In this document: piece by piece, positions 1-64,000 of the stretch
How the letters are laid out: each line of letters starts with the position of its first letter
Numbering within the stretch: the first letter of the stretch is position 1
From: Acidimicrobiia bacterium
GTDB taxonomy: Bacteria; Actinomycetota; Acidimicrobiia; Acidimicrobiales; Bin134
Length of the DNA: 64,000 nt
Assembly: GCA_022819825.1 (NCBI GenBank)
Contig: JAJEGM010000053.1
Coordinates: 67,722-131,721 of the forward strand
Direction of reading: 5' to 3'
The notes under the pieces: generated by a model
The model's input: only the letters and a program-made list of their open reading frames with translations
Told to the model about the DNA's origin: nothing
Databases searched by the model: none
Translations under genes and position numbers: made by a program

Positions 1-419
1 TATCCGGCTGATGAAGGCGGGTGGTCAACCGTGAGGGAGCCAGCACCGGGGTCGAACAAAGCGGCCACGCTGGAGAGGTGGATGATCGGGTCGAGCTCCA
101 TTTCGTGAGCCTTGTGGAGCACAAGCCGGGCCCCGGCGATGCTGTTCTCGATCCCCTGGGCGTTGCCGCGTGCGTCGAGCGATACGACGGCGGCACAGTG
201 GATTGCCGCGTCAGCGCCGTCGAGGGCTGCGGCGACGGCCCCAGGGTCAGTCATATCGCCTACGACGTATTCGATGGCGGGCAAGTCAAAGGCGTCGCGG
301 AGACCCTCAAGCTTCTGGGGCGACCTGACCAGGGCGCAAACCTCATGGCCCGCGTCGATGGCGCGTGCCGCGGTGTGTCCGCCGATAAACCCTGTTGCCC
401 CCGTCATCATCACGCGCAC
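1..419 (-). CDS. NAD-dependent epimerase/dehydratase, 3' end outside window
   Basis: The visible 139 codons begin MRVMMTGATGFIGG, the Gly-rich nucleotide-binding motif (TGxxGxxG) of extended short-chain dehydrogenases such as sugar epimerases and 3-beta-HSD-like enzymes. Further on come a GDMTDP segment, then a VIHCAA-like stretch (AAIHCAAVVSLDA) and the start of an HLSSVA strand, all typical of the Rossmann half. The start is GTG at 419. The C-terminal substrate domain, including the YxxxK motif, lies beyond position 1, so the substrate cannot be judged. It diverges from the SnoaL-like gene that starts at 459. Confidence 0.85.
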   Translation of the reverse strand, partial: MRVMMTGATGFIGGHTAARAIDAGHEVCALVRSPQKLEGLRDAFDLPAIEYVVGDMTDPGAVAAALDGADAAIHCAAVVSLDARGNAQGIENSIAGARLVLHKAHEMELDPIIHLSSVAALFDPGAGSLTVDHPPSSAG

Positions 420-446
420 AGAAATCCACCCTAGTAGCCAGTGGGT

Positions 447-458
447 TAGATTCCGCTG
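447..458 (+). promoter_or_regulatory. Putative leaderless promoter -10 box before the SnoaL-like gene
   Basis: TAGATT (447-452) fits the actinobacterial TANNNT -10 pattern and ends 6 nt before the GTG at 459. No Shine-Dalgarno sequence is present, so transcription probably starts at or next to the start codon. The same spacing recurs before many genes in this window. Confidence 0.4.
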
Positions 459-890
459 GTGGACCAAGACACGCGGCGAGCCGCCAATCTCAATCGGATT
501 AGGGCGTATTTCGAGCTGATAGCCACGGGCGATGTGGATGCGCTGGCGCAGTATTGGCACGACGAGATTGTCTTCGAGGCACCCTTCTCGTTCACCGGCA
601 AGCCGTCACGCACCGCTGGCAAGCAGGAGGTGTTTAACCGGCTGTCCACCTCCTACGGCCTGGTGAGCATGGCCTTCCACATCACAGAGATCTACGAGCT
701 CATCGACCCTGATCGCTTCCTGGTTGAGTACGAGAGCGATGGCCACATGCTCGGTTCAGGGGAGCGGTATCAGAACAGCTACATCACGCTGGTGGAGATA
801 CAGGACGGCCTCATCAGCCGCTTCCGGGAGTTCTACGACTCCCAAAGGTGCGCCATCGCCTTCGGCCCGCTGCTGGACCCCGACCACTGA
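459..890 (+). CDS. SnoaL-like / NTF2-fold protein
   Basis: This 143-residue protein has the size and layout of the SnoaL/ketosteroid-isomerase-like NTF2 fold. An N-terminal helix pair (NLNRIRAYFELIATGDVDALAQYWHDEIVFEAP) is followed by beta strands ending in REFYDSQR. Members range from isomerases and cyclases to simple ligand-binding proteins, so no reaction can be assigned. The GTG start lies just after a TAGATT box and has no ribosome-binding site. The DUF1214 gene follows 46 nt downstream on the same strand and has its own Shine-Dalgarno sequence. Confidence 0.75.
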   Translation: MDQDTRRAANLNRIRAYFELIATGDVDALAQYWHDEIVFEAPFSFTGKPSRTAGKQEVFNRLSTSYGLVSMAFHITEIYELIDPDRFLVEYESDGHMLGSGERYQNSYITLVEIQDGLISRFREFYDSQRCAIAFGPLLDPDH

Positions 891-936
891 GCGATTATGA
901 ATAGATGCAGCCAATCGCCAGCAGAAGGAGAAACAG

Positions 937-2049
937 GTGACTGACCAATCGGGACAGGTTTGGGAAGAGCTCGTGGAACTGATGGCCGAGATCGAACGGG
1001 ACTGGGGGCGCGAGGCCAGAGCCATGCCTACTGCGAACGAGCGAGCGGAGGCCCGGATGTTCGCGCTCAACTCTTTGCAGCATGCCCTGGAGTTCTGGTC
1101 GGGGGCCGATCCAGCGCGGCCGTGGTTCTATCGGTGGTTCTCACCGACCAAGAAGCTGCTCGGGGACAATCCAGACGCCATCTACTACGGCTCGGTGATC
1201 GATCCCGATCGCGACTATGTGATCCGCGGCAATCTTGCGGGGGCGGTCTACACATCCTTCACCGTAGAGGTCGGGACGTCCGGTGGAGGCATGTCGAAAG
1301 CACTGGGGGCCACGCTCAACGACGACGAGATCAAGGTCAACCCCGATGGAAGCTATGAGCTGCACCTCAGCCAGAGCCCCCAGCCCGAGAACTGGCTGGC
1401 GCTCACGCCTGAGTCCGGCAGCATCACAACTCGGCATTACTTTGAGTGGGACCGCCCCGCCGCCACGGACCCGAACATGCATGTTCCCCTGTCCATTGAG
1501 CCGACAGTTGATCCCGGACCGCCGCCCATTCCCGACGATGAAACATGCGCAAGGGGTCTCCAGCGGGTGATCACGTTTCTACGCAGCGTGACCGTGGACT
1601 GGCCCACTGGTCCTCGCGACATTCCGCTGGACTGGGTGTCCTCCGAGCCCAATCGGTTTACCAACCCCCCGCTCGACGAGGGCAACCGCGCTATCGGCTA
1701 CGCCGCGGCCGACAATGCCTACCGCTCGACCCGCTATGAGCTGGGGCCTGATGAAGCGCTTGAGATCCGCGGTAGGTTTCCGAACTGCCGGTTCGCCAAC
1801 GTCGTGCTGAACAACCGCTTCATCCAGACCCCTCCGTACCGACAGCGCCGGGTGTCGCTCAATCGACGCCAGACCGTGTTGGAGCCAGACGGCACATTTC
1901 GCATGATCCTCTCCCATCGCGATCCCGGCGTACCCAATTGGCTGGACACCGCAGGCGCTCCCACCGGCACGATCTTCTGGCGTTATCTGCTCCCCGACGA
2001 ACAGCCCACCCAACTCGAAACGCAGGTGCTGTCTGTCGACGCGATTTGA
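937..2049 (+). CDS. DUF1214 domain protein (paralogue 1 of 3)
   Basis: This 370-residue protein matches the DUF1214 type: a helical N-terminal part (residues 1-60), then a beta-rich region with YYGSVIDPDRDYVIRG, an LNDDEIKVNPDGSYELHLS segment, and a C-terminal FRMILSHRDPGVPNWLDT stretch, which is the family signature (xxDPGxxNWLDT). GTG start at 937 with AGAAGGAG at 920-927. The biochemical function of the family is not established. Two more copies occur here (4445-5524 reverse, 57813-58895 forward), both sharing the D-P-G-x-x-N-W motif. No signal peptide is evident. Confidence 0.8.
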   Translation: MTDQSGQVWEELVELMAEIERDWGREARAMPTANERAEARMFALNSLQHALEFWSGADPARPWFYRWFSPTKKLLGDNPDAIYYGSVIDPDRDYVIRGNLAGAVYTSFTVEVGTSGGGMSKALGATLNDDEIKVNPDGSYELHLSQSPQPENWLALTPESGSITTRHYFEWDRPAATDPNMHVPLSIEPTVDPGPPPIPDDETCARGLQRVITFLRSVTVDWPTGPRDIPLDWVSSEPNRFTNPPLDEGNRAIGYAAADNAYRSTRYELGPDEALEIRGRFPNCRFANVVLNNRFIQTPPYRQRRVSLNRRQTVLEPDGTFRMILSHRDPGVPNWLDTAGAPTGTIFWRYLLPDEQPTQLETQVLSVDAI

Positions 2050-2066
2050 TCTGCCTTGTCTCTTCC

Positions 2067-2600
2067 CTAGTCGGCTAGAGCGCGAAGGCGGGCTACCCGC
2101 TGGTCCTCGCCGCCGAGGTAGCGAACGAGTACGCCCAATACCGCTTCGTGGTCGAGGGTGCTAGCTGCGTTCATTTCTTCGAGGTCGGCCCAGTCTCGAG
2201 TGCGGTCGAAGAAGGCCTTGAACACGGCCAGGTCCCGACAGGCGAGGAAGGGAATTTCGGCCCCGGCAAACGATTCGATCCGGGCCCGGGTGGCGGCAGC
2301 TTCGTGGAACGGTGTGGTGTTGAGGAATACGTCGACTGGGGTTGTATTCCACCAGAGCCGACTTTGCCCGTCGGTTTCCAATTGTTCCCGGTTGGCGGCG
2401 GTCACTTCTATATCCGTAGGCAGAGCAGCCAGCACCTCTTCGATGTGGTCGAGGCCGACAAAGAGGTTGACGTCGATGTCAATGGTGGCCCGCGCCTGCT
2501 GAGTGCACCATGCAAGGGCCAGCGCTCCGCCGAAGGCATGGGGGATATCGGCTTCGGTCAGAGCCTGGTGGAGGGCGACGATGCGCTTGGCCAGGTTCAT
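2067..2600 (-). CDS. AbiEii-like nucleotidyltransferase, putative toxin partner
   Basis: A 177-residue protein resembling minimal nucleotidyltransferases of the AbiEii/AbiGii type. The N-terminal HAFGGALALAWC segment fits the Gly-Gly active-site loop and is followed by a D-x-D-V (TIDIDVNLFV) pair that would bind metal. A further Asp lies in TPVDVFLNTTPFH. The start ATG overlaps the stop of the XRE gene (ATGA, 2597-2600), so the two are translationally coupled. Known family members transfer nucleotides to tRNA or proteins and act as toxins or phage-defence components. That role here is inferred from the pairing with a DNA-binding protein. Confidence 0.65.
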   Translation of the reverse strand: MNLAKRIVALHQALTEADIPHAFGGALALAWCTQQARATIDIDVNLFVGLDHIEEVLAALPTDIEVTAANREQLETDGQSRLWWNTTPVDVFLNTTPFHEAAATRARIESFAGAEIPFLACRDLAVFKAFFDRTRDWADLEEMNAASTLDHEAVLGVLVRYLGGEDQRVARLRALAD

Positions 2601-2908
2601 TTTCCGAACACGGGAAATTCGAGATTTGGGGAGTGTCGCGCGGGAAACTCAGCAGCCAACTCGAGCACAGTAGCTAATTCGACCCCCCGATCGAGACGGC
2701 CATCTCCCCGCACCCGGGGGTGGATCTCCCGATCAAGGACGAAGCCAGCGGCCCGAACGATGCGGTCGACGGTAGCGGCGGAGGGCGTTTTAGCTCCCGC
2801 CTCGTAGGCGGCAATCGCCGAGTGGGAGGTGCCGGCGGCGGCAGCAAGGCCCCGCAGCGTGAGGCCAGCCCGACACCGGGCGGTGCGGATCACTTCAGCA
2901 GCGTCCAT
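2597..2908 (-). CDS. XRE-family HTH regulator, putative antitoxin/autorepressor
   Basis: A 103-residue protein whose first 60 residues form an XRE/Cro-type helix-turn-helix (IRTARCRAGLTLRGLAAAAG, then SHSAIAAYEAGAKTPSAATVDRI). The C-terminal 40 residues are unassigned. It is the first gene of a two-gene unit whose second gene, a nucleotidyltransferase, overlaps by 4 nt. A perfect 22-bp palindrome lies immediately before its start codon, which is the arrangement expected for an autoregulated toxin-antitoxin pair. That function is inferred, not shown. Confidence 0.8.
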   Translation of the reverse strand: MDAAEVIRTARCRAGLTLRGLAAAAGTSHSAIAAYEAGAKTPSAATVDRIVRAAGFVLDREIHPRVRGDGRLDRGVELATVLELAAEFPARHSPNLEFPVFGK

Positions 2909-2914
2909 GTGATG

Positions 2915-2936
2915 ATGGTATCCGATCGGATACCAT
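2915..2936. promoter_or_regulatory. Perfect 22-bp palindrome, operator of the XRE/NTase pair
   Basis: The arms are ATGGTATCCGA and TCGGATACCAT with no mismatch. On the reverse strand TACCAT (2920-2915) would be the -10 box, 6 nt before the XRE start at 2908, so a dimer bound here would block a leaderless promoter. Autoregulation by the XRE protein is the simplest explanation. Confidence 0.7.
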
Positions 2937-2954
2937 ATTTCAACAACGGTCAGT

Positions 2955-3716
2955 CTAGAGGTCGCGTCCTAAAAGGCTGAAGCACTGGCCGGTCGGGCCA
3001 TCTTGTGGTGAACGGGTAGCGAGAAATGCAACGTACTCCGCGACTTCGCTGGGTTCTTTGACCCGATCCCCGCCAAGCGCTGGCTCAAGTTCCTTAAGAC
3101 GGTCCATCGGCAGCCCGACCGTCCAGCTCAAGAGCTCGGTGGCAACCGCGCCAGGCACAATCTCGTTGACCGTGATTTCCCGGGGACGAAGCTCTTTCGC
3201 CAGCGTGCGGGCATACATCGAAACGGCGGCCTTCGCCGAGCAATAGGCGGCGGCCCCTGGTGAGGGCGAATGACCCTGTCCGGAGCCGATCACGATGATG
3301 TGGCCGCCTTCGCCAGCAGCCAGTAGCTCGAGTGCGGTGTCGCAGCAGAAGTGCACCCCATGCACATTGACGTCGAAGCAGCGGTCCCAGTCTTCGTCAG
3401 CGAGTTCTCCGACCGGGGTAAGCGGCTGCATCGCACCGGCATTGTTCACCAGGATGTCCAGCCGGCCAAAGACCTCTTCGGTTCGGTCAAAAAGATGGCG
3501 GACCTCAGAGCGCGAGGTCACATCCGTCGCAATCGCCTCGGCCCGACCGCCAGCTTCCTCAATTCCGGCCGCGGTCTCGTCAAGTTCATGCGTGGAGCGA
3601 GCCGCCAGCACGACCGAGGCACCTTCATGGGCCAATCGCTCAGCCGCGGCCCGTCCTATCCCACGTCCCGCGCCGGTTACGACTGCGACTTTTCCTGTGA
3701 GCGGTTTTGTCGACAT
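2955..3716 (-). CDS. SDR-family oxidoreductase
   Basis: A classical short-chain dehydrogenase of 253 residues. TGAGRGIG binds the cofactor near residue 13, NNAG marks beta-4, and YCSAK with an upstream Ser in the GSGQG segment forms the catalytic triad. The start at 3716 is chosen because AGGAGG lies 5 nt upstream; an in-frame start 33 nt earlier would need an extension not seen in the family. An Ala-Arg-Ser (AARS) after beta-2 suggests NADP rather than NAD, as inference. The substrate is unknown. It diverges from the GNAT gene at 3836. Confidence 0.85.
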   Translation of the reverse strand: MSTKPLTGKVAVVTGAGRGIGRAAAERLAHEGASVVLAARSTHELDETAAGIEEAGGRAEAIATDVTSRSEVRHLFDRTEEVFGRLDILVNNAGAMQPLTPVGELADEDWDRCFDVNVHGVHFCCDTALELLAAGEGGHIIVIGSGQGHSPSPGAAAYCSAKAAVSMYARTLAKELRPREITVNEIVPGAVATELLSWTVGLPMDRLKELEPALGGDRVKEPSEVAEYVAFLATRSPQDGPTGQCFSLLGRDL

Positions 3717-3835
3717 TAGACCTCCTGCGATCTCTTGCATCTTGGACAATAGATCGACCGAACCGTGCCGCCTGTCGACCCAGCCCCTCTGGAAACCAGC
3801 GAAGAACGCCGAGCGCGTTATGCAAGTGTTGATAA

Positions 3836-4411
3836 GTGGGTGTTCTACCCGAAGTAGTCGTCGGTCCCCGGCTGGTCTTGCGTCGCTGGCGCATCAGCGA
3901 CATGCCCATTCTCCGGGATGCCATCCAGGCCAGCATCGATCATCTCCGGCCCTGGATGTCGTGGATCGAGTTCGAGCCGCTGAGCGACCACGACCGGAAA
4001 GCGCTTATCTGTCGCTGGGAGGACGACTGGGAAGCCGGTCAAGAAGTCGTGTTTGGGGCCTATGAGGGAGACCAGGTAGTTGGCGGTTGCGGCTTTCACC
4101 GACGGGCTGGCCCCAAGACACTGGAGATCGGCTACTGGGTTCACGTAGATCACCTCCGGCAGGGATATGCCACCGAAATGGCCCGTATCCTCACCTCCGC
4201 AGCATTCACGGTCCCCGATATCGAACGTGTCGAAATCCACCACGACAAAGCCAACACCCGTAGCGGGGCCATACCCGAGGCTCTTGGCTACCACTTCGAC
4301 GGAGAGTCAAGGGTCAAACCCCACGCCCCAGCCACCATAGGAATCGACGTCGCCTGGTCGATGACCAAGAACGAATGGCACTCCTCCTCCCGTCGGCCAC
4401 TAGCCGAGTGA
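3836..4411 (+). CDS. GNAT-family N-acetyltransferase, RimJ/RimL-like
   Basis: The 191-residue protein begins with the LVLRRWRISDMPILRDAI pattern of RimJ/RimL-type acetyltransferases. It carries GYWVHVDHLRQGYATEMARIL, which contains the R/Q-x-x-G-x-A acetyl-CoA pyrophosphate-binding loop (R-Q-G-Y-A). IERVEIHHDKANTRSGAIPEALGY is the usual C-terminal motif, close to the N-x-x-S-x-x-x-x-E/K-x-L-G-F/Y consensus. Substrate unknown (ribosomal protein, antibiotic or small amine). GTG start at 3836; no convincing ribosome-binding site. Confidence 0.8.
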   Translation: MGVLPEVVVGPRLVLRRWRISDMPILRDAIQASIDHLRPWMSWIEFEPLSDHDRKALICRWEDDWEAGQEVVFGAYEGDQVVGGCGFHRRAGPKTLEIGYWVHVDHLRQGYATEMARILTSAAFTVPDIERVEIHHDKANTRSGAIPEALGYHFDGESRVKPHAPATIGIDVAWSMTKNEWHSSSRRPLAE

Positions 4412-4444
4412 GTGCCAGCCGTGGGTGACATTCCCCAATATGGG

Positions 4445-5524
4445 TTAGGTCCGGTACCGCCAGGCGATGTGGGAGGAGCGGCGGGCGATTTGGGCTTGGC
4501 GATCTGCTGAGGGCAAGTTGAGTTCGTTGAGGGGGATGACCTGGGCGTCGACCACGGGGGTGTCGGGCGGGTGCCACCAGCGGATGGTGCACAGCACTGA
4601 ATCCCGGCCCTCGGTGTCGAGCCAGTTGGCGCCTCCCGGGTCGGTGCCGGCGATCACTATGGGTCCAGGCTCGATGAGGGCGTGGTTTAGGCAGGTCAGC
4701 CGGTTGGTGAAGTCGAGCGCCTCGTACCACGGCCGGTTGTAGAGCTGGATGTCCCACATGGTGGCGCCCCGGTGGTCGATCTCGACAACGAGGGCCTGAT
4801 CGGGTTCGAGGGCCACGCCTGCATGGCTGTAGATGAGGGTCTTGACGCCGCGCCCCATTCCGGCCGGGGGCAGGAACGTGTTAGGGGGCTGGTCGCCAAG
4901 CATGCGCTCTTGGTACCCGTTCCAGAAAGCGAAGGAGTGCTCGATCTCGCCGAGGGCGGTGCTGAGGATGGCGGCGGCGTCGATGTCCGGCTTGGGCTCG
5001 CCCACGGTGTCGAGGCGCTCGATGACGAACGTGGCGGGTTCAGCTGGCTGCCAGTCGAAGTAGTAATCGCGAATATGCACGAATGACCCTTCGGGATCGA
5101 GGGGCAGCCAGCTCTGAGTCTCGTCGTCGGGATCCTCGCCTCCAAGGAGGATGTTGAAATCGTCACCGGGACCCAGCCCGAGGCTGGAACCAGTCACCTC
5201 CAGGCCTACTCCTGCGCCGCCGCTTTGGGTGGCGCCCAGCTTGATCTGGAGCACGAATTCCTCGCAGGAACCCATGCGGCCGGAGATTCGGTACACCCCA
5301 TCGCCATCGATCGCGGTCCGGCGGGCCACCTGGTCGGCGTTGGGTCCACCCCATTGGTAGACGGGATCGCTGCTCCGGAAGAAGGCGGGATGGCGGGGAT
5401 CGTTGTGGCCGATCGCATAGGTCAGCCAACAAGCCACTTGATTGGCCAGATGCCGCTGTCCCTCATCGTCGAGCCCTTCGCCGAGGGCCTCAATCCGCTC
5501 ACAGAACTCACTCCATGTCGTCAT
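4445..5524 (-). CDS. DUF1214 domain protein (paralogue 2 of 3)
   Basis: This 359-residue protein is a diverged DUF1214 relative of the genes at 937 and 57813. It has the same length class, a GDGVYRISGRMGSCEEFVLQI segment matching YVIRGNLAGAVYTSFTV in paralogue 1, a central WLPLDPEGSFVHIRDYYFDW region, and a C-terminal TDPGGANWLDTEG motif. The ATG start at 5524 has no clear Shine-Dalgarno sequence. It is convergent with the GNAT gene (33 nt gap) and divergent from the TauD gene. Function unknown. Confidence 0.7.
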   Translation of the reverse strand: MTTWSEFCERIEALGEGLDDEGQRHLANQVACWLTYAIGHNDPRHPAFFRSSDPVYQWGGPNADQVARRTAIDGDGVYRISGRMGSCEEFVLQIKLGATQSGGAGVGLEVTGSSLGLGPGDDFNILLGGEDPDDETQSWLPLDPEGSFVHIRDYYFDWQPAEPATFVIERLDTVGEPKPDIDAAAILSTALGEIEHSFAFWNGYQERMLGDQPPNTFLPPAGMGRGVKTLIYSHAGVALEPDQALVVEIDHRGATMWDIQLYNRPWYEALDFTNRLTCLNHALIEPGPIVIAGTDPGGANWLDTEGRDSVLCTIRWWHPPDTPVVDAQVIPLNELNLPSADRQAQIARRSSHIAWRYRT

Positions 5525-5685
5525 AGACGTATTGAAAAATAGACCACTCTCCGCCAGCCAGCGACCTTCAGAGCCGCAATGGCGACTACCACCAGCTGGT
5601 AGAGATGGATTTCAGCAAAGTCCGTCGAGCTCCCTAGCTGGTAAGCCTTATGGCGGTAGCTGCCAATGGACGGGAGGCCATCGGG

Positions 5686-6510
5686 ATGCGAATTGAACCG
5701 CTTACGGCGGCGCTTGGGGCTGAATTGTCTGATGTCGACCTCGCAGAGCTCGATGCCGAGACGGCCTCGGAGTTGCGGAGAGCGCTTCTGGATTACAAGG
5801 TCGTGGGCGTTCGCGACCAGTTCCTGGATGATGCTGATCACGTACGGCTGGCTGAGTCACTGGGTGAGCCGTGGATTCATCCGATGGATCGTCTCGCCGG
5901 GGTCGACAAGGCCGAGCCGTCGGAGTTGCGGGTCAAGAGCGACCACCAGCTGTTGACCGACCGGTGGCATCTGGATGTGCTCTATGCGCCCAACCCGCCT
6001 GCCTTCGGCATCTTGCGGGCAATCGATGTTCCGCCGGTGGGGGGCGACACTATGTGGGCCAACTTGGTGCTGGCGGCCTCGTGGCTGCCCGACGAACTGC
6101 GGGAGGAGATGCGGAAGTGCTCTACGGTCCACAGCGTGCCCGACACGCTCATTGGACTGAAGCAGCAGTTGTTCCCGGATTTCGATCCGCAGATCTGGCG
6201 GGACAATCTCCAAGGGGTGCGCCAGCCGCTGCTGCGACGGCATCCCGAAACGGGGGAAGAGACCATATTCTGCGTTGGGGACGCAACCGTCGACGGTCTT
6301 GACGATGATGCCGGCCATGACCTCATGGCTGCGGTCACCGAATACGCCACCAATCCCAGCGTGACCTGCCGCTGGCGCTGGCGCAACGGAGACGTGGTGA
6401 TCTGGGACGAGCGGTGCACCGCTCACTTCGCCGTGCGCGACCCCTGGGAAGGAGAGCGAGTGCTGCGGCGGCTGCTCGTGGAGGGCGATTGCCCAGTGGC
6501 GGCCGAATAG
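5686..6510 (+). CDS. TauD/TfdA-family Fe(II)/2-oxoglutarate dioxygenase
   Basis: A 274-residue protein starting MRIEPLTAALGAELSDVDL, the usual N-terminus of this family. The iron ligands are H95 and D97 (WHLD) and H247 in TAHFAVRD. R261/R262 downstream are suited to bind 2-oxoglutarate. PVGGDTMWANL is the conserved strand after the ligand motif. The start at 5686 is chosen because GGGAGG lies about 8 nt upstream; an in-frame ATG at 5650 has none. Such enzymes hydroxylate sulfonates, aryloxyacids and other small acids; the substrate here is unknown. It is followed 15 nt later by a P450. Confidence 0.88.
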   Translation: MRIEPLTAALGAELSDVDLAELDAETASELRRALLDYKVVGVRDQFLDDADHVRLAESLGEPWIHPMDRLAGVDKAEPSELRVKSDHQLLTDRWHLDVLYAPNPPAFGILRAIDVPPVGGDTMWANLVLAASWLPDELREEMRKCSTVHSVPDTLIGLKQQLFPDFDPQIWRDNLQGVRQPLLRRHPETGEETIFCVGDATVDGLDDDAGHDLMAAVTEYATNPSVTCRWRWRNGDVVIWDERCTAHFAVRDPWEGERVLRRLLVEGDCPVAAE

Positions 6511-6525
6511 CTATCCGGGGTGGCG

Positions 6526-7824
6526 ATGACAGATTCACTGGATGACAGGATTCAGCGGCTGCTAGATCGCGACGAAGACCTGCTGGCTTCGCCGTGGCAG
6601 CTCTTCGACGACGTGCGGGAGGCGTCGGAGCCGGCCTTCTACAGCGAGGCAATGGGGGCCTGGGTCATAACCAGCTACCAGCTGCTGCACGACATCGTTG
6701 TCGACCCGGAAACGTGGTCGAACCGGTCACCAACCGCGACCTATGACTTCCGGAATCCGGTGGCAGATCACACCGCCGCTATTGCTGGGGAGCCGGACAT
6801 GGCTGAGGCGGTCAGCCGTTTCCGAAGCCGCAATCGGGGGCGGGTGTTAAACACCGCCGATCCGCCCGAGCATGTTCGACAGCGCCGGGCGCTGAATAGG
6901 GCGTTCCGTCCTGCCCGCCTCCGGGCACTGGAGCCCGAGGTCATATCGGTATCTGAACAGCTGGTTGCTGAGTTCGCCCATCGGGGCCGGGCTGACCTGT
7001 TTCGTGAGTACGCCGTCTTGTTGCCCATGGTGATGATCTCCCGAATGCTCGGCGTCCCCGAGGAAGAGCTCGGGAAGTTCAAGGGATGGTCGGATGACTT
7101 CGCCATTCCCATCGGGCGGGCCAACCCAAGCCGGGACGAAGTACGCAGCTACATCAGATCGGAGTCTGAGTTCGAGGACTATTTCTCGGCCATGATCGAA
7201 CAACGCCAGGCCGAGCCGCGAAGCGATCTGATCTCGGATGTGGCTAACGCCGAGGTCGACGGCGAGCCCTTGACCCACGAAGAGCGGATAACCGCGTTGA
7301 GACAGTTTCTGCTGGCGGGCAACGAGACGACTACCACGCTACTGGCCAACATCGGCCATCGACTGGCCACCGATCACGAGTTGCGCGACCGGCTGGCAGA
7401 GGATCGGGATCTGGTGCCCGCCTTCGTGGAAGAGGCCCTCCGCCACGAAGCACCGGTGACCGGGTTGTTTCGAGTTGCCACCCGAGACACCCAATTGGGC
7501 GATAAGCCAGTGGCCAAGGGCGAGTTCGCATGGGTGGCGTTCGCGGCGGCCAATCGAGACCCCGAATTGTGCCCGATGCCCGATAGGTTCGACATCGACC
7601 GAGACCCCAACGAGCATGTGGCGTTTGGATACGGCGAGCACTACTGCATCGGCCAGGGCCTGGCCCGCCTCGAAGGCAAAGTGGGCACCAATGCCATGTT
7701 GGATCTGCCCAACCTGACCCTCGCCGACGACCACACCTACAACTACATGGACAGCTACATACTCCGGGGACTTACCCAGTTGTTGGTTACCTTCGACCCG
7801 TTTGGCGGCACCCCCGGCAATTGA
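6526..7824 (+). CDS. Cytochrome P450
   Basis: A soluble bacterial-type P450 of about 432 residues. It shows the I-helix oxygen-binding AGNETT (about 265-270), the K-helix ExxR (EALR, 303-306), and the haem loop FGYGEHYCIG with the axial Cys near 374. No membrane segment is present. ATG at 6526 or GTG two codons earlier could be the start. It follows the TauD gene closely, so both oxygenases may be co-expressed. Typical substrates in actinobacteria are terpenoids, steroids or fatty acids, but none can be named here. No ferredoxin or ferredoxin reductase gene is adjacent. Confidence 0.93.
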   Translation: MTDSLDDRIQRLLDRDEDLLASPWQLFDDVREASEPAFYSEAMGAWVITSYQLLHDIVVDPETWSNRSPTATYDFRNPVADHTAAIAGEPDMAEAVSRFRSRNRGRVLNTADPPEHVRQRRALNRAFRPARLRALEPEVISVSEQLVAEFAHRGRADLFREYAVLLPMVMISRMLGVPEEELGKFKGWSDDFAIPIGRANPSRDEVRSYIRSESEFEDYFSAMIEQRQAEPRSDLISDVANAEVDGEPLTHEERITALRQFLLAGNETTTTLLANIGHRLATDHELRDRLAEDRDLVPAFVEEALRHEAPVTGLFRVATRDTQLGDKPVAKGEFAWVAFAAANRDPELCPMPDRFDIDRDPNEHVAFGYGEHYCIGQGLARLEGKVGTNAMLDLPNLTLADDHTYNYMDSYILRGLTQLLVTFDPFGGTPGN

Positions 7825-7853
7825 GGGGAAACCAGTTCGAGTTGGCCTGCGGG

Positions 7854-10238
7854 TCAGGTCGCGCCGTCGGCCACCAGAACGACTTGGTCGCTGGCCAATG
7901 CTTCGATCTGTTCAGCGGTGTAGCTGAGCTCAGCCAGGATCTCAGCGGTGTGCTCGCCGCACTCGCAGGGGCCTCGCTGAACCGACTCTTTGGTGTCGCT
8001 GAAGTTCACCAACTGCCCGACGTCCTCGAACAAGCCGACAGATGCCGAATTCGTCTGGGCCCGCAGCCCGAGAGCGAGAGCCTCGGGGTCGTCGAAGAAG
8101 TCGCGGCAGAACTCCTCGTTCACCACCTCAACCGGCACGCGGTTGGAATCAAGCAGCTTGAACGCTTCATCAGCAGAGCGCTCCCGGCACCACGAGGAAA
8201 TCTCTTCGCTCAGCGCCTGGTCGTGCTCAGCCCGGGCCGTCGGATGGGAAAACCTGATGTCTGCGGCCAATCGCTCAAAGCCCGGGACCGTACACAGAGC
8301 CGCCCAGGCCGGCTCATCGATCACCGCGATGGCGATGTATCCGTCGCTGGTCTCGTACATGCGATAGAGGGCGCTGAGGCCCCACTGGTCGGCATCGACC
8401 TGATCCCAGGTAACTTCCGGGTCTTCGGGGTTGATCCAGGCATAAGACGTGGCCAGAAGGGTGGCGTTGACGATAGATGTGCTTACCGAGCGGCCTATCC
8501 CGGTGCGCTCCCGGTCGAACAGCGCCAACGCGATAGCGGTCGCACTGAGCATCGCGTTCCCCGTGTCTCCCATTCCCGAGCGCGACCACATCGGAGGGTT
8601 GCCGCTTGAGCAGGCACCGTCTTCCCACTCTGTGCCGCACAGCGCGGCGGCGGTCTGGTCGGTGCCAGGCAGATCGGAGCGCGGCCCCTTCTCGTAGCCG
8701 CGGGAGTTGCAGATCACCAGGTCGGGACGGCGTTCCCGCAGCGAAGCTTCGTCGATCCCCAGGCGGGCCATCGCACCAGGCCGCCAGTTGGTGGCGATGA
8801 CATCGGCCTGGTCGATGAGTTGGTGCAAGATCTCCAGTCCGCGGGGATCCTTGAGGTTGACTGAGATGCTTCGCTTGCCCCGGTTGGTGCCGAGCCCCAT
8901 GTGCGTGCCCGCCCAGAAGGTGTCGTGCAGCGCATGGATCTTGATGACGTCAGCGCCGAGGTCGGCGAGCATCCTCGGTCCGAAGGGTCCGGCCACCCCG
9001 AGACCGAGGTCGAGCACCTTGATCCCGGCCAGCGGACCTCCGGCGAGCTCGGTGGCGCCATTGGACCGGGCCTGCGTTTGTGTCCCGTAGGGCTCGCCAA
9101 ACTCCAGAGGGTTGCCGATGTGGCGGATCCGACCGTGTTGGGGATGGTCAACCTCGGCCACGCATCCATCCGCCAGAAACGACTCGTCGAGCAAGGCCTC
9201 AAGCGGGGAGCGCACCAATGCGACACCCATTTCGTTCGCCTCTGCCTCGGCCACCCAGTCGCGGGCCGGGAGTCGCTTGAAGGCTTCGGCCAGCTCGGGG
9301 TAGAGGAAGTGGGTGACGAGCAAGTCCTCAGCAGTCATGCCGATGCGATCAGAACCCCGGCGATAGTCGGTGTTGGGGCCAGTGGCGGTGGCTGAGGAAG
9401 CCGAACCGGTTTCGCGGACCCAAGCCGGCCAAATTGACCAGTGGTGGACCCATCGTCCGTCGGCGCACTCGAATAGGCCTTCGATCGATCGGCTGTCGGT
9501 GGGCCACATCCAATACAGGGGGCTGTCTTCAGGACGCTCGACCCGTTGCCAGACGAGGGACGCGGCGAACAATGCGCCCTGGAACAGCGATGTCTCCACC
9601 GCCTGGCCCCTGCCGATTACCTCGCGGGCCCGCAGGGCGGCCGCGATCCCGAAGATGGCCAGGTGAGCTGCGCCCAGGCTGGGCCAGTTCGTCCGGGGGA
9701 ATATGGGTCCAGGTCGATCAACACCTCGGACCATCCCATCAGGAGGGCCGAACTCGGGGGACGGGGGCTCGCGCCGGCCGATGTAGTTCATGGCCGTCCC
9801 CACCCGGCCCCGCTGGTCGAAGTACAGGCCGGTCCGAGCGGCGACCAGGGCATCGATTCCGGGCCGGTCTCGGTGGTCGGAGTGATGCCCGTAGCCGGTG
9901 ATGGAACAGGAGATGACCTGGGGATTGATCTCCGCCAGTGCGGCGTGGCTGAGGCCCAAGCGGTGGGTGGTGTCGCTGGAGAACGCGCTGACAACGATGT
10001 CTGAGTTCTCCACCAGCTCCCGGAACGAAGCAGCATCGGCTTCGCTGTGGAGGTCGAGCGGGATGCGCTCTGCGCCCCGGTGCCACACCACATAGCCCGA
10101 CTGATTTGCGAATGGATCGCCTTGCGGAGGCTGGATGCGGACGACTTCGGCGCCGTTGTCCTCCAGGATCATCGTGACCATGGGACCTGCGATGCCCCAT
10201 GACAGGTCGAGCACTCGCACCCCGCTCAGGATCCCCAT
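7854..10238 (-). CDS. Tandem-domain CaiB/BaiF (class III) CoA-transferase
   Basis: About 794 residues made of two CaiB/BaiF domains. The first begins GVRVLDLSWGIAGP, the second at about residue 401 begins GIKVLDLGLGVAGPFGPRML. The catalytic Asp expected before the 'GILAAL-RERTGRGQ'-type helix is present in the second domain (GMGDTGN, about D558). It aligns with Ser (about S187, WPSLG) in the first, so only the C-terminal half looks catalytic. Such enzymes move CoA between organic acids. The DMSP enzyme DddD has a similar two-domain plan with the active Asp in the second half, but nothing else here supports DMSP as substrate. GGAGG precedes the ATG at 10238. Confidence 0.85.
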   Translation of the reverse strand: MGILSGVRVLDLSWGIAGPMVTMILEDNGAEVVRIQPPQGDPFANQSGYVVWHRGAERIPLDLHSEADAASFRELVENSDIVVSAFSSDTTHRLGLSHAALAEINPQVISCSITGYGHHSDHRDRPGIDALVAARTGLYFDQRGRVGTAMNYIGRREPPSPEFGPPDGMVRGVDRPGPIFPRTNWPSLGAAHLAIFGIAAALRAREVIGRGQAVETSLFQGALFAASLVWQRVERPEDSPLYWMWPTDSRSIEGLFECADGRWVHHWSIWPAWVRETGSASSATATGPNTDYRRGSDRIGMTAEDLLVTHFLYPELAEAFKRLPARDWVAEAEANEMGVALVRSPLEALLDESFLADGCVAEVDHPQHGRIRHIGNPLEFGEPYGTQTQARSNGATELAGGPLAGIKVLDLGLGVAGPFGPRMLADLGADVIKIHALHDTFWAGTHMGLGTNRGKRSISVNLKDPRGLEILHQLIDQADVIATNWRPGAMARLGIDEASLRERRPDLVICNSRGYEKGPRSDLPGTDQTAAALCGTEWEDGACSSGNPPMWSRSGMGDTGNAMLSATAIALALFDRERTGIGRSVSTSIVNATLLATSYAWINPEDPEVTWDQVDADQWGLSALYRMYETSDGYIAIAVIDEPAWAALCTVPGFERLAADIRFSHPTARAEHDQALSEEISSWCRERSADEAFKLLDSNRVPVEVVNEEFCRDFFDDPEALALGLRAQTNSASVGLFEDVGQLVNFSDTKESVQRGPCECGEHTAEILAELSYTAEQIEALASDQVVLVADGAT

Positions 10239-10324
10239 TGCTTCTCCCTCCGCCACCAGTCCAAGTCAAGTGGTGATTTCTCCCAGGGTTAGGATAAGTC
10301 CCGATTCTCAACCAAGGGAGATTC

Positions 10325-11434
10325 ATGACTGCGACTGCACCACTGGAGTCAACCGCTGACCTCGAAGCGCGGGAGTTGCTTGTGTCTTCGGACTCGCACG
10401 TTCGGTTGACTCATGAAGGAGTGAAGGACCGGCTGGCGACGAAATTCCACAGTGACTACGACCAAGCCGTCGCCCAGGTCGGGGGCGGGGTGGCCACTCG
10501 CGCCGGCCAGAACACGATGCCCCCGGGATTTGAGGGGGTGCGACATGCCATAGGCCGGCCAGGAAATCTCGACGGTCATGAACGCTTGAAGGACATGGAC
10601 CAAGACGGCGTCGACGTGGAGGTGTGCTACTGCGAGTTCAGCGCATTCCGCTACTTGTATCTCATGAAGGACGGGTGGCGGGAGGCCACCCGGGCGTTCA
10701 ATGACTCGCTGATCGCATTCGGGGAAGCCGATCCCACCCGCCTGGTGGTGTCGTACCAGATCCCGATTCACGACATCGACGTCGCCGTCGAGGAAGTCCA
10801 CCGAGTTGCCTCCCTGGGTGGCAAGTCGCTGCAACTGCCCGTGTACCCCGTCGAACTGGGCGCCCCCGACTACTACGACCGGGTCTACGACCCCCTGTGG
10901 GCGGCCATCCAAGAGACCGGGCTCCCGGCCTGCTTCCACATCGGGCTCGCACCGATCGACTATTTCCAAGATGAGATGCCCCAATTCGGGCAGGGTTGCA
11001 TCCAGCCGATGTCAGCGATGTTCACCTCGGTGCAGTACGCCAACTTCATACTGAGCGGGATCTTCGTTCGGTTCCCCGAGCTGAAGACGGTGTGGGTGGA
11101 GCCCGGAGTGGGCTGGATCCCATGGTGGCTGTTCATCATCGACCAGATGAAGACGGTGACCAACTACCCCTTCAACGAGATCGATGAGCGCCCCAGTTTC
11201 TACTTCAACCGCAACATGTCCGTAACGTTCATCCACGAGCCGTTTGCGGTCCACAAGCTCCGCTACGACATCGGCGTCGAGAACATGATGTGGTCCACCG
11301 ATTACCCCCATCCTGCCTGCACCTGGCCGGACTCCCGAGAACTGGTCAACCAGGACTTCGAAGGCATCCCTGCTGATGAGCGCGAGCTGATTTTGAGCGG
11401 CAATGCCATCCGGGTCTGGAATCTCGACCTCTGA
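10325..11434 (+). CDS. Amidohydrolase_2 family metal-dependent hydrolase (paralogue 1 of 5)
   Basis: A 369-residue TIM-barrel protein of the amidohydrolase-2 (ACMSD-like) group. Likely metal ligands are the N-terminal SSDSH, FHIG in the middle and the Asp of STDYPHP near the C-terminus. The order matches four other proteins in this window. Family members hydrolyse or decarboxylate aromatic and related acids; the actual substrate is unknown. AAGGGAG lies 4 nt before the ATG. It diverges from the CaiB/BaiF gene. Confidence 0.85.
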   Translation: MTATAPLESTADLEARELLVSSDSHVRLTHEGVKDRLATKFHSDYDQAVAQVGGGVATRAGQNTMPPGFEGVRHAIGRPGNLDGHERLKDMDQDGVDVEVCYCEFSAFRYLYLMKDGWREATRAFNDSLIAFGEADPTRLVVSYQIPIHDIDVAVEEVHRVASLGGKSLQLPVYPVELGAPDYYDRVYDPLWAAIQETGLPACFHIGLAPIDYFQDEMPQFGQGCIQPMSAMFTSVQYANFILSGIFVRFPELKTVWVEPGVGWIPWWLFIIDQMKTVTNYPFNEIDERPSFYFNRNMSVTFIHEPFAVHKLRYDIGVENMMWSTDYPHPACTWPDSRELVNQDFEGIPADERELILSGNAIRVWNLDL

Positions 11435-11456
11435 GAATTCTCAGCGCTCTCCCCGC

Positions 11457-12638
11457 TCAGTCGAGCGTCAGGATCGCCCCGGTCCGGCTGGCGGAGATAA
11501 CCGCGGTTCGGGCATCGGCCACCTGATTGACAGCGGTGCCTCGTAGCTGACGCACCGCCTCCAGCACGAGGTTGAGCCCGTGGATGTAGCCCTCGCCGAT
11601 CAACCCGCCGTTGGTGTTGGTGGGCAGCGAGCCGTCGAGGGCCAGGCTGCCGTCGGCGATGAAGTCCTTCGCCTCGCCGAACCCGCAGAACCCCAGTCCT
11701 TCGAGTTGCATAAGCAAAATGGGGGAGAAGGCGTCGTAGATCAGAGCGACGTCAATGTCGTCTCGAGAGAACCCCGCATCTTCGAAAAGACGGCGGCCCA
11801 GCGCCACTGTGCCGTCCATGACGGACAGGTCGGGCCGGTAGTGGTCGCTGGCGATCTCCTGCTCGAAGAGGCCGGCCGTCGATGCGGTTCCGATGCGAAC
11901 AGGGGTGTGCGGCAGGTCGGCGGCTCGCTGTGACCCGGTGATCACCAAAGCAACTGAGCCGTCGGTCTCCTGGCAGCAGTCCAGCAAGTGGATGCAAGGC
12001 TCGACGATCCACCGTGACTCCTGGTGCTCATCCAGGGTGATCGGATTCTGGTACCCCCAAGCCGCGGGGTTGGTGGCGGCATACTCGCGCAGCTGGACCA
12101 CTGCACGCCCGAAGTCGGCGCTCTCCACCCCGAATTCGTGCATATAGCGCACTGAGTTGAGTGCCATCCAAGATGCCGGAGTCAACACCCCAAAGGGCAT
12201 GCACCACTGCATGGCCGTGGTTCCCGAATGACCCGAAGTGGGAGAGGGTGCTGTTTTGGCCGATCCAAAACGAGAGGCTCCAGATCGGGCTCGTATCGCC
12301 CGGTAGGCCACGACCACTTCCGCGGCGCCGCTGGCCACCGCAGCCGCTGCGTGCTGCAAGACGCCCACCGATCCGCCGCCCCCATAAGGGATTCTGGCCG
12401 AGAAATTGATCTCCTCGAACCCCACCGAGCGGACAAGCTCGGTTTCCTCCACGGGGTCAACGGTGTAGCTGACGATCCCGTCGACATCGGCCGCGGCCAT
12501 GCCGGCATCGTCAAGGGCGGCGGTAATCGATTCGCAGGCCAGTTGGAGCTCAGTGCGGCCGGCCCGGCGGGAGAACTCCGTGCAGCCGGCCCCGACGATA
12601 GAAGCCGCCCCGCGGGCCAGAGTGCGGCGGCCCGTCAC
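11457..12638 (-). CDS. Thiolase-fold protein, lipid-transfer/SCP-x thiolase-like
   Basis: A 393-residue thiolase-superfamily protein. It has the N-terminal IVGAGCTEF, the RIPYGGGGSVGVLQHAAAAV loop where thiolases place the nucleophilic Cys, and NTNGGLIGEGYIHGLNLVLEAVRQLRG near the end. The nucleophile position is occupied by Gly/Ser, not Cys, while the GEGYIHG His is kept. This is the pattern of the SCP-x/Ltp2-like group, in which Ltp2 acts as a retro-aldolase with a DUF35 partner in steroid side-chain breakdown. The DUF35 gene overlaps its start by 4 nt, supporting that reading, though the substrate is unproven. Confidence 0.8.
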   Translation of the reverse strand: MTGRRTLARGAASIVGAGCTEFSRRAGRTELQLACESITAALDDAGMAAADVDGIVSYTVDPVEETELVRSVGFEEINFSARIPYGGGGSVGVLQHAAAAVASGAAEVVVAYRAIRARSGASRFGSAKTAPSPTSGHSGTTAMQWCMPFGVLTPASWMALNSVRYMHEFGVESADFGRAVVQLREYAATNPAAWGYQNPITLDEHQESRWIVEPCIHLLDCCQETDGSVALVITGSQRAADLPHTPVRIGTASTAGLFEQEIASDHYRPDLSVMDGTVALGRRLFEDAGFSRDDIDVALIYDAFSPILLMQLEGLGFCGFGEAKDFIADGSLALDGSLPTNTNGGLIGEGYIHGLNLVLEAVRQLRGTAVNQVADARTAVISASRTGAILTLD

Positions 12639-13051
12639 AAGTCCTCGCTAGGACGGAATACGGGGATCAGGGGACCGTCGGCGGTGGGGACGAAGTGCGC
12701 GTGGACCGGCATGCCGATGCGCACGTCATCCTTCGAGACATCGGTGAGGCACGACAGCAAGCGAACTCCCTCTTCGAGATCCACCAGGGCCGCGATAACC
12801 GGGTACTCGAATGCCGGATGCTGGGGGTGGTGGAGTATGGCATAGCTGTACAGGGTTCCCTGCCCGCTGAGCTCGGCTATTTCCACCTCCAATGATGAAC
12901 AGGCCGGGCACATGGGACGCGGCGGGTGACGCAGTCTGCCGCAACCCGCACAACGCTGGGCCACGAGGCGGCATTCGGCGGCCGCGTCCCAGAACACGGC
13001 GCTGTCATCGGTGACCGTGGGCGACGGCCGGATTGGGGCATCGGCGGCCAT
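12635..13051 (-). CDS. DUF35 / Zn-ribbon OB-fold partner of the thiolase-like protein
   Basis: A 138-residue protein. C34, C37, C48 and C51 (CAGC and CPAC) form the zinc ribbon. An OB-fold follows (GQGTLYSYAILHHPQHPAFEYPVIAALVDLEEGVRLLSCL). DUF35 proteins bind CoA thioesters and sit beside thiolase-like enzymes, here by a 4-nt overlap (12635-12638). GGGAG precedes the ATG at 13051; an upstream in-frame start would add 18 residues without homology support. The pair probably forms one complex. Confidence 0.85.
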   Translation of the reverse strand: MAADAPIRPSPTVTDDSAVFWDAAAECRLVAQRCAGCGRLRHPPRPMCPACSSLEVEIAELSGQGTLYSYAILHHPQHPAFEYPVIAALVDLEEGVRLLSCLTDVSKDDVRIGMPVHAHFVPTADGPLIPVFRPSEDL

Positions 13052-13173
13052 TTGCTCTCCCTTCTGGAGGCGGCTTGTGCATGGTAGGTCGCCGTTAGCA
13101 GCCAAGGGCGGTTGTCGAAGCTAACCTGCGGATTGATGACACTCCGCCACGGTCGCGAGGCTTGGGGCCGGTG

Positions 13174-14427
13174 ATGACGGCCAACGAGAACGAGCGGGTG
13201 TTGTTGGTGTCCGGCGATTCCCATGCCGGGCCGAGCCTGGAAGCGCTGCGGACATATTGTCCGTCGGCCTACTTGGCGGCCTTTGATGAGTTCACAGCGA
13301 GCACCGAGGTCGAGGAGATGCGCGCCGTGGTGCGGGAGAGCGGGTCGTTGTACATGAACACCTCGGGACACAATGACCCGGAGGCCCGCCTGGCCGACAT
13401 GGACCGCGACGGCATTGCCGCCGAGGTGATCTTCCACAACAGCTTCAACGGCGAGCCGATTCCCTTCGTCGACGAGGGCTGGCCCGAACTCGACAATCCC
13501 GAGATGGCCGGGGTGGGATTTCAGATCTACAACCGCTGGCTCGCCGATTTCTGCTCGGCGGCACCCGACCGGCTGATCGGGTTGGCCCATATCCCGATGT
13601 GGGACATTGACGCCGCCATTCGAGAGGTTGGGTGGGCGGCCGACCACGGATTGCGGGCGGTCAACTTTCCCAGCGCCCGACCGCAATGGATCCAGTACAA
13701 CGAGTCGGACTGGGACCCGTTCTGGGCCGTGGTGCAAGAAGCCGGGGTGGTGCTGGGGACCCATGCCGGGGCGGCCACCGATCCTGCTGTTCGGGATGTA
13801 GGTGGCACGCCGCTGCTCTTGATAGAGGCCGGTGGGGCGTACAACCGCCGGGCAGTGGCCCGCATGATCCTGGGGGGAGTGTTCGAGCGGTTCCCCGGCC
13901 TCAAGCTGGCCATGACCGAACAGCCCGGGGTGTGGATCCCCGCTGCCCTAGTCGAGCTCGATTCGGCGGCCCTGGCGCCGCTGCCGTTGTCCAACGCAGA
14001 GCTGTCCAGACCTCCCAGCGAATACTTCAAGCAAAACGTGTTTGTCGGGGCCAGCTTCATCGCCCCGTTCGAGGTAGAGGCCGCAGTAGAGGACTGGTGG
14101 TGGACGAATATCTTCTGGGGCCGCGACTACCCGCACCCCGAGGGCACCTGGCGCTATTCCGATGATCCAGAAGAGACCCCCATGACCCACCTATCGCTGC
14201 GCCACGCCATGGCCGGCGCCCCCCACGACAAGGTTCGGGCCATCGTCGGGGAAAACGCGGCCCGGGTCTATGGGCTCAACATGGCCGCGCTGCGGTCGAT
14301 CGCCGGTGAGATCGGTCCGAGCATCGAGGAAATCACCACTCCGCTGAAGGCAATTCCGGCCTTGGAGGGGCCTGAGCGCAAGGGCTATGGCTACTTCGCT
14401 TTTCGAACTGTCGGCCCTTATGCGTGA
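13174..14427 (+). CDS. Amidohydrolase_2 family metal-dependent hydrolase (paralogue 2 of 5)
   Basis: This 417-residue protein has the same layout as paralogue 1: SGDSHAGPS at the N-terminus, GTHAGAA centrally, and GRDYPHPEGTW toward the end. It has an extra C-terminal tail of about 60 residues (LRSIAGEIGPSIEEI and beyond) that paralogue 3 shares (SNIASQIGPTPEQL), so 2 and 3 form a subgroup. ATG at 13174; in-frame GTG and TTG codons lie just upstream. It is followed by an SDR and a cupin on the same strand. Confidence 0.85.
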   Translation: MTANENERVLLVSGDSHAGPSLEALRTYCPSAYLAAFDEFTASTEVEEMRAVVRESGSLYMNTSGHNDPEARLADMDRDGIAAEVIFHNSFNGEPIPFVDEGWPELDNPEMAGVGFQIYNRWLADFCSAAPDRLIGLAHIPMWDIDAAIREVGWAADHGLRAVNFPSARPQWIQYNESDWDPFWAVVQEAGVVLGTHAGAATDPAVRDVGGTPLLLIEAGGAYNRRAVARMILGGVFERFPGLKLAMTEQPGVWIPAALVELDSAALAPLPLSNAELSRPPSEYFKQNVFVGASFIAPFEVEAAVEDWWWTNIFWGRDYPHPEGTWRYSDDPEETPMTHLSLRHAMAGAPHDKVRAIVGENAARVYGLNMAALRSIAGEIGPSIEEITTPLKAIPALEGPERKGYGYFAFRTVGPYA

Positions 14428-14476
14428 GTCTCGGCTCAAGGATTAGATTGCAAGCCCTCCCGAAGGAGTACAAGAG

Positions 14477-15271
14477 ATGACTGCTCGCAGCGACAACAGG
14501 GTTGCCATTGTTACTGGGGCACGGCCTTGGGGAGTTGGGGGATCGACGGCTCGGGCCCTCGCCCAACGGGGCTATGACATCGCGTTGGTTGACGTCCGCC
14601 AGGACTGGGGGGAGCAGAGCGCTGAGGCCATCATGGGAGAGACCGGCCAGCGGGCGATTTGGGTGCGGACCGACGTGTCGAATCGCGATGATGTCGTGGC
14701 CATGGCTGATGCCGTGCTGGGGGAGTTCGGTCGCATTGATGCGCTGGTCAACAACGCGGCGATCGGTGGGGCCAGCAGCACCGAGGGCTTTGAGGTGGAG
14801 GAATTCAACCGGGTGATCGGCGTCAACTTGCTCGGTCCGATGCTGTGTACCCAGGCAGTAATTCCGGTGATGAAGGAGGCCAACTATGGCCGGGTGGTCA
14901 GCGTGGCCTCGACGGCACCCTTCAACCCGCCTCCAGCAGATATGAGCCCCGTGTCTCTGTACAACGCCGCCAAGGGAGGTTTGATTGCCTGGACCAAGTC
15001 AGCCGCCGCGGAATTGGCCCCCTACGGCATCGTGGTGAACGTTGTCGCTCTCGGCGGCATCTCGACTGGCGGCATGGGCAGCGAGAATCCTCCGACTCCT
15101 GAACAGGACGAGCATATGTTGAATGTCGTGCACCGCGGCTTGCTGCCATGGGGCCGGGTCCTGCGAGTCGATGAAGCAGCTGATGTGATCGCCTATGCGG
15201 CCTCCGCACCGAGCCACGCCATGCTCGGGGCCACCATCCACGCCAGCGGCGGACGGGTCATGCCGCTCTGA
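14477..15271 (+). CDS. SDR-family oxidoreductase
   Basis: A 264-residue short-chain dehydrogenase. The cofactor loop is slightly unusual (TGARPWGVGGSTARAL) and NNAA replaces NNAG, while YNAAK with a preceding Ser in VASTAPF forms the active site. An acidic Asp at the end of beta-2 (ALVDVRQD) suggests NAD(H) preference, as inference. AAGGAG lies upstream of the ATG. Probably co-transcribed with the amidohydrolase before and the cupin after it (49 and 46 nt gaps). Confidence 0.85.
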   Translation: MTARSDNRVAIVTGARPWGVGGSTARALAQRGYDIALVDVRQDWGEQSAEAIMGETGQRAIWVRTDVSNRDDVVAMADAVLGEFGRIDALVNNAAIGGASSTEGFEVEEFNRVIGVNLLGPMLCTQAVIPVMKEANYGRVVSVASTAPFNPPPADMSPVSLYNAAKGGLIAWTKSAAAELAPYGIVVNVVALGGISTGGMGSENPPTPEQDEHMLNVVHRGLLPWGRVLRVDEAADVIAYAASAPSHAMLGATIHASGGRVMPL

Positions 15272-15317
15272 GTTCGGTTGAAGAAGAGTCCCGCAGAACC
15301 TGAGAAAGAGGAATGCA

Positions 15318-15830
15318 ATGGAAGACGGAGAGCAGGTCCGCCGGGTGGTTACAGGGCACGATGGGGATGGCCGATCGGTGGTCGTCTTCAACGACGTTCA
15401 CGACTACAAACGGCGGATTCAGATTTGGACCACAGAGGGTTCCCCGGCGGACAACTCTGGCACGGTCACCGATACTGCCCAGCGCGAGACTCGCCTGGAA
15501 GCCCCTCCGCAGGGATCGATGTTCTGGCTGGTTGAACTCCCTCCGAGCCTGGAGGTCGACCCTGAAGCAGCAGCTGCCACAGCTGAGAGGCTCGCCGCAG
15601 AGGGCGCGGTCACCCATAGCGATAGCCGACCCGGGATGCACACCACTAGAACGATCGACTACATGGTGGTTCTCGACGGTGAAGTCACCCTGCTGTTGGA
15701 CGAGGGCGAGGTGACCCTGCACAAGTACGACACGGTGGTCCAGCGCGGGACGGCTCACCATTGGGAGAACCGAGGTACTGAGCCGGCCCGCTTGGCCTTC
15801 GTTCTGCTCGATGCCCAGCCGCTCCCGTGA
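15318..15830 (+). CDS. Cupin-domain protein
   Basis: A 170-residue cupin. The core runs from HTTRTIDYMVVLDGEVTLLLDEGEVTLHKYDTVVQRGTAHHWENRG, giving a G-x-V-x-L strand and an H-H-W metal-side motif typical of the fold. The first 80 residues are additional. Function unknown; cupins range from dioxygenases to isomerases and storage proteins. An AAGAGG sequence lies just before the ATG. It follows the SDR gene on the same strand, hinting at a role in the same pathway as the 13174 amidohydrolase. Confidence 0.7.
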   Translation: MEDGEQVRRVVTGHDGDGRSVVVFNDVHDYKRRIQIWTTEGSPADNSGTVTDTAQRETRLEAPPQGSMFWLVELPPSLEVDPEAAAATAERLAAEGAVTHSDSRPGMHTTRTIDYMVVLDGEVTLLLDEGEVTLHKYDTVVQRGTAHHWENRGTEPARLAFVLLDAQPLP

Positions 15831-15841
15831 GCGGCTTCGCC

Positions 15842-16522
15842 TCAGCGGGTGGTGGTGACGGACACCAGGCTGCGATGGGGGAAGGCCCAACCGTTGGGGC
15901 GGCGTTCCCCGAGGCTATGGAATCGCTGGTTGAGGTCTTCTTTGTGACGCTCTAGGGCGGTGGCTCTGTCGGGGTCGATGCCCACCACCTGATCGCACCA
16001 CTGATCGAAGCTCTGGTACACGGCCTCCGAGGTGTAGGTGAACCGGCGCAGCGAGTCGAACTGGTTTCGGTCGAGTTCGTCCAGGCGTTGCTGGGCCGCG
16101 GTGCGAACGGCGGTCTCGTCGATGACCGGGTAGCCCATCGAGTCTTCGGGTCCTTCAATTTCTGGCTCCGCTACATAAAGCGTCCCTCCGGGCCGGAGCA
16201 CCCGGCCAGCCTCTTCGAGAGCCTGGGCCATGTCATCGGTTGGGATGTGGTGCAGGGAGTTAGAGAAGACAACGACATCGAAGGAGTTGTCGTCGAACGG
16301 GAGGGCCTGGCCCGGCGCGTCGACATACCTGTCGGGATGCTCGGGATCGGCCTCCAGAGCTTGTCGGAGCATCTCGGCACCGCAATCGGCTCCGATGGCG
16401 CGTGCCCCCTTGCTGTGCAGCCACCGCACCAGTGCGCCGTCACCACAGCCCACATCCAGCACATCCCGTCCGGCCACATCGACGGTTTCAGCAAGGACGT
16501 CGGTGCCACGGCGAAGGGTCAT
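15842..16522 (-). CDS. Class I SAM-dependent methyltransferase
   Basis: A 226-residue Rossmann methyltransferase. Motif I is VLDVGCGDGALVRWL, a GADCGAEML acidic segment follows, and the FDVVVFSNSLHHIPTDDMAQALEEAGRVLRPGGTLYVAEPE block is the standard motif II/III region. Of the UbiE/Coq5-like 'methyltransf_11' kind; substrate unknown. The ATG at 16522 is preceded by TAGCCT with 6 nt spacing and no ribosome-binding site, so a leaderless transcript is likely. Confidence 0.88.
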   Translation of the reverse strand: MTLRRGTDVLAETVDVAGRDVLDVGCGDGALVRWLHSKGARAIGADCGAEMLRQALEADPEHPDRYVDAPGQALPFDDNSFDVVVFSNSLHHIPTDDMAQALEEAGRVLRPGGTLYVAEPEIEGPEDSMGYPVIDETAVRTAAQQRLDELDRNQFDSLRRFTYTSEAVYQSFDQWCDQVVGIDPDRATALERHKEDLNQRFHSLGERRPNGWAFPHRSLVSVTTTR

Positions 16523-16548
16523 GCCACCAGGCTAGGGCACACCTTCCC

Positions 16549-18927
16549 TCAGTCGACCTTAACCGTGGTGGCGATGATGGATCGCCGGTCGTAGGGGGCG
16601 GTTTCGCCGGCGAGGTCGACCGGGATCACGCGCATGGCGGAGTCGTATGGTGAGCCCCCAACTCGGAAGGTGAACGTTCCGGGCTCGGTAACGAGAGCCA
16701 TGTCGAGGCCGTGGAAGGCCAGTCGGCTGGGGTGGACGGTGAAGGTAACGGTGCGGGACTCTCCGGCGGGGATGGAGATCCGGGTGAATCCGATCAGCTC
16801 GCGGATCGGCCGAGCTACCGATGCGACCTCGTCGGTGGCATAGAGCTGCACGACCTCATCACCGTCGCTTGATCCGGTGTTGGAAATGGGCACTGCAATC
16901 GTGGTGGCTTCAGTCGTTGACCCGGGTGTCACTGAGGGCTCGCCATATTCGAACGTGGTGTACGACAGGCCGTGCCCGAACCAATAGAGCGCGTCGGATT
17001 CACAATCGACATAGCTGCCGTAGAACTCCGACCGGTCGCCCCGTCGCCGCATGTCGTAGTGCAGCGGAACCTGACCGACGTGTTTGGGCAGAGAGACCGG
17101 GAGACGTCCCGCAGGGTTGACGGCACCAACCAGCACATCGGCAATGGCCGTGCCACCTTCCTCGCCAGGAAGGATCGACCAGAGCAGGGCATTGGCGGCC
17201 GCAGCCTCATCGGCGAGCGTATGGACCCGTCCACTAATCACGACGACGACGGTCGGGGTGCCGGTGGCCGCGACCTCGGCTACGAGTTGCGACTGCACTC
17301 CGGGAAGGCCCAGGTGGGTGGCGTCGCGGGCCTCACCGACGGTGGCGTCGGCAACCAGCCCCGAGCGGGCGCCAACGCACACAATGGCGACGTCGGCTGA
17401 GGCCGCGGCGGCAACGGCATCCCCGATTCCCGATACGTCGCCGCCGGTATCAGCACACCCTGCTACGTAAACGACCTCGGCGCCGGATAGAGCGGCCCGC
17501 AAGCCTTGGAGCGGCGTCACATGGGGGGTGAAGTGCGGTCCCGGGGAGAACGTGCCGCCGGCCTCGGGCAGCTGGTCGAGCCCTTGCTCCATGCCGAGAG
17601 CCTCCATCGCCTCCAGCATTTCTGCACTGCGGTTCTGGTAGATGATCTCCAGATGGGCGGGATAGTGGTAGTCGCCCTGGAGAAGCCGAGGATCGTCGGC
17701 GTGGGGGCCGATGACCGCCACTTGTGAGATCGAGGGGTCGAGAGGCAGCACTCCATCGTTTTTCACCAGGATCACCCCTTCAGCGGCAGCCCGCCGGGCC
17801 AACGCCCTCTGGTCGGGGGTATCGAAGACGTTGGGTGCAGATTCGGCGTCCACATAGGGGTTCTCAAACAGCCCGAGCCGGAACTTCTGGGCCAGCACCC
17901 GTGCACACGACTCGTCGATGATTGACTCGTCGATTCGGCCTTCTTGGACTGCGGTTGGAAGGTGCTTGTAGCAGTCGAGGGCGGGGAGCTCGATATCGAG
18001 GCCCGCGCTGAGAGCTTGGATGGCCGACTCAGTGGGATCTGCCGCGGTCATGTGGTTGAAGTGCAGTTGCATGACCGCGAAGTAGTCGGCCACCACCGTG
18101 CCGTCGAAGCCCAGTTCGCCTCGCAGGAGATCAGTGAGCATGGCCCGGCTGGCCGCCACCGGCACTCCGTCGATGGACGAGTAGCTGTTCATGATCGATT
18201 CCAGGCCGGCCTCTCGGATGGCGGCCGCGAACGGCTCGGAGTACACCTCGCGCAGCTCTCGATCGCCGAGGTGGACAGGCGCTTGATTCCGGCCCCCGAG
18301 GGAATATCCATAGCCCAGAAAGTGCTTTCCAGTACACACAACGCCGTTGGCCAGATTGTCGGTCTGGAGCCCTCGCACATAGGCCACTCCCATTCGGGAG
18401 CACAGCTCGGGGGATTCTCCGTAGGTCTCCTCCACCCGGCCCCATCGGGGATCCCGGGCCACGTCCAGTACGGGGGACAGATTGTGGCGGGCGCCAACGG
18501 CGGTCATCTGGGTGCGGATCACCTCGGCCACCTCGGCCATGAGATCGACATTCCAGGTAGCGGCTAGGCCCAGCCCTTGGGGGAACGTGGTGGCGCCGCG
18601 GTGGAGGAATCCGCCGACGCCCTCCTCATGGATCACCGTGGGGATACCCAGTCGGGTGCGTTCCACCAGCACTTTCTGGATGTCGTTGCCGAGCTGGGCC
18701 GATTCGTTGGCCAGAAGGCCGGTGCTCGCGCCGATACGGGTGACTTGGCCGATACCGTTGGCCAGCATCTCGGCGGCAAGTTCTGGGTCGAATGTCTCAT
18801 CTTTGACGAGAGCAGTGAGCCAGATCGCTCCGAGCTGGGCCATCTTCTCCTCCAGTGTCATGCGCCCAAGGAGGTCGGCTACTCGCTCGTCGATGGCTGC
18901 GCTCGGATCGCGGTACGTCTCAGTCAT
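16549..18927 (-). CDS. Glycoside hydrolase family 3 (beta-glucosidase/beta-xylosidase-like)
   Basis: About 792 residues with complete GH3 architecture. The N-terminal barrel contains MTLEEKMAQLG, RDPRWGRVEETYGE and GKHFLGYG, with the nucleophile Asp in TVVADYFAV. The C-terminal GH3 domain begins EGVILVKNDGVLPLD. A terminal fibronectin-III-like domain holds the VVQLYATDEVASVARPIRELIGF motif. No signal peptide is seen, so it is probably cytoplasmic. AAGGAG precedes the ATG at 18927; the longer open frame upstream is not needed. Likely sugar linkage is beta-glucoside or beta-xyloside, but specificity cannot be set. Confidence 0.9.
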   Translation of the reverse strand: MTETYRDPSAAIDERVADLLGRMTLEEKMAQLGAIWLTALVKDETFDPELAAEMLANGIGQVTRIGASTGLLANESAQLGNDIQKVLVERTRLGIPTVIHEEGVGGFLHRGATTFPQGLGLAATWNVDLMAEVAEVIRTQMTAVGARHNLSPVLDVARDPRWGRVEETYGESPELCSRMGVAYVRGLQTDNLANGVVCTGKHFLGYGYSLGGRNQAPVHLGDRELREVYSEPFAAAIREAGLESIMNSYSSIDGVPVAASRAMLTDLLRGELGFDGTVVADYFAVMQLHFNHMTAADPTESAIQALSAGLDIELPALDCYKHLPTAVQEGRIDESIIDESCARVLAQKFRLGLFENPYVDAESAPNVFDTPDQRALARRAAAEGVILVKNDGVLPLDPSISQVAVIGPHADDPRLLQGDYHYPAHLEIIYQNRSAEMLEAMEALGMEQGLDQLPEAGGTFSPGPHFTPHVTPLQGLRAALSGAEVVYVAGCADTGGDVSGIGDAVAAAASADVAIVCVGARSGLVADATVGEARDATHLGLPGVQSQLVAEVAATGTPTVVVVISGRVHTLADEAAAANALLWSILPGEEGGTAIADVLVGAVNPAGRLPVSLPKHVGQVPLHYDMRRRGDRSEFYGSYVDCESDALYWFGHGLSYTTFEYGEPSVTPGSTTEATTIAVPISNTGSSDGDEVVQLYATDEVASVARPIRELIGFTRISIPAGESRTVTFTVHPSRLAFHGLDMALVTEPGTFTFRVGGSPYDSAMRVIPVDLAGETAPYDRRSIIATTVKVD

Positions 18928-19010
18928 GGAGTCTCTCCTTGGTGGCTGTCTCTGCTTATCACTCCTGCAAGCGGGGCATGATGCCCTGGTGCAAGCGGTG
19001 AAGGCCGTAC

Positions 19011-19759
19011 TCACACCACCTGGCGGAGGATGAGGGCGATGCCGCCGGCGAAGGCGACGAGGAGCACAGCGGGGCGGAACCAGGCTCGATCGAGCAATGG
19101 ACGTACAAAGCGGGCCAAGAACAGCCCCAGAATGATGCCGGGGATGAGCCAGCCGATGAGTTCGATCTCGTACAGGCCGAACTCGCCGGTGGCGAGGAGC
19201 CCGATCAAGGCGGCAACCGCCACCATCAGGAATACGGTGCCAACTGTGCCTCGCAGTGTCGCCGGCTTCATGTCGCTGAAGGTGAGCACGAATGCGGGGC
19301 CCGGCAAGGCAGCGGTCATGCTTGAGAATCCAACTCCCATTCCGGTGGCAACCTCCACCCTTGGCGTCCGGGCAATCCGAAATCCGCAGAGAAGAGATAG
19401 GGCGCCGGCGGCGGCAAGGCTTCCGACCAGGAGCGCGATGACCTCGTCACTAACCATGGAGAGCACTACCAACCCAGCAGCCAAGCCGAATGGCAGTCCG
19501 TATGCACATCGTCGGACGGCCCTGCGGTCGGTGTGGCTGCGTTCGACAATGACATTGCGAATGCCGACAATTTGGCCGACGACGATGAGCGGCCCAGGGG
19601 CAAAGCTCGGGTCGATGGCCACCAGAGCTGGCCCAGCCACGAGGGCCAACCCTATGCCCAGACAGCCCTGGGAAATGGCCCCCGCGGCCGAGAAGCAGAT
19701 GATTATGAATATCTCGAGCGGGGTCAGGGCAGCATTCCCGAACTAGTGGAGTTGCTCAT
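19011..19759 (-). CDS. TauE/SafE-family membrane exporter with apparent frameshift near its start
   Basis: The main frame (19011-19742) encodes a polytopic membrane protein with TauE/SafE features: GLALVAGPALVAIDP, then helices such as PFGLAAGLVVLSMV, VGTVFLMVAVAALIGLLAT and LIGWLIPGIILGLFLARFV. The first membrane helix (LTPLEIFIIICFSAAGAIS) has no normal start codon, and a stop lies directly upstream. The natural start seems to be ATG at 19759, overlapping the VOC gene's stop (ATGA). That frame ends after MSNSTSSGMLP at 19724. One extra base in the GGG run at 19727-19729 would join both frames. Either a real frameshift or a sequence error. Substrate (sulfite, sulfoacetate or another anion) is unknown. 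Confidence 0.75.
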
Positions 19760-20175
19760 ACCTTCTTGGGGTCGGGGATGCCGGGGCGGGTGCCTTCTTT
19801 GTGCTCGACGAACTCGATGAGATAGCCGTCGAAGTCCTTCACGTAGGCCATGATCACCGGCCATCGATCGAGATGGGTGGGCTCCATTACCGACTCACAG
19901 CCGGCGTCCATGGCCCGCTGGTAGAGCCGATGGCAGTCCGACGTGTTGATGTAGATCTTCCACATGGCGGTGCCCATATCGATAGGGCCCTCATTGTCGA
20001 GGTGCTGCGCCAGCTGGAGGCGTGATCCGCCGTGGGGCGACTGGATCACTGCCTCCAGCGCACCGGGAATCTCGAGGCGGTGCTGGAGTTCGAGCTCGCA
20101 CACATCCACCCAAAACTCCAGAGCCCGGTCCATGTCTTCCACGTTGATGCAGTACTGGGCAAGGATCTGAGTCAT
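19756..20175 (-). CDS. VOC-family (glyoxalase/dioxygenase fold) protein
   Basis: A 139-residue single-module VOC protein. The opening YCINVEDMDRALEFWVDVCELEL strand-helix, the INTSDCHRLYQRAMDAGCESVMEP second half and the closing YVKDFDGYLIEFVEH with its Glu ligand are diagnostic. Reaction unknown. AAGGAGG lies just before the ATG. The next gene's likely start overlaps this stop codon, so the exporter is translationally coupled to it. Confidence 0.85.
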   Translation of the reverse strand: MTQILAQYCINVEDMDRALEFWVDVCELELQHRLEIPGALEAVIQSPHGGSRLQLAQHLDNEGPIDMGTAMWKIYINTSDCHRLYQRAMDAGCESVMEPTHLDRWPVIMAYVKDFDGYLIEFVEHKEGTRPGIPDPKKV

Positions 20176-20282
20176 ACGTCCTCCTTGAGAGCGCCATTGG
20201 CGAGCTGTTGCCGGTGTGACAGTACAGTGTGATCAGCGATCTAGCTGTTGTACTCGCCCAATATTCGAGAGGGAGCTGACCA

Positions 20283-21572
20283 ATGCCCAGCCCTGTCGCC
20301 GGTGTTGACCAAAGCAACGCCCCATACATAATCGTCTCGTCCGATACTCACGCCGGGTTGTTCGTCGAGGACTACCGCGAGTATTTGGAGTCATCGCTGC
20401 ATCCTGAGTTCGACGAATGGTTGGTCACCCGCCACCAGCATCGGGCCATGGTCGAAGAGATCAACGGCGAATACGTCGAACAGTGGGAGAGCGAGAACGA
20501 GATCGGGTTGAAGGGGGCCTACGACCCGGAAATCCGCGACAAGACTCTCGATGCCGATGGCGTGGCCGGCGAGATCATCTTCGCCGACGGCGACGCCGTC
20601 ACCGGAATGGAGGCTCCGCCGTTCGGGGCTGGTCTGTCAGCCGGGCAGATCACCGACTCCCGCCAGGCCTGGGCCGGTGCCCGGGCCCACAACCGCTGGC
20701 TCGAGGAGTTCTGCGCCACCAACCCGCCTCGCCGCGGCGGGGTGGCATTGGTGCCGATCACCCACGGTGTGAAGGAGTCGGTGAAGGAGATTGAGGCGCT
20801 GGCCGGCAAGCCCGGCGTGAAGGGCATCATGATCCCGACCATGTGGCATGAGCATCCCTCATATGGCCACGAGAGCTACGACCCGATATGGGCGGCCTGC
20901 GCCGAGGCCGGGCTGGTTGTACACACTCACTCGGGCGAGGCCGACAGGCCGTCGTACAACGAGAACATGGCCCAGTACATGCTCGAGGTGGCGTTCTGGA
21001 CCCATCGGCCCCTGTGGCAGCTCCTCTTCTCCGGGGCCTTTGATCGCCATCCAGGCCTTCGCTATGTGCCGGTGGAGTGCGGTTCATGGTGGCTGGGCGA
21101 CCTGCTGTTCAAGGCCGACGCCATGTTCGGCGGGCGCAATTGGAAGGTGAAGAAGATGAGCTCGCAGACGAAGGGCCTCATTCAGCGTCTGCCGTCGGAG
21201 TACATCGGCACCAACGTGTTCATCGGCGCCTCCACCATGAGCAAAGTCGAGTTGCGGCGCCGCTACATGAATGGTGTCGACGCTCTGATGTGGGGCACCG
21301 ACTATCCCCACCCCGAGGGAAGCTGGCCCAACACGGTTGAGCGCCTGGAGACCGACTTCCAGCAGATTCCCGTGGAGGAAACCCGCCTTCTGCTCGGGCT
21401 CAACGCCGTGCGGTGCTACGACCTCGACATCGACGGGCTGTCAAACATCGCCAGCCAGATCGGGCCGACCCCCGAGCAGCTCAACCAGGACCTCGACTTG
21501 CGGACCGAGCCGAACGCCATTCGCGAGGCCCGGTTCTGGTTCGACGACTACAACATCGAGTGGCCTGAGTAA
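20283..21572 (+). CDS. Amidohydrolase_2 family metal-dependent hydrolase (paralogue 3 of 5)
   Basis: A 429-residue protein close to paralogue 2. It has SSDTHAGLF near the N-terminus, HTHSGEA in the middle, GTDYPHPEGSW late, and a shared C-terminal SNIASQIGPTPEQLNQDL tail. All expected metal ligands are present. GAGGGAG is 7 nt before the ATG. An enoyl-CoA hydratase follows 19 nt later on the same strand, suggesting one catabolic unit. Confidence 0.85.
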   Translation: MPSPVAGVDQSNAPYIIVSSDTHAGLFVEDYREYLESSLHPEFDEWLVTRHQHRAMVEEINGEYVEQWESENEIGLKGAYDPEIRDKTLDADGVAGEIIFADGDAVTGMEAPPFGAGLSAGQITDSRQAWAGARAHNRWLEEFCATNPPRRGGVALVPITHGVKESVKEIEALAGKPGVKGIMIPTMWHEHPSYGHESYDPIWAACAEAGLVVHTHSGEADRPSYNENMAQYMLEVAFWTHRPLWQLLFSGAFDRHPGLRYVPVECGSWWLGDLLFKADAMFGGRNWKVKKMSSQTKGLIQRLPSEYIGTNVFIGASTMSKVELRRRYMNGVDALMWGTDYPHPEGSWPNTVERLETDFQQIPVEETRLLLGLNAVRCYDLDIDGLSNIASQIGPTPEQLNQDLDLRTEPNAIREARFWFDDYNIEWPE

Positions 21573-21591
21573 CCCGCCAGATTGGACTCTC

Positions 21592-22446
21592 ATGAGCGAC
21601 AACTACGTCTTGTACAGCACTTCTGGGTCCATTGCGACGATCACCTTGAATCGTCCTGACTATCTGAACGCCATTGTCCGGCCCATGTGGACGCAGCTCG
21701 ATCACTTCATCGCGGAGGCGAACCGCGATTCGGAGGTGAAGGTGATCGTGCTGCGGGGCGCTGGGCGGGCATTTTGCGCCGGGTTCGATTTCGGCGCCGA
21801 CGGCGACCTGGCCGCAGTGCGGAGCGAGGGCCGGGCTTGGGATCCAGGACGAGATGCCATCGGGGTCACAAATCGATGGGATGCACCGGTCCCGAACTTC
21901 ATGGGCCTCTGGTCGAGCCCAAAGCCGACCATTGCCGCAGTGCATGGGTGGTGTGTGGGAGGAGGATCAGACATGGCCCTCTCGGCTGACCTGGTTATCG
22001 CGGCTGAAGATGCGCAGATCGGAACGCCGTATTCCCGCATGTGGGGCTGCTACCTGACCGCAATGTGGGTGTACCGGCTGGGGCTGGCCAAGGCGAAGGA
22101 ATATGCGCTCACTGGTAAACCGCTCAGCGGAGCCGAGGCAGCTCGCGTGGAGCTCATCAACCAAGCAGTCCCGGCCGACCAACTCGATGAGGCAGTGGAA
22201 GAGTTGGCCGAACAGCTCTCGAGCATCCCGTCGTCCCAGCTGGCCGCTATGAAGCTGGTTGTCAATCAGGCCTACGAGGGAATGGGGCTGCGCAATTCCC
22301 AGGTGCTTGGATCGATCCTCGACGGGGCAATGCGCAACACCCCCGAAGCACTGGCCTTCATCGACACGGCCATGACCGAGGGTGTTCCTGTCGCGGTTGC
22401 CCAACGCGACGGCCCATTCGGCGACTACAGCCAGCGCAAAGCTTGA
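21592..22446 (+). CDS. Enoyl-CoA hydratase/isomerase family protein
   Basis: A 284-residue crotonase. ATITLNRPDYLNAI opens the fold, GRAFCAGFDFG carries the first oxyanion-hole strand, and AAVHGWCVGGGSDMALSADLVIAAEDAQIG is the crotonase signature. SRMWGCY replaces the usual E-x-x-L-G segment, so the catalytic Glu positions should be checked. It acts on acyl-CoA thioesters, hydratase or isomerase unknown. ATG at 21592 lies 19 nt after the amidohydrolase; the open frame extends further upstream but overlaps that gene. Confidence 0.88.
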   Translation: MSDNYVLYSTSGSIATITLNRPDYLNAIVRPMWTQLDHFIAEANRDSEVKVIVLRGAGRAFCAGFDFGADGDLAAVRSEGRAWDPGRDAIGVTNRWDAPVPNFMGLWSSPKPTIAAVHGWCVGGGSDMALSADLVIAAEDAQIGTPYSRMWGCYLTAMWVYRLGLAKAKEYALTGKPLSGAEAARVELINQAVPADQLDEAVEELAEQLSSIPSSQLAAMKLVVNQAYEGMGLRNSQVLGSILDGAMRNTPEALAFIDTAMTEGVPVAVAQRDGPFGDYSQRKA

Positions 22447-22459
22447 TTGAGGGCGGACT

Positions 22460-22978
22460 TTAAGAGTCAGCGCCGGTGCTGAGATCGAGAATGCTCTGGT
22501 AGGCGTCCACCGTTTCCTGGTTGAAGGCCACGAGTCGAACTTCGTTCACCTGGGTAGGAGTGGTGCGGAGAGTTTCCACTGCAATGGCGGCCGCCGCCTC
22601 AATCGGATACCCGAAGACACCAGTAGATATGGCCGGAAAGGCAACCGTCTCCGCCCCAACCTCGTCGGCCCGGGTCAGCGACTCCCGATAGCAGGAGGCC
22701 AGCAACTCCGGTTCGTTGTGGCCACCGCCGTGCCACACCGGCCCCACCGTGTGTATGACCCAGCGAGCCGTGAGGTGGAACCCCGGCGTGATCTTTGCCT
22801 GCCCTGTCTCACACCCGCCCAAAGTCCGGCAGTACTCGACCAACTCCGGCCCCGCCGCCCGATGAATCGCCCCATCCACCCCGCCGCCTCCCAATAGCGT
22901 GTGGTTGGCCGCATTCACGATGGCATCGACATCCTCAGCCGTGATGTCCCCAAGCACCAGCTCCAGGCGGGAAGTCAC
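22460..22978 (-). CDS. Macro-domain protein (ADP-ribose / O-acetyl-ADP-ribose hydrolase type)
   Basis: A 172-residue stand-alone macro domain. It contains [31 protein letters not shown] and [10 protein letters not shown], which are the ADP-ribose-binding loops of the YmdB/MacroD-type group. Members remove ADP-ribose from proteins or deacetylate O-acetyl-ADP-ribose. GTG start at 22978. It is convergent with the enoyl-CoA hydratase gene and divergent from the GcvT-like gene. No PARP, sirtuin or DarT-like toxin gene is adjacent. Confidence 0.93.
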
Positions 22979-23045
22979 ACGCTGTTTCCAGGGTCGCTCT
23001 GGACGTTCACTTGACGGATGGTAATGGCTGTAGGTTGAGGCTCCT

Positions 23046-24230
23046 ATGGCGGGGGAGAAGCACTACTACATCGAAGCGTTTGACACGGTCGAGTTCAGTT
23101 CTTATCGACAGCATCAGTCGCCGTTTGCTGATCGGTATGCCACTGAGTCGACGATCTTCGGCTTGTACTGCGGTCGCCTGTATCCGCTGAAGGCGTCCCA
23201 CGACGAGGATCCGATTCCCAACTATTGGAAGTTGCGCAATGGCGTCCTGTTGTACGACGTTCCCGAGCAACCGATTGAGATCGTCGGCCCTGATGCCGTT
23301 CAGGTGCTGGAACAGGTGCTCGTGTGCCGAGCGGAGACGCTTGGAGTGGGACGGTGTCGGTACGCCCTCGCCTGCTATGAGGACGGCACAATCGTGATGG
23401 ACGGCGTGATCATGCGGTTGGAGGCCGATCGCTTCTGGTACGTCAAGGCCAATGGCGAGTTCATCAGCTGGCTCAAGGCCGCCGCTATCGGGCTTGATGC
23501 CGAGGTCTCCGATCCCGACTCACGGGTGCTGCAAATCCAGGGGCCGAAATCGCTCGATGTGCTGAATGCTGCGATCGGCGGCGGGCTGCCGGCCGACTTC
23601 AAGTATTTCCGGGCCGGGTTCTTCGTCATCGGCGGCCAGACACTGTGGGTGTCTCGAACCGGTTGGACCGGAGAAGTGGGAATCGAGATCTACTGCAACA
23701 GCGGCCCCGAACCCACCGACCACGATGCTCTGTGGGACCACCTATTCGCTAGCGGTGAGCAGTTCGGCATGGAGTTCAGCACGTCGTCTTCGATGGGGAT
23801 TCGCCGTATCGAGGCTGGCATCTTGGACAACGGCAGTGACATTGAGCCGGATCTGACTCCGTTCAGCGCCGGCCTCGGGCACTTTGTGAACTTCGACAAG
23901 GAAGATTTCATCGGCCGAACCGCGTTGGAGACCGCCGACCGCAGCCAGCTATTGCTTGGGCTGGTTTGCCCCACTGCCACGCCAGAGACCTATATGACCG
24001 TGCACTACGAGAACGCTCCGGCAGGGCACATAACCATCGGCACGTGGTCGCCCACGCGGGACGAGGGAGTCGGCTACGTGCGTTTCGACCGGCCACTGCC
24101 CGGGGACGAGTGGACGGGCAAAGGGGTTCAGTTGCAGGACCATGACGGCGAGTTGCATGAGGCGACCGTGGAGTTGCTGCCCTTCATCGACAAAGAGAAG
24201 CAACTGCCACGAGCCCAGTGGAACCAGTGA
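23046..24230 (+). CDS. GcvT-like aminomethyltransferase-family (folate-binding) protein
   Basis: A 394-residue protein of the glycine cleavage T-protein superfamily. [34 protein letters not shown] is the usual N-terminal segment. [31 protein letters not shown] and [15 protein letters not shown] follow in family order. T-protein relatives use tetrahydrofolate to accept one-carbon groups from glycine, dimethylglycine, sarcosine or DMSP. No gcvH or gcvP gene is nearby, so a demethylase role is more likely than glycine cleavage (inference). ATG at 23046. Confidence 0.85.
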
Positions 24231-24255
24231 CCGCCGGAACGAGAGAGGAACTCCT

Positions 24256-25104
24256 TTGCGACTAGGAATCCACCTGCCTCAGTACGGTCGGGCGGCGTCA
24301 CCGGAAGCAATCGCCCAGATCGCCATGCGGGCCGAAGAGATCGGCCTTGCCGATGTGTGGGTGAGCGACCATCTCGTCTATCCGGCCGACCAGGGATACC
24401 CGGCTTCGTACTTGTTCGATCCCTTGCTCACCTTGGGATGGGCCGCGGCGGCTACAGAGCGAATCGGACTGGGCACCAGCGTGATGGTGGTTCCCCAATA
24501 CCATCCACTGCACTTGGCCAACAGCCTGGCCAGCCTCGACCAACTGAGCGGCGGACGTGTGACCGTTGGTGCCGGTGTGGGATGGTCGGAGGCTGAGTTC
24601 TCGGCCCTCGGGCAGGACTTCCATACCCGAGGGGCGCGCATGGACGAGGCGTTGGAGATCATGCGCCTGGTGTGGAGGGAGTCCCCCGCCTCCTACCAGG
24701 GGAATCACTACCAGTTTGAAGACATCAAGGTGCTGCCCCAACCGGCCCACCCGATCCCAATCTGGGTCGGCGGCAGCAGCCAGCCGGGATATGACCGGGC
24801 CGCCGCGGTGGGGGATGGTTTCCAGGGATTGAGCAAACCTCCCGAAGAAATGGGGAGGATCGTGTCCGACATCCAGGCCCAGCTAGCCGATAGCCGCCCC
24901 GACGCCGTTTTCACATTCTCCTACCGCACTGGCTGGGATCCCCAGGGAATGGATCCCGCCCAGATTCGTGAAGAGCGAGATCGGTACGTCGAGGCCGGTG
25001 TGGAGCATGTGGTGTCTGCACCGTGGAGAACCGATGCCGATGCATGGGTCCGGTCGATGGAGATGCTGGTCGACATCGTCGAGCCGGACCTCGCTACGCA
25101 ATAG
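24256..25104 (+). CDS. LLM-class oxidoreductase, probably F420-dependent
   Basis: A 282-residue luciferase-like monooxygenase fold. It begins MRLGIHLPQYGRAASPEAIAQIA and contains AEEIGLADVWVSDHL, GVGWSEAEF and IPIWVGGSSQPGYDRAAAVGDG, which match the F420-binding subfamily. The start is TTG at 24256 with GAGAGGA 7 nt before it; a longer open frame overlaps the GcvT-like gene. Likely co-transcribed with that gene (25 nt gap). Substrate unknown. Confidence 0.85.
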   Translation: MRLGIHLPQYGRAASPEAIAQIAMRAEEIGLADVWVSDHLVYPADQGYPASYLFDPLLTLGWAAAATERIGLGTSVMVVPQYHPLHLANSLASLDQLSGGRVTVGAGVGWSEAEFSALGQDFHTRGARMDEALEIMRLVWRESPASYQGNHYQFEDIKVLPQPAHPIPIWVGGSSQPGYDRAAAVGDGFQGLSKPPEEMGRIVSDIQAQLADSRPDAVFTFSYRTGWDPQGMDPAQIREERDRYVEAGVEHVVSAPWRTDADAWVRSMEMLVDIVEPDLATQ

Positions 25105-25127
25105 CTGGTCGAGCACACATCGGGCAA

Positions 25128-25148
25128 GGGGCAAGGGTGCCTTGTCCC
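25128..25148. terminator. Hairpin between convergent genes, possible bidirectional terminator
   Basis: GGGGCAAGG and CCTTGTCCC form a 9-bp stem (one G-U pair) around a 3-nt loop, in the 48-nt gap between the stops at 25104 and 25153. There is no T-tract, so this would be an actinobacterial-type stem without a U run. Confidence 0.45.
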
Positions 25149-25152
25149 TCCG

Positions 25153-26466
25153 TCACATAGCTGAGGTGAACCCGCCGATCTGGTTGGGTTCGGTGTCGAA
25201 TGACCTCACCATGGCATGGACGGAGTAGGAAGCGACGAGGCGTCCGTCTTGGGCGAAAATTCGGCCTTGACCCTGCACTTGGCCCCGGCCGGCGTAGACG
25301 GCGGGATTTTCGTAGAGATGCCAGTCAGATACGTCGGCCTCGTCGTGGAAGGCGATGTCGACCGCCATAGGACCAGTTGACAGGGTGACGTGGGCCAATG
25401 CCTCGGTGATGCCCCTATGGGGGCGCATCGAAGCTCCGATGGTGTAGTGCGTCGTGGCCTGGGCCAACAGAGCGGCCTGCATCGCCGGACCTTTGGGCCG
25501 GTCCCGATAGCGCATCCACACAAACAACTCCGGAGGACCCACATCATCAGGGTCGAAGTTGTAGGCACCGTCCACCACCCGGATGTCGCGCCCGATCACC
25601 TGGAAGTCCCGCAGCGGGCAATCCAGCGGATCGGGAACCTCGGGCATTTCAGCTGTCACCCGGTAGACGTCCTCAGCACCGCCGTCGAGCAGGACCAAGC
25701 CAACCGAGCACAACTTGTCGTGTTGGACGATACGGGTTTCCACGGTGGAGTAGGTCCGGCCCTGACGCAGCAGGTCCACTTCGACGGCCAAGGGAGAGTC
25801 GAACCGGGCCGCTCTGGTGAAGACCATCGAGGCCGACACCACCCGCTGGTCGGGGACGGTCTTGGATGCTGCCACAATGGCCTGGCCCAAGAGCTGGCCA
25901 CCCTCAATCACTTGGCGGGGTCGCCGGTCATCAGGCAGGTCGATGAAGGTGCCCAGGGGCGGGTCGGGGAACGACGGACTGGTGAACCGCCGGTCGCCAT
26001 CGGGCACCACGTCGATCAATCGAGCCAGATCGGCGGCAGTGCCCCAAACCGGAAAGCGGTAGGCCACGACGTCGTCGTCCTCGACCACCTCTTCAAGGAG
26101 CGCGACTTGGACCTGGTCGGTGTAGAAGGCCACGTGGCCTTCGAGGTCGGCAACTTCGGAGAACGGCTGGCGGTAGGCCCAAACTACGTTCTCCCGGGTC
26201 TCGTTGCCTACGGACAGCGACCAATAGTCGGCCTGGCCTTTGAACGGGCACACCGTGTGCAGCTCGGTCTCGGTGAAGTGCTCCCAGGCCACATCGTCCA
26301 TGGGGAAGTAGAGCTGGTCTTGATGATCCGACTCCTTGACGATCAGGCATGAGTCGCTTTCCGCCACGACGGCGCCATTGAACGTCGCACGTCCCCGGCC
26401 CGACCACGGGACCAGGTCGATGGCATACCCGGGGTACCGGCCCCACGCAGACTCAATCTCGCTCAC
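25153..26466 (-). CDS. DUF427 - thioesterase fusion protein
   Basis: A 437-residue two-part protein. Residues 1-110 are a DUF427 domain (FNGAVVAESDSCLIVKES, HTVCPFKGQADYWSL). From about 155 onward lies an acyl-CoA thioesterase II-like double hotdog (QVIEGGQLLGQAIVAASKTVPDQRVVSASMVF, then LLAQATTHYTIGASMRPH and the DIAFHDEADVSDWHLYENPAVYAGRG end, which has the D-W-x-L-Y-x-x-x-P-x-x-x-x-x-R-G pattern). Fusion of the two is unusual. GTG start with TACGAT 6 nt upstream suggests leaderless translation. It diverges from a CaiB/BaiF gene, consistent with CoA-ester metabolism. Confidence 0.8.
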   Translation of the reverse strand: MSEIESAWGRYPGYAIDLVPWSGRGRATFNGAVVAESDSCLIVKESDHQDQLYFPMDDVAWEHFTETELHTVCPFKGQADYWSLSVGNETRENVVWAYRQPFSEVADLEGHVAFYTDQVQVALLEEVVEDDDVVAYRFPVWGTAADLARLIDVVPDGDRRFTSPSFPDPPLGTFIDLPDDRRPRQVIEGGQLLGQAIVAASKTVPDQRVVSASMVFTRAARFDSPLAVEVDLLRQGRTYSTVETRIVQHDKLCSVGLVLLDGGAEDVYRVTAEMPEVPDPLDCPLRDFQVIGRDIRVVDGAYNFDPDDVGPPELFVWMRYRDRPKGPAMQAALLAQATTHYTIGASMRPHRGITEALAHVTLSTGPMAVDIAFHDEADVSDWHLYENPAVYAGRGQVQGQGRIFAQDGRLVASYSVHAMVRSFDTEPNQIGGFTSAM

Positions 26467-26522
26467 GCTGAGATCGTATTGGTAGCGTCGCCTCGACGGG
26501 GGAGCGGGAGGAAGAGGAGCTC

Positions 26523-27740
26523 ATGATTAAGCCAATGGAGGGCATCCGCATCCTGGATGTCTGCGATCACACCTTCGTGCCCGCGGCGTCCGCGGTATTG
26601 GCCGACTGGGGTGCCGATGTCATCAAGATCGAGCACGCTCAGCGGGGCGATGCGGCTCGGGGCCTGGCGTCGAGTGGCGCCCTCGACCTCAAGGGGCAGG
26701 TCCACGCCATCATGGAACACGCCAACCGAGGAAAGCGCAGCCTCGGGCTCGACCTCCAAACCGAGGAGGGGATGTCGATTCTGCACCGGTTAATCGCCAT
26801 TTCAGATGTCTTCCTCACCAACAAGCCGCCGAATGTGCGAGAGCGGCTGCAGATAACCGAGGAAGAGGTGCGGCCCCATAACGAGAACATCGTGTACGCG
26901 GCGGGCACCGCGTGGGGTCCCGAGGGGCCGGAGGGCAATCGGGGCGGCTACGACATGACCTCGTTCTGGGTGCGGTCGGGGGCGGCCATGGGCACCTGGT
27001 ATACCGACGATGAGCGCATGCCCTCTCAGCCGGGTCCGGCCTTCGGCGACTCGATCGGGGCGATGACCATCGCCGGGGGGATTGCCACCGCGTTGTTCCA
27101 TCGGGAGCGGACCGGGGAGGGCGTCGCGCTGGAGGTGTCGCTGCTGGGCACCGGCCTGTGGGCTATGGGCGCCGGTGTGGCGATGTCGCACGTCAACAAC
27201 ACGCCGTGGCGGCCGGTGGACCTCAGCGGGCTCACTCAGCCGCTCCTCGGCAACTACGTCACGGCCGACGGCTACACCATCAACATCACCTGCCTCCAGC
27301 CTCTCCAATATTGGCAGGAGTTCTGCCAGGTCATCGAGCGTCCGGAACTGATCGAAGACGAGCGATTCGCCACCTATGAGACGCTGATGGCCAACGCTGC
27401 CCCGGCTCGGAATGTCGTCGAGGAGGTGGTGGCGAGCCGCACCCTGGAAGAAGTGCGGGAGCTCTTCGCCGACTTCTCCGGTCAGTGGACGCCGGCGCTC
27501 GACACTCTCGAGATCATCGACGATCCTCAAGTAGAGGCCAACGGCTACGTCCAGGATGCGGTGACCGAAGATGGGATTCCGTTCAAGTTGGTGGCAGTTC
27601 CGGTTCAGTTCAACGGGGAGCCGGCCCCACCGGGCCGCGCTCCTGGGTTCAACGAGCACGGCGATGAGATCCTCACCGAGAACCTGGGCATGGACTGGGA
27701 CGAGGTCATCGACTTGAAGGTCAAAGGGGTGGTTGCGTAA
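26523..27740 (+). CDS. CaiB/BaiF-family CoA-transferase
   Basis: A single-domain 405-residue class III CoA-transferase. It begins GIRILDVCDHTFVPAASAVLADWGADVIKIE and carries the NKRSLGLDL-like GKRSLGLDLQTEEG. AFGDSIGAMTIAGGIATALFHRERTGEGVALEVSLL supplies the catalytic Asp (in GDS). GGAGGAAGAGGAGC gives a strong ribosome-binding site. Its stop overlaps the ATG of the alcohol dehydrogenase (TAATG), so the two are translationally coupled and probably act in one pathway. Donor and acceptor acids unknown. Confidence 0.9.
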   Translation: MIKPMEGIRILDVCDHTFVPAASAVLADWGADVIKIEHAQRGDAARGLASSGALDLKGQVHAIMEHANRGKRSLGLDLQTEEGMSILHRLIAISDVFLTNKPPNVRERLQITEEEVRPHNENIVYAAGTAWGPEGPEGNRGGYDMTSFWVRSGAAMGTWYTDDERMPSQPGPAFGDSIGAMTIAGGIATALFHRERTGEGVALEVSLLGTGLWAMGAGVAMSHVNNTPWRPVDLSGLTQPLLGNYVTADGYTINITCLQPLQYWQEFCQVIERPELIEDERFATYETLMANAAPARNVVEEVVASRTLEEVRELFADFSGQWTPALDTLEIIDDPQVEANGYVQDAVTEDGIPFKLVAVPVQFNGEPAPPGRAPGFNEHGDEILTENLGMDWDEVIDLKVKGVVA

Positions 27741-28846
27741 TGAAGGCAGCGGTCGTATATGAGGCCGGGGTTCCTATCGACGTTGTGGAGTTCACCTCCG
27801 GCGCTGTCGGTCCGAATGATGTGCGGGTCAAGGTGGGCGCCAGTGGCCTGTGCCACTCAGATGTCGCGGTGCAAACCGGTGATCTGCCGTTCCCTCTCCC
27901 GATGATCCTCGGCCACGAAGGCGCTGGGGTGGTGGAAGAAGTCGGTAGCGAGGTCACTACCTGCCAGGTGGGCGACCATGTTGTGCTCTCAGCCCTGATC
28001 CACTGCGGGGTGTGCCGGAACTGCCTCAAGGGCCGGCCCAACCTGTGCTCGGCGAATCTGGATCTGACTTTCACTGGCACCGATTCCGCTGAAGGTGAGC
28101 CGCGAATGGCCGATTCCGATGGCCGCGGCCTGTACCAGTTCTCGGCCATCGGCACCCTCTCGGAGGAGCTCGTCTGCAACGAGAGGCGTGCCATACCGAT
28201 TCCTAAAGACGTGCCGCTGGAGATCGCGGCCATGACCGGTTGCGGCGTGTTGACGGGAACATCGGCAGTCTTCAACCGGGCCAAGGTCCAGCCGGGGTCC
28301 TCTGTGGTGGTGATCGGTTGTGGCGGTGTGGGGCTCAATGTGATCCAAGGGGCTGTGCTCGCCGGAGCCAGCGCGATCATCGGCGTCGACCTCCACGATG
28401 ACAAGCTGTCCATGGCGCAGGGCTTTGGAGCTACCAATCTCATCAAGAACGAAGACCCCGAAGCCACAGTTGAGCAGGTATTCGAGCTCACCGGCGGCGA
28501 AGGGGCCGATTATGCCTTCGAAGTCGTCGGCATCCCTTCGCTGGTCCGTCTGGCCTGGGACTGCCTTCGTCAGGACGGCACTGTTGTGGCCATAGGTGTC
28601 CAGCCCGCCGGCGCGCTGACCGAGCTGCCCGGCCTGGAGTTCTGCATGACGGAGAAAACTCTCATGGGCTGTGTGTACGGGACCTCTCGGCCCACAACAG
28701 ACATTCCAATGCTGGTTGAGATGTACCGGCAAGGCCAGCTCGAGATCGAGAAGCTCATCACCCACCGATTCGATCTCGAGGAGATCAACGGCGCCGTGGA
28801 GAAAATGGAAGACGGCCACAACGCCCGCGGGGTAGTCGTATTCTGA
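27740..28846 (+). CDS. Zinc-dependent alcohol dehydrogenase (MDR family)
   Basis: A 368-residue medium-chain dehydrogenase. Catalytic zinc ligands are in LCHSDVAV and LGHEGAGVVEEVG, and the structural zinc Cys quartet is in CGVCRNCLKGRPNLC. VIGCGGVGLNVIQGA binds the nucleotide, with VDLHDDKL (Asp) pointing to NAD(H). It resembles class III / S-hydroxymethyl-thiol dehydrogenases and AdhA-type alcohol dehydrogenases; the alcohol is unknown. Coupled to the CaiB/BaiF gene by a TAATG overlap. Confidence 0.92.
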   Translation: MKAAVVYEAGVPIDVVEFTSGAVGPNDVRVKVGASGLCHSDVAVQTGDLPFPLPMILGHEGAGVVEEVGSEVTTCQVGDHVVLSALIHCGVCRNCLKGRPNLCSANLDLTFTGTDSAEGEPRMADSDGRGLYQFSAIGTLSEELVCNERRAIPIPKDVPLEIAAMTGCGVLTGTSAVFNRAKVQPGSSVVVIGCGGVGLNVIQGAVLAGASAIIGVDLHDDKLSMAQGFGATNLIKNEDPEATVEQVFELTGGEGADYAFEVVGIPSLVRLAWDCLRQDGTVVAIGVQPAGALTELPGLEFCMTEKTLMGCVYGTSRPTTDIPMLVEMYRQGQLEIEKLITHRFDLEEINGAVEKMEDGHNARGVVVF

Positions 28847-28852
28847 GAGCAG

Positions 28853-30349
28853 ATGTCGGACTCGATGGGCCGCATGGCGGCCAGTATCAGCGTCGTCGCT
28901 CTGGTTGCAGGCTTGCTAATGGCATGCGGATCATCTGCGGATCAATCGGATGAGGCTCTGAGCGATGCCCGGCAGCCCGACGCCGCCACGCAGCCAACTC
29001 CTGCGGTGGAGACGACTCCGGTTGAGCCAGCTACTGATGGCCCGGCTGGAACTCCAGCCGTAGACGTTCCCTCCGTACCTGCTGAAGATCCCGAACCTGT
29101 CGCAAGTGAGCCTGGCCCCGTTGCCACTGGGGTTGGCTATATCGAAGAGGTCTACACCGACCATGAGCGCGTGACACCGCGGAGCGGAGACCACCCCGGT
29201 CGGGACAGCCGGATCCTTCGGACCCTGATTGTCTATCCGGCCGCGGTTGAGGGCGCGTCCGCGCCAGTCGAGAACGCTTCGCCAGCCGGTGGCCCATATC
29301 CGCTGGTGCTGTTCGCCCATGGGTTGAGTGGCTACCCGGAGGGATATGGGGAGTTTCTGGCTGCGCTGGCATCGGAGGGATACGTGGTTGTCGCCCCCGA
29401 GTTCCCCCGCAGCTCGCGTTTCAATCCTGGTGGTCCCGACGCGGGCGACACCGGCTCACAACCGGGCGACCTGAGCTTTCTGATCGACACTGTGGCCGAA
29501 CGGGCTGCCGATCCTCAATGGCCCCTGGCGGGCACGGTGGACAACAGCGAAATCGCGGCAATAGGGCATTCCAACGGGGCGATCACTGTGCTGGGAATCA
29601 GCTCCAACACTTGTTGCCGCGACGAGCGGGTAGACGCGGTGGTGGCCATGGCGGGTCCGCCGGCCCCGTTTGAGGGCGAATACGACTTCACCGCTACTCC
29701 GCCCATCTTGATAATCCACGGCACCAAGGACCCATTGATCCTCTACGCAACCTCTCCGAAGCTGTTCAATGACATTTCGGCGATAAAGGGTCTCTTGACC
29801 CTTGAAGGCGCGGACCACGGCTCTTGGCTAGGTCAAACCAGCGCTCTCTTCGACAACGTTGTCACCACCATCGTGGATTTTCTCGCCGTGGCTTTCGTCG
29901 GAGATGAAGAGGCCGCCAGCCGCTTGCAGCGGCCCCGCTCATCTCCCGAAGCTGAGTTGGTGTTCGCGGCCGAGGCGGATTCCGGCCTAACCGTGGAATT
30001 CGAGGTGCCTGAGCTCAGCCGTCAAGCATCAGCCGAGCCGACAACTGGGCTAGTCGACGGTCAAACCGTGGTGGTCACGTGGAGCGGCTTCCTCCCCGAG
30101 CAAACTGTGAACATCCTCCAATGCTCCCAGGGGGGTACGGAGGGTTCGGGGGCCTGCAACTTCACCAACGCCAGGATCTTGCATCCCAATCCCACTGGCG
30201 AGGGTTCGGTGGAGTTGACGGTCATCGTCGGCGCAGTAGGCAGCGGTATATGTGATGCCACTGTCGACGACTGCATAATCGCCGTCAACGACTCCGGCCT
30301 ACAAGAACCCGAGGCCACCATCCGAATCCCCCTCAGCTTTGCCCCATAA
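28853..30349 (+). CDS. Lipoprotein alpha/beta-hydrolase with C-terminal neocarzinostatin-like domain
   Basis: A 498-residue exported lipoprotein. Residues 1-25 are a signal peptide ending in the lipobox LMAC (C25). A Pro/Thr-rich linker (about 26-95) leads into an alpha/beta-hydrolase (about 95-345) with HGLSGYPEGY (oxyanion side), nucleophile S240 (GHSNG), D293 (HGTKDP) and H322 (GADHGSW), like chlorophyllase/PAF-acetylhydrolase relatives. Residues about 396-498 resemble the neocarzinostatin/enediyne apoprotein immunoglobulin fold: GLVDGQTVVVTWSGF, C424-C435 and C467-C474 spaced like its two disulfides. ATG at 28853, 6 nt after the alcohol dehydrogenase. Substrate unknown; probably a surface ester hydrolase. 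Confidence 0.8.
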   Translation: MSDSMGRMAASISVVALVAGLLMACGSSADQSDEALSDARQPDAATQPTPAVETTPVEPATDGPAGTPAVDVPSVPAEDPEPVASEPGPVATGVGYIEEVYTDHERVTPRSGDHPGRDSRILRTLIVYPAAVEGASAPVENASPAGGPYPLVLFAHGLSGYPEGYGEFLAALASEGYVVVAPEFPRSSRFNPGGPDAGDTGSQPGDLSFLIDTVAERAADPQWPLAGTVDNSEIAAIGHSNGAITVLGISSNTCCRDERVDAVVAMAGPPAPFEGEYDFTATPPILIIHGTKDPLILYATSPKLFNDISAIKGLLTLEGADHGSWLGQTSALFDNVVTTIVDFLAVAFVGDEEAASRLQRPRSSPEAELVFAAEADSGLTVEFEVPELSRQASAEPTTGLVDGQTVVVTWSGFLPEQTVNILQCSQGGTEGSGACNFTNARILHPNPTGEGSVELTVIVGAVGSGICDATVDDCIIAVNDSGLQEPEATIRIPLSFAP

Positions 30350-30405
30350 CTCCGAACTCTGATCGACTGCGGCCATAGGATTTCAGGCGCGCAAGAGGTG
30401 GTTGT

Positions 30406-31152
30406 ATGAGACTTGAAGGCAAAGTTGCGATAGTCACCGGTGCGGGCGGCGCCGGTGTCGGAGGGTTGGGGGTTGTGTACGCCCGGGCGCTTGCTTCAGA
30501 GGGTGCCGCGGTGGTCGTCTCTGATATCGACGGCGAAGCAGCAGTTCGCACTGCCGAGAGCATCGCCTCAACCGGGGCCCAGGCCATCGGAGTCCGCTGT
30601 GACGTGACCTCCGACGAAGACATCAACGCCATGGTGAAGACAGCCGACGATGCATTTGGCGGCGTCGACATCCTGGTCAACAACGCCGGGCTGGCTCGGG
30701 GGAAGTGGAGCGAGGCGTTGATCCTCTCCGCCGATGAATGGATGGAGATCATGGCTGTGAACACCGTCGCCCCCATCATGTGCGCCAAGGCCTGTGCCGA
30801 GTCGATGCGCGGCCGGGGCGGTGGCGTCATCGTCAATCAGTCGTCCAACGGCGCGTGGATCGATGCCGGTGCCTACACGGTTTCGAAGCTGGCCCTCAAC
30901 GGTGTCACGAAGGTGCTCGCCGATGAGCTTTCTGCTGACAACATCAGGGTCAATGGCATTGCTCCAGGCGTGATGACCGCAAAGCTCCCTGAGGATCAGG
31001 TTCAGAGGCTGCTGGCCCGCCAAACCATTAGAAGACCAGGCCAACCCGAAGACCTTGTCGGTTTACTGCTGTATCTGTGCTCGGACGATTCAAGCTTCAT
31101 GAACGGCCAGACCGTGGTGATAGATGGCGGCATGGCCCGCATCACGAAATAG
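30406..31152 (+). CDS. SDR-family oxidoreductase
   Basis: A 248-residue short-chain dehydrogenase. The cofactor loop is extended (TGAGGAGVGGLGVVYARAL), VSDIDG carries the NAD-selecting Asp, NNAGLARG marks beta-4, and YTVSK with the preceding Ser of NQSSNGAW forms the active site. The FMNGQTVVIDGG C-terminus is standard. AAGAGG lies about 9 nt before the ATG. Downstream of the lipoprotein and upstream of an amidohydrolase on the same strand. Substrate unknown. Confidence 0.88.
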   Translation: MRLEGKVAIVTGAGGAGVGGLGVVYARALASEGAAVVVSDIDGEAAVRTAESIASTGAQAIGVRCDVTSDEDINAMVKTADDAFGGVDILVNNAGLARGKWSEALILSADEWMEIMAVNTVAPIMCAKACAESMRGRGGGVIVNQSSNGAWIDAGAYTVSKLALNGVTKVLADELSADNIRVNGIAPGVMTAKLPEDQVQRLLARQTIRRPGQPEDLVGLLLYLCSDDSSFMNGQTVVIDGGMARITK

Positions 31153-31196
31153 GGGTCAAGTACCTCTGCCCGACATCAGTGGGGCAGACTGGAGGC

Positions 31197-32354
31197 ATGC
31201 CCACCACTGAGCTCGTCATCGACGTCGACACCCATGTCACCGAGCCCCCCGACACGTTTGTATCCCGGGTTCCCGCCAAGTTGAAAGACCGTGTACCCCG
31301 AGTGGAGCGCTCCGAGGAGGGAAAGGACCATTGGTTCGTGGGAGGCGAGGTGTTCTCATCAGTGGGAATGACCGCGGTGGCCGGATGGCCGGAGCCCTTT
31401 CCTGCTGGGCCCTCAGTGTTCGAGGAGATCCACCCGGCGGCCTACGACTCCAGCGAGCGGTTGAAGCTCATGGACGAGCAGGGAATCTGGGCTCAGGTGC
31501 TCTATCCCAATGTTGGAGGGTTCGGAGCCCAGCATTTCTTGAAGCTGAAAGACCGCGAGCTGATGCTGGCCTGTGTTCAGGCGTACAACAACTTCCAGCT
31601 CGACTGGATATCTCCCGATCCGCGGCGATTCGTGGCCGTCATCTCGACCCCCTTCTGGGACATCGATGACACCGTGGCGGAGGTCGCTCGGTGCGCCGAG
31701 CTCGGCCACCGCGCGGTCCTGTTCACTGGCGAGCCGCAGCGGTTCGGGCTGCCTCTCCTCGGTGACCCCCACTGGGATCCACTGTGGTCGGTAGCCCAGG
31801 AGGCCGGCCTTCCCATCAGCTTCCATATCGGCAGCGGTGACACCACCACTGGGTTCACTCCAGAGCGGATGGCAGCCCACGGCAAGCCTTCCACCTACGC
31901 CTACGCGTCTCTGGAGATGTTCCTCAAGAACGGCATCCAGCTCACCGATCTGCTGGGGTCCGGCGTACTTCCTCGCTACCCCGACCTCAAGTTCGTGTCG
32001 GTGGAGAGCGGCATCGGATTCATCCCCTTTGTGCTCGAGGCTGTCGACCACTCCTTCAATGAATGCGGAGGACTTGAGCAGGCCGCCAACTTCGAGATGA
32101 TGCCCAGCGAGTACTTCCGCCGCCAGGTGTACGCCTGTTACTGGTTCGAGGAGACGGCACCGCAGCGGCTGCTTGACAAGATCGGCGTCGACAACGTGTT
32201 GTTCGAGACCGACTTTCCCCACCCGACCTGTCTCTATGGCAATGTCCGGGAGCGGATCGAGGCCTCGCTCGCTGGCCATTCCGAGGAAGTCCGCCGCAAG
32301 CTGCTGTGGGAGAACGCAGCCGCCCTCTACCGAATCGAGGGACCCGAAGACTAG
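31197..32354 (+). CDS. Amidohydrolase_2 family metal-dependent hydrolase (paralogue 4 of 5)
   Basis: A 385-residue relative of the other amidohydrolase-2 proteins. DVDTHVTEPP replaces SSDSH, FHIGSGD is central and ETDFPHPTCLY is near the end. The EYFRRQVYACYWFEE segment fits the group. ATG at 31197; a GGAGG is only 1 nt away, too close to be ideal, so an alternative start cannot be excluded. Its TAG stop shares the tetranucleotide CTAG with the converging TetR gene. Confidence 0.85.
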   Translation: MPTTELVIDVDTHVTEPPDTFVSRVPAKLKDRVPRVERSEEGKDHWFVGGEVFSSVGMTAVAGWPEPFPAGPSVFEEIHPAAYDSSERLKLMDEQGIWAQVLYPNVGGFGAQHFLKLKDRELMLACVQAYNNFQLDWISPDPRRFVAVISTPFWDIDDTVAEVARCAELGHRAVLFTGEPQRFGLPLLGDPHWDPLWSVAQEAGLPISFHIGSGDTTTGFTPERMAAHGKPSTYAYASLEMFLKNGIQLTDLLGSGVLPRYPDLKFVSVESGIGFIPFVLEAVDHSFNECGGLEQAANFEMMPSEYFRRQVYACYWFEETAPQRLLDKIGVDNVLFETDFPHPTCLYGNVRERIEASLAGHSEEVRRKLLWENAAALYRIEGPED

Positions 32355-32983
32355 AGATGCTCGAGGTGTCCCAAGATCATCTCTTGGAGATGGCGGAGCC
32401 GGACCTCGACATTCGTTCGGTTCTGTGGAGATCCGGCTATTGCCAGGCCGCACAGTCCGCTGACGGCGGCATCGGTGAGCGCCATCAGACGGCCAGCCGT
32501 CTCCTGGTCGGGATGGGTGCCGAAGAACTGGCCGCAAGCCTCGGGTAGCCCTTGGAACTCGCGAGCGTCGTACCACTCTGCCAGTTCGTCGGAGCGTTCC
32601 TCGATGGCATGGTAGGAGCTGTATGCCGCGCAAAAGCGAAATGCTGATTCCTGGGCGGGATACACCGCGAAAAGGGCATTGAGACAGTGGCGGGCTGCGT
32701 CAAGGCCGCTGACTCCAGCGGGAACCTCTGCTCTGACCGCCTCGAGGACTGATTCGAGCATTCGGCTGTAAACCTCGAGGGCAATTGCGCCGCACTCGGG
32801 GAAGTGGCGGTACACGGTAACCCGGCTCACTCCGGCCTGCTCGGCGATCTCCCCCATCGTGGTGGAGGCGATTCCTTGCTCCAAGAACAACACTTGTCCC
32901 GCTTCGATGATCGCTGAACGGCTTTGAGTGTTCAGGTCTTCGTGGTCGGAGCGGTATTTTCTGAGCTTGCTGGAGTCACCCAT
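32351..32983 (-). CDS. TetR-family transcriptional regulator
   Basis: A 210-residue regulator. The HTH lies in residues 23-65 (SAIIEAGQVLFLEQGIASTTMGEIAEQAGVSRVTVYRHFPECGAIALEVY). The C-terminal ligand domain is unassigned. The ATG at 32983 is preceded by TAGGGT with 7 nt spacing and no ribosome-binding site, so it looks leaderless; a GTG at 32992 is an alternative. It diverges from a GH20 gene, which it may control. Confidence 0.88.
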   Translation of the reverse strand: MGDSSKLRKYRSDHEDLNTQSRSAIIEAGQVLFLEQGIASTTMGEIAEQAGVSRVTVYRHFPECGAIALEVYSRMLESVLEAVRAEVPAGVSGLDAARHCLNALFAVYPAQESAFRFCAAYSSYHAIEERSDELAEWYDAREFQGLPEACGQFFGTHPDQETAGRLMALTDAAVSGLCGLAIAGSPQNRTNVEVRLRHLQEMILGHLEHL

Positions 32984-32993
32984 TTGGGCCACC

Positions 32994-33006
32994 CTACACT
33001 GCGTAG
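32994..33006. promoter_or_regulatory. Short inverted repeat in the TetR/GH20 intergenic region
   Basis: CTAC (32994-32997) and GTAG (33003-33006) form an imperfect 13-bp inverted repeat with a 5-nt centre. It overlaps the -10 box (TAGGGT) expected for the TetR gene. This is a candidate operator, but it is short. Confidence 0.35.
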
Positions 33007-33040
33007 AAGCGATGTGTCACATGGTGGTTTTGGTGTGCTT

Positions 33041-34510
33041 ATGTTCGAACGACGGGCTTACATGCTGGATGTCTCGAGGGACCGAGTACCGACCCAGGAG
33101 ACCCTGGAGTGGCTGGTAGAGGTCTTGGCAGAGCTCGGGTTCAACGAGCTCCAACTCTACGTCGAGCACGCATTCGCCTATTCCGGACATCGTGAAGTGT
33201 GGGAGGGGGCATCACCCTTGACTACGGCAGAACTGCGGGGGCTTGATGGGGTTTGCCAGGCTCGCGGCATCGACCTCGTCGGGAACATGAACTGTTTCGG
33301 CCATATGGAGCGATGGTTGGCCCACGAGCGCTATCGAGGTCTGGCTGAGTGCCCTGATGGAGCGCCCGCCCTATTCGGCTCTGGCACTATGCGACCGGGG
33401 TGCCTGGCTCCCACGGCACAGAATGCCGCGTTTGGCGTTGCCTTGGCCCGGGAGTTGGGTGGGGCTGTCCGCAGCAGCCGCATCCATATTGGTGGTGACG
33501 AGCCATTCGAATTGGGGGAAGGCGTTTCCGCGCCGGACGTGGCCGCGCGGGGTCGGGAAGCCGTGTATATCGAGCATCTGACCCGGATCATCGAGCCTCT
33601 GGTTGGCGACGGTTACCAGGTGATGTTCTGGGCCGATCAATTCCGCCGGGACTCCTCCCTGCTGGACAGGATTCCCGACGGAGCGGTGCCGGTTGTCTGG
33701 AACTACGAGGCTCCATCCGAAGGAGGGTGGGAGGCCATGCTCCCGCCCGACCTTCTTGATCGTCTCGCGCTTCCAGAGGATCCCCATCTGGGTTTTCAAT
33801 CCCACGCTCGTCTCTTCATAGAAGCTGGAATGCCGTTCTGGGTGGCTCCAGGAACCGGCAGCTGGAACACCTTTATCGGCCGAAACCTCAACGCGGCTGC
33901 CAACATCGCCGACGCTGCCGCGATTGGCGCAGCTCATGAGTCACCCGGGCTCCTGCTGACCGACTGGGGCGACAACGGGCACTTCCAACCCCTGCCGGTG
34001 TCGCTCCCTTCCATGGTGCGTGCCGGTGCGGCCGCCACAGGAGAACCTGTCGATGACGATGCGCTGGTGGCTGAGCGCATCGACGAGGTATTGGGCTGCG
34101 AGAGGGGAGTGGGAGCGCTGATCGACCGCCTCGGCCGCATCGGCGAGGAGTTGGGAATGGTGTCTCCCAACTCCAGCCCCATCTTCACGCCGTTGTTCGC
34201 GTCCGGAATTCCTGGATTCGGAGAACCAGACCCAGAGGGATTTGCTCGGGGGATGGAGACCCTCGCGGAGGCCAATGAGCGATTCTCTCGAACGATCAGC
34301 GGCCCGCGGGGTGCAGTGATAGCGGCAGAGATGAAATCAGTGTGTCGCTTTGCCGAACTCGGCCTGCGGCGGCTCGGCGCGAAACACGGCCTGGGCATCG
34401 AGGCGCCAGAAGCTGGTGAGATCAAAGAAGCCGCGCAAGCCCAGCGCGCCGCATGGCTGCTTTCCAGCCGACATGGCGGCCTCGACGACTCGATCAGCAA
34501 GCTCAACTGA
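33041..34510 (+). CDS. GH20-like beta-N-acetylhexosaminidase family protein
   Basis: A 489-residue glycoside hydrolase related to GH20. YMLDVSRDRVPTQETLEWLVEVLAELGFNELQLYVEHAF is the family's first barrel strands. HIGGDE (H149-E154) is the GH20 catalytic Asp-Glu pair, in which Glu is the acid/base. W-A-D-Q-F and VVWNYEAP are further barrel motifs. No signal peptide. The start is uncertain: ATG at 33041 is used, with in-frame GTG codons at 33014 and 33035, and no clear ribosome-binding site. It diverges from the TetR gene. Substrate may be an N-acetylhexosaminide. Confidence 0.75.
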   Translation: MFERRAYMLDVSRDRVPTQETLEWLVEVLAELGFNELQLYVEHAFAYSGHREVWEGASPLTTAELRGLDGVCQARGIDLVGNMNCFGHMERWLAHERYRGLAECPDGAPALFGSGTMRPGCLAPTAQNAAFGVALARELGGAVRSSRIHIGGDEPFELGEGVSAPDVAARGREAVYIEHLTRIIEPLVGDGYQVMFWADQFRRDSSLLDRIPDGAVPVVWNYEAPSEGGWEAMLPPDLLDRLALPEDPHLGFQSHARLFIEAGMPFWVAPGTGSWNTFIGRNLNAAANIADAAAIGAAHESPGLLLTDWGDNGHFQPLPVSLPSMVRAGAAATGEPVDDDALVAERIDEVLGCERGVGALIDRLGRIGEELGMVSPNSSPIFTPLFASGIPGFGEPDPEGFARGMETLAEANERFSRTISGPRGAVIAAEMKSVCRFAELGLRRLGAKHGLGIEAPEAGEIKEAAQAQRAAWLLSSRHGGLDDSISKLN

Positions 34511-34526
34511 CTAGGGTAATTCGACC

Positions 34527-35309
34527 ATGGAGATCCGGCAGCTGGCAGGTGCCCTCGGCGCGGAGGTGCTCGGGCTGGATCTGACCGGTGAGATCTCCGA
34601 CACCGAATTCGCGTCGGTGCGCGATGCCCTTCACGGGAACGGCGTCATCTGCATCCGCGGCCAGGAAGCGATGACCCCTGAAGACCAGCTGGCCTTTGCC
34701 GCAAAGTGGGGGGAGATCTCCATCCACCCCTATGTCCCATCGATCGAGGGGTACCCGGGGATCATGAAGATCTACGACCCGAACCCCATCACCCAGACCT
34801 GGCACTCCGACTCGACCCACATGCGCGAGCCCCATGCCTACACTTTGCTGCTGGCCAGGGTTTTGCCCGAGGTGGGTGGTGACACGATGTTTGCCAGTGC
34901 AACCAGGGCGTTCGAGTCGCTGTCACCCGGTCTCCAGGAGTTGCTCCGCTCCCTCTCCGCGGTCCATGAGGGCACCAGCCTGGCTGCCGACGCCGGCTTG
35001 GACCACGAGGCGGTGGTTGCCGTGCACCCGATGGTGAGGGTCCATCCTGACACCGGAGCCGAGGCATTGTTCGTCAACGGCAACTACGTGACTCGAATCG
35101 ATAGGTGGACCCTTGAAGAGAGCCGCCCTCTCCTGGAATACCTCTACGGAGTGATCGGGCGCTATGAGAACACCTATCGACATCGGTGGTGCAGCGGCGA
35201 CCTGGTGATCTGGGACAACCGCTCGACTCAACACGCTGTTGTCGGGGATGTGGCCGGTGAGGAGCGTGTGCTCCACCGGGTCACCATTGCCGGGAGCGCC
35301 CTCGTCTAG
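34527..35309 (+). CDS. TauD/TfdA-family Fe(II)/2-oxoglutarate dioxygenase
   Basis: A 260-residue protein closely parallel to the gene at 5686. MEIRQLAGALGAEVLGLDL is the N-terminus, H93 and D95 (WHSDSTHMREP) with H236 (TQHAVVGD) are iron ligands, and R251 (VLHRVTI) would bind 2-oxoglutarate. PEVGGDTMFA follows the ligand motif as usual. Substrate unknown. Only 16 nt after the GH20 gene. Its stop codon is inside a CTAG shared with the converging acyl-CoA dehydrogenase gene. Confidence 0.9.
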   Translation: MEIRQLAGALGAEVLGLDLTGEISDTEFASVRDALHGNGVICIRGQEAMTPEDQLAFAAKWGEISIHPYVPSIEGYPGIMKIYDPNPITQTWHSDSTHMREPHAYTLLLARVLPEVGGDTMFASATRAFESLSPGLQELLRSLSAVHEGTSLAADAGLDHEAVVAVHPMVRVHPDTGAEALFVNGNYVTRIDRWTLEESRPLLEYLYGVIGRYENTYRHRWCSGDLVIWDNRSTQHAVVGDVAGEERVLHRVTIAGSALV

Positions 35310-36883
35310 TCGGTGAGGCGAGCCAGCCGCTCCAGATGTTCGGCGGTGCTTCCCCCTTCAGTCTGGACGGTCCAGGCTCGACGGGTGAGCGGCGCGAGAT
35401 AGTGGTCGTCGTAGTAGCCGTCGGCCCCGTGCAACTGATGGGCACCGGCCATCACATCCAGCAGGCACTCGTTCCCAGTCACCTTGGCCGCTGACACCAG
35501 GTAGTCGCGTTGTGGCCCCGAAGGGACGAGGGCGGCTTCCGCAGTGGTCAACTCCATGGCCTCAACCGCGATAGCCATGTCCACGAAGCGATGACGGGCC
35601 GCCTGGAGGTCTCCCACCTGCTTCCCGTACAACGGGCGCTGGAGAGCGTGCTGAGCAGTCAGGGCCAAGACTCGGCGGGCCTGCTCTGCCTGCTCGGCAC
35701 AGGTGGAGAGGACAGGGTTATGGGACGCCGCGGCTGGGGGAGTGGCCACCGTCAGGTCGCGGCTCAACAGGTCGGCCGCAATCATGTCCCGGTGGGTCTC
35801 GTTCGCTCCGACCGACACGGTGGGGTGAATGGCCTCCAACGCGTCATAGGCATACGGCGGGCCCTCCTCAAATATCGGAGTCCAGTCGGTTTCGCCCTGT
35901 CCCGCTCCCGACCGGGCCGTGCGGGCGATGTATTGGAGAAGCTCGGTGGACGCCACCTTCACCACCGATGCCTCGTAACCCACAGGCCGGCCAGACTCCT
36001 CGTAGTCGATCAGGCGCTGGCCAAAGGCCCGGACTTGGGCCGCGACCGCGTGCAACCTGGCCCGTTCCAGCCGGGCAACTCCCGCTGGCAGCCGCTGCAA
36101 CCACTGCTCGGCCCATCCGTAGTGGGCCAAGGAGCCTCGTTCCGCGGCCACCGCCGCCATCACTTGCGACCATCCCTCGCCAACTTCTCCCAGCACACAA
36201 TCGTCATCGATTCGCACCTGGTGAAGGTCGATTTCGCCGAGAGTCCAGCGGTTGATGGTGGGCCTTCGCTTTATCTCGACTCCAGGAGCATCCAGGGGAA
36301 CCAAGAACATGGCCATCGAGGAGCGAGCGCTCTTCTTGGGGTCAGTCACGGCCAGTACAACAGCCACGTCAGCCTTGTGTGCCCCCGTAACGTGCGATTT
36401 GGTTCCCGACAGCACCCACCCGTCAGAGTCCCGCATCCCCGTTGTAGCAATGGCCGCCAGGTTGTTGCCGGCACCGGTCTCGCTATAGGCGATGGCCCCC
36501 GACACATCCCCGGAGACCATGGGTGCCAGCCAGCGAGCCTTTTGGGCTCGGGTCCCGAAGCGAGAGATCACGAATCCGCACAGCGTTACGCCGGTGTCGA
36601 TGGAGGGTGCTCCGTGGAAGGCAGCCTCTAGGTCGTATACGTGCTTCCAAGCCCGGGACCGACCCCGGCCGCCGTCGGCCGCAGGCAATGAGACGGCCAG
36701 CATGCCCCGGCGGGCAGCCTCCTGCTGGTGGCGCCGCTCAAAGTCCTGGTTGAGTCCGGTGAGATCAGTGGGATCGGCGTGGCCGGCCACATTGTGCGAA
36801 GCCATTTCCGCGGCCAGAAAACTCCGTATCTCGAGGCGCCATTGGGCCAGTTCTGGGTTTAACCGGAACTCCGTGAGCCGCAT
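35306..36883 (-). CDS. Acyl-CoA dehydrogenase with an extra C-terminal half-domain
   Basis: A 525-residue protein. Residues 1-375 form a complete acyl-CoA dehydrogenase: AYSETGAGNNLA at the FAD-binding middle domain, WVLSGTKSHVTGAHKADVAVVLA, and a closing VGANETHRDMIAADLL. From about 390 a second ACAD C-terminal helical domain follows (QHALQRPLYGKQVGDLQAARHRFVDMAIAVEAMEL, HQLHGADGYYDDHYL), lacking its own N-terminal part. That gives one and a half modules. FAD-dependent oxidation of an acyl-CoA is expected, but the acid is unknown. ATG at 36883. Confidence 0.8.
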   Translation of the reverse strand: MRLTEFRLNPELAQWRLEIRSFLAAEMASHNVAGHADPTDLTGLNQDFERRHQQEAARRGMLAVSLPAADGGRGRSRAWKHVYDLEAAFHGAPSIDTGVTLCGFVISRFGTRAQKARWLAPMVSGDVSGAIAYSETGAGNNLAAIATTGMRDSDGWVLSGTKSHVTGAHKADVAVVLAVTDPKKSARSSMAMFLVPLDAPGVEIKRRPTINRWTLGEIDLHQVRIDDDCVLGEVGEGWSQVMAAVAAERGSLAHYGWAEQWLQRLPAGVARLERARLHAVAAQVRAFGQRLIDYEESGRPVGYEASVVKVASTELLQYIARTARSGAGQGETDWTPIFEEGPPYAYDALEAIHPTVSVGANETHRDMIAADLLSRDLTVATPPAAASHNPVLSTCAEQAEQARRVLALTAQHALQRPLYGKQVGDLQAARHRFVDMAIAVEAMELTTAEAALVPSGPQRDYLVSAAKVTGNECLLDVMAGAHQLHGADGYYDDHYLAPLTRRAWTVQTEGGSTAEHLERLARLTD

Positions 36884-36907
36884 TTCCAACGTGGGCCGGA
36901 TGCTGAG

Positions 36908-37378
36908 TCAGCAGTCGGCACAGTGGCCGTGGAGGTCGAGACTGTGATGGATGGGGGTGAACCCTGTCTGGGCAGCAATGTCGGACAGGCTCTTGTCCAC
37001 CAGGCGTTCCACTTTGCCGTCGAGATGGATGTCCTCGATGGAGCCGCAGCTGATGCAGATCAGATGGTGGTGATGTCCCAGTAGGGGCTCGGCCAGCTCG
37101 AAGTGGGCGTGATCGCCTCCGGCACTGATCCGTCGTATGACGCCACTGCGAACCAAGACGTCCAGGTTGCGATACGCCGAGCTTTGGGCGAGAAGCGGGT
37201 CGGCCGCCACAATGTCCGGCAGCGTCATCGGCTGTCCGGCTTGGGCCAATACATCTACAAGTTGTCTTCGGCCGGAAGTGTAGCGATGTTCCTGTCGGGA
37301 CAACCTGGCCCCTATTTGCAGGTGTATTTCCGCCAGATGGTCGTTGTCTCCAGGCACGGAAAGCGATTCAGCAGTCAT
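36908..37378 (-). CDS. zur: Fur-family regulator, probably Zur
   Basis: A 156-residue Fur-family protein. A winged helix (RYTSGRRQLVDVLAQAGQPMTLPDIV, then YRNLDVLVRSGVIRRI) is followed by HHHHLICISCG. C108 and C111 with C153 and C156 (CADC at the C-terminus) would hold the structural zinc. The Zur assignment rests on its place next to a zinc ABC transporter and CDF exporter, and a palindrome in the shared intergenic region; Fur or Nur remain possible from sequence alone. It should repress the znuA-like gene when zinc is plentiful. Confidence 0.8.
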   Translation of the reverse strand: MTAESLSVPGDNDHLAEIHLQIGARLSRQEHRYTSGRRQLVDVLAQAGQPMTLPDIVAADPLLAQSSAYRNLDVLVRSGVIRRISAGGDHAHFELAEPLLGHHHHLICISCGSIEDIHLDGKVERLVDKSLSDIAAQTGFTPIHHSLDLHGHCADC

Positions 37379-37403
37379 TTGAGTTCAGTATCCCACCGAG
37401 TGC

Positions 37404-37426
37404 TTGCGAATGACACTCATTCCCAA
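37404..37426. promoter_or_regulatory. Fur/Zur-type operator between zur and znuA
   Basis: A 23-bp inverted repeat with 10-nt arms (TTGCGAATGA and TCATTCCCAA) around CAC, with one mismatch. The core GAATGA-CAC-TCATTC is perfect. It covers the putative -35 region of the znuA promoter, so a bound Zur dimer would block transcription. Confidence 0.75.
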
Positions 37427-37433
37427 ATATTGT
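37404..37433 (+). promoter_or_regulatory. Putative znuA promoter, leaderless
   Basis: TTGCGA (37404-37409) and TATTGT (37428-37433) are spaced by 18 nt. TATTGT is 7 nt before the GTG at 37441, which has no Shine-Dalgarno sequence. The -35 overlaps the palindromic operator. Confidence 0.5.
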
Positions 37434-37440
37434 AACAAGA

Positions 37441-38442
37441 GTGAGAACGATTATTGATACTAGAAGAGTCCTTCGGCGCGCCATAGCCATCTTTGCCGCA
37501 CTGGCTTTGCTTCTCGTTGGATGCGGGAATGACGACGACGCAAGCTCCGATGGCTTGCCCACCATTATGGCCACCACCTCCATCTGGGCCGACGTGGTGG
37601 CCAATGTGGCTTGCGACGGCCAAGCTGAAGTGATCACCCTCATTCCCCCCGGCGGTGACCCCCATGCCTTCCAACCCTCATTGCAGGATCGAGGCCGAAT
37701 GGAAAGCGCTGTCATGATTGTGGCCAACGGCCTCGACCTCGAGGAGGGCCTGGGCGACACCCTTGAAGCAGTGGAAGAGGCCGGCACGCCTGTGTTCCAT
37801 ATAGCTGACCACATCGAGACCATTGGATTCGCCCCTGGCATGGAACTCGAACACCACGAAGAAGAGGAAGAGGGCGAAGACCACGGCGACGAAGAAGAAG
37901 GGCACGGACACAGTGGTGAGGACCCCCACGTATGGTTCGACCCGATCAAGGTGGCCGATGCGCTTCTTCCGCTCAGCGAGGCTCTTGCGGCGCAGGCAGG
38001 GCTCGACGCCCGTTCACTAAGCGCCTGCGTGACCGAGTATCGGGGTGAGTTGGTGGCCCTCGATGACGAGATCAACAGGATCTTGGCGCCGCTTGACCAT
38101 GAAGACCGCCTGATGCTCACCAACCACGATGCCCTCGGCTACTTCGCCAACCGGTATGACTTCCAACTGGTTGGAACGGTTATCCCCGGCGGGTCGTCGG
38201 TAGGGGAGGCCAATCCGGCCGAACTCCAGGAACTCGTTGGCCTGATCGAACAGACCGGGGTGCCTGCCATCTTCGCCGAGTCCTCGCACAGTTCCGATGA
38301 CGCCGAAGCACTGGCTCGGGAGGCTGGTGTTGAAGTCGTCGTGCTGGATACTGGTTCTCTTGGTCCATCGGGGAGCGGTTCTGACACCTACCTCAGCTTC
38401 CTTCGCAGCAATGCACAGAGGATCGCCGACGCTCTCGGGTGA
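37441..38442 (+). CDS. znuA: ZnuA-like metal-binding lipoprotein (ABC substrate-binding protein)
   Basis: A 333-residue cluster A-I binding protein. A signal peptide ends in LLVGC (C28 lipobox). PTIMATTSIWADVVANVACDG opens the first lobe, and the ligand HAFQPS (DPHAFQPS), HVWFDP, TNHDALGYFANRYD and VVVLDTGSLGPSG segments are in family order. A His/Asp/Glu-rich loop (ELEHHEEEEEGEDHGDEEEGHG) between the first and second ligand is typical of zinc rather than manganese binding. GTG start, probably leaderless, under the Zur-type operator. A permease follows 36 nt later; no ATPase gene is present. Confidence 0.9.
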   Translation: MRTIIDTRRVLRRAIAIFAALALLLVGCGNDDDASSDGLPTIMATTSIWADVVANVACDGQAEVITLIPPGGDPHAFQPSLQDRGRMESAVMIVANGLDLEEGLGDTLEAVEEAGTPVFHIADHIETIGFAPGMELEHHEEEEEGEDHGDEEEGHGHSGEDPHVWFDPIKVADALLPLSEALAAQAGLDARSLSACVTEYRGELVALDDEINRILAPLDHEDRLMLTNHDALGYFANRYDFQLVGTVIPGGSSVGEANPAELQELVGLIEQTGVPAIFAESSHSSDDAEALAREAGVEVVVLDTGSLGPSGSGSDTYLSFLRSNAQRIADALG

Positions 38443-38478
38443 CGAGGCCGTCGAGGGCTCATCGCAAGGGTTCCTGTC

Positions 38479-39342
38479 ATGGAGTTCCTGACCAGTCCGA
38501 TCGACTGGTGGATCGAACCCTTCATCGACAACATCTTCATGCGCAACGCCCTATGGTCGGGGTTATTGGCGGTGCTGGCCACTTCCACAGTGGGAACCTG
38601 GGTTGTCCTTCGGGGGATGAGCTTTTTCGGGGAGGCCCTGGCCCACGGGGTGCTACCCGGTCTGGCTATCGCCTTTATTGTCGGGGGCGATACGACGCTG
38701 GGTGCGCTCATTGCCGCGTTGGTCATGGTTTCCGGCATCAACCTCATCCGCAACCACTCCCCGTTGCCGGACGACAGCTCGATCGGATTGCTTTATGTGG
38801 GGTTCCTGGCTTTGGCGGTAGTGATCATGTCCAGCAGCTCGGGGGCCTATGCCGGTGATCTCAGCCGGTTCTTGTTCGGCTCGATTACCGGCGTAACCGA
38901 CAGCGACCTAATCCGTCAGCTCATTATCGCCGGAGTCGTGTTGTTGGGGGTTGTGGTGCTCCACCGGGCATTCCTGGTAATGACCTTCGATGAAGTCCAG
39001 GCCCGACTGATGGGGCTCCGGCCTCGCCTCGCCCACGCTGCCTTGTTGGCGCTGCTGGCCATTTCCATCGTCGCCTCATTCCAAGCAGTCGGGAACCTGT
39101 TGGTCTTCGCATTCTTGGTAGCGCCACCATCCACCGCGGCCATGTTGGTCCGCCGGATTCCGCTCATCATGATCACTGCGGCCATCCTGGGCACGCTTTC
39201 GGTGGTGGTGGGCTTGCTCATCAGCTATCACCACGACACAGCGGCTGGGGCCACCATGGCCTTGGGCACGGTGGTGCTCTTCCTGGTCGCTCTGGCGATC
39301 CGGTCATTCTCCGGGGCCTACAACGTCCGGATGGCTGCTTAG
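38479..39342 (+). CDS. znuB: ZnuB-like metal ABC transporter permease (ABC-3 family)
   Basis: A 287-residue polytopic protein of the ABC-3 type. GTWVVLRGMSFFGEALAHGVLPGLAIAFIVGG, the GLLYVGFLALAVVIMS and the LFGSITGVTDSDL segment are characteristic. QARLMGLRPRLAHAALLALLAISIVASFQAVGNLLVFAFLVAPPSTA has the AGXXL-type loop that contacts the ATPase. AAGGG lies before the ATG. The usual gene order is znuA-znuC-znuB, but the 36-nt gap here holds no ATPase. Zinc import from the periplasmic space is expected if an ATPase exists elsewhere. Confidence 0.88.
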   Translation: MEFLTSPIDWWIEPFIDNIFMRNALWSGLLAVLATSTVGTWVVLRGMSFFGEALAHGVLPGLAIAFIVGGDTTLGALIAALVMVSGINLIRNHSPLPDDSSIGLLYVGFLALAVVIMSSSSGAYAGDLSRFLFGSITGVTDSDLIRQLIIAGVVLLGVVVLHRAFLVMTFDEVQARLMGLRPRLAHAALLALLAISIVASFQAVGNLLVFAFLVAPPSTAAMLVRRIPLIMITAAILGTLSVVVGLLISYHHDTAAGATMALGTVVLFLVALAIRSFSGAYNVRMAA

Positions 39343-39407
39343 AGCTCGCGCAAATATCTGCGAGTCAATGGAGCGCCTCATGGACGGCCACCTGTCAGTG
39401 CGGCCCC

Positions 39408-40493
39408 TTAGTGGGAGTGCATGAGGAATTTGGTGAGCTTCGACTTCTGACGGATTTCCCGCTCGGTTGCAAACAGATGGTCGACGTGGTGGCTCTCCTG
39501 GTCGCAACCCTCCACCGAGTGCTCAAGCTGAATGGTGGTGTGCTGGATTCCGTAGCCCTTGACAATCTCGCGGATTTTACGGAGCTTGTCATCCGCTTCT
39601 TGGGCATCACTGCTCGGCTCGGCCAGCACATGAGCGGTCATAGACAGATAGCCCGATGAGATTGTCCGTACGTGCACATCGTGGACGATGGTGACGCCCT
39701 CCACCTCTTCGATGTCATGGCATAGCTTGTAGACGTCCACGTTCTCGGGTGTGCCGTCGATCAGCACATGGAATACCTCGGACACCAGGTTCCAAGAACT
39801 GAAGAGGATGAGCAGGCCGATGAACATGCTGAGGATCGGGTCGACGATGTCCCAGCCCACGCTGATGATGAAGATGCCCGAGATCACGACGGCTACCGAG
39901 CCCAACAAGTCGGCCAAGACATGCTGAAAGGCGCCCTCCACGTTCAGGCTGTGTCCGGATTGGCGATGGAGGACATAGGCCACCAACACGTTGATCAATA
40001 GACCAGCCGTGCCCACGCCGAGCATGAGACCGCCTTCAACATGGTGAGTATCCCCACCGAATCTCCGAATCGCCTCGAAGAAAATCCACCCCACGATCAC
40101 CCAGAGGGATAGGGCATTGAACATAGCGGCCAGGATCTCGGTTCGATAAAAGCCGAATGTCCGCTTGGCCGAAGCGGCTCGGTCGGCCGCCCACATGGCG
40201 AACAGCGCGAGGCCGATGGCCGCGCTGTCGGTGAGCATGTGGCCAGCGTCTGAGATCAGCGCCAGGCTGCCCGACGCGAAGCCGCCGATCACTTCGATCA
40301 CCATGAACGTGGTGGTCAGGGTGACCGCGGTGATCAGGCTCTTGCGGCTGGCCTCTCGTAGGTCATGGTGATGGTGGTCGTGGTCGTGCCCGTGATGGTC
40401 GTGCCCGTGGTGGTCGTGGTCGTGCCCGTGATGGTCGTCATGGGCATGGTCGTGCCCATGCCCATGCCCATGCCCATGACCAGTTTTATCCAC
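39408..40493 (-). CDS. CDF-family metal efflux protein with His-rich N-terminus
   Basis: About 361 residues. The first 45 are a His-rich repeat (HGHGHGHGHDHAHDDHHG and on). The CDF core follows with six membrane helices, including LISDAGHMLTDSAAIGLALFA and HVLADLLGSVAVVISG, each with the H/D-x-x-x-D zinc site pattern (DAGHMLTD, HVLAD). The C-terminal cytoplasmic domain (DVYKLCHDIEEVEGVTIVHDVHVRTIS) is typical. Likely exports Zn(II), by analogy to CzcD/ZitB. The start is GTG at 40493, overlapping the stop of the small His-rich gene by one base (TAGTG), so translation is coupled. It converges on znuB. Confidence 0.9.
   Translation of the reverse strand: MDKTGHGHGHGHGHDHAHDDHHGHDHDHHGHDHHGHDHDHHHHDLREASRKSLITAVTLTTTFMVIEVIGGFASGSLALISDAGHMLTDSAAIGLALFAMWAADRAASAKRTFGFYRTEILAAMFNALSLWVIVGWIFFEAIRRFGGDTHHVEGGLMLGVGTAGLLINVLVAYVLHRQSGHSLNVEGAFQHVLADLLGSVAVVISGIFIISVGWDIVDPILSMFIGLLILFSSWNLVSEVFHVLIDGTPENVDVYKLCHDIEEVEGVTIVHDVHVRTISSGYLSMTAHVLAEPSSDAQEADDKLRKIREIVKGYGIQHTTIQLEHSVEGCDQESHHVDHLFATEREIRQKSKLTKFLMHSH
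40374..40480 (-). repeat. Tandem repeats encoding the His-rich N-terminus of the CDF protein
   Basis: Two copies of a roughly 29-nt unit start at 40374 and 40410 (period 36), followed by several near-perfect 6-nt CATGCC repeats to about 40480. All lie in the N-terminal coding region of the CDF gene and translate as His/Asp/Gly repeats. Length variation by slippage is likely between strains. Confidence 0.7.
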
Positions 40494-40693
40494 TATGCCG
40501 CAGCGGTACAGCACTCTTCGGTGTGGACGTGTACCGGAATATCGCAGTGGTCTTCGTGGTCGGCGTGGGTGTGTTCAGGTGTGTCGCAGTGGTCTTCGTG
40601 GTTGTGCTCAGCCTGACCGCAGTGGTCGGCGTGGTCGGCGTGCGTGTGCTCCGGATGGTCGTAACACGCATCAGTGTGGACATGGTCTGCCAT
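40493..40693 (-). CDS. Small His/Cys-rich acidic metal-binding protein
   Basis: A 66-residue protein with 16 His, 6 Cys, 10 Asp and 7 Glu, and no Lys or Arg. It is built from about four repeats of a C-x-x-P/A-E-H-x-H-type unit, with C at 10, 25, 36, 50, 61 and 62. Examples are HPEHTHADHADHC and TPEHTHADHEDHC. No known family is apparent. It has a strong AAGGAG 6 nt before its ATG and is coupled by TAGTG to the CDF exporter. The composition and context point to soluble zinc binding, buffering or delivery to the exporter; this is inference. Confidence 0.8.
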   Translation of the reverse strand: MADHVHTDACYDHPEHTHADHADHCGQAEHNHEDHCDTPEHTHADHEDHCDIPVHVHTEECCTAAA

Positions 40694-40857
40694 GAGGGCT
40701 CCTTATATGAAGAGTGAGCATTACGTGCCAAACCATAGGCATGATCAATGGCAGTCATCAATCTTTCTTTATCATTGGTAATAGGACTAATAATGGGACT
40801 CAAAACGGCATTTTCATTCGTTCCAATTCGAAGTTCCTCTCCCGTTTGTCCCTGCCC
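40694..40857. promoter_or_regulatory. Intergenic region upstream of the His-rich/CDF operon
   Basis: A 164-bp, relatively AT-rich region separates the start of the small His-rich gene from the hotdog-fold gene's 3' end. It should hold the promoter for the operon. At 40800-40816 an imperfect repeat (TCAAAACGGCATTTTCA) and a GAATGA half-site in the reverse sense resemble metalloregulator sites, but neither is a full Zur-type palindrome. No clear coding sequence lies here. Confidence 0.4.
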
Positions 40858-41268
40858 TCAAACCAACGAGACAGTGGCCGTTCCAGCCAGCACCGGGTGG
40901 GTGCCGTCTCTTGCCAGCCAGACATCGCACTCGACGGCGCCATCATCGCCGATAGCGGTGACGGTGCCACCGGCCTCCAAGCAGTCACCAGCGAAGACGT
41001 TGTCCAGAAAACGCACACGGATCTCTTGGATGCGCTCGGCACCCCCGGCCCATCCGCCCAACATATTCATCACGTACCCCAGATTGTTGGGACCTTGATT
41101 CACCGGCTGGTCGCCCATGCCCAGTTCTCTCACAGTGGCAACGTCCCAGTGGATGGGGTTTGAGTCGCCTAGCAAAGCGGCCATCGTTTTCATTTTCTCG
41201 GCGTCAACCGACTCGATGACCAGACGGGGTAGCTCGTCACCTACTGATGGATCAGGGACCGTGCTCAC
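40858..41268 (-). CDS. MaoC/hotdog-fold protein
   Basis: A 136-residue hotdog protein. LLGDSNPIHWDVATVRELGMGDQPVNQGPNNLGYVMNMLGGWAGG is the MaoC-like motif, in which D-x-N-x-x-H would be catalytic (DSNPIHWD). Hydratase or dehydratase activity on an acyl-CoA or acyl-ACP is likely. GTG start at 41268 with AGGAGG upstream and a 4-nt overlap with the preceding gene's stop (GTGA). The two adjacent hotdog genes may form a heterodimer, as in related (R)-specific hydratases. Confidence 0.75.
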   Translation of the reverse strand: MSTVPDPSVGDELPRLVIESVDAEKMKTMAALLGDSNPIHWDVATVRELGMGDQPVNQGPNNLGYVMNMLGGWAGGAERIQEIRVRFLDNVFAGDCLEAGGTVTAIGDDGAVECDVWLARDGTHPVLAGTATVSLV

Positions 41269-41723
41269 TGGAGCCTCCTGGGAAAGATGAAAGAGTTGGA
41301 CACAATGGAGGACACTTCGCCATCGGGGGCAATGACTTCCAGTTGAAAGGCCACGATGTCGAAAGTACCCGTGCGCGTCCCTTGCTTGCGGATCGCACTG
41401 GTTATCTCTCCCCGGATGGTGTAGGTGGCACCGATTTCCAAGGGTCGTAGCTGTTGGATGTCGCATTCGCCGAACATGGGGCCATCGTCGGCCGACGCAT
41501 AGCAGAGGGTGAACATCTCGTCGATGGAGATGCCCAAACCGGCCATGGCCGCGTAGTAGCAGAACATGGGATGGGCGATGCCGTCGGTTCGCTGTGGCGC
41601 GCCGATGACATCGTTGGTCAGCCAGACTCGCCACGGCTCCACGGCGTAGGTTCCGCCGGGAAACTGTCTCCCCACCAGGGATTCGAGTTCGCCAGTGGTT
41701 GGAGTCAATGTCGTCGAGGTCAT
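41265..41723 (-). CDS. MaoC N-terminal (FAS1-like dehydratase) hotdog protein
   Basis: A 152-residue protein with the N-terminal hotdog pattern of two-domain MaoC dehydratases: EPWRVWLTNDVIGAPQRTDGIAHPMFCYYAAMAGLGISIDEMF and RPLEIGATYTIRGEI. It overlaps the next gene by 4 nt and follows the LLM gene by 4 nt, so all three are likely one operon. Probably the non-catalytic or substrate-binding half of a heterodimeric hydratase. The ATG at 41723 is preceded by GGTGG. Confidence 0.75.
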   Translation of the reverse strand: MTSTTLTPTTGELESLVGRQFPGGTYAVEPWRVWLTNDVIGAPQRTDGIAHPMFCYYAAMAGLGISIDEMFTLCYASADDGPMFGECDIQQLRPLEIGATYTIRGEITSAIRKQGTRTGTFDIVAFQLEVIAPDGEVSSIVSNSFIFPRRLQ

Positions 41724-41727
41724 CGGT

Positions 41728-42810
41728 TCACCACCGACAGGCTTCGGGGATGGCCGGATGGTCGGGGGCGGGATACTTGCGGTGCAGAGGCTGCACCACC
41801 TCCTCTCCAAAGCGCTGGATCTGTTCCCGGGTGGCCTCGAACGAGGGGCCGGTGACCATTCGGAACTGCACAGTGAAATACTGCACGCCCAACTCTTCGT
41901 AGTACTGCTCCAAGCGCTCTCGGCATTGGGCAGGGGTGCCCACCACGATGTGCTCGCGGGCCGATTCGGTGGTGATCTTCTCGGGTGAGTCGAACTCGGG
42001 GTGGTGGGCCAGGATTCCCTGCTCGCAGTAGAACCGCATCTCGGGCACGTAGTGGGTGCCGTATTGCTCGGCGGCCTCTTCGAAGGTGTCGGCCACCCAG
42101 GCCTTTCTCATCAAGACGATGAAAGGTTCTTTACCGTGTTCGATGGCTTTGGCGCGGTAGGCGCCGGCCTGCACATCCCAAGTCTCCTTGAGGATGGGGA
42201 AGTCGTCACAGGTCCACGATTCGGCGTAGACCCCGCACCGTTCGATGGCTGCGGGAAGCTGGCCGCCGCCCCAGAACGGGAATCGAGGCTGTTGAAAGGA
42301 ATTGGGAGATAGCAGGCCGTCGTTCACCTGGTAGAAGTCGCCCTCCCAGCTGAACCGCTCTCCTTTGGATTGCAGAGCCTTGTCGATGATGGCCACGTTC
42401 TCCAGGTAGCGGCCCAGCATCCGCTCATGCGGGACTCCGAACTGGCCCCAGTAGCCGGCATGGAATCCCCGACCCCAGGTCATGTACAGCCGGCCCCGGG
42501 AGATATTGTCGATGATGGCGCACTGCTCGGCAACCTCCATGGGATGGTAGAGGGTATTGACCAGGCAATACGACCCGATGGCCACTCGACTCGTCTCTCG
42601 GGCCAAGATCATCAACAGGTTCAGTGGAGAGCCGAAGTACGACTCCGTGCGGCCATGGCGGTCGGGTACCTGAATGGAGTGAAATCCCGACTGCTCAGCC
42701 AGGATGCCTTCTTCGATCATTGCGTCGAGGGCATCGGCCGCATTGTCCGGTTCAGGCAGGGGCTGGTCGTAGTACCCGTGGTTGGTGTCGATCAGATAGC
42801 CGATGCGCAA
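41728..42810 (-). CDS. LLM-class flavin-dependent oxidoreductase
   Basis: A luciferase-like monooxygenase-fold protein of about 360 residues. RIGYLIDTNHGYYDQPLPEPDNAADALDAMIEEGILAEQSGFHSIQVPDRHG is the N-terminal part, and RGRLYMTWGRGFHAGYWGQFGVPHERMLGRYLENVAII and a C-terminal VGTPAQCRERLEQYYEELGVQYFTVQF fit the F420/FMN-dependent group. TTG at 42810 is the chosen start; the open frame further upstream lacks support. It is the first gene of a unit with the two hotdog proteins. Substrate unknown. Confidence 0.8.
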   Translation of the reverse strand: MRIGYLIDTNHGYYDQPLPEPDNAADALDAMIEEGILAEQSGFHSIQVPDRHGRTESYFGSPLNLLMILARETSRVAIGSYCLVNTLYHPMEVAEQCAIIDNISRGRLYMTWGRGFHAGYWGQFGVPHERMLGRYLENVAIIDKALQSKGERFSWEGDFYQVNDGLLSPNSFQQPRFPFWGGGQLPAAIERCGVYAESWTCDDFPILKETWDVQAGAYRAKAIEHGKEPFIVLMRKAWVADTFEEAAEQYGTHYVPEMRFYCEQGILAHHPEFDSPEKITTESAREHIVVGTPAQCRERLEQYYEELGVQYFTVQFRMVTGPSFEATREQIQRFGEEVVQPLHRKYPAPDHPAIPEACRW

Positions 42811-42906
42811 GTCGAACTCGCTTTCTGAGGAAGTTGCTTCGCCTAGAAGGTAGTAGCTGAGGCGTGGCGAGCCTACGCTGACAGTCGAGAGGCAAAGGAG
42901 CGCACA

Positions 42907-43674
42907 GTGGCTATCCACACTGAGATTGATGAGCAGGGCATCGCGGTCGTCACCATGGACAATCCCCCCGTGAACGCCCTCAACATCGCCGACACCTATC
43001 GGCTGGCCGAGATCTTCCGCAGCTACAAGCACGACTCCAACGTGCGGGTTGCCATCCTCACCGCGGTGGGCCGGGGATTCAACGCCGGGGTGGACATCAA
43101 GGAGATGCAGGCTATGGAGGGCTTTGAGGGGGTCTTGGGCACCGGAGATGCCTGCTATGAGGCCTTCGGGGCGGTGTACGACTGCGCGGTCCCTGTGATT
43201 GCCGCCGTCCAGGACTTTTGTCTGGGGTTGGGCATCGGCCTCGCGGGGAATTGCGACTTGGTAGTGGCCGCAGAAGGAGTGAAGTTCTCCATGCCCGAGG
43301 TGGACAATGGGGCTCTAGGTGCTGCCACCCACACCGCTCGGCTGGTTCCCGAAAAGGTGATGCGCTGGATGATGTACAGCTGCGAGCCCGTGGCGGCTGA
43401 AGACCTCCAGCGGTGGGGGACTGTGCTTAGCGTTGTCCCGGGAGATGAGCTCATGGACGAAGCCCGAAGGCTGGCCGGGGTGATCGCGTCCAAGCCGCCC
43501 GGAGTGATCCGCAAGGCAAAGTGGTCGATCAACGGGATCGATCCGGTGGACGTGCACCGGAGCTATCGCTTCGAGCAGGGGTTCACCTACGAGCTGAACC
43601 TCATGGGTGAGGGCGACAAGGCTCGGGAGGCCTTCGTCCGAGGCGAGCGGGAGTCGAACAAAGCCGCCCAATAA
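42907..43674 (+). CDS. Enoyl-CoA hydratase/isomerase family protein
   Basis: A 255-residue crotonase. VTMDNPPVNALNIADTYRLAEIF, GRGFNAGVDIKEM and VQDFCLGLGIGLAGNCDLVVAAEGVKFSMPEVDNGALG are the family's motifs, with Glu in MPEVDNG positioned as one active-site acid. GTG start with AAAGGAG 8 nt upstream. It is followed by a GMC oxidoreductase whose ATG overlaps its stop by one base (TAATG), so translation is coupled. Confidence 0.9.
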   Translation: MAIHTEIDEQGIAVVTMDNPPVNALNIADTYRLAEIFRSYKHDSNVRVAILTAVGRGFNAGVDIKEMQAMEGFEGVLGTGDACYEAFGAVYDCAVPVIAAVQDFCLGLGIGLAGNCDLVVAAEGVKFSMPEVDNGALGAATHTARLVPEKVMRWMMYSCEPVAAEDLQRWGTVLSVVPGDELMDEARRLAGVIASKPPGVIRKAKWSINGIDPVDVHRSYRFEQGFTYELNLMGEGDKAREAFVRGERESNKAAQ

Positions 43675-45176
43675 TGGTCGACACCGTCATTGTGGGAGGA
43701 GGCTCCGCGGGTTCGGTCTTGGCCGCCCGGTTGTCAGAAGATCCGGCTTGCCGAGTGCTGCTGCTCGAGGCCGGTCCGGACCACGGAGCCCACTTGCCCC
43801 CTGAATTGGCTGACATCACGGTCTCGTCGCATCCGGATCATGACTGGGGCGATGAGGTGCGTCTTCCCGGAGGCAGAACTCAGCCCTACCCCCGAGGAAG
43901 AGTGCTCGGCGGCAGCTCTGCGGTCAATGGCGGTATCGCCATACGGGCAATGCCCGCAGACTTCGACGCCTGGGGGTTTCCCGAGTGGCGGTGGGAAGCG
44001 ATGCTGGACAGTTTCCGACGGCTGGAGTCGGATCCAGACGGTGAGGAGCGCTGGCATGGCCGCGACGGCCCGCTGACCATCATGCGTACCCCAGAGGCTG
44101 AGCTGCTCCCGGTCCACGCCGCGTTCTATGAGTCGTGCAGGACAGCGGGCTTCGACTACACCGCGGATCACAACGCTCCGAATTCCCACGGCGTCGGCCC
44201 GCTGCCTCGTAATCGCCGTGGGTTGCAGCGTGTGTCCGCTGCTGATGTCTACTTGACCACCCAGGTCAGGAAACGGCCCAACCTTGAGGTGAGGGGCGGC
44301 TGTCTGGCGTTAACGGTGCGATGGAACGGCAACCGAGCCGTTGGAGTGGACGCGGTTTGTGACGGCTGGGCAGAAGCCATCCCTGCCCAGGAGGTCATCT
44401 TGGCCGCTGGGGTCGTCCAATCGCCGATGTTGTTGTGGCGATCGGGGATTGGCCCGGCATCTGAGCTGGCTGGTTTGGGAATCGACGTGGTTGCCGACCG
44501 TCCCGGGGTAGGGGCCAACTTCTCCGATCACCCTGCCATCTATCTTTTTGCAGCACCCAAACCGAAAATGGTGACCCCGGAAGATGTGACCATTCAGACC
44601 CTGCTGCGGTTCACCAGCTCGACGGGACCCGCCAACGATCTCCAGTTGTTCCCCGTGGGGAGGATTGATCTCACCAGCAGTCCCCGACGCCAGGTTGAGG
44701 CTGGCGGCCAGGACACCGTCTTCGCCTTCAACGCGGCGCTGCAACAGGTGGAGGCCCGAGGATCGGTGCGCCCGGTGTCAACTGATCCGGCTGATCCACC
44801 AGCCATCACCTATCCGTTCCTGGCTCATAAGCCCGATCTTGAGCGGCTGGTGGAAGCGGTAGAGCTGAGCTTGGAGCTGCTGGCGACGACCCCATACCGA
44901 AGGGTGGCCCGAGGTCCGCTGTTTCTACCCGATCGACTGACCCGCGATGACCTCTTGGCCTACGTCTTCGCCCGTCATGTGGCCTTTTACCACGGCGCAG
45001 GCACCTGTGCGATGGGTCCAGCCGATGACCGGGCTGCGGTGGTCGGCCCCGACGGCCGGATTTGGGGGACCGAAGGGCTCCGGGTGTGCGACGCGTCAAT
45101 CATGCCGGAGACCCCGAGAGCCAACACGAACTTGAATGTGATCGCGGTAGCAGAGCGGATGGCTGAACTGATCTAG
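43674..45176 (+). CDS. GMC-family FAD oxidoreductase
   Basis: A 500-residue glucose-methanol-choline oxidoreductase. VIVGGGSAGSVLAARLSED binds FAD, RVLGGSSAVNGGIAIRAMPADFD is GMC signature 1, and HVAFYHGAGTCAMG carries the catalytic His motif. IMPETPRANTNLNVIAVAERMAELI is the C-terminal signature. Oxidation of a primary alcohol or choline-like compound is expected; substrate unknown. Coupled to the upstream crotonase. Confidence 0.92.
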   Translation: MVDTVIVGGGSAGSVLAARLSEDPACRVLLLEAGPDHGAHLPPELADITVSSHPDHDWGDEVRLPGGRTQPYPRGRVLGGSSAVNGGIAIRAMPADFDAWGFPEWRWEAMLDSFRRLESDPDGEERWHGRDGPLTIMRTPEAELLPVHAAFYESCRTAGFDYTADHNAPNSHGVGPLPRNRRGLQRVSAADVYLTTQVRKRPNLEVRGGCLALTVRWNGNRAVGVDAVCDGWAEAIPAQEVILAAGVVQSPMLLWRSGIGPASELAGLGIDVVADRPGVGANFSDHPAIYLFAAPKPKMVTPEDVTIQTLLRFTSSTGPANDLQLFPVGRIDLTSSPRRQVEAGGQDTVFAFNAALQQVEARGSVRPVSTDPADPPAITYPFLAHKPDLERLVEAVELSLELLATTPYRRVARGPLFLPDRLTRDDLLAYVFARHVAFYHGAGTCAMGPADDRAAVVGPDGRIWGTEGLRVCDASIMPETPRANTNLNVIAVAERMAELI

Positions 45177-45188
45177 CAGCGAGCTCGA

Positions 45189-46322
<1,134 letters not shown>

Positions 46323-46506
46323 CTCGTGCCTCCGCCGCAAACCGATCGCTATGTTGATATTTTATCCGCGATAGAGGTGAATAATTCTTGAAAAGATGCG
46401 GGATATGGGCCTATACGCGAATAATCTCTCCGCATAGATTCAATCTGTCGGTTATTTTATGTTCTACGAGGTTTGAGTGTTTATCTCGTCGCAAGGAGGC
46501 AGACCA
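46323..46506. promoter_or_regulatory. Divergent ald / Lrp intergenic region
   Basis: This 184-bp region is notably more AT-rich than its surroundings. An ATGCGG (46396-46401) ... CCGCAT (46430-46435) inverted repeat spans 40 bp. Lrp-family proteins bind such AT-rich, degenerate sites, so control of ald by the adjacent regulator is likely. No gene is seen. Confidence 0.45.
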
Positions 46507-46968
46507 GTGTCGGACTTGGACTCAATCGATCGATCAATCCTCAACGAACTCCAGAGCGATGCGCGGATGTCGAACGCGGAACTCGCCGACCGGGTGGGGC
46601 TGTCGCCGTCGGCTTGTTATCGGCGGGTCCGGCGCCTCGAAACCGACGGTGTAATCGCCGGGTACGTGATGATCCTCGATCCCGAAGCCATCAACCGCTC
46701 TCTCGATGTCTTCGTTGAAATCTCCTTGGTGAGCCAGAGCGAGGCGAATCTCCGCCAGTTTGAGAAGGAGGTGGTGGAGTGCCCCGAGGTCATGTCCTGC
46801 CACTTGATGGCCGGTGACGCCGACTACCTCCTCCACCTTGCAGTGGCCGACCAACGCGACTTCGAGCGGATCCACAATCAATATCTGTCCCGCTTCAGCG
46901 GTGTGGGCCGACTCCGATCCAGTTTTGCCATCCGTTCTGTATGGGAGACCACCCGCCACGAGCTTTAG
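46507..46968 (+). CDS. Lrp/AsnC-family transcriptional regulator
   Basis: A 153-residue Lrp/AsnC regulator. DLDSIDRSILNELQSDARMSNAELADRVGLSPSACYRRVRRLETDGVIAGY is the HTH, and the C-terminal RAM ligand domain (SLVSQSEANLRQFEKEVVECPEVMSCHLMAGDADYLLHLAVADQ) follows. The GTG at 46507 has AAGGAGG upstream. It diverges from ald, which it probably senses alanine or a similar amino acid to control. The next gene starts 10 nt downstream, so co-transcription with the UGSC pair is possible. Confidence 0.93.
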   Translation: MSDLDSIDRSILNELQSDARMSNAELADRVGLSPSACYRRVRRLETDGVIAGYVMILDPEAINRSLDVFVEISLVSQSEANLRQFEKEVVECPEVMSCHLMAGDADYLLHLAVADQRDFERIHNQYLSRFSGVGRLRSSFAIRSVWETTRHEL

Positions 46969-46977
46969 CATCAGAGC

Positions 46978-47961
46978 ATGACGACGGCCCCCCAGCACGC
47001 CTATGACTCCTATGAAGCTTTGGTGGAGGACTATTTCGAAAAGGGATGGACTGATGGGCTGCCCATCATGCCTCCGACGCCGGAAAAGGTGGCCGCCTTT
47101 CTGGAGCGCGCCGGCCTCTCTGGGGACGAGGTGCTTGGCACCGTGCCGACCAGAGAGGTGACATGCACCGCGCAACAAGCTGCGGCGAACGCGGTCATGG
47201 CCGGTTGCCTGCCCGAGTACTTCCCCACAGTGGTGGCCGCGGTTCGGGCCCATCTCCATCCCAAGGGCAACTGCCACTCGACCACCGGCACACTGTCGGG
47301 CGCAGCTCAGGCTGTCATCATCAACGGACCAATCCGCAATGAGCTGGGCGTGGCCTCGAGGGCAGGCTGCTTCGGACCTGGATTTCGGGCCAACGCCACC
47401 ATCGGCCGGGCCCTCCGCCTCGTGATCCGCAACGTGTGCCGTGGCATCCCCGGCTTTTTGGACCGGGCCAGCTACTCCACCCCAGCTCGCTACTCCTTCT
47501 GCTTCGGAGAGAATGAAGAGGCATCCGAATGGGAGCCGCTGCACGTCCAGCGGGGTCTAGCCCCTGAGCAGAGCGCGGTTACCGTCCACTCCCTGATGAA
47601 GATGGTCGAGGCCACCGATTTCACCAGTCGCAATGCCGAGGGGGTTTGCGACACGCTGGTCACCAATATCCGGGCCAATGGAATCGCTGGGGACTCTTGG
47701 CTGGGAGAAGACGGCAACGTCGTGATCGTGGTCGGCCACGAGCACCATCGGTTCTTCAATGAGGAAGGGTGGTCGAAAGCAGATATCCAGCAGTATCTGT
47801 GGCCCCGGCTCAACGCGCCGGCCACCAGCGCCACCGACCGGATGGCCCGCATCGGAAAGCCCGAGGGCATTTTGATCGTGGCCGCCGGGGGAGCGGGCAT
47901 GGGGGCCAGCTGGCTCCTGCTACCCCACCTCGCCCTCGCCATCACCGAGCCCATCTCCTAG
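46978..47961 (+). CDS. Conserved 327-residue protein adjacent to the UGSC selenoprotein
   Basis: I do not recognise a catalytic family. It starts with YDSYEALVEDYFEKGWTDGLPIMPPTPEKVAAFLE, and contains GCLPEYFPTVVAAVRAHL, NCHSTTGTLSGAAQAVIINGPIRNELGV, AGCFGPGFRANATIGRALRLVIRNV and a C-terminal ILIVAAGGAGMG. Its position 40 nt before the UGSC gene on the same strand suggests a joint function. Several Cys are spread through it. A TAGCAT box lies 6 nt before its ATG, so it may have its own leaderless promoter. Role unknown. Confidence 0.7.
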   Translation: MTTAPQHAYDSYEALVEDYFEKGWTDGLPIMPPTPEKVAAFLERAGLSGDEVLGTVPTREVTCTAQQAAANAVMAGCLPEYFPTVVAAVRAHLHPKGNCHSTTGTLSGAAQAVIINGPIRNELGVASRAGCFGPGFRANATIGRALRLVIRNVCRGIPGFLDRASYSTPARYSFCFGENEEASEWEPLHVQRGLAPEQSAVTVHSLMKMVEATDFTSRNAEGVCDTLVTNIRANGIAGDSWLGEDGNVVIVVGHEHHRFFNEEGWSKADIQQYLWPRLNAPATSATDRMARIGKPEGILIVAAGGAGMGASWLLLPHLALAITEPIS

Positions 47962-47988
47962 CCGCTGCCCGGACGCGCGCTTGTCGGC

Positions 47989-48000
47989 TAGTCTGAAGCC
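47989..48000 (+). promoter_or_regulatory. Putative leaderless promoter -10 box of the selenoprotein gene
   Basis: TAGTCT (47989-47994) lies 6 nt before the ATG at 48001 and fits TANNNT. No Shine-Dalgarno sequence is present. A matching -35 is not obvious. Confidence 0.4.
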
Positions 48001-48549
48001 ATGGCGACCCTCATCGGCCTCGATCCCACCTCGGGCCCGTTCGACCGCACCGACGACCATGATTTTTCTCCCCGGCCGGCCAGCTTGGACGGGGCGGTCG
48101 TCGCTTTGGTGGCCAACGGCCTCGGAGAGGGGGAGATCTTCCTGGATGCGCTCTATGACGAGCTGAACAAGTTGAGCGATCTGCAAGCCCCGCTCAAGGT
48201 GGTCAAGAGCTCGGTGTCCATTCCCCCTGATCCGGGAGACTGGAGTCGGTTGACCGAGGAGGCAACCGTCGCCATCACCGGCTTCGGCGGTTGAGGCAGC
48301 TGTAGCGCCCGCAGTTTGCGGGACGCAGTGGAGTTGGAGTGGGCCGGTGTTCCCAGCATCGCCATCGTCCACGAGGAGATGAGGGGATCGGCCCAGGCCA
48401 TCGCCCGAGTCAGCGGATGCCCCGACTACGAGTTCCTAACCGTCGACTATCCGTGGGTTCCCATCGCCATCTGGTCTAAAGAGGAGTGCTTGGATCTCGC
48501 CGAGATCATGGCGCCTAAGGTTCTGGCCGCGTTGACCGGCCAGAGCTGA
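48001..48549 (+). CDS. UGSC-family selenoprotein with in-frame UGA (Sec98)
   Basis: The frame is open from 48001 to 48549 except for TGA at 48292-48294. Before it the protein reads LDGAVVALVANGLGEGEIFLDALYDEL ... EEATVAITGFGG; after it GSCSARSLRDAVELEWAGVPSIAIVHEEM. Reading the TGA as selenocysteine gives 182 residues with U98-G-S-C101, the defining motif of the UGSC family, whose members carry Sec or Cys there. A hairpin of SECIS type starts 10 nt after the TGA. The UGSC pair would be a redox active site. The 3' end overlaps the converging MFS gene by 35 nt. Requires selenocysteine machinery elsewhere in the genome. Confidence 0.88.
48305..48326 (+). promoter_or_regulatory. Bacterial SECIS-like hairpin for Sec98
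   Basis: CCCGCA (48308-48313), a GTT loop and TGCGGG (48317-48322) form a perfect 6-bp stem. An outer GCG/CGC stem (48305-48307 with 48324-48326) is separated by a one-base bulge. The loop begins with G, 19 nt after the UGA, within the spacing known for bacterial SECIS elements. It lies inside the coding sequence, as expected in bacteria. Confidence 0.8.
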
Positions 48550-49885
48550 TCGTTCGTTCCGCCACCGCGGAGTTTGATGAAGAAATAGCGGCAGCGCCGA
48601 AGACCCCGACCGCGGCCACCGCCGCGCCCAGCCAAAAGGCGTTGGCAAAAGCCGCACCAGTGCCACTCTCTCCCACGGCCAGCACCAGAACCTGGACCCC
48701 CGCGGCTGTACCCAGGCTGGTGAGCGTCTGGAACATCCCGGTTGCTGCTCCCAGACGATCCATCGGGACCGACCCCACTACCGACACCTGGTACGCCGGT
48801 CCGGCTACTCCTAACCCCGCGCCGGCCAGGGCAAGGCCCAGCACGACCAGAACCACGGCATCGACCAGGGATCCCGCGGCAAAAGACACCATGGCCGACA
48901 CCACTAGGACGCTGCCCAGACAAGACGTCCACCGTTCACCCTTGGTAGCGGTCAGCCGACCGCCCACCGGCGAGCTGAGGCTGAAGCAGATCAGTCGTAC
49001 TACCAGAAAGACAGTTGCTGCTGTCAGTGTGTACCCGTACCGCTGCTGCAGGATCTGGGGCGCGAGGATGAAGCCGCCCATATAGGCCGCGTTGGCCGTG
49101 GCTGAGGCCACCACCGGACCGGCATAGTTCCGGCGGCGAAACCACTCGAGCGGGACCATCGGATGCGCCGAGTGCCGCTCGATGGCCACGAACGACCAGA
49201 TGGTTGGCGGCACGAGGGCAAGGAGCGCAATTGCCGCTGGGTGGCCGAAGCCCAGGGTGGCGCCCCTATCCAGAGCCACCATCAAGACGACTACCGCGGC
49301 GACCAGGCTGAGCGCGCCCGTGACGTCAATCGGCTTGGCCTCGCCAGCACGGGTAGGACGCACCACGATCACGGCGGCGATCAAACCGAGCGCGGCGATT
49401 GGGGTATAGACCGCGAAGATCGCCCGCCAGCCCAGCGCATCCACCAAAGCGCCCCCGGTGACCAAACCGATGGCTGGTCCTCCCACGGCCGCGAATTGGA
49501 ACCATCCCATAGCCCGAGCCCGTTGATTGACCGGGAACGCAGCCATCATGATGGCCATCCCGTTGGGGATCATCATGGCTCCACCCAGCCCGAACAATGC
49601 CCGAAACGCAATGAAACTCAAGGCATCCCAGGCCAACCCGCACACTCCCGTAGCTGCGGTGAACACGGTCAAGCCAAGGATCAGCATCCGACGGTGGCCC
49701 CACGAGTCGCCCAGGGTCCCGAATACCGTGGTCCCCGCAGCCAACCCGAGAAACGGTGCGGAGACCGCCCACGACAAGGTGGTGTTGGTGGTGCCCAGAC
49801 TCTCCGAGATGTCCGTTAGCGAGGCTCCAATGATGGTCATGGTGGAGCCAAACACCACCTGACCAGCGAGCAGGGTTACGAGCAA
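48515..49885 (-). CDS. MFS transporter, DHA2-like drug/solute efflux type
   Basis: A membrane protein of about 456 residues. GTLGDSWGHRRMLILGL is the MFS motif A, FRALFGLGGAMMIPNGMAIM the early helix motif, and PAIGLVTGGALVDALGWRAIFAVYTPIAALGL motif C. 12-14 helices are expected, of the EmrB/QacA-like type. The start is uncertain: TTG at 49885 is used, but the in-frame extension (AYAWRLL) also looks like membrane-protein sequence. Its 3' end overlaps the selenoprotein gene on the other strand. Substrate unknown. Confidence 0.88.
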   Translation of the reverse strand: MLVTLLAGQVVFGSTMTIIGASLTDISESLGTTNTTLSWAVSAPFLGLAAGTTVFGTLGDSWGHRRMLILGLTVFTAATGVCGLAWDALSFIAFRALFGLGGAMMIPNGMAIMMAAFPVNQRARAMGWFQFAAVGGPAIGLVTGGALVDALGWRAIFAVYTPIAALGLIAAVIVVRPTRAGEAKPIDVTGALSLVAAVVVLMVALDRGATLGFGHPAAIALLALVPPTIWSFVAIERHSAHPMVPLEWFRRRNYAGPVVASATANAAYMGGFILAPQILQQRYGYTLTAATVFLVVRLICFSLSSPVGGRLTATKGERWTSCLGSVLVVSAMVSFAAGSLVDAVVLVVLGLALAGAGLGVAGPAYQVSVVGSVPMDRLGAATGMFQTLTSLGTAAGVQVLVLAVGESGTGAAFANAFWLGAAVAAVGVFGAAAISSSNSAVAERTISSGRSTRPEP

Positions 49886-49935
49886 CCGCCAGGCGTACGC
49901 CGCATCGTGCGGCTGTTGATGAGTTGTTGGGGAGC

Positions 49936-50256
49936 TCAGTCTTTCAGCTCGATCAGGATCTCGTAGTAGGGCTCGGTGCCGGTATTGACCGCGGTCTCTA
50001 TGCCGCCCTTGGAGATGAACATGGGCTGACCGGGGATGACGTCGCCTTCAACCAGTCCGGAGAATTCCCCGGCTGTGTCTGGCTCGAAATCTCCCGCGAT
50101 CTTGTCGCCCGACACCTGGACCAGCACGTAGTCAAGATCGTGCCGATGAAGGTCAGACCGCTCGCCAGGGTCCAAGCGCATCTCCCAGATCCGCACGCGG
50201 TCGTTCTCCATCAGCAGTTTGGTGGCCACATCGCCGAATGCCCGCTTTTCGCTCAT
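49936..50256 (-). CDS. Small cupin-domain protein
   Basis: A 106-residue cupin. MRLDPGERSDLHRHDLDYVLVQVSGDKIAGDF carries the H-x-H-x(3)-D/Y metal motif, with GDVIPGQPMFISKGGIETAVNTGTEPYYEILIEL completing the barrel. Function unknown. TATGCT lies 7 nt before the ATG at 50256, so it may be leaderless. It diverges from the phosphotransferase gene. Confidence 0.78.
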   Translation of the reverse strand: MSEKRAFGDVATKLLMENDRVRIWEMRLDPGERSDLHRHDLDYVLVQVSGDKIAGDFEPDTAGEFSGLVEGDVIPGQPMFISKGGIETAVNTGTEPYYEILIELKD

Positions 50257-50288
50257 GGGTCGCAGCATATACGTGCTAAGCCATCGGG

Positions 50289-51647
50289 ATGGCTGAAGAG
50301 CTCAAGCACGACCTGCCCGATGGAATGACCGACTGGATCGCCGAGGCGGGAGGCGGTCGTATCACCCATCTGAAGCGCCACATCGCCCGAAGGGAGGCGT
50401 GGGTGGTGGACGTCACCCGTCCCGATGGGTCGGTGGCGGAATACTTCCTGCGGCTGGACCGCGAAGGGGATGGCAGCGGCACACACTCGGTGAAGAGCGA
50501 GGCCAAGGTGCAGACCGCGTTGGTCGAGACTGGCATGAAGGTTCCCGCCATCTGCGCTTGGAGCGAGGATCTCCAAGCCGCGTTGCACCAGCGGATGCCA
50601 GGTCGGGCCGACCTGGACAACGCCGACCCCGAAGAGCAGGCCGCGGTGCTCGAGGACTTCATCCAACAGCTAGTGCTGCTTCACTCGCTGGATCCCGACT
50701 CGCTCGGGCTCGACCACATGCCCATTCCCACCACCTCCGCCCAGTGCGCGTTGGGTGAGATCGACTTCGTAGAGCAGTTCCTCGGCGGCATGGTGACGGA
50801 TCCGCTGTACACGTATTCGCTCCAGTGGATCCGCAACCATGTTCCCGAGCCCCTCGACCGGGTGAGCCTCTTGCAGGGCGACACCGGGCCGGCCAACTTC
50901 ATGTTCCATGAAGGGCAGGTAAGCGCCATCGTGGACTGGGAGTGGGCTCACTACGGCGATCCCATGGAGGACTTCGGCAACATCTGCACCCGGGAGTTCT
51001 TCTGCCCCTCGACTCCCGATGAGGGCCTTGGCCCGATCTTTCGCCGATATGAGGAGCTTTCGGGATTTCCGGTTCACCTCGACTCGGTTCGGTACTACCG
51101 AGTGCAGCAGTTCGTGCGGTCCATCGTCTCACTGGCTCGCATTACCGTGATCAACGACCCCCAGATGCCCAACGGCATGAACTGGGCCTACCGCTATATC
51201 TGCGAGCGGGCCACCTGCGAGGCGCTTGCCGATGCCATGGGCATCGAGTTGGAGCGTCCAGAACTTCCCCAGGTCGAAATGGGCTCCTCGCTGGAGAGCG
51301 TGGTGATCCAGAACCTGCGCGATGAGGTACTGCCCGCCGCGGACGGCGACTACCCGCGCCATCGCCTTGAGCACGCCACTCTGTTGGTTGAATGCCTGGA
51401 CCGCCAGAAGCAACTCGGCCCCCATCTCGCCGACATCGAATTGGACGAGATCGCGGCGCTGACTGGCCGGCGGGCGGACACGCTCGAAGAGGGATTGATG
51501 GACTTGGATACGGCCATCCAAGACCAGAGTGCGGGAAACGAGGAGGAAGTGCTCCGCTATTTGGCCCGCCGGTCCTGGCGCTTGGAGTACCTGTGGAAGC
51601 CGGTGGTGGACCTGTTCCCTGGACGCACCTTTTCAAGAATCGACTAG
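50289..51647 (+). CDS. APH-family phosphotransferase
   Basis: A 452-residue aminoglycoside-phosphotransferase/choline-kinase-fold protein. LLQGDTGPANFMF is the Brenner motif with Gln in place of the usual His, and IVDWEWAHYGDPMEDFGNI is the metal-binding DxD/E segment. The C-terminal 140 residues (about 310 on) are an extra helical domain. The usual role of this subfamily is phosphorylation of a small alcohol, often near acyl-CoA dehydrogenases; here no such partner is adjacent. Antibiotic resistance cannot be inferred. ATG at 50289. Confidence 0.8.
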   Translation: MAEELKHDLPDGMTDWIAEAGGGRITHLKRHIARREAWVVDVTRPDGSVAEYFLRLDREGDGSGTHSVKSEAKVQTALVETGMKVPAICAWSEDLQAALHQRMPGRADLDNADPEEQAAVLEDFIQQLVLLHSLDPDSLGLDHMPIPTTSAQCALGEIDFVEQFLGGMVTDPLYTYSLQWIRNHVPEPLDRVSLLQGDTGPANFMFHEGQVSAIVDWEWAHYGDPMEDFGNICTREFFCPSTPDEGLGPIFRRYEELSGFPVHLDSVRYYRVQQFVRSIVSLARITVINDPQMPNGMNWAYRYICERATCEALADAMGIELERPELPQVEMGSSLESVVIQNLRDEVLPAADGDYPRHRLEHATLLVECLDRQKQLGPHLADIELDEIAALTGRRADTLEEGLMDLDTAIQDQSAGNEEEVLRYLARRSWRLEYLWKPVVDLFPGRTFSRID

Positions 51648-52435
51648 CGCCGACTCATCATCTCGATCGCCTGATCGAGGTAACTGTTGGGGTCGGCTCG
51701 CTTGGCCTGAGCGGTCTGTAGCAGGGCGGGGGCGGCAAATCCCTCGAAGTCTTCGTTGCCTAGTTTGGCAATCAGCGCTTTGGCCACATCCACCGGGTCC
51801 ATGAAGGCATCAGGCGGCTGGGGGAACGGGTCGTCGTTTCCCGGCTTCGGGGTGGAGAACTCGGTGGCGGTGGAGCCGGGGGTGAACAGATGGGCCTGAA
51901 CTCCGGTCCCGGCCAGATCAAAATAAAGGCCTTCGGTGAACAGATTGAGAGCGGCTTTGGCCGCAGCATAGGCCCCCGTACGAAACGCCATCGACTGCGT
52001 GCCCATCGATGACACGTTTACGATGGCCCCCGAGTCCCGCTCCAACATGTAGGGCAGCAGAGCCATGGTGAGCCGGGCCGAACCGGTGAAGTTCACCGCC
52101 ATCGTCTCGTCTAGTTCCTCAGGAGTAAGCCGCTTCATCGACCGTCGCCGGGGAGCACCGGCGTTGTTGACCAGCACATCGATGGGCCCCATTTCGGCCC
52201 AGGCGCGATCGGCGAACGGGGCCACGCTTTCCAAATCGACCAGATCCAGCGTCCACCAGCAGCCGTCACCACCAGCATCCCGCACTTCTTGGAGAACTTG
52301 TTCGAGACGATCACCCCGACGGGCGCCCAAGCCCACGTACGCCCCCGCCCGGCCAAGTTCAACCGCCAGGGCAGCTCCGATGCCCGAAGAAGCGCCGGTG
52401 ACCAGCACTCGTTGTCCGGTGGGATCCCATCTCAT
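51644..52435 (-). CDS. SDR-family oxidoreductase
   Basis: A 263-residue short-chain dehydrogenase. TGASSGIGAALAVEL, NNAGAPRRRS and YAAAK with the Ser of NVSSMGTQ form the conserved sites. GARRGDRL after beta-2 suggests NADP preference. An unusual C-terminal 50 residues (QTAQAKRADPNSYLDQAIEMM) contribute no clear motif. Its start overlaps the stop of the SDR gene before it (ATGA, 52432-52435), so the two are coupled. Its stop is inside a CTAG shared with the phosphotransferase. Confidence 0.88.
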   Translation of the reverse strand: MRWDPTGQRVLVTGASSGIGAALAVELGRAGAYVGLGARRGDRLEQVLQEVRDAGGDGCWWTLDLVDLESVAPFADRAWAEMGPIDVLVNNAGAPRRRSMKRLTPEELDETMAVNFTGSARLTMALLPYMLERDSGAIVNVSSMGTQSMAFRTGAYAAAKAALNLFTEGLYFDLAGTGVQAHLFTPGSTATEFSTPKPGNDDPFPQPPDAFMDPVDVAKALIAKLGNEDFEGFAAPALLQTAQAKRADPNSYLDQAIEMMSRR

Positions 52436-53178
52436 CCTGCTGTCATGCCTCCGTCGATGCTCAGCACCGAGCCATGGATTCGATGGCCACCGTCGGAGGC
52501 GAGGTACGCCACCAAAGAAGCGATGTCGTCGGCCTGGGCCATTCCCCGCATCCCCATATACCGCCCCATCAGCTCCATGTCAGGACCCTCGGGAAAGCCG
52601 AATGAAGCGGCCAGATTGGTATCCACCCCGCCAGGGGCAATGGCGTTGATCCTCATGCCGGTCTTCATCGTTTCCATAGCCATGGCCTTGGTCATCAGCA
52701 CCACCGCCCCTTTGCTGGCGCAATAGGGCACGGTGTAGGCCTGTCCCATCAATCCTGCATTCGAGGCAATGTTCACAATGCATCCCTCCGATGACTCCAA
52801 GTGGGGGAGGGCGGCCTGTGACATCCAGAAAACCCCCTCTACATTGACGCCCATGATCAGATCCCACGCCTCCTGATCGACGTGTTCCACCCGGTGGCCT
52901 CGGGCCACTCCGGCCACGTTGCACAACACATCGAGGCGACCGTGATCGGCGACCGCCGAGGCCACCAGCTCATGGCAGGCATCTCGAGAGCGCACATCTG
53001 ATACGGCCGGATGGAATGCGCCATCTCCGGTGACCATCCCCGCGGTTTCCTCGAGACCGGCCTCGTTGATGTCGCTGCCGATCACCACGGCCCCCTCACT
53101 GGCCAGCCGTATCGCGGTGGCCTGGCCGATGCCCGACCCAGCACCGGTAACCAATGCAACCTTTCCGGAAAATCTCAT
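52432..53178 (-). CDS. SDR-family oxidoreductase
   Basis: A 248-residue short-chain dehydrogenase. TGAGSGIGQATAIRL, GSDINEAGL (NAD-selecting Asp), CNVAG in place of NNAG, and YCASK with the Ser of NIASNAG are seen. IDGGMTAG is a normal terminus. AAGGAG precedes the ATG at 53178. Co-transcribed with the SDR below it and probably with the SMP-30 gene upstream (20 nt gap). Confidence 0.9.
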   Translation of the reverse strand: MRFSGKVALVTGAGSGIGQATAIRLASEGAVVIGSDINEAGLEETAGMVTGDGAFHPAVSDVRSRDACHELVASAVADHGRLDVLCNVAGVARGHRVEHVDQEAWDLIMGVNVEGVFWMSQAALPHLESSEGCIVNIASNAGLMGQAYTVPYCASKGAVVLMTKAMAMETMKTGMRINAIAPGGVDTNLAASFGFPEGPDMELMGRYMGMRGMAQADDIASLVAYLASDGGHRIHGSVLSIDGGMTAG

Positions 53179-53198
53179 GATTGAAGCTCCTTGATTTT

Positions 53199-54050
53199 CT
53201 AGGGAAGCCCGACACCGGGGATTTCCACCGGTACCGATTCAATGCGCCCCTGCCCAAGTCCCTGAACTTCGTCAGGGTGAGAGCCGGGGGCGGTGACAAG
53301 GAAGAGCGTGCGGCGGTCCTCGCCGCCCAGCATCACCGCGAAGCAGTTGAGCTCTGTCTCCACCCGATGGGTGATCTCACCCCCTTCGACGACGCGCAGA
53401 GCGGCTCGGCCTATGGCGTCGGCGTACCAGATGCCCCCTTCGGCGTCGTAGCAACAGCCATCGGGAATGGTCCCCGGCACCGCGGCCCACAGCCGGCGGT
53501 TCTCCAGCCGTCCCTCGGGTCCGAAATCGAACGCGGTGAACTGGCTGGCAAAGCTCTCTCCCACGATGAAGGTAGCGCCGTCCGGAGTGATGACCGCACC
53601 GTTGGGGAACGCCAGGCCGTCGGCCGCGGCTTCCGTCGTGCCGTCTGTCTGCACCAGCCCGAGAATGGCGGGAGCAAAGTCCTCTCCACCGTGCAGGTCG
53701 AACCCGAAGTTGCCCACGTAGGCCCGCCCCTCGGCGTCCACTGTCATGTCGTTGCAGAGCGAGGTGGCTATCTCGGAGAGGTCGCCATGCTCATGGAGGG
53801 CCACGCCGTCGTAGCGCATGACCCGGCGGTCTCGCATCGACACCACCAGGAGGTCGCCGTTGGGCATCCACCCCAACCCCGATGGTTGACCGGGAACCTC
53901 CACGATCACCTCAACGGCTCCGTCCAGCGAGGCGGCGTTCACGGAGTACTGGTAGAAGTCGGAGTACCAGAGACGGCCGTCGTGCCACCGGGGACCCTCG
54001 CCGAAATCGATTCCCTGGATAAACGGCTCAGGGCTGGGAAGTAATTCCAT
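53199..54050 (-). CDS. SMP-30/gluconolactonase family protein
   Basis: A 283-residue six-bladed beta-propeller. FGEGPRWHDGRLWYSDFYQYSV is the first metal-binding Glu strand, QPSGLGWMPNGDLLVVSM is a blade repeat, SLCNDMTVDAEGRAYVGNFGFD carries the conserved Asn-Asp metal ligands, and PNGAVITPDGATFIVGESFASQ follows. Calcium- or zinc-dependent lactonase activity is usual. ATG at 54050, with an in-frame TTG 12 nt upstream. It sits upstream of two SDR genes, so the unit may oxidise a sugar or alcohol and open the resulting lactone. Confidence 0.88.
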   Translation of the reverse strand: MELLPSPEPFIQGIDFGEGPRWHDGRLWYSDFYQYSVNAASLDGAVEVIVEVPGQPSGLGWMPNGDLLVVSMRDRRVMRYDGVALHEHGDLSEIATSLCNDMTVDAEGRAYVGNFGFDLHGGEDFAPAILGLVQTDGTTEAAADGLAFPNGAVITPDGATFIVGESFASQFTAFDFGPEGRLENRRLWAAVPGTIPDGCCYDAEGGIWYADAIGRAALRVVEGGEITHRVETELNCFAVMLGGEDRRTLFLVTAPGSHPDEVQGLGQGRIESVPVEIPGVGLP

Positions 54051-54139
54051 GCCGGGGGACAATAGCGACTGTGGACCCCCTCGCCGTTGTAGACATCGCC
54101 GACATCCTCCTGACTGACCGGCCTCCCCTCGGCCGGCGG

Positions 54140-54151
54140 TAGGGTGAATCA
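54140..54151 (+). promoter_or_regulatory. Putative leaderless promoter -10 box of the MpaB-like gene
   Basis: TAGGGT (54140-54145) precedes the GTG at 54152 by 6 nt. No ribosome-binding site is present. Confidence 0.4.
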
Positions 54152-55039
54152 GTGCTCCACTGGGCCAAGAGTCGAGTCATCAACTCGGTGAGCGGCATGT
54201 TCGCCCACGCGGAGATGCCTTTGAGACACACCCGAGATTTCCCCGGCGATCCGGGACTGTGCGGTCCTGGCTCGATCAGCTGGAGGGTTATCGGCGATGT
54301 CAGCGTGTTCATCGGCGGAATCCGGGCACTGTTGATCCAAGCGGCCCACCCTGAGGTGGTGGCCGGTGTGGACGACCACAGTCGCTACCGAGATGATCCG
54401 CTCGGCCGGCTCAGCCGCACGTCCTTCTACGTGACATCAGCCACTTTTGGGGCGATGCCTGAGGTCAAAGAAGCCATTGCTCTGGTCAATTCGGCCCACC
54501 AAGGTGTGAGCGGCACTTCGCATCGGGGGCAGGCGTACAGTGCGTCGACTCCAGAGCTTGCCGCGTGGGTCCACAACTCGTTGACTGACTCTTTCCTCGA
54601 GTCCTACCGGCGCTTCGGCGGTCGCCTCAGCCCCGTCGAAGCCGACCAGTTCGTGGTCGAGCAGTCCCAGGTAGGGGAGATGCTGGGCGCGGCGCCGTTG
54701 CCCACAACCGCCGGAGCGCTTCGGGAGTGGATCACCGGGCATCCTGCGCTGGGACCGAGCCCGGGCCTGCGGGCCGCGGTCAGCTTCCTACAGAGTCCTC
54801 CGATTCCCGCGGCGCAGAAAGCGGGATACCAGATCCTGATGAACGGGGCTATCGCCACCATCCCCCGAGAGCTCACCTCGGTCTTGGGGTTGACCACGGT
54901 TCCCGGGGCGCGAGCCGCCAGCACGGCAATGGTCCTGGGGCTGCGGCGCATCATGAAGAACAGCCCCGCCTGGCAGGCTGCCCTCGAGCGATGCGGTGTG
55001 CCCTATGACCGGCGGCTGTTTAGAGACGAGGCCGTTTAG
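54152..55039 (+). CDS. MpaB-like (DUF2236) oxygenase family protein
   Basis: A 295-residue protein with the DUF2236/latex-clearing-protein-like pattern: GPGSISWRVIGDVSVFIGGIRALLIQAAHPEVVAGVDDHSRYRDDPLGRLSRTSFYV, then VNSAHQGVSGTSHRG and WVHNSLTDSFLESYRRFGGRLSPVEADQFV. His residues in AAHPEV and WVHNS could be the b-type haem ligands used by family members. Oxygenase activity on a lipid or terpenoid is possible, but unproven. GTG start, leaderless promoter. The stop is shared (TTAG) with the converging amidohydrolase gene. Confidence 0.8.
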   Translation: MLHWAKSRVINSVSGMFAHAEMPLRHTRDFPGDPGLCGPGSISWRVIGDVSVFIGGIRALLIQAAHPEVVAGVDDHSRYRDDPLGRLSRTSFYVTSATFGAMPEVKEAIALVNSAHQGVSGTSHRGQAYSASTPELAAWVHNSLTDSFLESYRRFGGRLSPVEADQFVVEQSQVGEMLGAAPLPTTAGALREWITGHPALGPSPGLRAAVSFLQSPPIPAAQKAGYQILMNGAIATIPRELTSVLGLTTVPGARAASTAMVLGLRRIMKNSPAWQAALERCGVPYDRRLFRDEAV

Positions 55040-56226
55040 GCGGCCAGCAGTCCGGCCAAATTCTCCCGCATTATCAGACGGATGTCACTTGGCGGGAGGC
55101 TGGACAGCCCTTCGGCGAATTCCAGCGGCTCGGCCAGCCCCTCCGCGTGGGGCCAGTCGGACCCGAACAGCACCTGCGACACCCCTATGGACCGGGCCAG
55201 ATCAGCCACCGGCTCTTCATGGTGGGGCGATACGAACACGTGGCGCCGGAACACGTCGCTGGGCTTCTCGTTCAGCGGACCCCGCAACCACGGACCGTTG
55301 CGGCCCATCCGGTTCATCTTGTTCATGGCCGCCATCAGGTACTCCACCCACAGGCTTCCATTCTCCACGCTCATGACCCGAACGTTGGGAAAGGCCTCAA
55401 AGAGGTTGGAATAAATCAGCGCCGCCACCGTTTCCATGATCGGCCGGTCTCCGTAGAAGCAGGTCCACTGCAACGCCGACTGCCGGTGCGACGGGGGATT
55501 TGGGTCTTCGCCCCAGTGCACCGACATCGACTGGTTGTAACCCGACTCGCCGATGTGGAACCCCACCACGGCACGGGCCTCATTGATCCGAGCCCAGAAG
55601 GGGTCGAACACCGGGTCGGCGATATTTCGACCGGCTGCGGGACCGGGACGCAGCGACACCACCCGAGCCCCCCGGTCCAACGCCCATTCCAACTCGGCCA
55701 CCGCCCGGTCGGGATCGACCAGCGACAGCAGGGGAGGGGCATGGATGCGGCCATCCCGGTTCAGGCCCCACTCGTCGTCCAACCAGCGGTTGAAGGCAGA
55801 GAGGTTGGCATAGAGCAGGGCGGGGTCGTCAACCATGTAGTGCTCAACGCACACCGCGAGCGTGGGGAACAAGACTGCGGCTTCGATGCCCTGCGCGTCG
55901 AGCACGTCGACTCGGGCCGAGCGCTTCACATATTCGGGACGATGAGGCTCAGAAACCCGGGTTCCTTTGATGTTCCCTCCCCGGTCGCCTCGCTTCATGG
56001 CTTGGAGCATCTCCCGCAGCATTCCCGGACGGGGAGCAGTGTCGTAGTTGCGGTGTTCCAGGAAGGTGAAGCGCTGATCGCCTATGTACACCTCCTCGGC
56101 GCCGTCGGGCTCGATCACCGGCCTTACGGCACGGTCGGCGAATGCCGGTTCGATGTAACGGGTAAAGGCGTCACGGGGCTCGTAATAGTGGTTGTCGGCG
56201 TCGAACGTCCGATATCCCAGATCCAT
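55036..56226 (-). CDS. Amidohydrolase_2 family metal-dependent hydrolase (paralogue 5 of 5)
   Basis: A 396-residue protein. FDADNHYYEPRDAF supplies the first metal motif, GFHIGESGYN the central His, and GSDWPHAEGLAEP the late Asp. It is the most diverged of the five. The ATG at 56226 has TAACCT 6 nt upstream, supporting this start over the GTG at 56232. Substrate unknown. An SDR gene diverges from it. Confidence 0.85.
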   Translation of the reverse strand: MDLGYRTFDADNHYYEPRDAFTRYIEPAFADRAVRPVIEPDGAEEVYIGDQRFTFLEHRNYDTAPRPGMLREMLQAMKRGDRGGNIKGTRVSEPHRPEYVKRSARVDVLDAQGIEAAVLFPTLAVCVEHYMVDDPALLYANLSAFNRWLDDEWGLNRDGRIHAPPLLSLVDPDRAVAELEWALDRGARVVSLRPGPAAGRNIADPVFDPFWARINEARAVVGFHIGESGYNQSMSVHWGEDPNPPSHRQSALQWTCFYGDRPIMETVAALIYSNLFEAFPNVRVMSVENGSLWVEYLMAAMNKMNRMGRNGPWLRGPLNEKPSDVFRRHVFVSPHHEEPVADLARSIGVSQVLFGSDWPHAEGLAEPLEFAEGLSSLPPSDIRLIMRENLAGLLAA

Positions 56227-56307
56227 GCGCACAGGTTAGGGCGGGCCGAAGCGGGCAAGTAGGGTGGCTCCGGCAAACACCGCCCGAACACCGAAGGAGA
56301 CGCTGAG

Positions 56308-57105
56308 ATGGGACGGCTGGACGGCAAGGTAGCGATCATCACCGGAGCAGCCCGGGGCCAGGGAGAGGCCGAAGCCCGGCTGTTCGCCTCAGAGGGGGCC
56401 AAGGTAGTGCTCGGGGACGTGCTCGACGACGACGGCGAGCAAGTAGCAGCCAGCATTGGCGACAACGCCCGATATGTACACCTGGATGTGGCCCAAGAAG
56501 CCGACTGGGACGCGGCCGTTGAAGCGGCCGCCAGCATGGGAACCCTGAATGTCCTGGTCAACAACGCCGCCATCCTGCGGCCCGCGGCCATCGAGGAAAC
56601 CACCCTCGACGACTACATGGAGGTAATAAACGTCAACCAGGTGGGGACGTTTCTGGGGATGAAAGCGGTGTTGGAGTCCATGAAGATGGCCGGTGGCGGT
56701 TCCATCGTGAACATCAGCTCCATCGACGGCCAGCAGTCCAAGAACGGCCTGATCAGCTATTCGGCGTCGAAGTTCGCCATCCGGGGCATGACCAAGACCG
56801 CGGCCATCGAATGGGGTCGCTTCGACATCCGAGTCAACTCCATCCACCCCGGCGGGGTGAACACCCCGATGGGCAATCCGAGGAATGATCCTCGGGCTGA
56901 AAAGGAACCCTACATCTATCAGGCCATTCCCCGAGTCGGAGAGCCCACGGAGATCGCCTATGCCGCCCTGTTCCTGGCCAGCGACGAATCGTCATACGTT
57001 ACTGGCGCCGAGTTGAACGTGGACGGCGGCTGGAGAGCGGGTGCGGTTACCCCCGGCCTCCCCGGCACCGACTTCGTGGTCGAATACGGCTACGACCCCG
57101 ACTGA
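56308..57105 (+). CDS. SDR-family oxidoreductase
   Basis: A 265-residue short-chain dehydrogenase. TGAARGQGEAEARLFASEG is a cofactor loop with Gln-Gly in the last position, GDVLDDD has the NAD-selecting Asp, NNAAILRPA marks beta-4, and YSASK with the Ser of NISSIDGQ is the active site. It resembles 3-alpha/20-beta-hydroxysteroid dehydrogenase-like enzymes, though the substrate is not known. GAAGGAG lies before the ATG. First gene of a likely operon with a thioesterase and a DUF1214 protein. Confidence 0.9.
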   Translation: MGRLDGKVAIITGAARGQGEAEARLFASEGAKVVLGDVLDDDGEQVAASIGDNARYVHLDVAQEADWDAAVEAAASMGTLNVLVNNAAILRPAAIEETTLDDYMEVINVNQVGTFLGMKAVLESMKMAGGGSIVNISSIDGQQSKNGLISYSASKFAIRGMTKTAAIEWGRFDIRVNSIHPGGVNTPMGNPRNDPRAEKEPYIYQAIPRVGEPTEIAYAALFLASDESSYVTGAELNVDGGWRAGAVTPGLPGTDFVVEYGYDPD

Positions 57106-57126
57106 CACCGTCGATTCCCCTCTCAC

Positions 57127-57795
57127 TTGAGCGAACAGCCTCTCTGGGAAGCCCCCAGCGCAGCGCCTGGCCCCGATTACGGTGCCGGACCCGACCGGCT
57201 GGCCTTGACCGAAGCGGCTCGTCGGATATTGAACGCGGTGCGGGTCACTACGGTCACCGGGGATTCTCTCACCGAAGCCACCGAATTACTGGGACGGGCC
57301 GCGGCATTGGTTGAGGCGGAGCAGATGAAGGGGCTCCACCAACAGGGGGTCATGGGGGAGCTGACCCCCAATTTCGATTCCCGCGATCCCATGGCGTTTT
57401 TTCCCTTCAGCCCGATTGTCGGCCGTTTGAATCCGGCATCGCCTCCGGTTGAGCTATGGGCAGAGGGGGAAGAGGTCCACGGGAGGATGAACCTGTCTCC
57501 GGTCTACGCGGGCCCTCCCGGATTGGTCCACGGCGGGATCATCGCGGAGATCTTCGATGAGCTGTTGGGTGTGGTCAACGTGGTCAACAACAAGGGCGGC
57601 TACACCGGCACATTGACGGTGGTCTATCGGCGGCCCACCCCGCTATTGAGGGAAATCAAGCTCCGAGCCTGGTCTTCTGGCGCAGAAGGCCGCAAGCTGT
57701 ACGCGTCCGGTGAAATGGTGTGCGACGGAACAGTGACCGCCACTGCTGACGGTGTCTTCATTCGGGCCAACCGACAACTCTACGAAGATCTATAG
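57127..57795 (+). CDS. PaaI-type hotdog thioesterase
   Basis: A 222-residue protein. Residues from about 85 onward form a 4HBT/PaaI hotdog with GPPGLVHGGIIAEIFDELLG, which has the H-G-G-x-x-x-x-x-x-D motif, and YTGTLTVVYRRPTPL. The N-terminal 80 residues are helical and unassigned. Hydrolysis of an acyl-CoA is expected. The start is TTG at 57127, 21 nt after the SDR stop; no strong ribosome-binding site. It is followed by the DUF1214 gene after 17 nt. Confidence 0.85.
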   Translation: MSEQPLWEAPSAAPGPDYGAGPDRLALTEAARRILNAVRVTTVTGDSLTEATELLGRAAALVEAEQMKGLHQQGVMGELTPNFDSRDPMAFFPFSPIVGRLNPASPPVELWAEGEEVHGRMNLSPVYAGPPGLVHGGIIAEIFDELLGVVNVVNNKGGYTGTLTVVYRRPTPLLREIKLRAWSSGAEGRKLYASGEMVCDGTVTATADGVFIRANRQLYEDL

Positions 57796-57812
57796 CCCCG
57801 ACAGGAGAATCC

Positions 57813-58895
57813 ATGACCGATACCCGATTTGAGACCACCGCTGCGGTCCACGAGCTACTTGACACTATGAAGGGCCTCGACCAGGAATTTCTGGCCGGTC
57901 CCAAGGCGCTGGCCGACGACCAGGCCGTGCTGGAGGGCTACCGGTGGATCTTCTCCATTACCCAGGTGGCACTCGACGTGTACGTGTGGGCCGATACCAA
58001 CCGGCCCCGGTTCACCGAGATCGTGGGCCCTTACAAGAAGTGGGGCGGTGACAACTCCGATGCGTTCTACTTCATGACCCGGGTCGACCCTGCCCGCACC
58101 TACCGAGTGACCGTGGACCCCGGCGACGCGGTGTACTTGTCGCTCACCGTGTACGGCGGCCCCGACGACGGCCGTTACTCCGAGCGCATCGTCGGAACGC
58201 TCAACACCACCCAGATGACTCCCAATCCCGACGGCACCTACGAGATGATTGTCAGCCCGAACGACCACGACGGCAATTTCGTGAAGCTCGCCCCCGATGC
58301 CGTAGTGGCCTGCACTCGCGACTACATGAACGACCCGGTGAGCGGGGAGAAGGCCCGTTGGCGCATCGAGTGCCTCGACCCTGCACCCGCGTGGAGTGAC
58401 ATACACACCGATGCCGAGGTGGCCCGGCGATTCCAGCACGCCACGACATGGGTAAAGGAACAAGCCGCCATGGTTCCCATTCCGCTGGGCACCCTCAACC
58501 ACATCGATGACCCCTTTCCAGTGCCCACCGAGACTTTCGGCTGGGCCGCAGGGGATGCCTCCTACGCCATGGGGGCCTTCGAGCTCGACGAAGACGAGGC
58601 TCTGGTGTTGAAGGGCAGTTCACCGGAGTGCGTTTTCTGGAACATGTGCTTGTGGAACCAGTTCTTGCACTGCTTCAACTACGACTACGACGACGTCACC
58701 ACCAATGGCTCCAAAGTGCAGCTCGACGAGGACGGATCGTGGACCATCGTGATCGCGGCCAACGACCCTGGTGTGCCCAACTGGGTGTCCACCCAGGGCC
58801 GACCCCATGGGCGAATCTGGTTCCGGTGGTTCCTTCCCGAGCGAACCCCCGACCCGATCAGCGCCGAGGTGGTGAAGCTGGCCGAGCTGAGCTAG
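57813..58895 (+). CDS. DUF1214 domain protein (paralogue 3 of 3)
   Basis: A 360-residue protein closest in layout to the one at 937. YFMTRVDPARTYRVTVDPGDAVYLSLTVYGG, TLNTTQMTPNPDGTYEMIVS and VIAANDPGVPNWVSTQG match its motifs, with VST in place of LDT at the end. CAGGAGA precedes the ATG. It follows a thioesterase and an SDR, the only one of the three DUF1214 genes in a clear operon. The stop is inside a CTAG shared with the sulfotransferase. Function unknown. Confidence 0.8.
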   Translation: MTDTRFETTAAVHELLDTMKGLDQEFLAGPKALADDQAVLEGYRWIFSITQVALDVYVWADTNRPRFTEIVGPYKKWGGDNSDAFYFMTRVDPARTYRVTVDPGDAVYLSLTVYGGPDDGRYSERIVGTLNTTQMTPNPDGTYEMIVSPNDHDGNFVKLAPDAVVACTRDYMNDPVSGEKARWRIECLDPAPAWSDIHTDAEVARRFQHATTWVKEQAAMVPIPLGTLNHIDDPFPVPTETFGWAAGDASYAMGAFELDEDEALVLKGSSPECVFWNMCLWNQFLHCFNYDYDDVTTNGSKVQLDEDGSWTIVIAANDPGVPNWVSTQGRPHGRIWFRWFLPERTPDPISAEVVKLAELS

Positions 58896-60151
58896 TGCTC
58901 TAGTTCGACGGCAAAGCGGTCGGTGTAGAAGCTGAGCGCTTGGCGGCGCTCTTCTGCGGTCATCCCGAAGTCGGCCAGATCGTAGATCACCCGGCCGTGC
59001 TTTCCTCGAGGATGGTCAGCCATGTAGGTGTCCATGGCGGACTTGACTTCGGCGGTGAATGGCTGGTCGGCCAGTTTGTAGATGCGCTCCACCATGGCCA
59101 CGTCGTCGGCCATGAACTCGTGGAACAGCACATCGATGGACTGCTCGGGCGGTACGAGATCGCGGTCGTCGGTGCAAGATTGGAGCATGTCCTGGATGAG
59201 CTGAGCCCACCACTGGCCGATGCCGGAGACATCCACCGGGTGGGTGGCGCTCATGCGAGCCGAATAGCAGATCATGGTGGCAAATGAGGCGGTGATCGAC
59301 ACCGGGTCGCGGTGGGTGAAGACCACGGTGGCGTCGCCGAACACATTCATGAGCGGGGCGATCTGCTCCAGGTGTTGCGGCGACTTGAGCACCCAGCGCT
59401 CCCGGGGCGGGCGCTGGTGGGTGAGGACCTTGAGGATGCGTTTCAGGTACTGATAGTGGGGGGTCTGGTCGTGTTCCTTGTAGTAGGCCCGCCACGTGGG
59501 CAGCACGGCCAGGCAGTCGAAAAGCATGGTGGAGAAGTCGATGCCCAGCAGGTGGATCTCCTCGTGGACATGATCCCAGGTCATCTCATGCATGCGGGCG
59601 TAGTGGGGCATGGCCGTGTTGTGGATCACCAGCCCGTTCTTGGCTCGTTCGATGCGGCCTTCTACGGTTCCGGCCTCCTCCGGTGGTGGAACCGGCTCCA
59701 TCGCCTCCCACCACGGCAGTGAACGCAAGGCAGGGTCGGCGGAGATGAGGTTGTGCAGGTGGGTGGTCCCGGTGCGGGGCAGCCCGGCGATCACGATGGG
59801 CCGGTCGATGGGCACATCCAGGGCATCGGGGTGGTCCTTGATGTACTGCTCGATGCGCAGCCGGTTGGCGGCAAACGCGGTGAGCTGGCTGAAACCGCTC
59901 ACCCGGCCCATGGGGGAGTGGTCGGCTTCTGTGTCAAGGGAGTGGCAGAGCACCTCGAGCGGGGCCCGGAATTCGTCTGGACCGAAATCGCTGAGTCCTG
60001 TCTGAGCGGTGGCCGCGGCCAGAATCGCCTCAGGGCTCAGCTCGATCTGATCGGCCATCGGAGCGGTCTGCTCCATCATCTCCGCGATCTCAGACGGAAG
60101 CACTGGATCGACGAGGTCCTCTATGCGGATGGGGGCAGGGCGGGCGCTCAC
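58892..60151 (-). CDS. Sulfotransferase-family protein
   Basis: A 419-residue P-loop sulfotransferase. IVIAGLPRTGTTHLHNLI is the PAPS 5'-phosphosulfate loop, and VVFTHRDPVSITASFATM is the 3'-phosphate-binding segment. The central YKEHDQTPHYQYLKRILKVLTHQRPPRERWVLKSPQH helps fold the site. Acceptor unknown (steroid, lipid or carbohydrate hydroxyl). GTG start at 60151 with TATCCT 7 nt upstream. It diverges from the MerB-like gene, with overlapping -10 boxes. Confidence 0.9.
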   Translation of the reverse strand: MSARPAPIRIEDLVDPVLPSEIAEMMEQTAPMADQIELSPEAILAAATAQTGLSDFGPDEFRAPLEVLCHSLDTEADHSPMGRVSGFSQLTAFAANRLRIEQYIKDHPDALDVPIDRPIVIAGLPRTGTTHLHNLISADPALRSLPWWEAMEPVPPPEEAGTVEGRIERAKNGLVIHNTAMPHYARMHEMTWDHVHEEIHLLGIDFSTMLFDCLAVLPTWRAYYKEHDQTPHYQYLKRILKVLTHQRPPRERWVLKSPQHLEQIAPLMNVFGDATVVFTHRDPVSITASFATMICYSARMSATHPVDVSGIGQWWAQLIQDMLQSCTDDRDLVPPEQSIDVLFHEFMADDVAMVERIYKLADQPFTAEVKSAMDTYMADHPRGKHGRVIYDLADFGMTAEERRQALSFYTDRFAVELEH

Positions 60152-60158
60152 GTCCGGC

Positions 60159-60168
60159 AGGATAATCT
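60159..60168. promoter_or_regulatory. Overlapping divergent -10 boxes (sulfotransferase and MerB-like gene)
   Basis: AGGATAATCT holds TAATCT (60163-60168) 6 nt before the forward ATG at 60175 and, on the reverse strand, TATCCT (60164-60159) 7 nt before the GTG at 60151. The two boxes share the central TA. This looks like a bidirectional, leaderless promoter in a 23-bp intergenic gap. Confidence 0.5.
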
Positions 60169-60174
60169 CGCTCC

Positions 60175-60900
60175 ATGCCCCAACAGGTGCCGGAGATCGA
60201 GTGGACCGATGATGCCCTGCAGCTGAGGAAGTTCGTGTTCGACTATTGGGGGGAGAACAAGCGGGCCCCCAATCTGGCTGCCATGCATGCCGGGACGGGG
60301 ATCGAACGGCGCCGTTTGATAGAGGCGCTCAAGCTTCTCCAGTTGGGGATCGTATTTGTGATCGACGAGACATCTCCGAACTGCGACATCTTGAAGGCGC
60401 CGCCGTTCTCGGCCTTTCCCAGCCAGGTGGAGATGTTCATCGACGGGGAGTTCCACAGCTATATCGGCTGCGCCCACGAGGGAATCGGAGTCTCCTGGAC
60501 CCCGTACTTCAGAGGCAAAGAAGTGGAGCTGCGGACCTACGACGCCCACACGCTGGAGCCCATCACCCTGGTGTCGAAGGACTTCAAGCTGGTCTCTGCG
60601 GAGCCCTCTGAGCCGCTGATCCTGTGTACCGAGGTGATCTGGGACTGGGTGAGTACCGACATGAAGCACATGTGCGACCACACAAACTTCGTGTTGAACC
60701 GTGAGAACGGCGCCGCCTACGAGGCATCCATCGGGCGGCGGGGGATTTACTTCACCGTTGAACAAGTTGCCGAATACATCGCCTTCGTACTGAACATCCG
60801 CATCTATGACTACCACTGGCCGGCCCTGACCATGGACCCTCCCATGATCATCGACCGCCTGCGCGAGCTCGACATCGACCTGAGCCCCTGGGGGCTATAG
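60175..60900 (+). CDS. MerB-like (alkylmercury lyase fold) protein
   Basis: A 241-residue protein with an N-terminal winged-helix part (DALQLRKFVFDYWGENKRAPNLAAMHAGTGIERRRLIEALKLLQLGIVFVI) and a C-terminal MerB-like core. C99 (YIGCAHE) and C167 (HMCDHTNF) line up with MerB Cys96 and Cys159, and E102 with Asp99, at similar spacing. The known MerB reaction cleaves carbon-mercury bonds; the Glu in place of Asp and the absence of a merA or merR gene nearby leave function open. ATG at 60175 with a leaderless promoter. Confidence 0.55.
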   Translation: MPQQVPEIEWTDDALQLRKFVFDYWGENKRAPNLAAMHAGTGIERRRLIEALKLLQLGIVFVIDETSPNCDILKAPPFSAFPSQVEMFIDGEFHSYIGCAHEGIGVSWTPYFRGKEVELRTYDAHTLEPITLVSKDFKLVSAEPSEPLILCTEVIWDWVSTDMKHMCDHTNFVLNRENGAAYEASIGRRGIYFTVEQVAEYIAFVLNIRIYDYHWPALTMDPPMIIDRLRELDIDLSPWGL

Positions 60901-60917
60901 GGCAGGGGGCCGGCCCA

Positions 60918-63086
60918 CTAGCCAGCTGCTTTCTGACGGCGGCGGTGAGCGGTGAGAATCGCCTCGGTGTAACCGTTGGGTTGCTCACGACCTTCGAGAA
61001 CCAATGCCAGGGCAGCACCGAACGGGATGCTGGCGGAAAAATCGCCGCTCATGGGCTCATAGTCGGGGTCGTCGGCGTTCTGGACGTCCACCACCGCGGC
61101 CATGCGCTGCATGGCCTCCACCACCTGCTCTTCAGATAGCAGCCCGTGGTGGAGCCAGTTGGCGATGTGCTGGGAAGAGATCCGCAAAGTGGCCCGGTCC
61201 TCCATCAGGGCGACATCGTCGATGTCGGGCACTTTGGAGCAGCCCACTCCCTGGCCCACCCACCGGGTGACGTAGCCCAAGATTCCTTGGGCGTTGTTGT
61301 CCAATTCCCGCTGGATCTCCGCGGGGGAAAGCTCGCGGTCTGGCGGTAGGACTGCGGGAACCAGCATGGATCTAACGGCGGCGGCACGATCAGCCGGCGA
61401 TTCGGCCAGTACATCCTGTAGGGCGCCGACTTCGGTCTCCAGGTAGTGCAGTGCGTGCAGGGTGGCCGCGGTGGGGGAGGGGACCCATGCGGTGGTCGCC
61501 CCGGCCTGAGGATGGCCGATCTTCTCATCCAGCATGGCAGCCATGTCGTCGGGTCGAGCCCACATGCCCTTTCCGATTTGCGCATGTCCTGGCAGGCCCA
61601 TGGCCAAACCGACGGCTACGTTGGCCTCTTCATAGGCGTTCAACCACCCCGACGTCTTGATCTCCGCCTTGGGGATCATGGGGCCGGCCTCCATGTTGGT
61701 GTGGATATCGTCGCCAGTGCGGTCCAAGAACCCGGTATTGATGAAGACCACCCGCTCTGAGGCTTCGGCAATGCAGGCGGCCAAGTTGAGCGAGGTCCGG
61801 CGCTCCTCATCCATGATCCCCATCTTCAGCGTGTTTGGGGCCATGCCCAAGATGTCTTCGATCTCGGCGAATAAATCCCGGACGAGGGCCGTTTCACCGG
61901 GACCGTGCAGCTTCGGCATGACAATGTAGACCGATCCGGCATGGCTATTGCGATGGGGACCGGCTCCGGCCAGATCACAGAGGGCGCACCAAGCCGCCAT
62001 CGCCACGTCGATGATGGTCTCAGGAATCGGCTGGTCGCCCAAGCGCAATATGTCGGTCTCCATGTGCAGTCCCACGCTGCGGATCAACATGACACTGCGC
62101 CGCCGGACCGTCTTCGGATTCCCCGACGGGTCTATCACCACGGAGTCCTCATTCAGGCTGCGGGTCGCGGCCTGTCCGCCTTTGGTGAACGAGGCGGTGA
62201 GACTCCCCTGCATCAGGCCGAGCCAGTTGGCATAGGCCGCTGTCTTGTCCTCCGCGTCCACCGCGGCCACTGAATCCTCCAAGTCCATGATGGTGGTCAG
62301 GGCAGATTCCATCATCACATCGGCCACCCCTGCGGGGTCATCTCGACCGATGGGGTGGTCGCGATCAATCACCAGTTCGATGTGGAGGCCGTGCTTGCGC
62401 AGCAACACCGTGTCTGGAGCCGAGGCTGTGCCGGTATACCCGACGAACTGTTCGGGATTGGCCAGACCTGCGGCTGCGCCATTGGCAAGATCAACTCGAA
62501 GAGCCTCGGCCGACACCGAATAGGCCACCGCGTCGCCATGCGATCCCGAAGCCAGCGGAACATGGCTGTCCAGAAGTGCTCGAACCCGGTCGATTACTCG
62601 CTGGCCCCGCACCGGGTTGTACGGCCCTCTTCGATCCGCGCCACCCGCCTCGTCGATGGCGTCGGTTCCGTAGAAGGCGTCGTACAGGCTGCCCCAGCGG
62701 GCGTTGGCCGCATTGAGGGCATAGCGGGCGTTGTCCACCGGCACCACCAGCTGCGGCCCGGCCTGATGGGCAACTTCCGGGTCGACCCCCGCGGTGGTCA
62801 CTGCTTCCGGTGGCGGTTCTTCCACCAAATAGCCGATTGAGTGCAAGAAGTCGATCGGGCTAGCCGGCAGGTCATCCTTATTCCGATGCCAAGAGTCGAT
62901 CCGGGCCTGCAAGTCATCGCGCTCGTCCAAGCAGGCTCTAATCCTTGGGCCGAAATGCTCGATGATCTGTTCCAGGGAGGACCAGAACTGCTCGACGCCC
63001 ACGTCGGTGCTTGGAGCCAAGCGACTGTCGACGAAGTCGGCCAACGGCTTGGACACCTCGAGTCTCCCGAAAGTCTCGTAGGTCAC
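60918..63086 (-). CDS. glcB: Malate synthase G
   Basis: About 722 residues, the length of malate synthase G rather than [28 protein letters not shown] with the DLEDS Asp/Glu pair is the catalytic region, and [47 protein letters not shown] carries further active-site residues. [15 protein letters not shown] is near the end. It condenses glyoxylate and acetyl-CoA to malate. GTG at 63086 is chosen by comparison with the usual N-terminus; the open frame runs to a TTG at 63116. It diverges from isocitrate lyase, so both glyoxylate-shunt genes share one control region. Confidence 0.95.
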
Positions 63087-63227
63087 GACCACGGCCACAG
63101 GGTAGAAGTTGTCCAAGCCGGATTCTCAAGCAAAGTCATGTTTCCTGAAAATAAAGGTGCAGTTAGAAGCGACGCTGTTGCTATCGTGCCCAAACAACCA
63201 CCCCCACCACACCAAAGAGGTATCAGC
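63087..63227. promoter_or_regulatory. Shared control region of the glyoxylate-shunt genes
   Basis: About 140 bp between the divergent starts. A reverse-strand ACTTTGC (within 63130-63140) resembles part of the RamB-type acetate-regulator site of corynebacteria, but this is a weak match. AAAGAGG (63214-63220) is the isocitrate lyase ribosome-binding site. No gene is visible. Confidence 0.4.
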
Positions 63228-64000
63228 ATGGCCGCCAACGCTGTCGGTTCATTCGATGCCGAGGTCCGGTCCACCCAAGCGTGGATGGCCTCGCCCCGCT
63301 TCGAGGGGATCACCCGCCTGTACTCGGCTCGCCAAGTAGTGGAACAACGCGGAGCTCTCAACGAGGACCACACCGTGGCCCGGTTCGCGTCCGAGCAGTT
63401 CTACGCCCGTCTGCGGGAGTTGTTCGAACAGGGGAGGTGCATCTCAACCTTCGGCCCCTATTCGCCAGGCCAGGCAGTAGCGATGAAACGGGCGGGTATC
63501 GAGGGTATCTACCTGGGCGGATGGGCCACTTCGGCAAAGGGATCCCTGCACGAAGATCCCGGCCCCGACCTGGCCAGCTATCCGCTGAACATGGTTCCCG
63601 ACGAGGCCGCGGGTTTGGTTAGGGCTCTGTTGACCGCCGATCGCAACCAGCGGTTCGCCCGCTCGCGAATGAGCATCGAAGAGCGCATGCGCACCCCAGA
63701 GGTGGATTTCACCCCGTCGATAATCGCCGATGCCGACACCGGCCACGGCGGTGATGCCCACGTCCGAAATCTGATCCGCCGATTCGTCGAGGCCGGAGTA
63801 CCCGGCTATCACATCGAGGACCAGAAACCCGGCGTCAAGAAGTGCGGGCATCAGGGCGGCAAGGTGTTGGTGCCCTGCGACGAGCAGATCAAGCGGCTCA
63901 ATGCGGCTCGATTCCAGTTGGACGTGATGGGTGTGCCGGGCATCATCGTGGCTCGTACCGACGCCGAGGCAGCCAACCTGCTGGACGGCGGTGCCGATGA
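63228..64000 (+). CDS. aceA: Isocitrate lyase, 3' end outside window
   Basis: 257 codons are visible. [22 protein letters not shown] is the N-terminal segment, [11 protein letters not shown] and DADTGHGG follow, and [15 protein letters not shown] (KKCGH, about residues 203-207) is the catalytic signature. It splits isocitrate to succinate and glyoxylate. ATG at 63228 with AAAGAGG 7 nt upstream. The long spacing between the strands before KKCGH suggests the longer class of isocitrate lyase. Divergent from malate synthase G; together they form the glyoxylate shunt. Confidence 0.95.

Follow-up and report, generated by a model that had tools for sequence, protein, structure and literature searches.

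The locus considered here lies in a 64,000-nucleotide stretch of DNA from an Acidimicrobiia bacterium (hereafter the window, meaning the whole stretch analysed), and comprises a regulator gene, a gene of no named family that we call the partner, and a UGSC-family gene interrupted by an in-frame TGA. Its features, with the evidence for each, are:

46477..46968, + strand: AsnC/Lrp-type regulator, 9 nt upstream of the partner gene (Pfam)
46978..47961, + strand: near-obligate partner gene, 327 aa, without a named family (adjacency counts)
48001..48549, + strand: predicted UGSC-family selenoprotein gene, 182 aa via TGA readthrough (PF24696; dN/dS)
48292..48303, + strand: predicted Sec98-Gly-Ser-Cys101 motif, TGA GGC AGC TGT
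48308..48322, + strand: SECIS-like hairpin core, +14 to +28 after the TGA (covariation, loop conservation, MFE)

The UGSC frame opens with the ATG at 48001 and closes with a true stop that is itself a TGA (48547-48549), and the TGA at 48292-48294 sits in frame between the two, at the U-G-S-C motif, as the initial annotation had claimed. Read as U, this codon yields a protein of 182 aa that includes ...ITGFGGUGSCSARSLRDAV..., while the mechanical ORFs flanking it are 97 aa (48001-48294) and 77 aa plus a stop (48316-48549), the fragments that ordinary gene callers had been expected to leave. The whole protein matches the UGSC family model PF24696 with 134.9 bits (gathering cut-off 25), and its two halves, searched separately, still exceed that cut-off with 39.4 and 75.9 bits; the equivalog model NF041046 gives 88.2 bits against a cut-off of 125 (Sec given as Cys), so that the family name rests on Pfam.

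The TGA is flanked by strongly constrained sequence on either side, dN/dS being 0.055 upstream and 0.068 downstream among same-genus copies (168 of 171 pairs from 19 sequences, skipping pairs that were identical or had dS ≤0.02; L163 was dropped as short, L042 was left out, and three contigs are present twice). Beyond the window, the same-genus sample consists of 19 loci on 16 distinct contigs (L039, L040 and L041 being the same contigs as L153, L148 and L154), plus the more distant relative L042. Although the 16 genus orthologues were chosen from matches already listing a TGA, L039-L042 came from a partner-based scan and were not so chosen, and the TGA is carried by the copies of the window orthologue in the genus, these included; in one same-genus copy, that of genome G008, the motif is unreadable. 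Among the best 80 of 451 relatives, the nearest loci in named records belong to metagenome-assembled genomes (MAGs) labelled Acidimicrobiia (L039, L041) or simply bacterium (L040). Because selection is maintained 3' of the TGA, the gene is neither a pseudogene nor truly terminated at this codon, and the conservation of sense on both sides that had been proposed for it is borne out.

Decoding of the in-frame TGA

Eighty loci, the best 80 of 451 confirmed relatives of the partner, were scanned for the residue at the Sec position. Within these, 76 of the 78 UGSC domains have TGA in a U-x-x-C motif and 75 fit U-[GASC]-x-C, the others being L099 (Cys), the first copy at L053 (neither Sec nor Cys) and the second UGSC domain of L043 (L043:6010-6537), in which U-V-G-C replaces U-G-S-C. 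With U written as C, positions 98, 99 and 101 read C, G and C in every row of an alignment that keeps 79 of 81 non-redundant rows and leaves out these two divergent copies of L053 and L043. A broader count comes from 60 genomes (that of the window and 59 relatives, with 139 UGSC and 139 partner matches), where 134 of the 139 UGSC matches list one in-frame TGA, its placement at the motif having been read for the fetched ones only; the other five comprise two Cys forms (L185, L186), the unreadable L184 and two short partial matches.

Cys stands at the UGA position in L099, L146 (= L186), L185, L187-L190 and the plasmid-borne L197-L201, and "CGSC" forms recur, one of them, TGFGGCGSCSTRS (L190), being close to the window gene. 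The Cys forms of L187-L189 are accompanied by a partner, and that of L190 sits where its contig ends and has no partner within reach; on plasmids, Cys-type pairs occur in Arthrobacter, two Variovorax and two haloarchaea. Rarer motifs are U-D-G-C (L191) and U-P-G-C (L192), and at L193:2412-4058 the UGSC domain reads DMGTSS, lacking both Sec and Cys, beside a partner that keeps Cys77 and Cys175. The expectation that homologues carry Sec or Cys at this position thus holds for most of them and fails in two divergent exceptions, the first copy of L053 and L193.

The initial annotation had placed a SECIS-like hairpin with a G-led loop 10 nt downstream of the TGA, and minimum free energy folding agrees, giving a stem from 48305 (+11) with a GUU triloop (48314-48316); in the window gene the stem extends to 48305 and 48326. 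The z score of this single sequence against shuffles, -1.30, is unremarkable, and it is the comparison with homologues, rather than single-sequence folding, that settles the reality of the hairpin. In an alignment gapless from the TGA (104 distinct of 125 Sec rows, all picked for having a TGA, one row being shorter than 45 nt), the core stem 48308-48313/48317-48322 (+14 to +19 with +23 to +28) pairs in 96.6% of cells, compared with 83.9% in shuffled and 11-65% in slid controls. Both sides change in five of the six stem pairs across the 104 distinct Sec sequences, and a covariation score of 0.338 compares with 0.110 in the shuffled and no more than 0.060 in the slid controls, bearing in mind that kinship alone can push related sequences above shuffles, a caveat that the slid controls answer in part. 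Loop residues G20 and U21 are kept in 102 of 104 sequences, the exceptions being the own-genome paralogues L027 and L030. Measured against its homologues, the predicted hairpin 3' of the TGA is far from chance. A search with Rfam returned no SECIS match in 46400-48700 up to E 5.

The genome is equipped to insert selenocysteine: it holds a tRNA-Sec (67.5 bits, cut-off 47; ARAGORN anticodon TCA) together with selA, selB and selD, all above cut-off, with selA adjoining selB, which contradicts the absence of all sel genes raised as a potential objection by the initial annotation. The selD gene (L018, C29:50708-51652, minus strand) has an in-frame TGA of its own, in GAGUAGK, and the selenophosphate synthetase of this genome is thus probably itself a selenoprotein. 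There are six UGSC genes in the genome, the window gene and five paralogues, each with one in-frame TGA in U-G-[SA]-C, and several of the paralogues, like the window gene, terminate at TGA. More widely, SelA is present in 34 of 36 genomes with the pair and in 10 of 24 without it.

That 48292 holds an ordinary stop, a sequencing error or the lesion of a pseudogene would be in keeping with the modest single-sequence z score, yet the TGA recurs in independent genomes, purifying selection continues beyond it, and the covarying hairpin, the six TGA-bearing paralogues and the selenium machinery all argue against such an explanation, to which we attach hardly any probability. Genome-wide reassignment of TGA, for example to Trp, is more improbable still: the window gene's own stop is a TGA, as are those of several paralogues, so that the genetic code is not altered throughout the genome, and among the relatives Cys occurs at the site and no Trp was seen. 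Judging from these sequence comparisons, TGA 48292-48294 is almost certainly decoded as Sec, and the reading of this gene as a UGSC-family selenoprotein, which the initial annotation had proposed, is supported. The same annotation missed the five paralogues, the near-obligate upstream partner gene and the link to GrdB and PrdB, to which we now turn.

The partner gene

The partner gene ends 39 nt upstream of the UGSC gene, and the genome contains six partner copies (that of the window included), one adjoining each of the six UGSC genes, with the partner first in three pairs and UGSC first in three. Across the 60 genomes, 135 of 139 UGSC matches have a partner within 2 kb on the same strand, and vice versa, with a median gap of 62 nt and in either order (76 partner-first, 59 UGSC-first); the coordinates of the eight matches left unpaired show each to be either incomplete or to begin no more than about 320 nt from the start of its contig. 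Approached from the other side, among the best 80 of 451 confirmed relatives, a UGSC gene was found in 72 of 80 partner loci, and 78 of 88 partner genes have a same-strand UGSC gene in the locus, 69 of them within 300 nt. The eight loci of these 80 in which no UGSC gene was found include three near contig ends and five that are not. At L096:3840-6008, from a Bacillota MAG, two partner genes stand in tandem with no UGSC gene found in the 11-kb locus, and L044, L055, L065 and L077 likewise lack one. Within the same best 80, partner relatives come from records labelled Chloroflexi, Dehalococcoidia, several proteobacterial groups, Rokubacteria, Acidimicrobiia and others.

Gene order within the pair switched at least five times on the partner tree, or at least six times on the UGSC tree (quick trees of 82 pairs after near-duplicates were left out). 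Distances within the two families correlate with r of 0.82, the highest of 500 permutations reaching 0.094, as co-inheritance predicts. Fusions also occur: both domains lie in one frame whose sole stop is the Sec TGA in L052, L062, L073 and Acidovorax sp. T1, and in a single frame without any stop in the Sec-less L053 and in Variovorax boronicumulans (WP_319362312.1, a Cys form on a plasmid, annotated as one protein). On these grounds, UGSC and partner very probably form a two-subunit unit.

Several of these genes travel on plasmids. The conjugative IncP plasmid p2-T1 of Acidovorax sp. T1 bears the fused UGSC(Sec)-partner frame at L196:6416-7975; in the plasmid table its sole entry is a hypothetical protein of 96 aa that stops exactly at the TGA, and no gene is listed for the partner half, the table being incomplete by its own description. 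Plasmids of Halorientalis litorea (L199) and Natrinema zhouii (L200) carry Cys-type pairs, the UGSC gene of L199 being flanked by partners on both sides.

The partner itself resists family assignment, with no Pfam family at E 0.01 in 88 members and an NCBIfam match, a weak one, in one member of 88. Its AF2 model has a pLDDT of 93.9, and a fold search returned two matches at E <0.001, both class I fumarate hydratase (TM 0.24-0.28); Toblerone cyclic-amide hydrolases also came up, none better than E 0.003. Given the low TM scores, we treat these only as leads. Cys77 is present in 85 of 88 and Cys175 in 81 of 88 homologues (88 of 90 sequences being aligned, without L054 and L091, whose segments end in a TGA). 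Cys175 is replaced in many pairs, making a fixed two-Cys relay in the partner unlikely. In the partner-Cys table of L184-L201, U is written as C, so that its "Cys" class includes the true Sec forms L194-L196, and its "other" class includes the Sec forms L191 and L192.

Three further ideas about the partner were rejected. A Sec of its own is not indicated, as the TGA in 3 of 136 partner segments stands at their end; its Cys residues are not lost together with Sec, as L193 retains both; and it is not a homologue of GrdE/PrdA, to which it is unrelated by profile comparison (hhalign 0.1%), the genome itself containing no match to PF09338, the model of the pyruvoyl partner GrdE/PrdA. Consequently, no counterpart was found for the pyruvoyl substrate anchor of the GrdB and PrdB systems.

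Relation to selenoprotein B and possible chemistry

Among 79 UGSC proteins, 27 match TIGR01917 at E ≤0.01 (best 1.1e-6), and other models matched are GrdF (13), TIGR01918 (8), GrdH (5) and PrdB (1). The window protein itself matches none of the GrdB/PrdB models (PF07355, TIGR01917, TIGR01918, TIGR04483) at E 0.001 or 0.01, and PF07355 has no match at E 0.01 among the 79; in its matches to GrdB-like genes, this model ends where the Sec codon stands. Comparison of the UGSC profile with gathered GrdB-like proteins gives 82-93% probability with Sec on Sec, in the same register. This register is kept with Sec masked (65%, P 6.1e-5), and is kept again with both Sec and the +3 Cys masked, at a probability reduced to 31-36% (P about 5e-4); in controls, P was no lower than 0.33 for eight column shuffles and was 0.038 for the reversed profile. 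On profile evidence, then, the predicted Sec module is distantly related to selenoprotein B of the glycine and D-proline reductases.

In the AF2 model of the UGSC protein (pLDDT 92.1), strands and helices alternate in Rossmann/flavodoxin-like fashion, and Sec98 immediately precedes a helix. The PDB matches of this model are weak, none being better than E 1.5e-3, and many are flavodoxin-like; a thioredoxin fold was not found with the model and Foldseek, no such title occurring in the 50 matches listed (of 1264 at E ≤10). Sequence searches of the PDB with the UGSC and partner profiles gave nothing useful, and a PDB search for GrdB gave nothing either. The model therefore does not support the thioredoxin-like fold that the authors of the Global Ocean Sampling (GOS) study suggested for the UGSC protein, in the passage concerned (PMC2398784).

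The neighbourhood of the pair is varied. In the window's genus, the order regulator-partner-UGSC recurs in 19 of 19 loci examined (three of them repeats), where the AsnC/Lrp regulator is likely in the same operon as the pair; upstream of the partner in the more distant L042 it was not found. An alanine dehydrogenase gene (minus strand) diverges from the regulator (plus strand) within 45189-46968 of the window, and together they give a faint hint of an amino-acid-like effector. Thioredoxin genes adjoin a few pairs: Arthrobacter sp. ERGS1:01, with a Cys-type pair, has the order trxB-trxA-partner-UGSC, and Variovorax sp. SRS16 has trxB near the pair, while of 77 scanned loci only two (L064, L067) have TrxA/TrxB homologues nearby. 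No substrate emerged from flanking genes, the top Pfam family being found in 5 of 80 and 4 of 79 flanking proteins (159 longer ORFs chosen from 412 listed, at loci up to L097), and there was no match to anti-phage defence.

Transporter genes do lie near the pair in several loci. Elsewhere in the window, 39408-40514 encodes a His-rich N-terminus followed by what looks like a cation-diffusion (zinc) transporter. Phosphosulfolactate synthase-like genes occur near the pair at L198:4716-5504, L200:4464-4931 and L062 (near 6062), and could hint at C-S chemistry; DUF6282 and CoA-transferase genes lie near the pairs of L199 and L200.

In D-proline reductase, the PrdB selenolate is proposed to attack a substrate carbon held by PrdA, and the donors of glycine reductase are NADPH, thioredoxin reductase and thioredoxin, according to the pertinent passages of PMC3091704. 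Taking this chemistry together with the relation to GrdB and the thioredoxin neighbours, we infer that the pair is a two-subunit, Sec-dependent, thioredoxin-regenerated reductase in the style of GrdB/PrdB, with an unrelated partner, a reading that we consider rather probable as a whole. Under this scheme, the UGA at 48292-48294 would be decoded by SelB and tRNA-Sec, aided by the hairpin starting 13 nt downstream, to give the Sec-containing catalytic subunit with Sec98 and a resolving Cys101, and the upstream gene would supply a dedicated second subunit. The Sec98 selenolate, at the start of its helix, would attack a substrate held with the partner, and a bond in that substrate would be cut reductively, as in the selenoprotein-B part of glycine and D-proline reductase; Cys101 would then free the product, leaving a selenenyl-sulfide, and a thioredoxin-type donor would regenerate the pair. 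The several paralogous pairs in one genome may serve different small, probably carboxylate, substrates. We put the reductive chemistry of GrdB/PrdB type at roughly even odds, and the assignment of a small, probably carboxylate, substrate class is weaker, amounting to a suggestion.

UxxC is a classical redox motif, and a less likely alternative, to which we give perhaps a minor share of the probability, is that the pair handles thiol-disulfides or peroxides as a general redox unit, a role the GOS authors suggested for a Trx-like UGSC protein, and that the partner is the client of this unit instead of belonging to a substrate-converting enzyme. The trxA/trxB genes beside a few pairs and the common Cys77 of the partner would suit such a role, whereas the Rossmann/flavodoxin-like model, with no thioredoxin title among the PDB matches listed, does not, and neither do the matches of the 79 members at E 0.01, which are to selenoprotein B of the glycine-reductase type and to a handful of isolated, unrelated families, with no thioredoxin among them. 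The inconstancy of Cys175 also tells against this alternative, and the six paralogous pairs in one genome would better suit substrate specialisation. A binding or transport-helper module, in which the Sec/Cys site binds or senses a metal or soft ligand, appears improbable. Sec has been proposed as a metal ligand in other bacterial selenoproteins (in passages of PMC13188914), L193 retains the pair without Sec or Cys, and the nearby transporters would fit; however, the near-exclusive use of Sec (TGA being listed in 134 of 139 matches) and the GrdB-like register of the motif both point to catalysis, and the Pfam scan of 79 members found no metallochaperone family.

A wider and more tentative proposal, which we hold at somewhat less than an even chance, is that UGSC and its partner represent a sizeable class of selenoenzymes with two subunits that has been overlooked although it extends across many bacterial phyla, with Cys versions on haloarchaeal plasmids. 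In it, a GrdB-type Sec module rebuilt on an unrelated substrate-binding subunit would carry out thioredoxin-driven, reductive cleavage of bonds in diverse small acids, outside amino-acid fermentation, the setting from which such chemistry is known. Such a class, if real, would have escaped notice through the habit of gene callers of splitting the catalytic gene at the UGA and labelling the partner hypothetical. The fused Sec frame of Acidovorax sp. T1 illustrates mis-annotation of this kind, although the original record may hold more. The near-fixed partner, the relation to GrdB/PrdB and the Cys-type pairs together turn an orphan selenoprotein into a testable two-subunit enzyme, and the Cys-type pairs of cultured organisms (Arthrobacter, Variovorax, haloarchaea) should be expressible without selenium machinery.

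Comparison with known systems

Listings of the UGSC-containing protein among selenoproteins go back to 2008 or earlier (PMC2398784, PMC5029168, PMC9402790, PMC9312934, PMC13188914, in the passages concerned). In its passages on UGSC, the 2008 GOS paper counts 255 Sec and 21 Cys forms and reports a fusion to an "Unknown_1" domain, which may be the partner described here (PMC2398784), and UGSC is placed among the most abundant selenoproteins of aquatic metagenomes, at 8.2% of selenoprotein genes in one survey, by a passage of PMC9402790. The literature passages on UGSC give no function, and in those we found no description of a separate partner gene or of a link to GrdB, a point on which Haft and Tolstoy 2025 (selenoprotein neighbourhoods) may bear. 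A UGSC selenoprotein as such is therefore already known, while the paired system looks new.

Oxidoreductases of the thioredoxin fold with a UxxC motif resemble UGSC in placing that motif at the start of a helix, yet they differ in predicted fold, and UGSC has no match to their families. The short GrdB-like selenoproteins of Acidimicrobiia occur in the same class of organism and share an in-frame TGA and a GrdB-type C-terminal part, but match PF07355 directly and have U-P-[LMIV]-C where UGSC has U-G-S-C. The genome of the window contains a short GrdB-like gene (L168, PF07355; C36:242466-242885, minus strand) whose TGA reads on as U-P-L-C and which probably encodes another selenoprotein, and the U-P-x-C pattern is found in other Acidimicrobiia (L166, L167, L169-L174).

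GrdB (PF07355, TIGR01917, TIGR01918) and PrdB (TIGR04483) share with UGSC a Sec in a U-G-x-C-type motif, in the same register, and the presence of a partner that is a protein of its own; downstream of the Sec come 84 to 90 residues in each, on the figures in the relevant part of PMC3091704. UGSC differs in being shorter (182 aa) and in a partner without a recognised pyruvoyl site. With the UGSC family itself (PF24696; NF041046), the window protein shares its sequence family, the U-G-S-C motif and the predominance of Sec. Whereas that family is described, in the literature passages on it, as a protein alone or as the "Unknown_1" fusion, the system reported here extends it with a separate partner gene, six paralogous pairs, switches of gene order, a model that is not thioredoxin-like and a link to GrdB.
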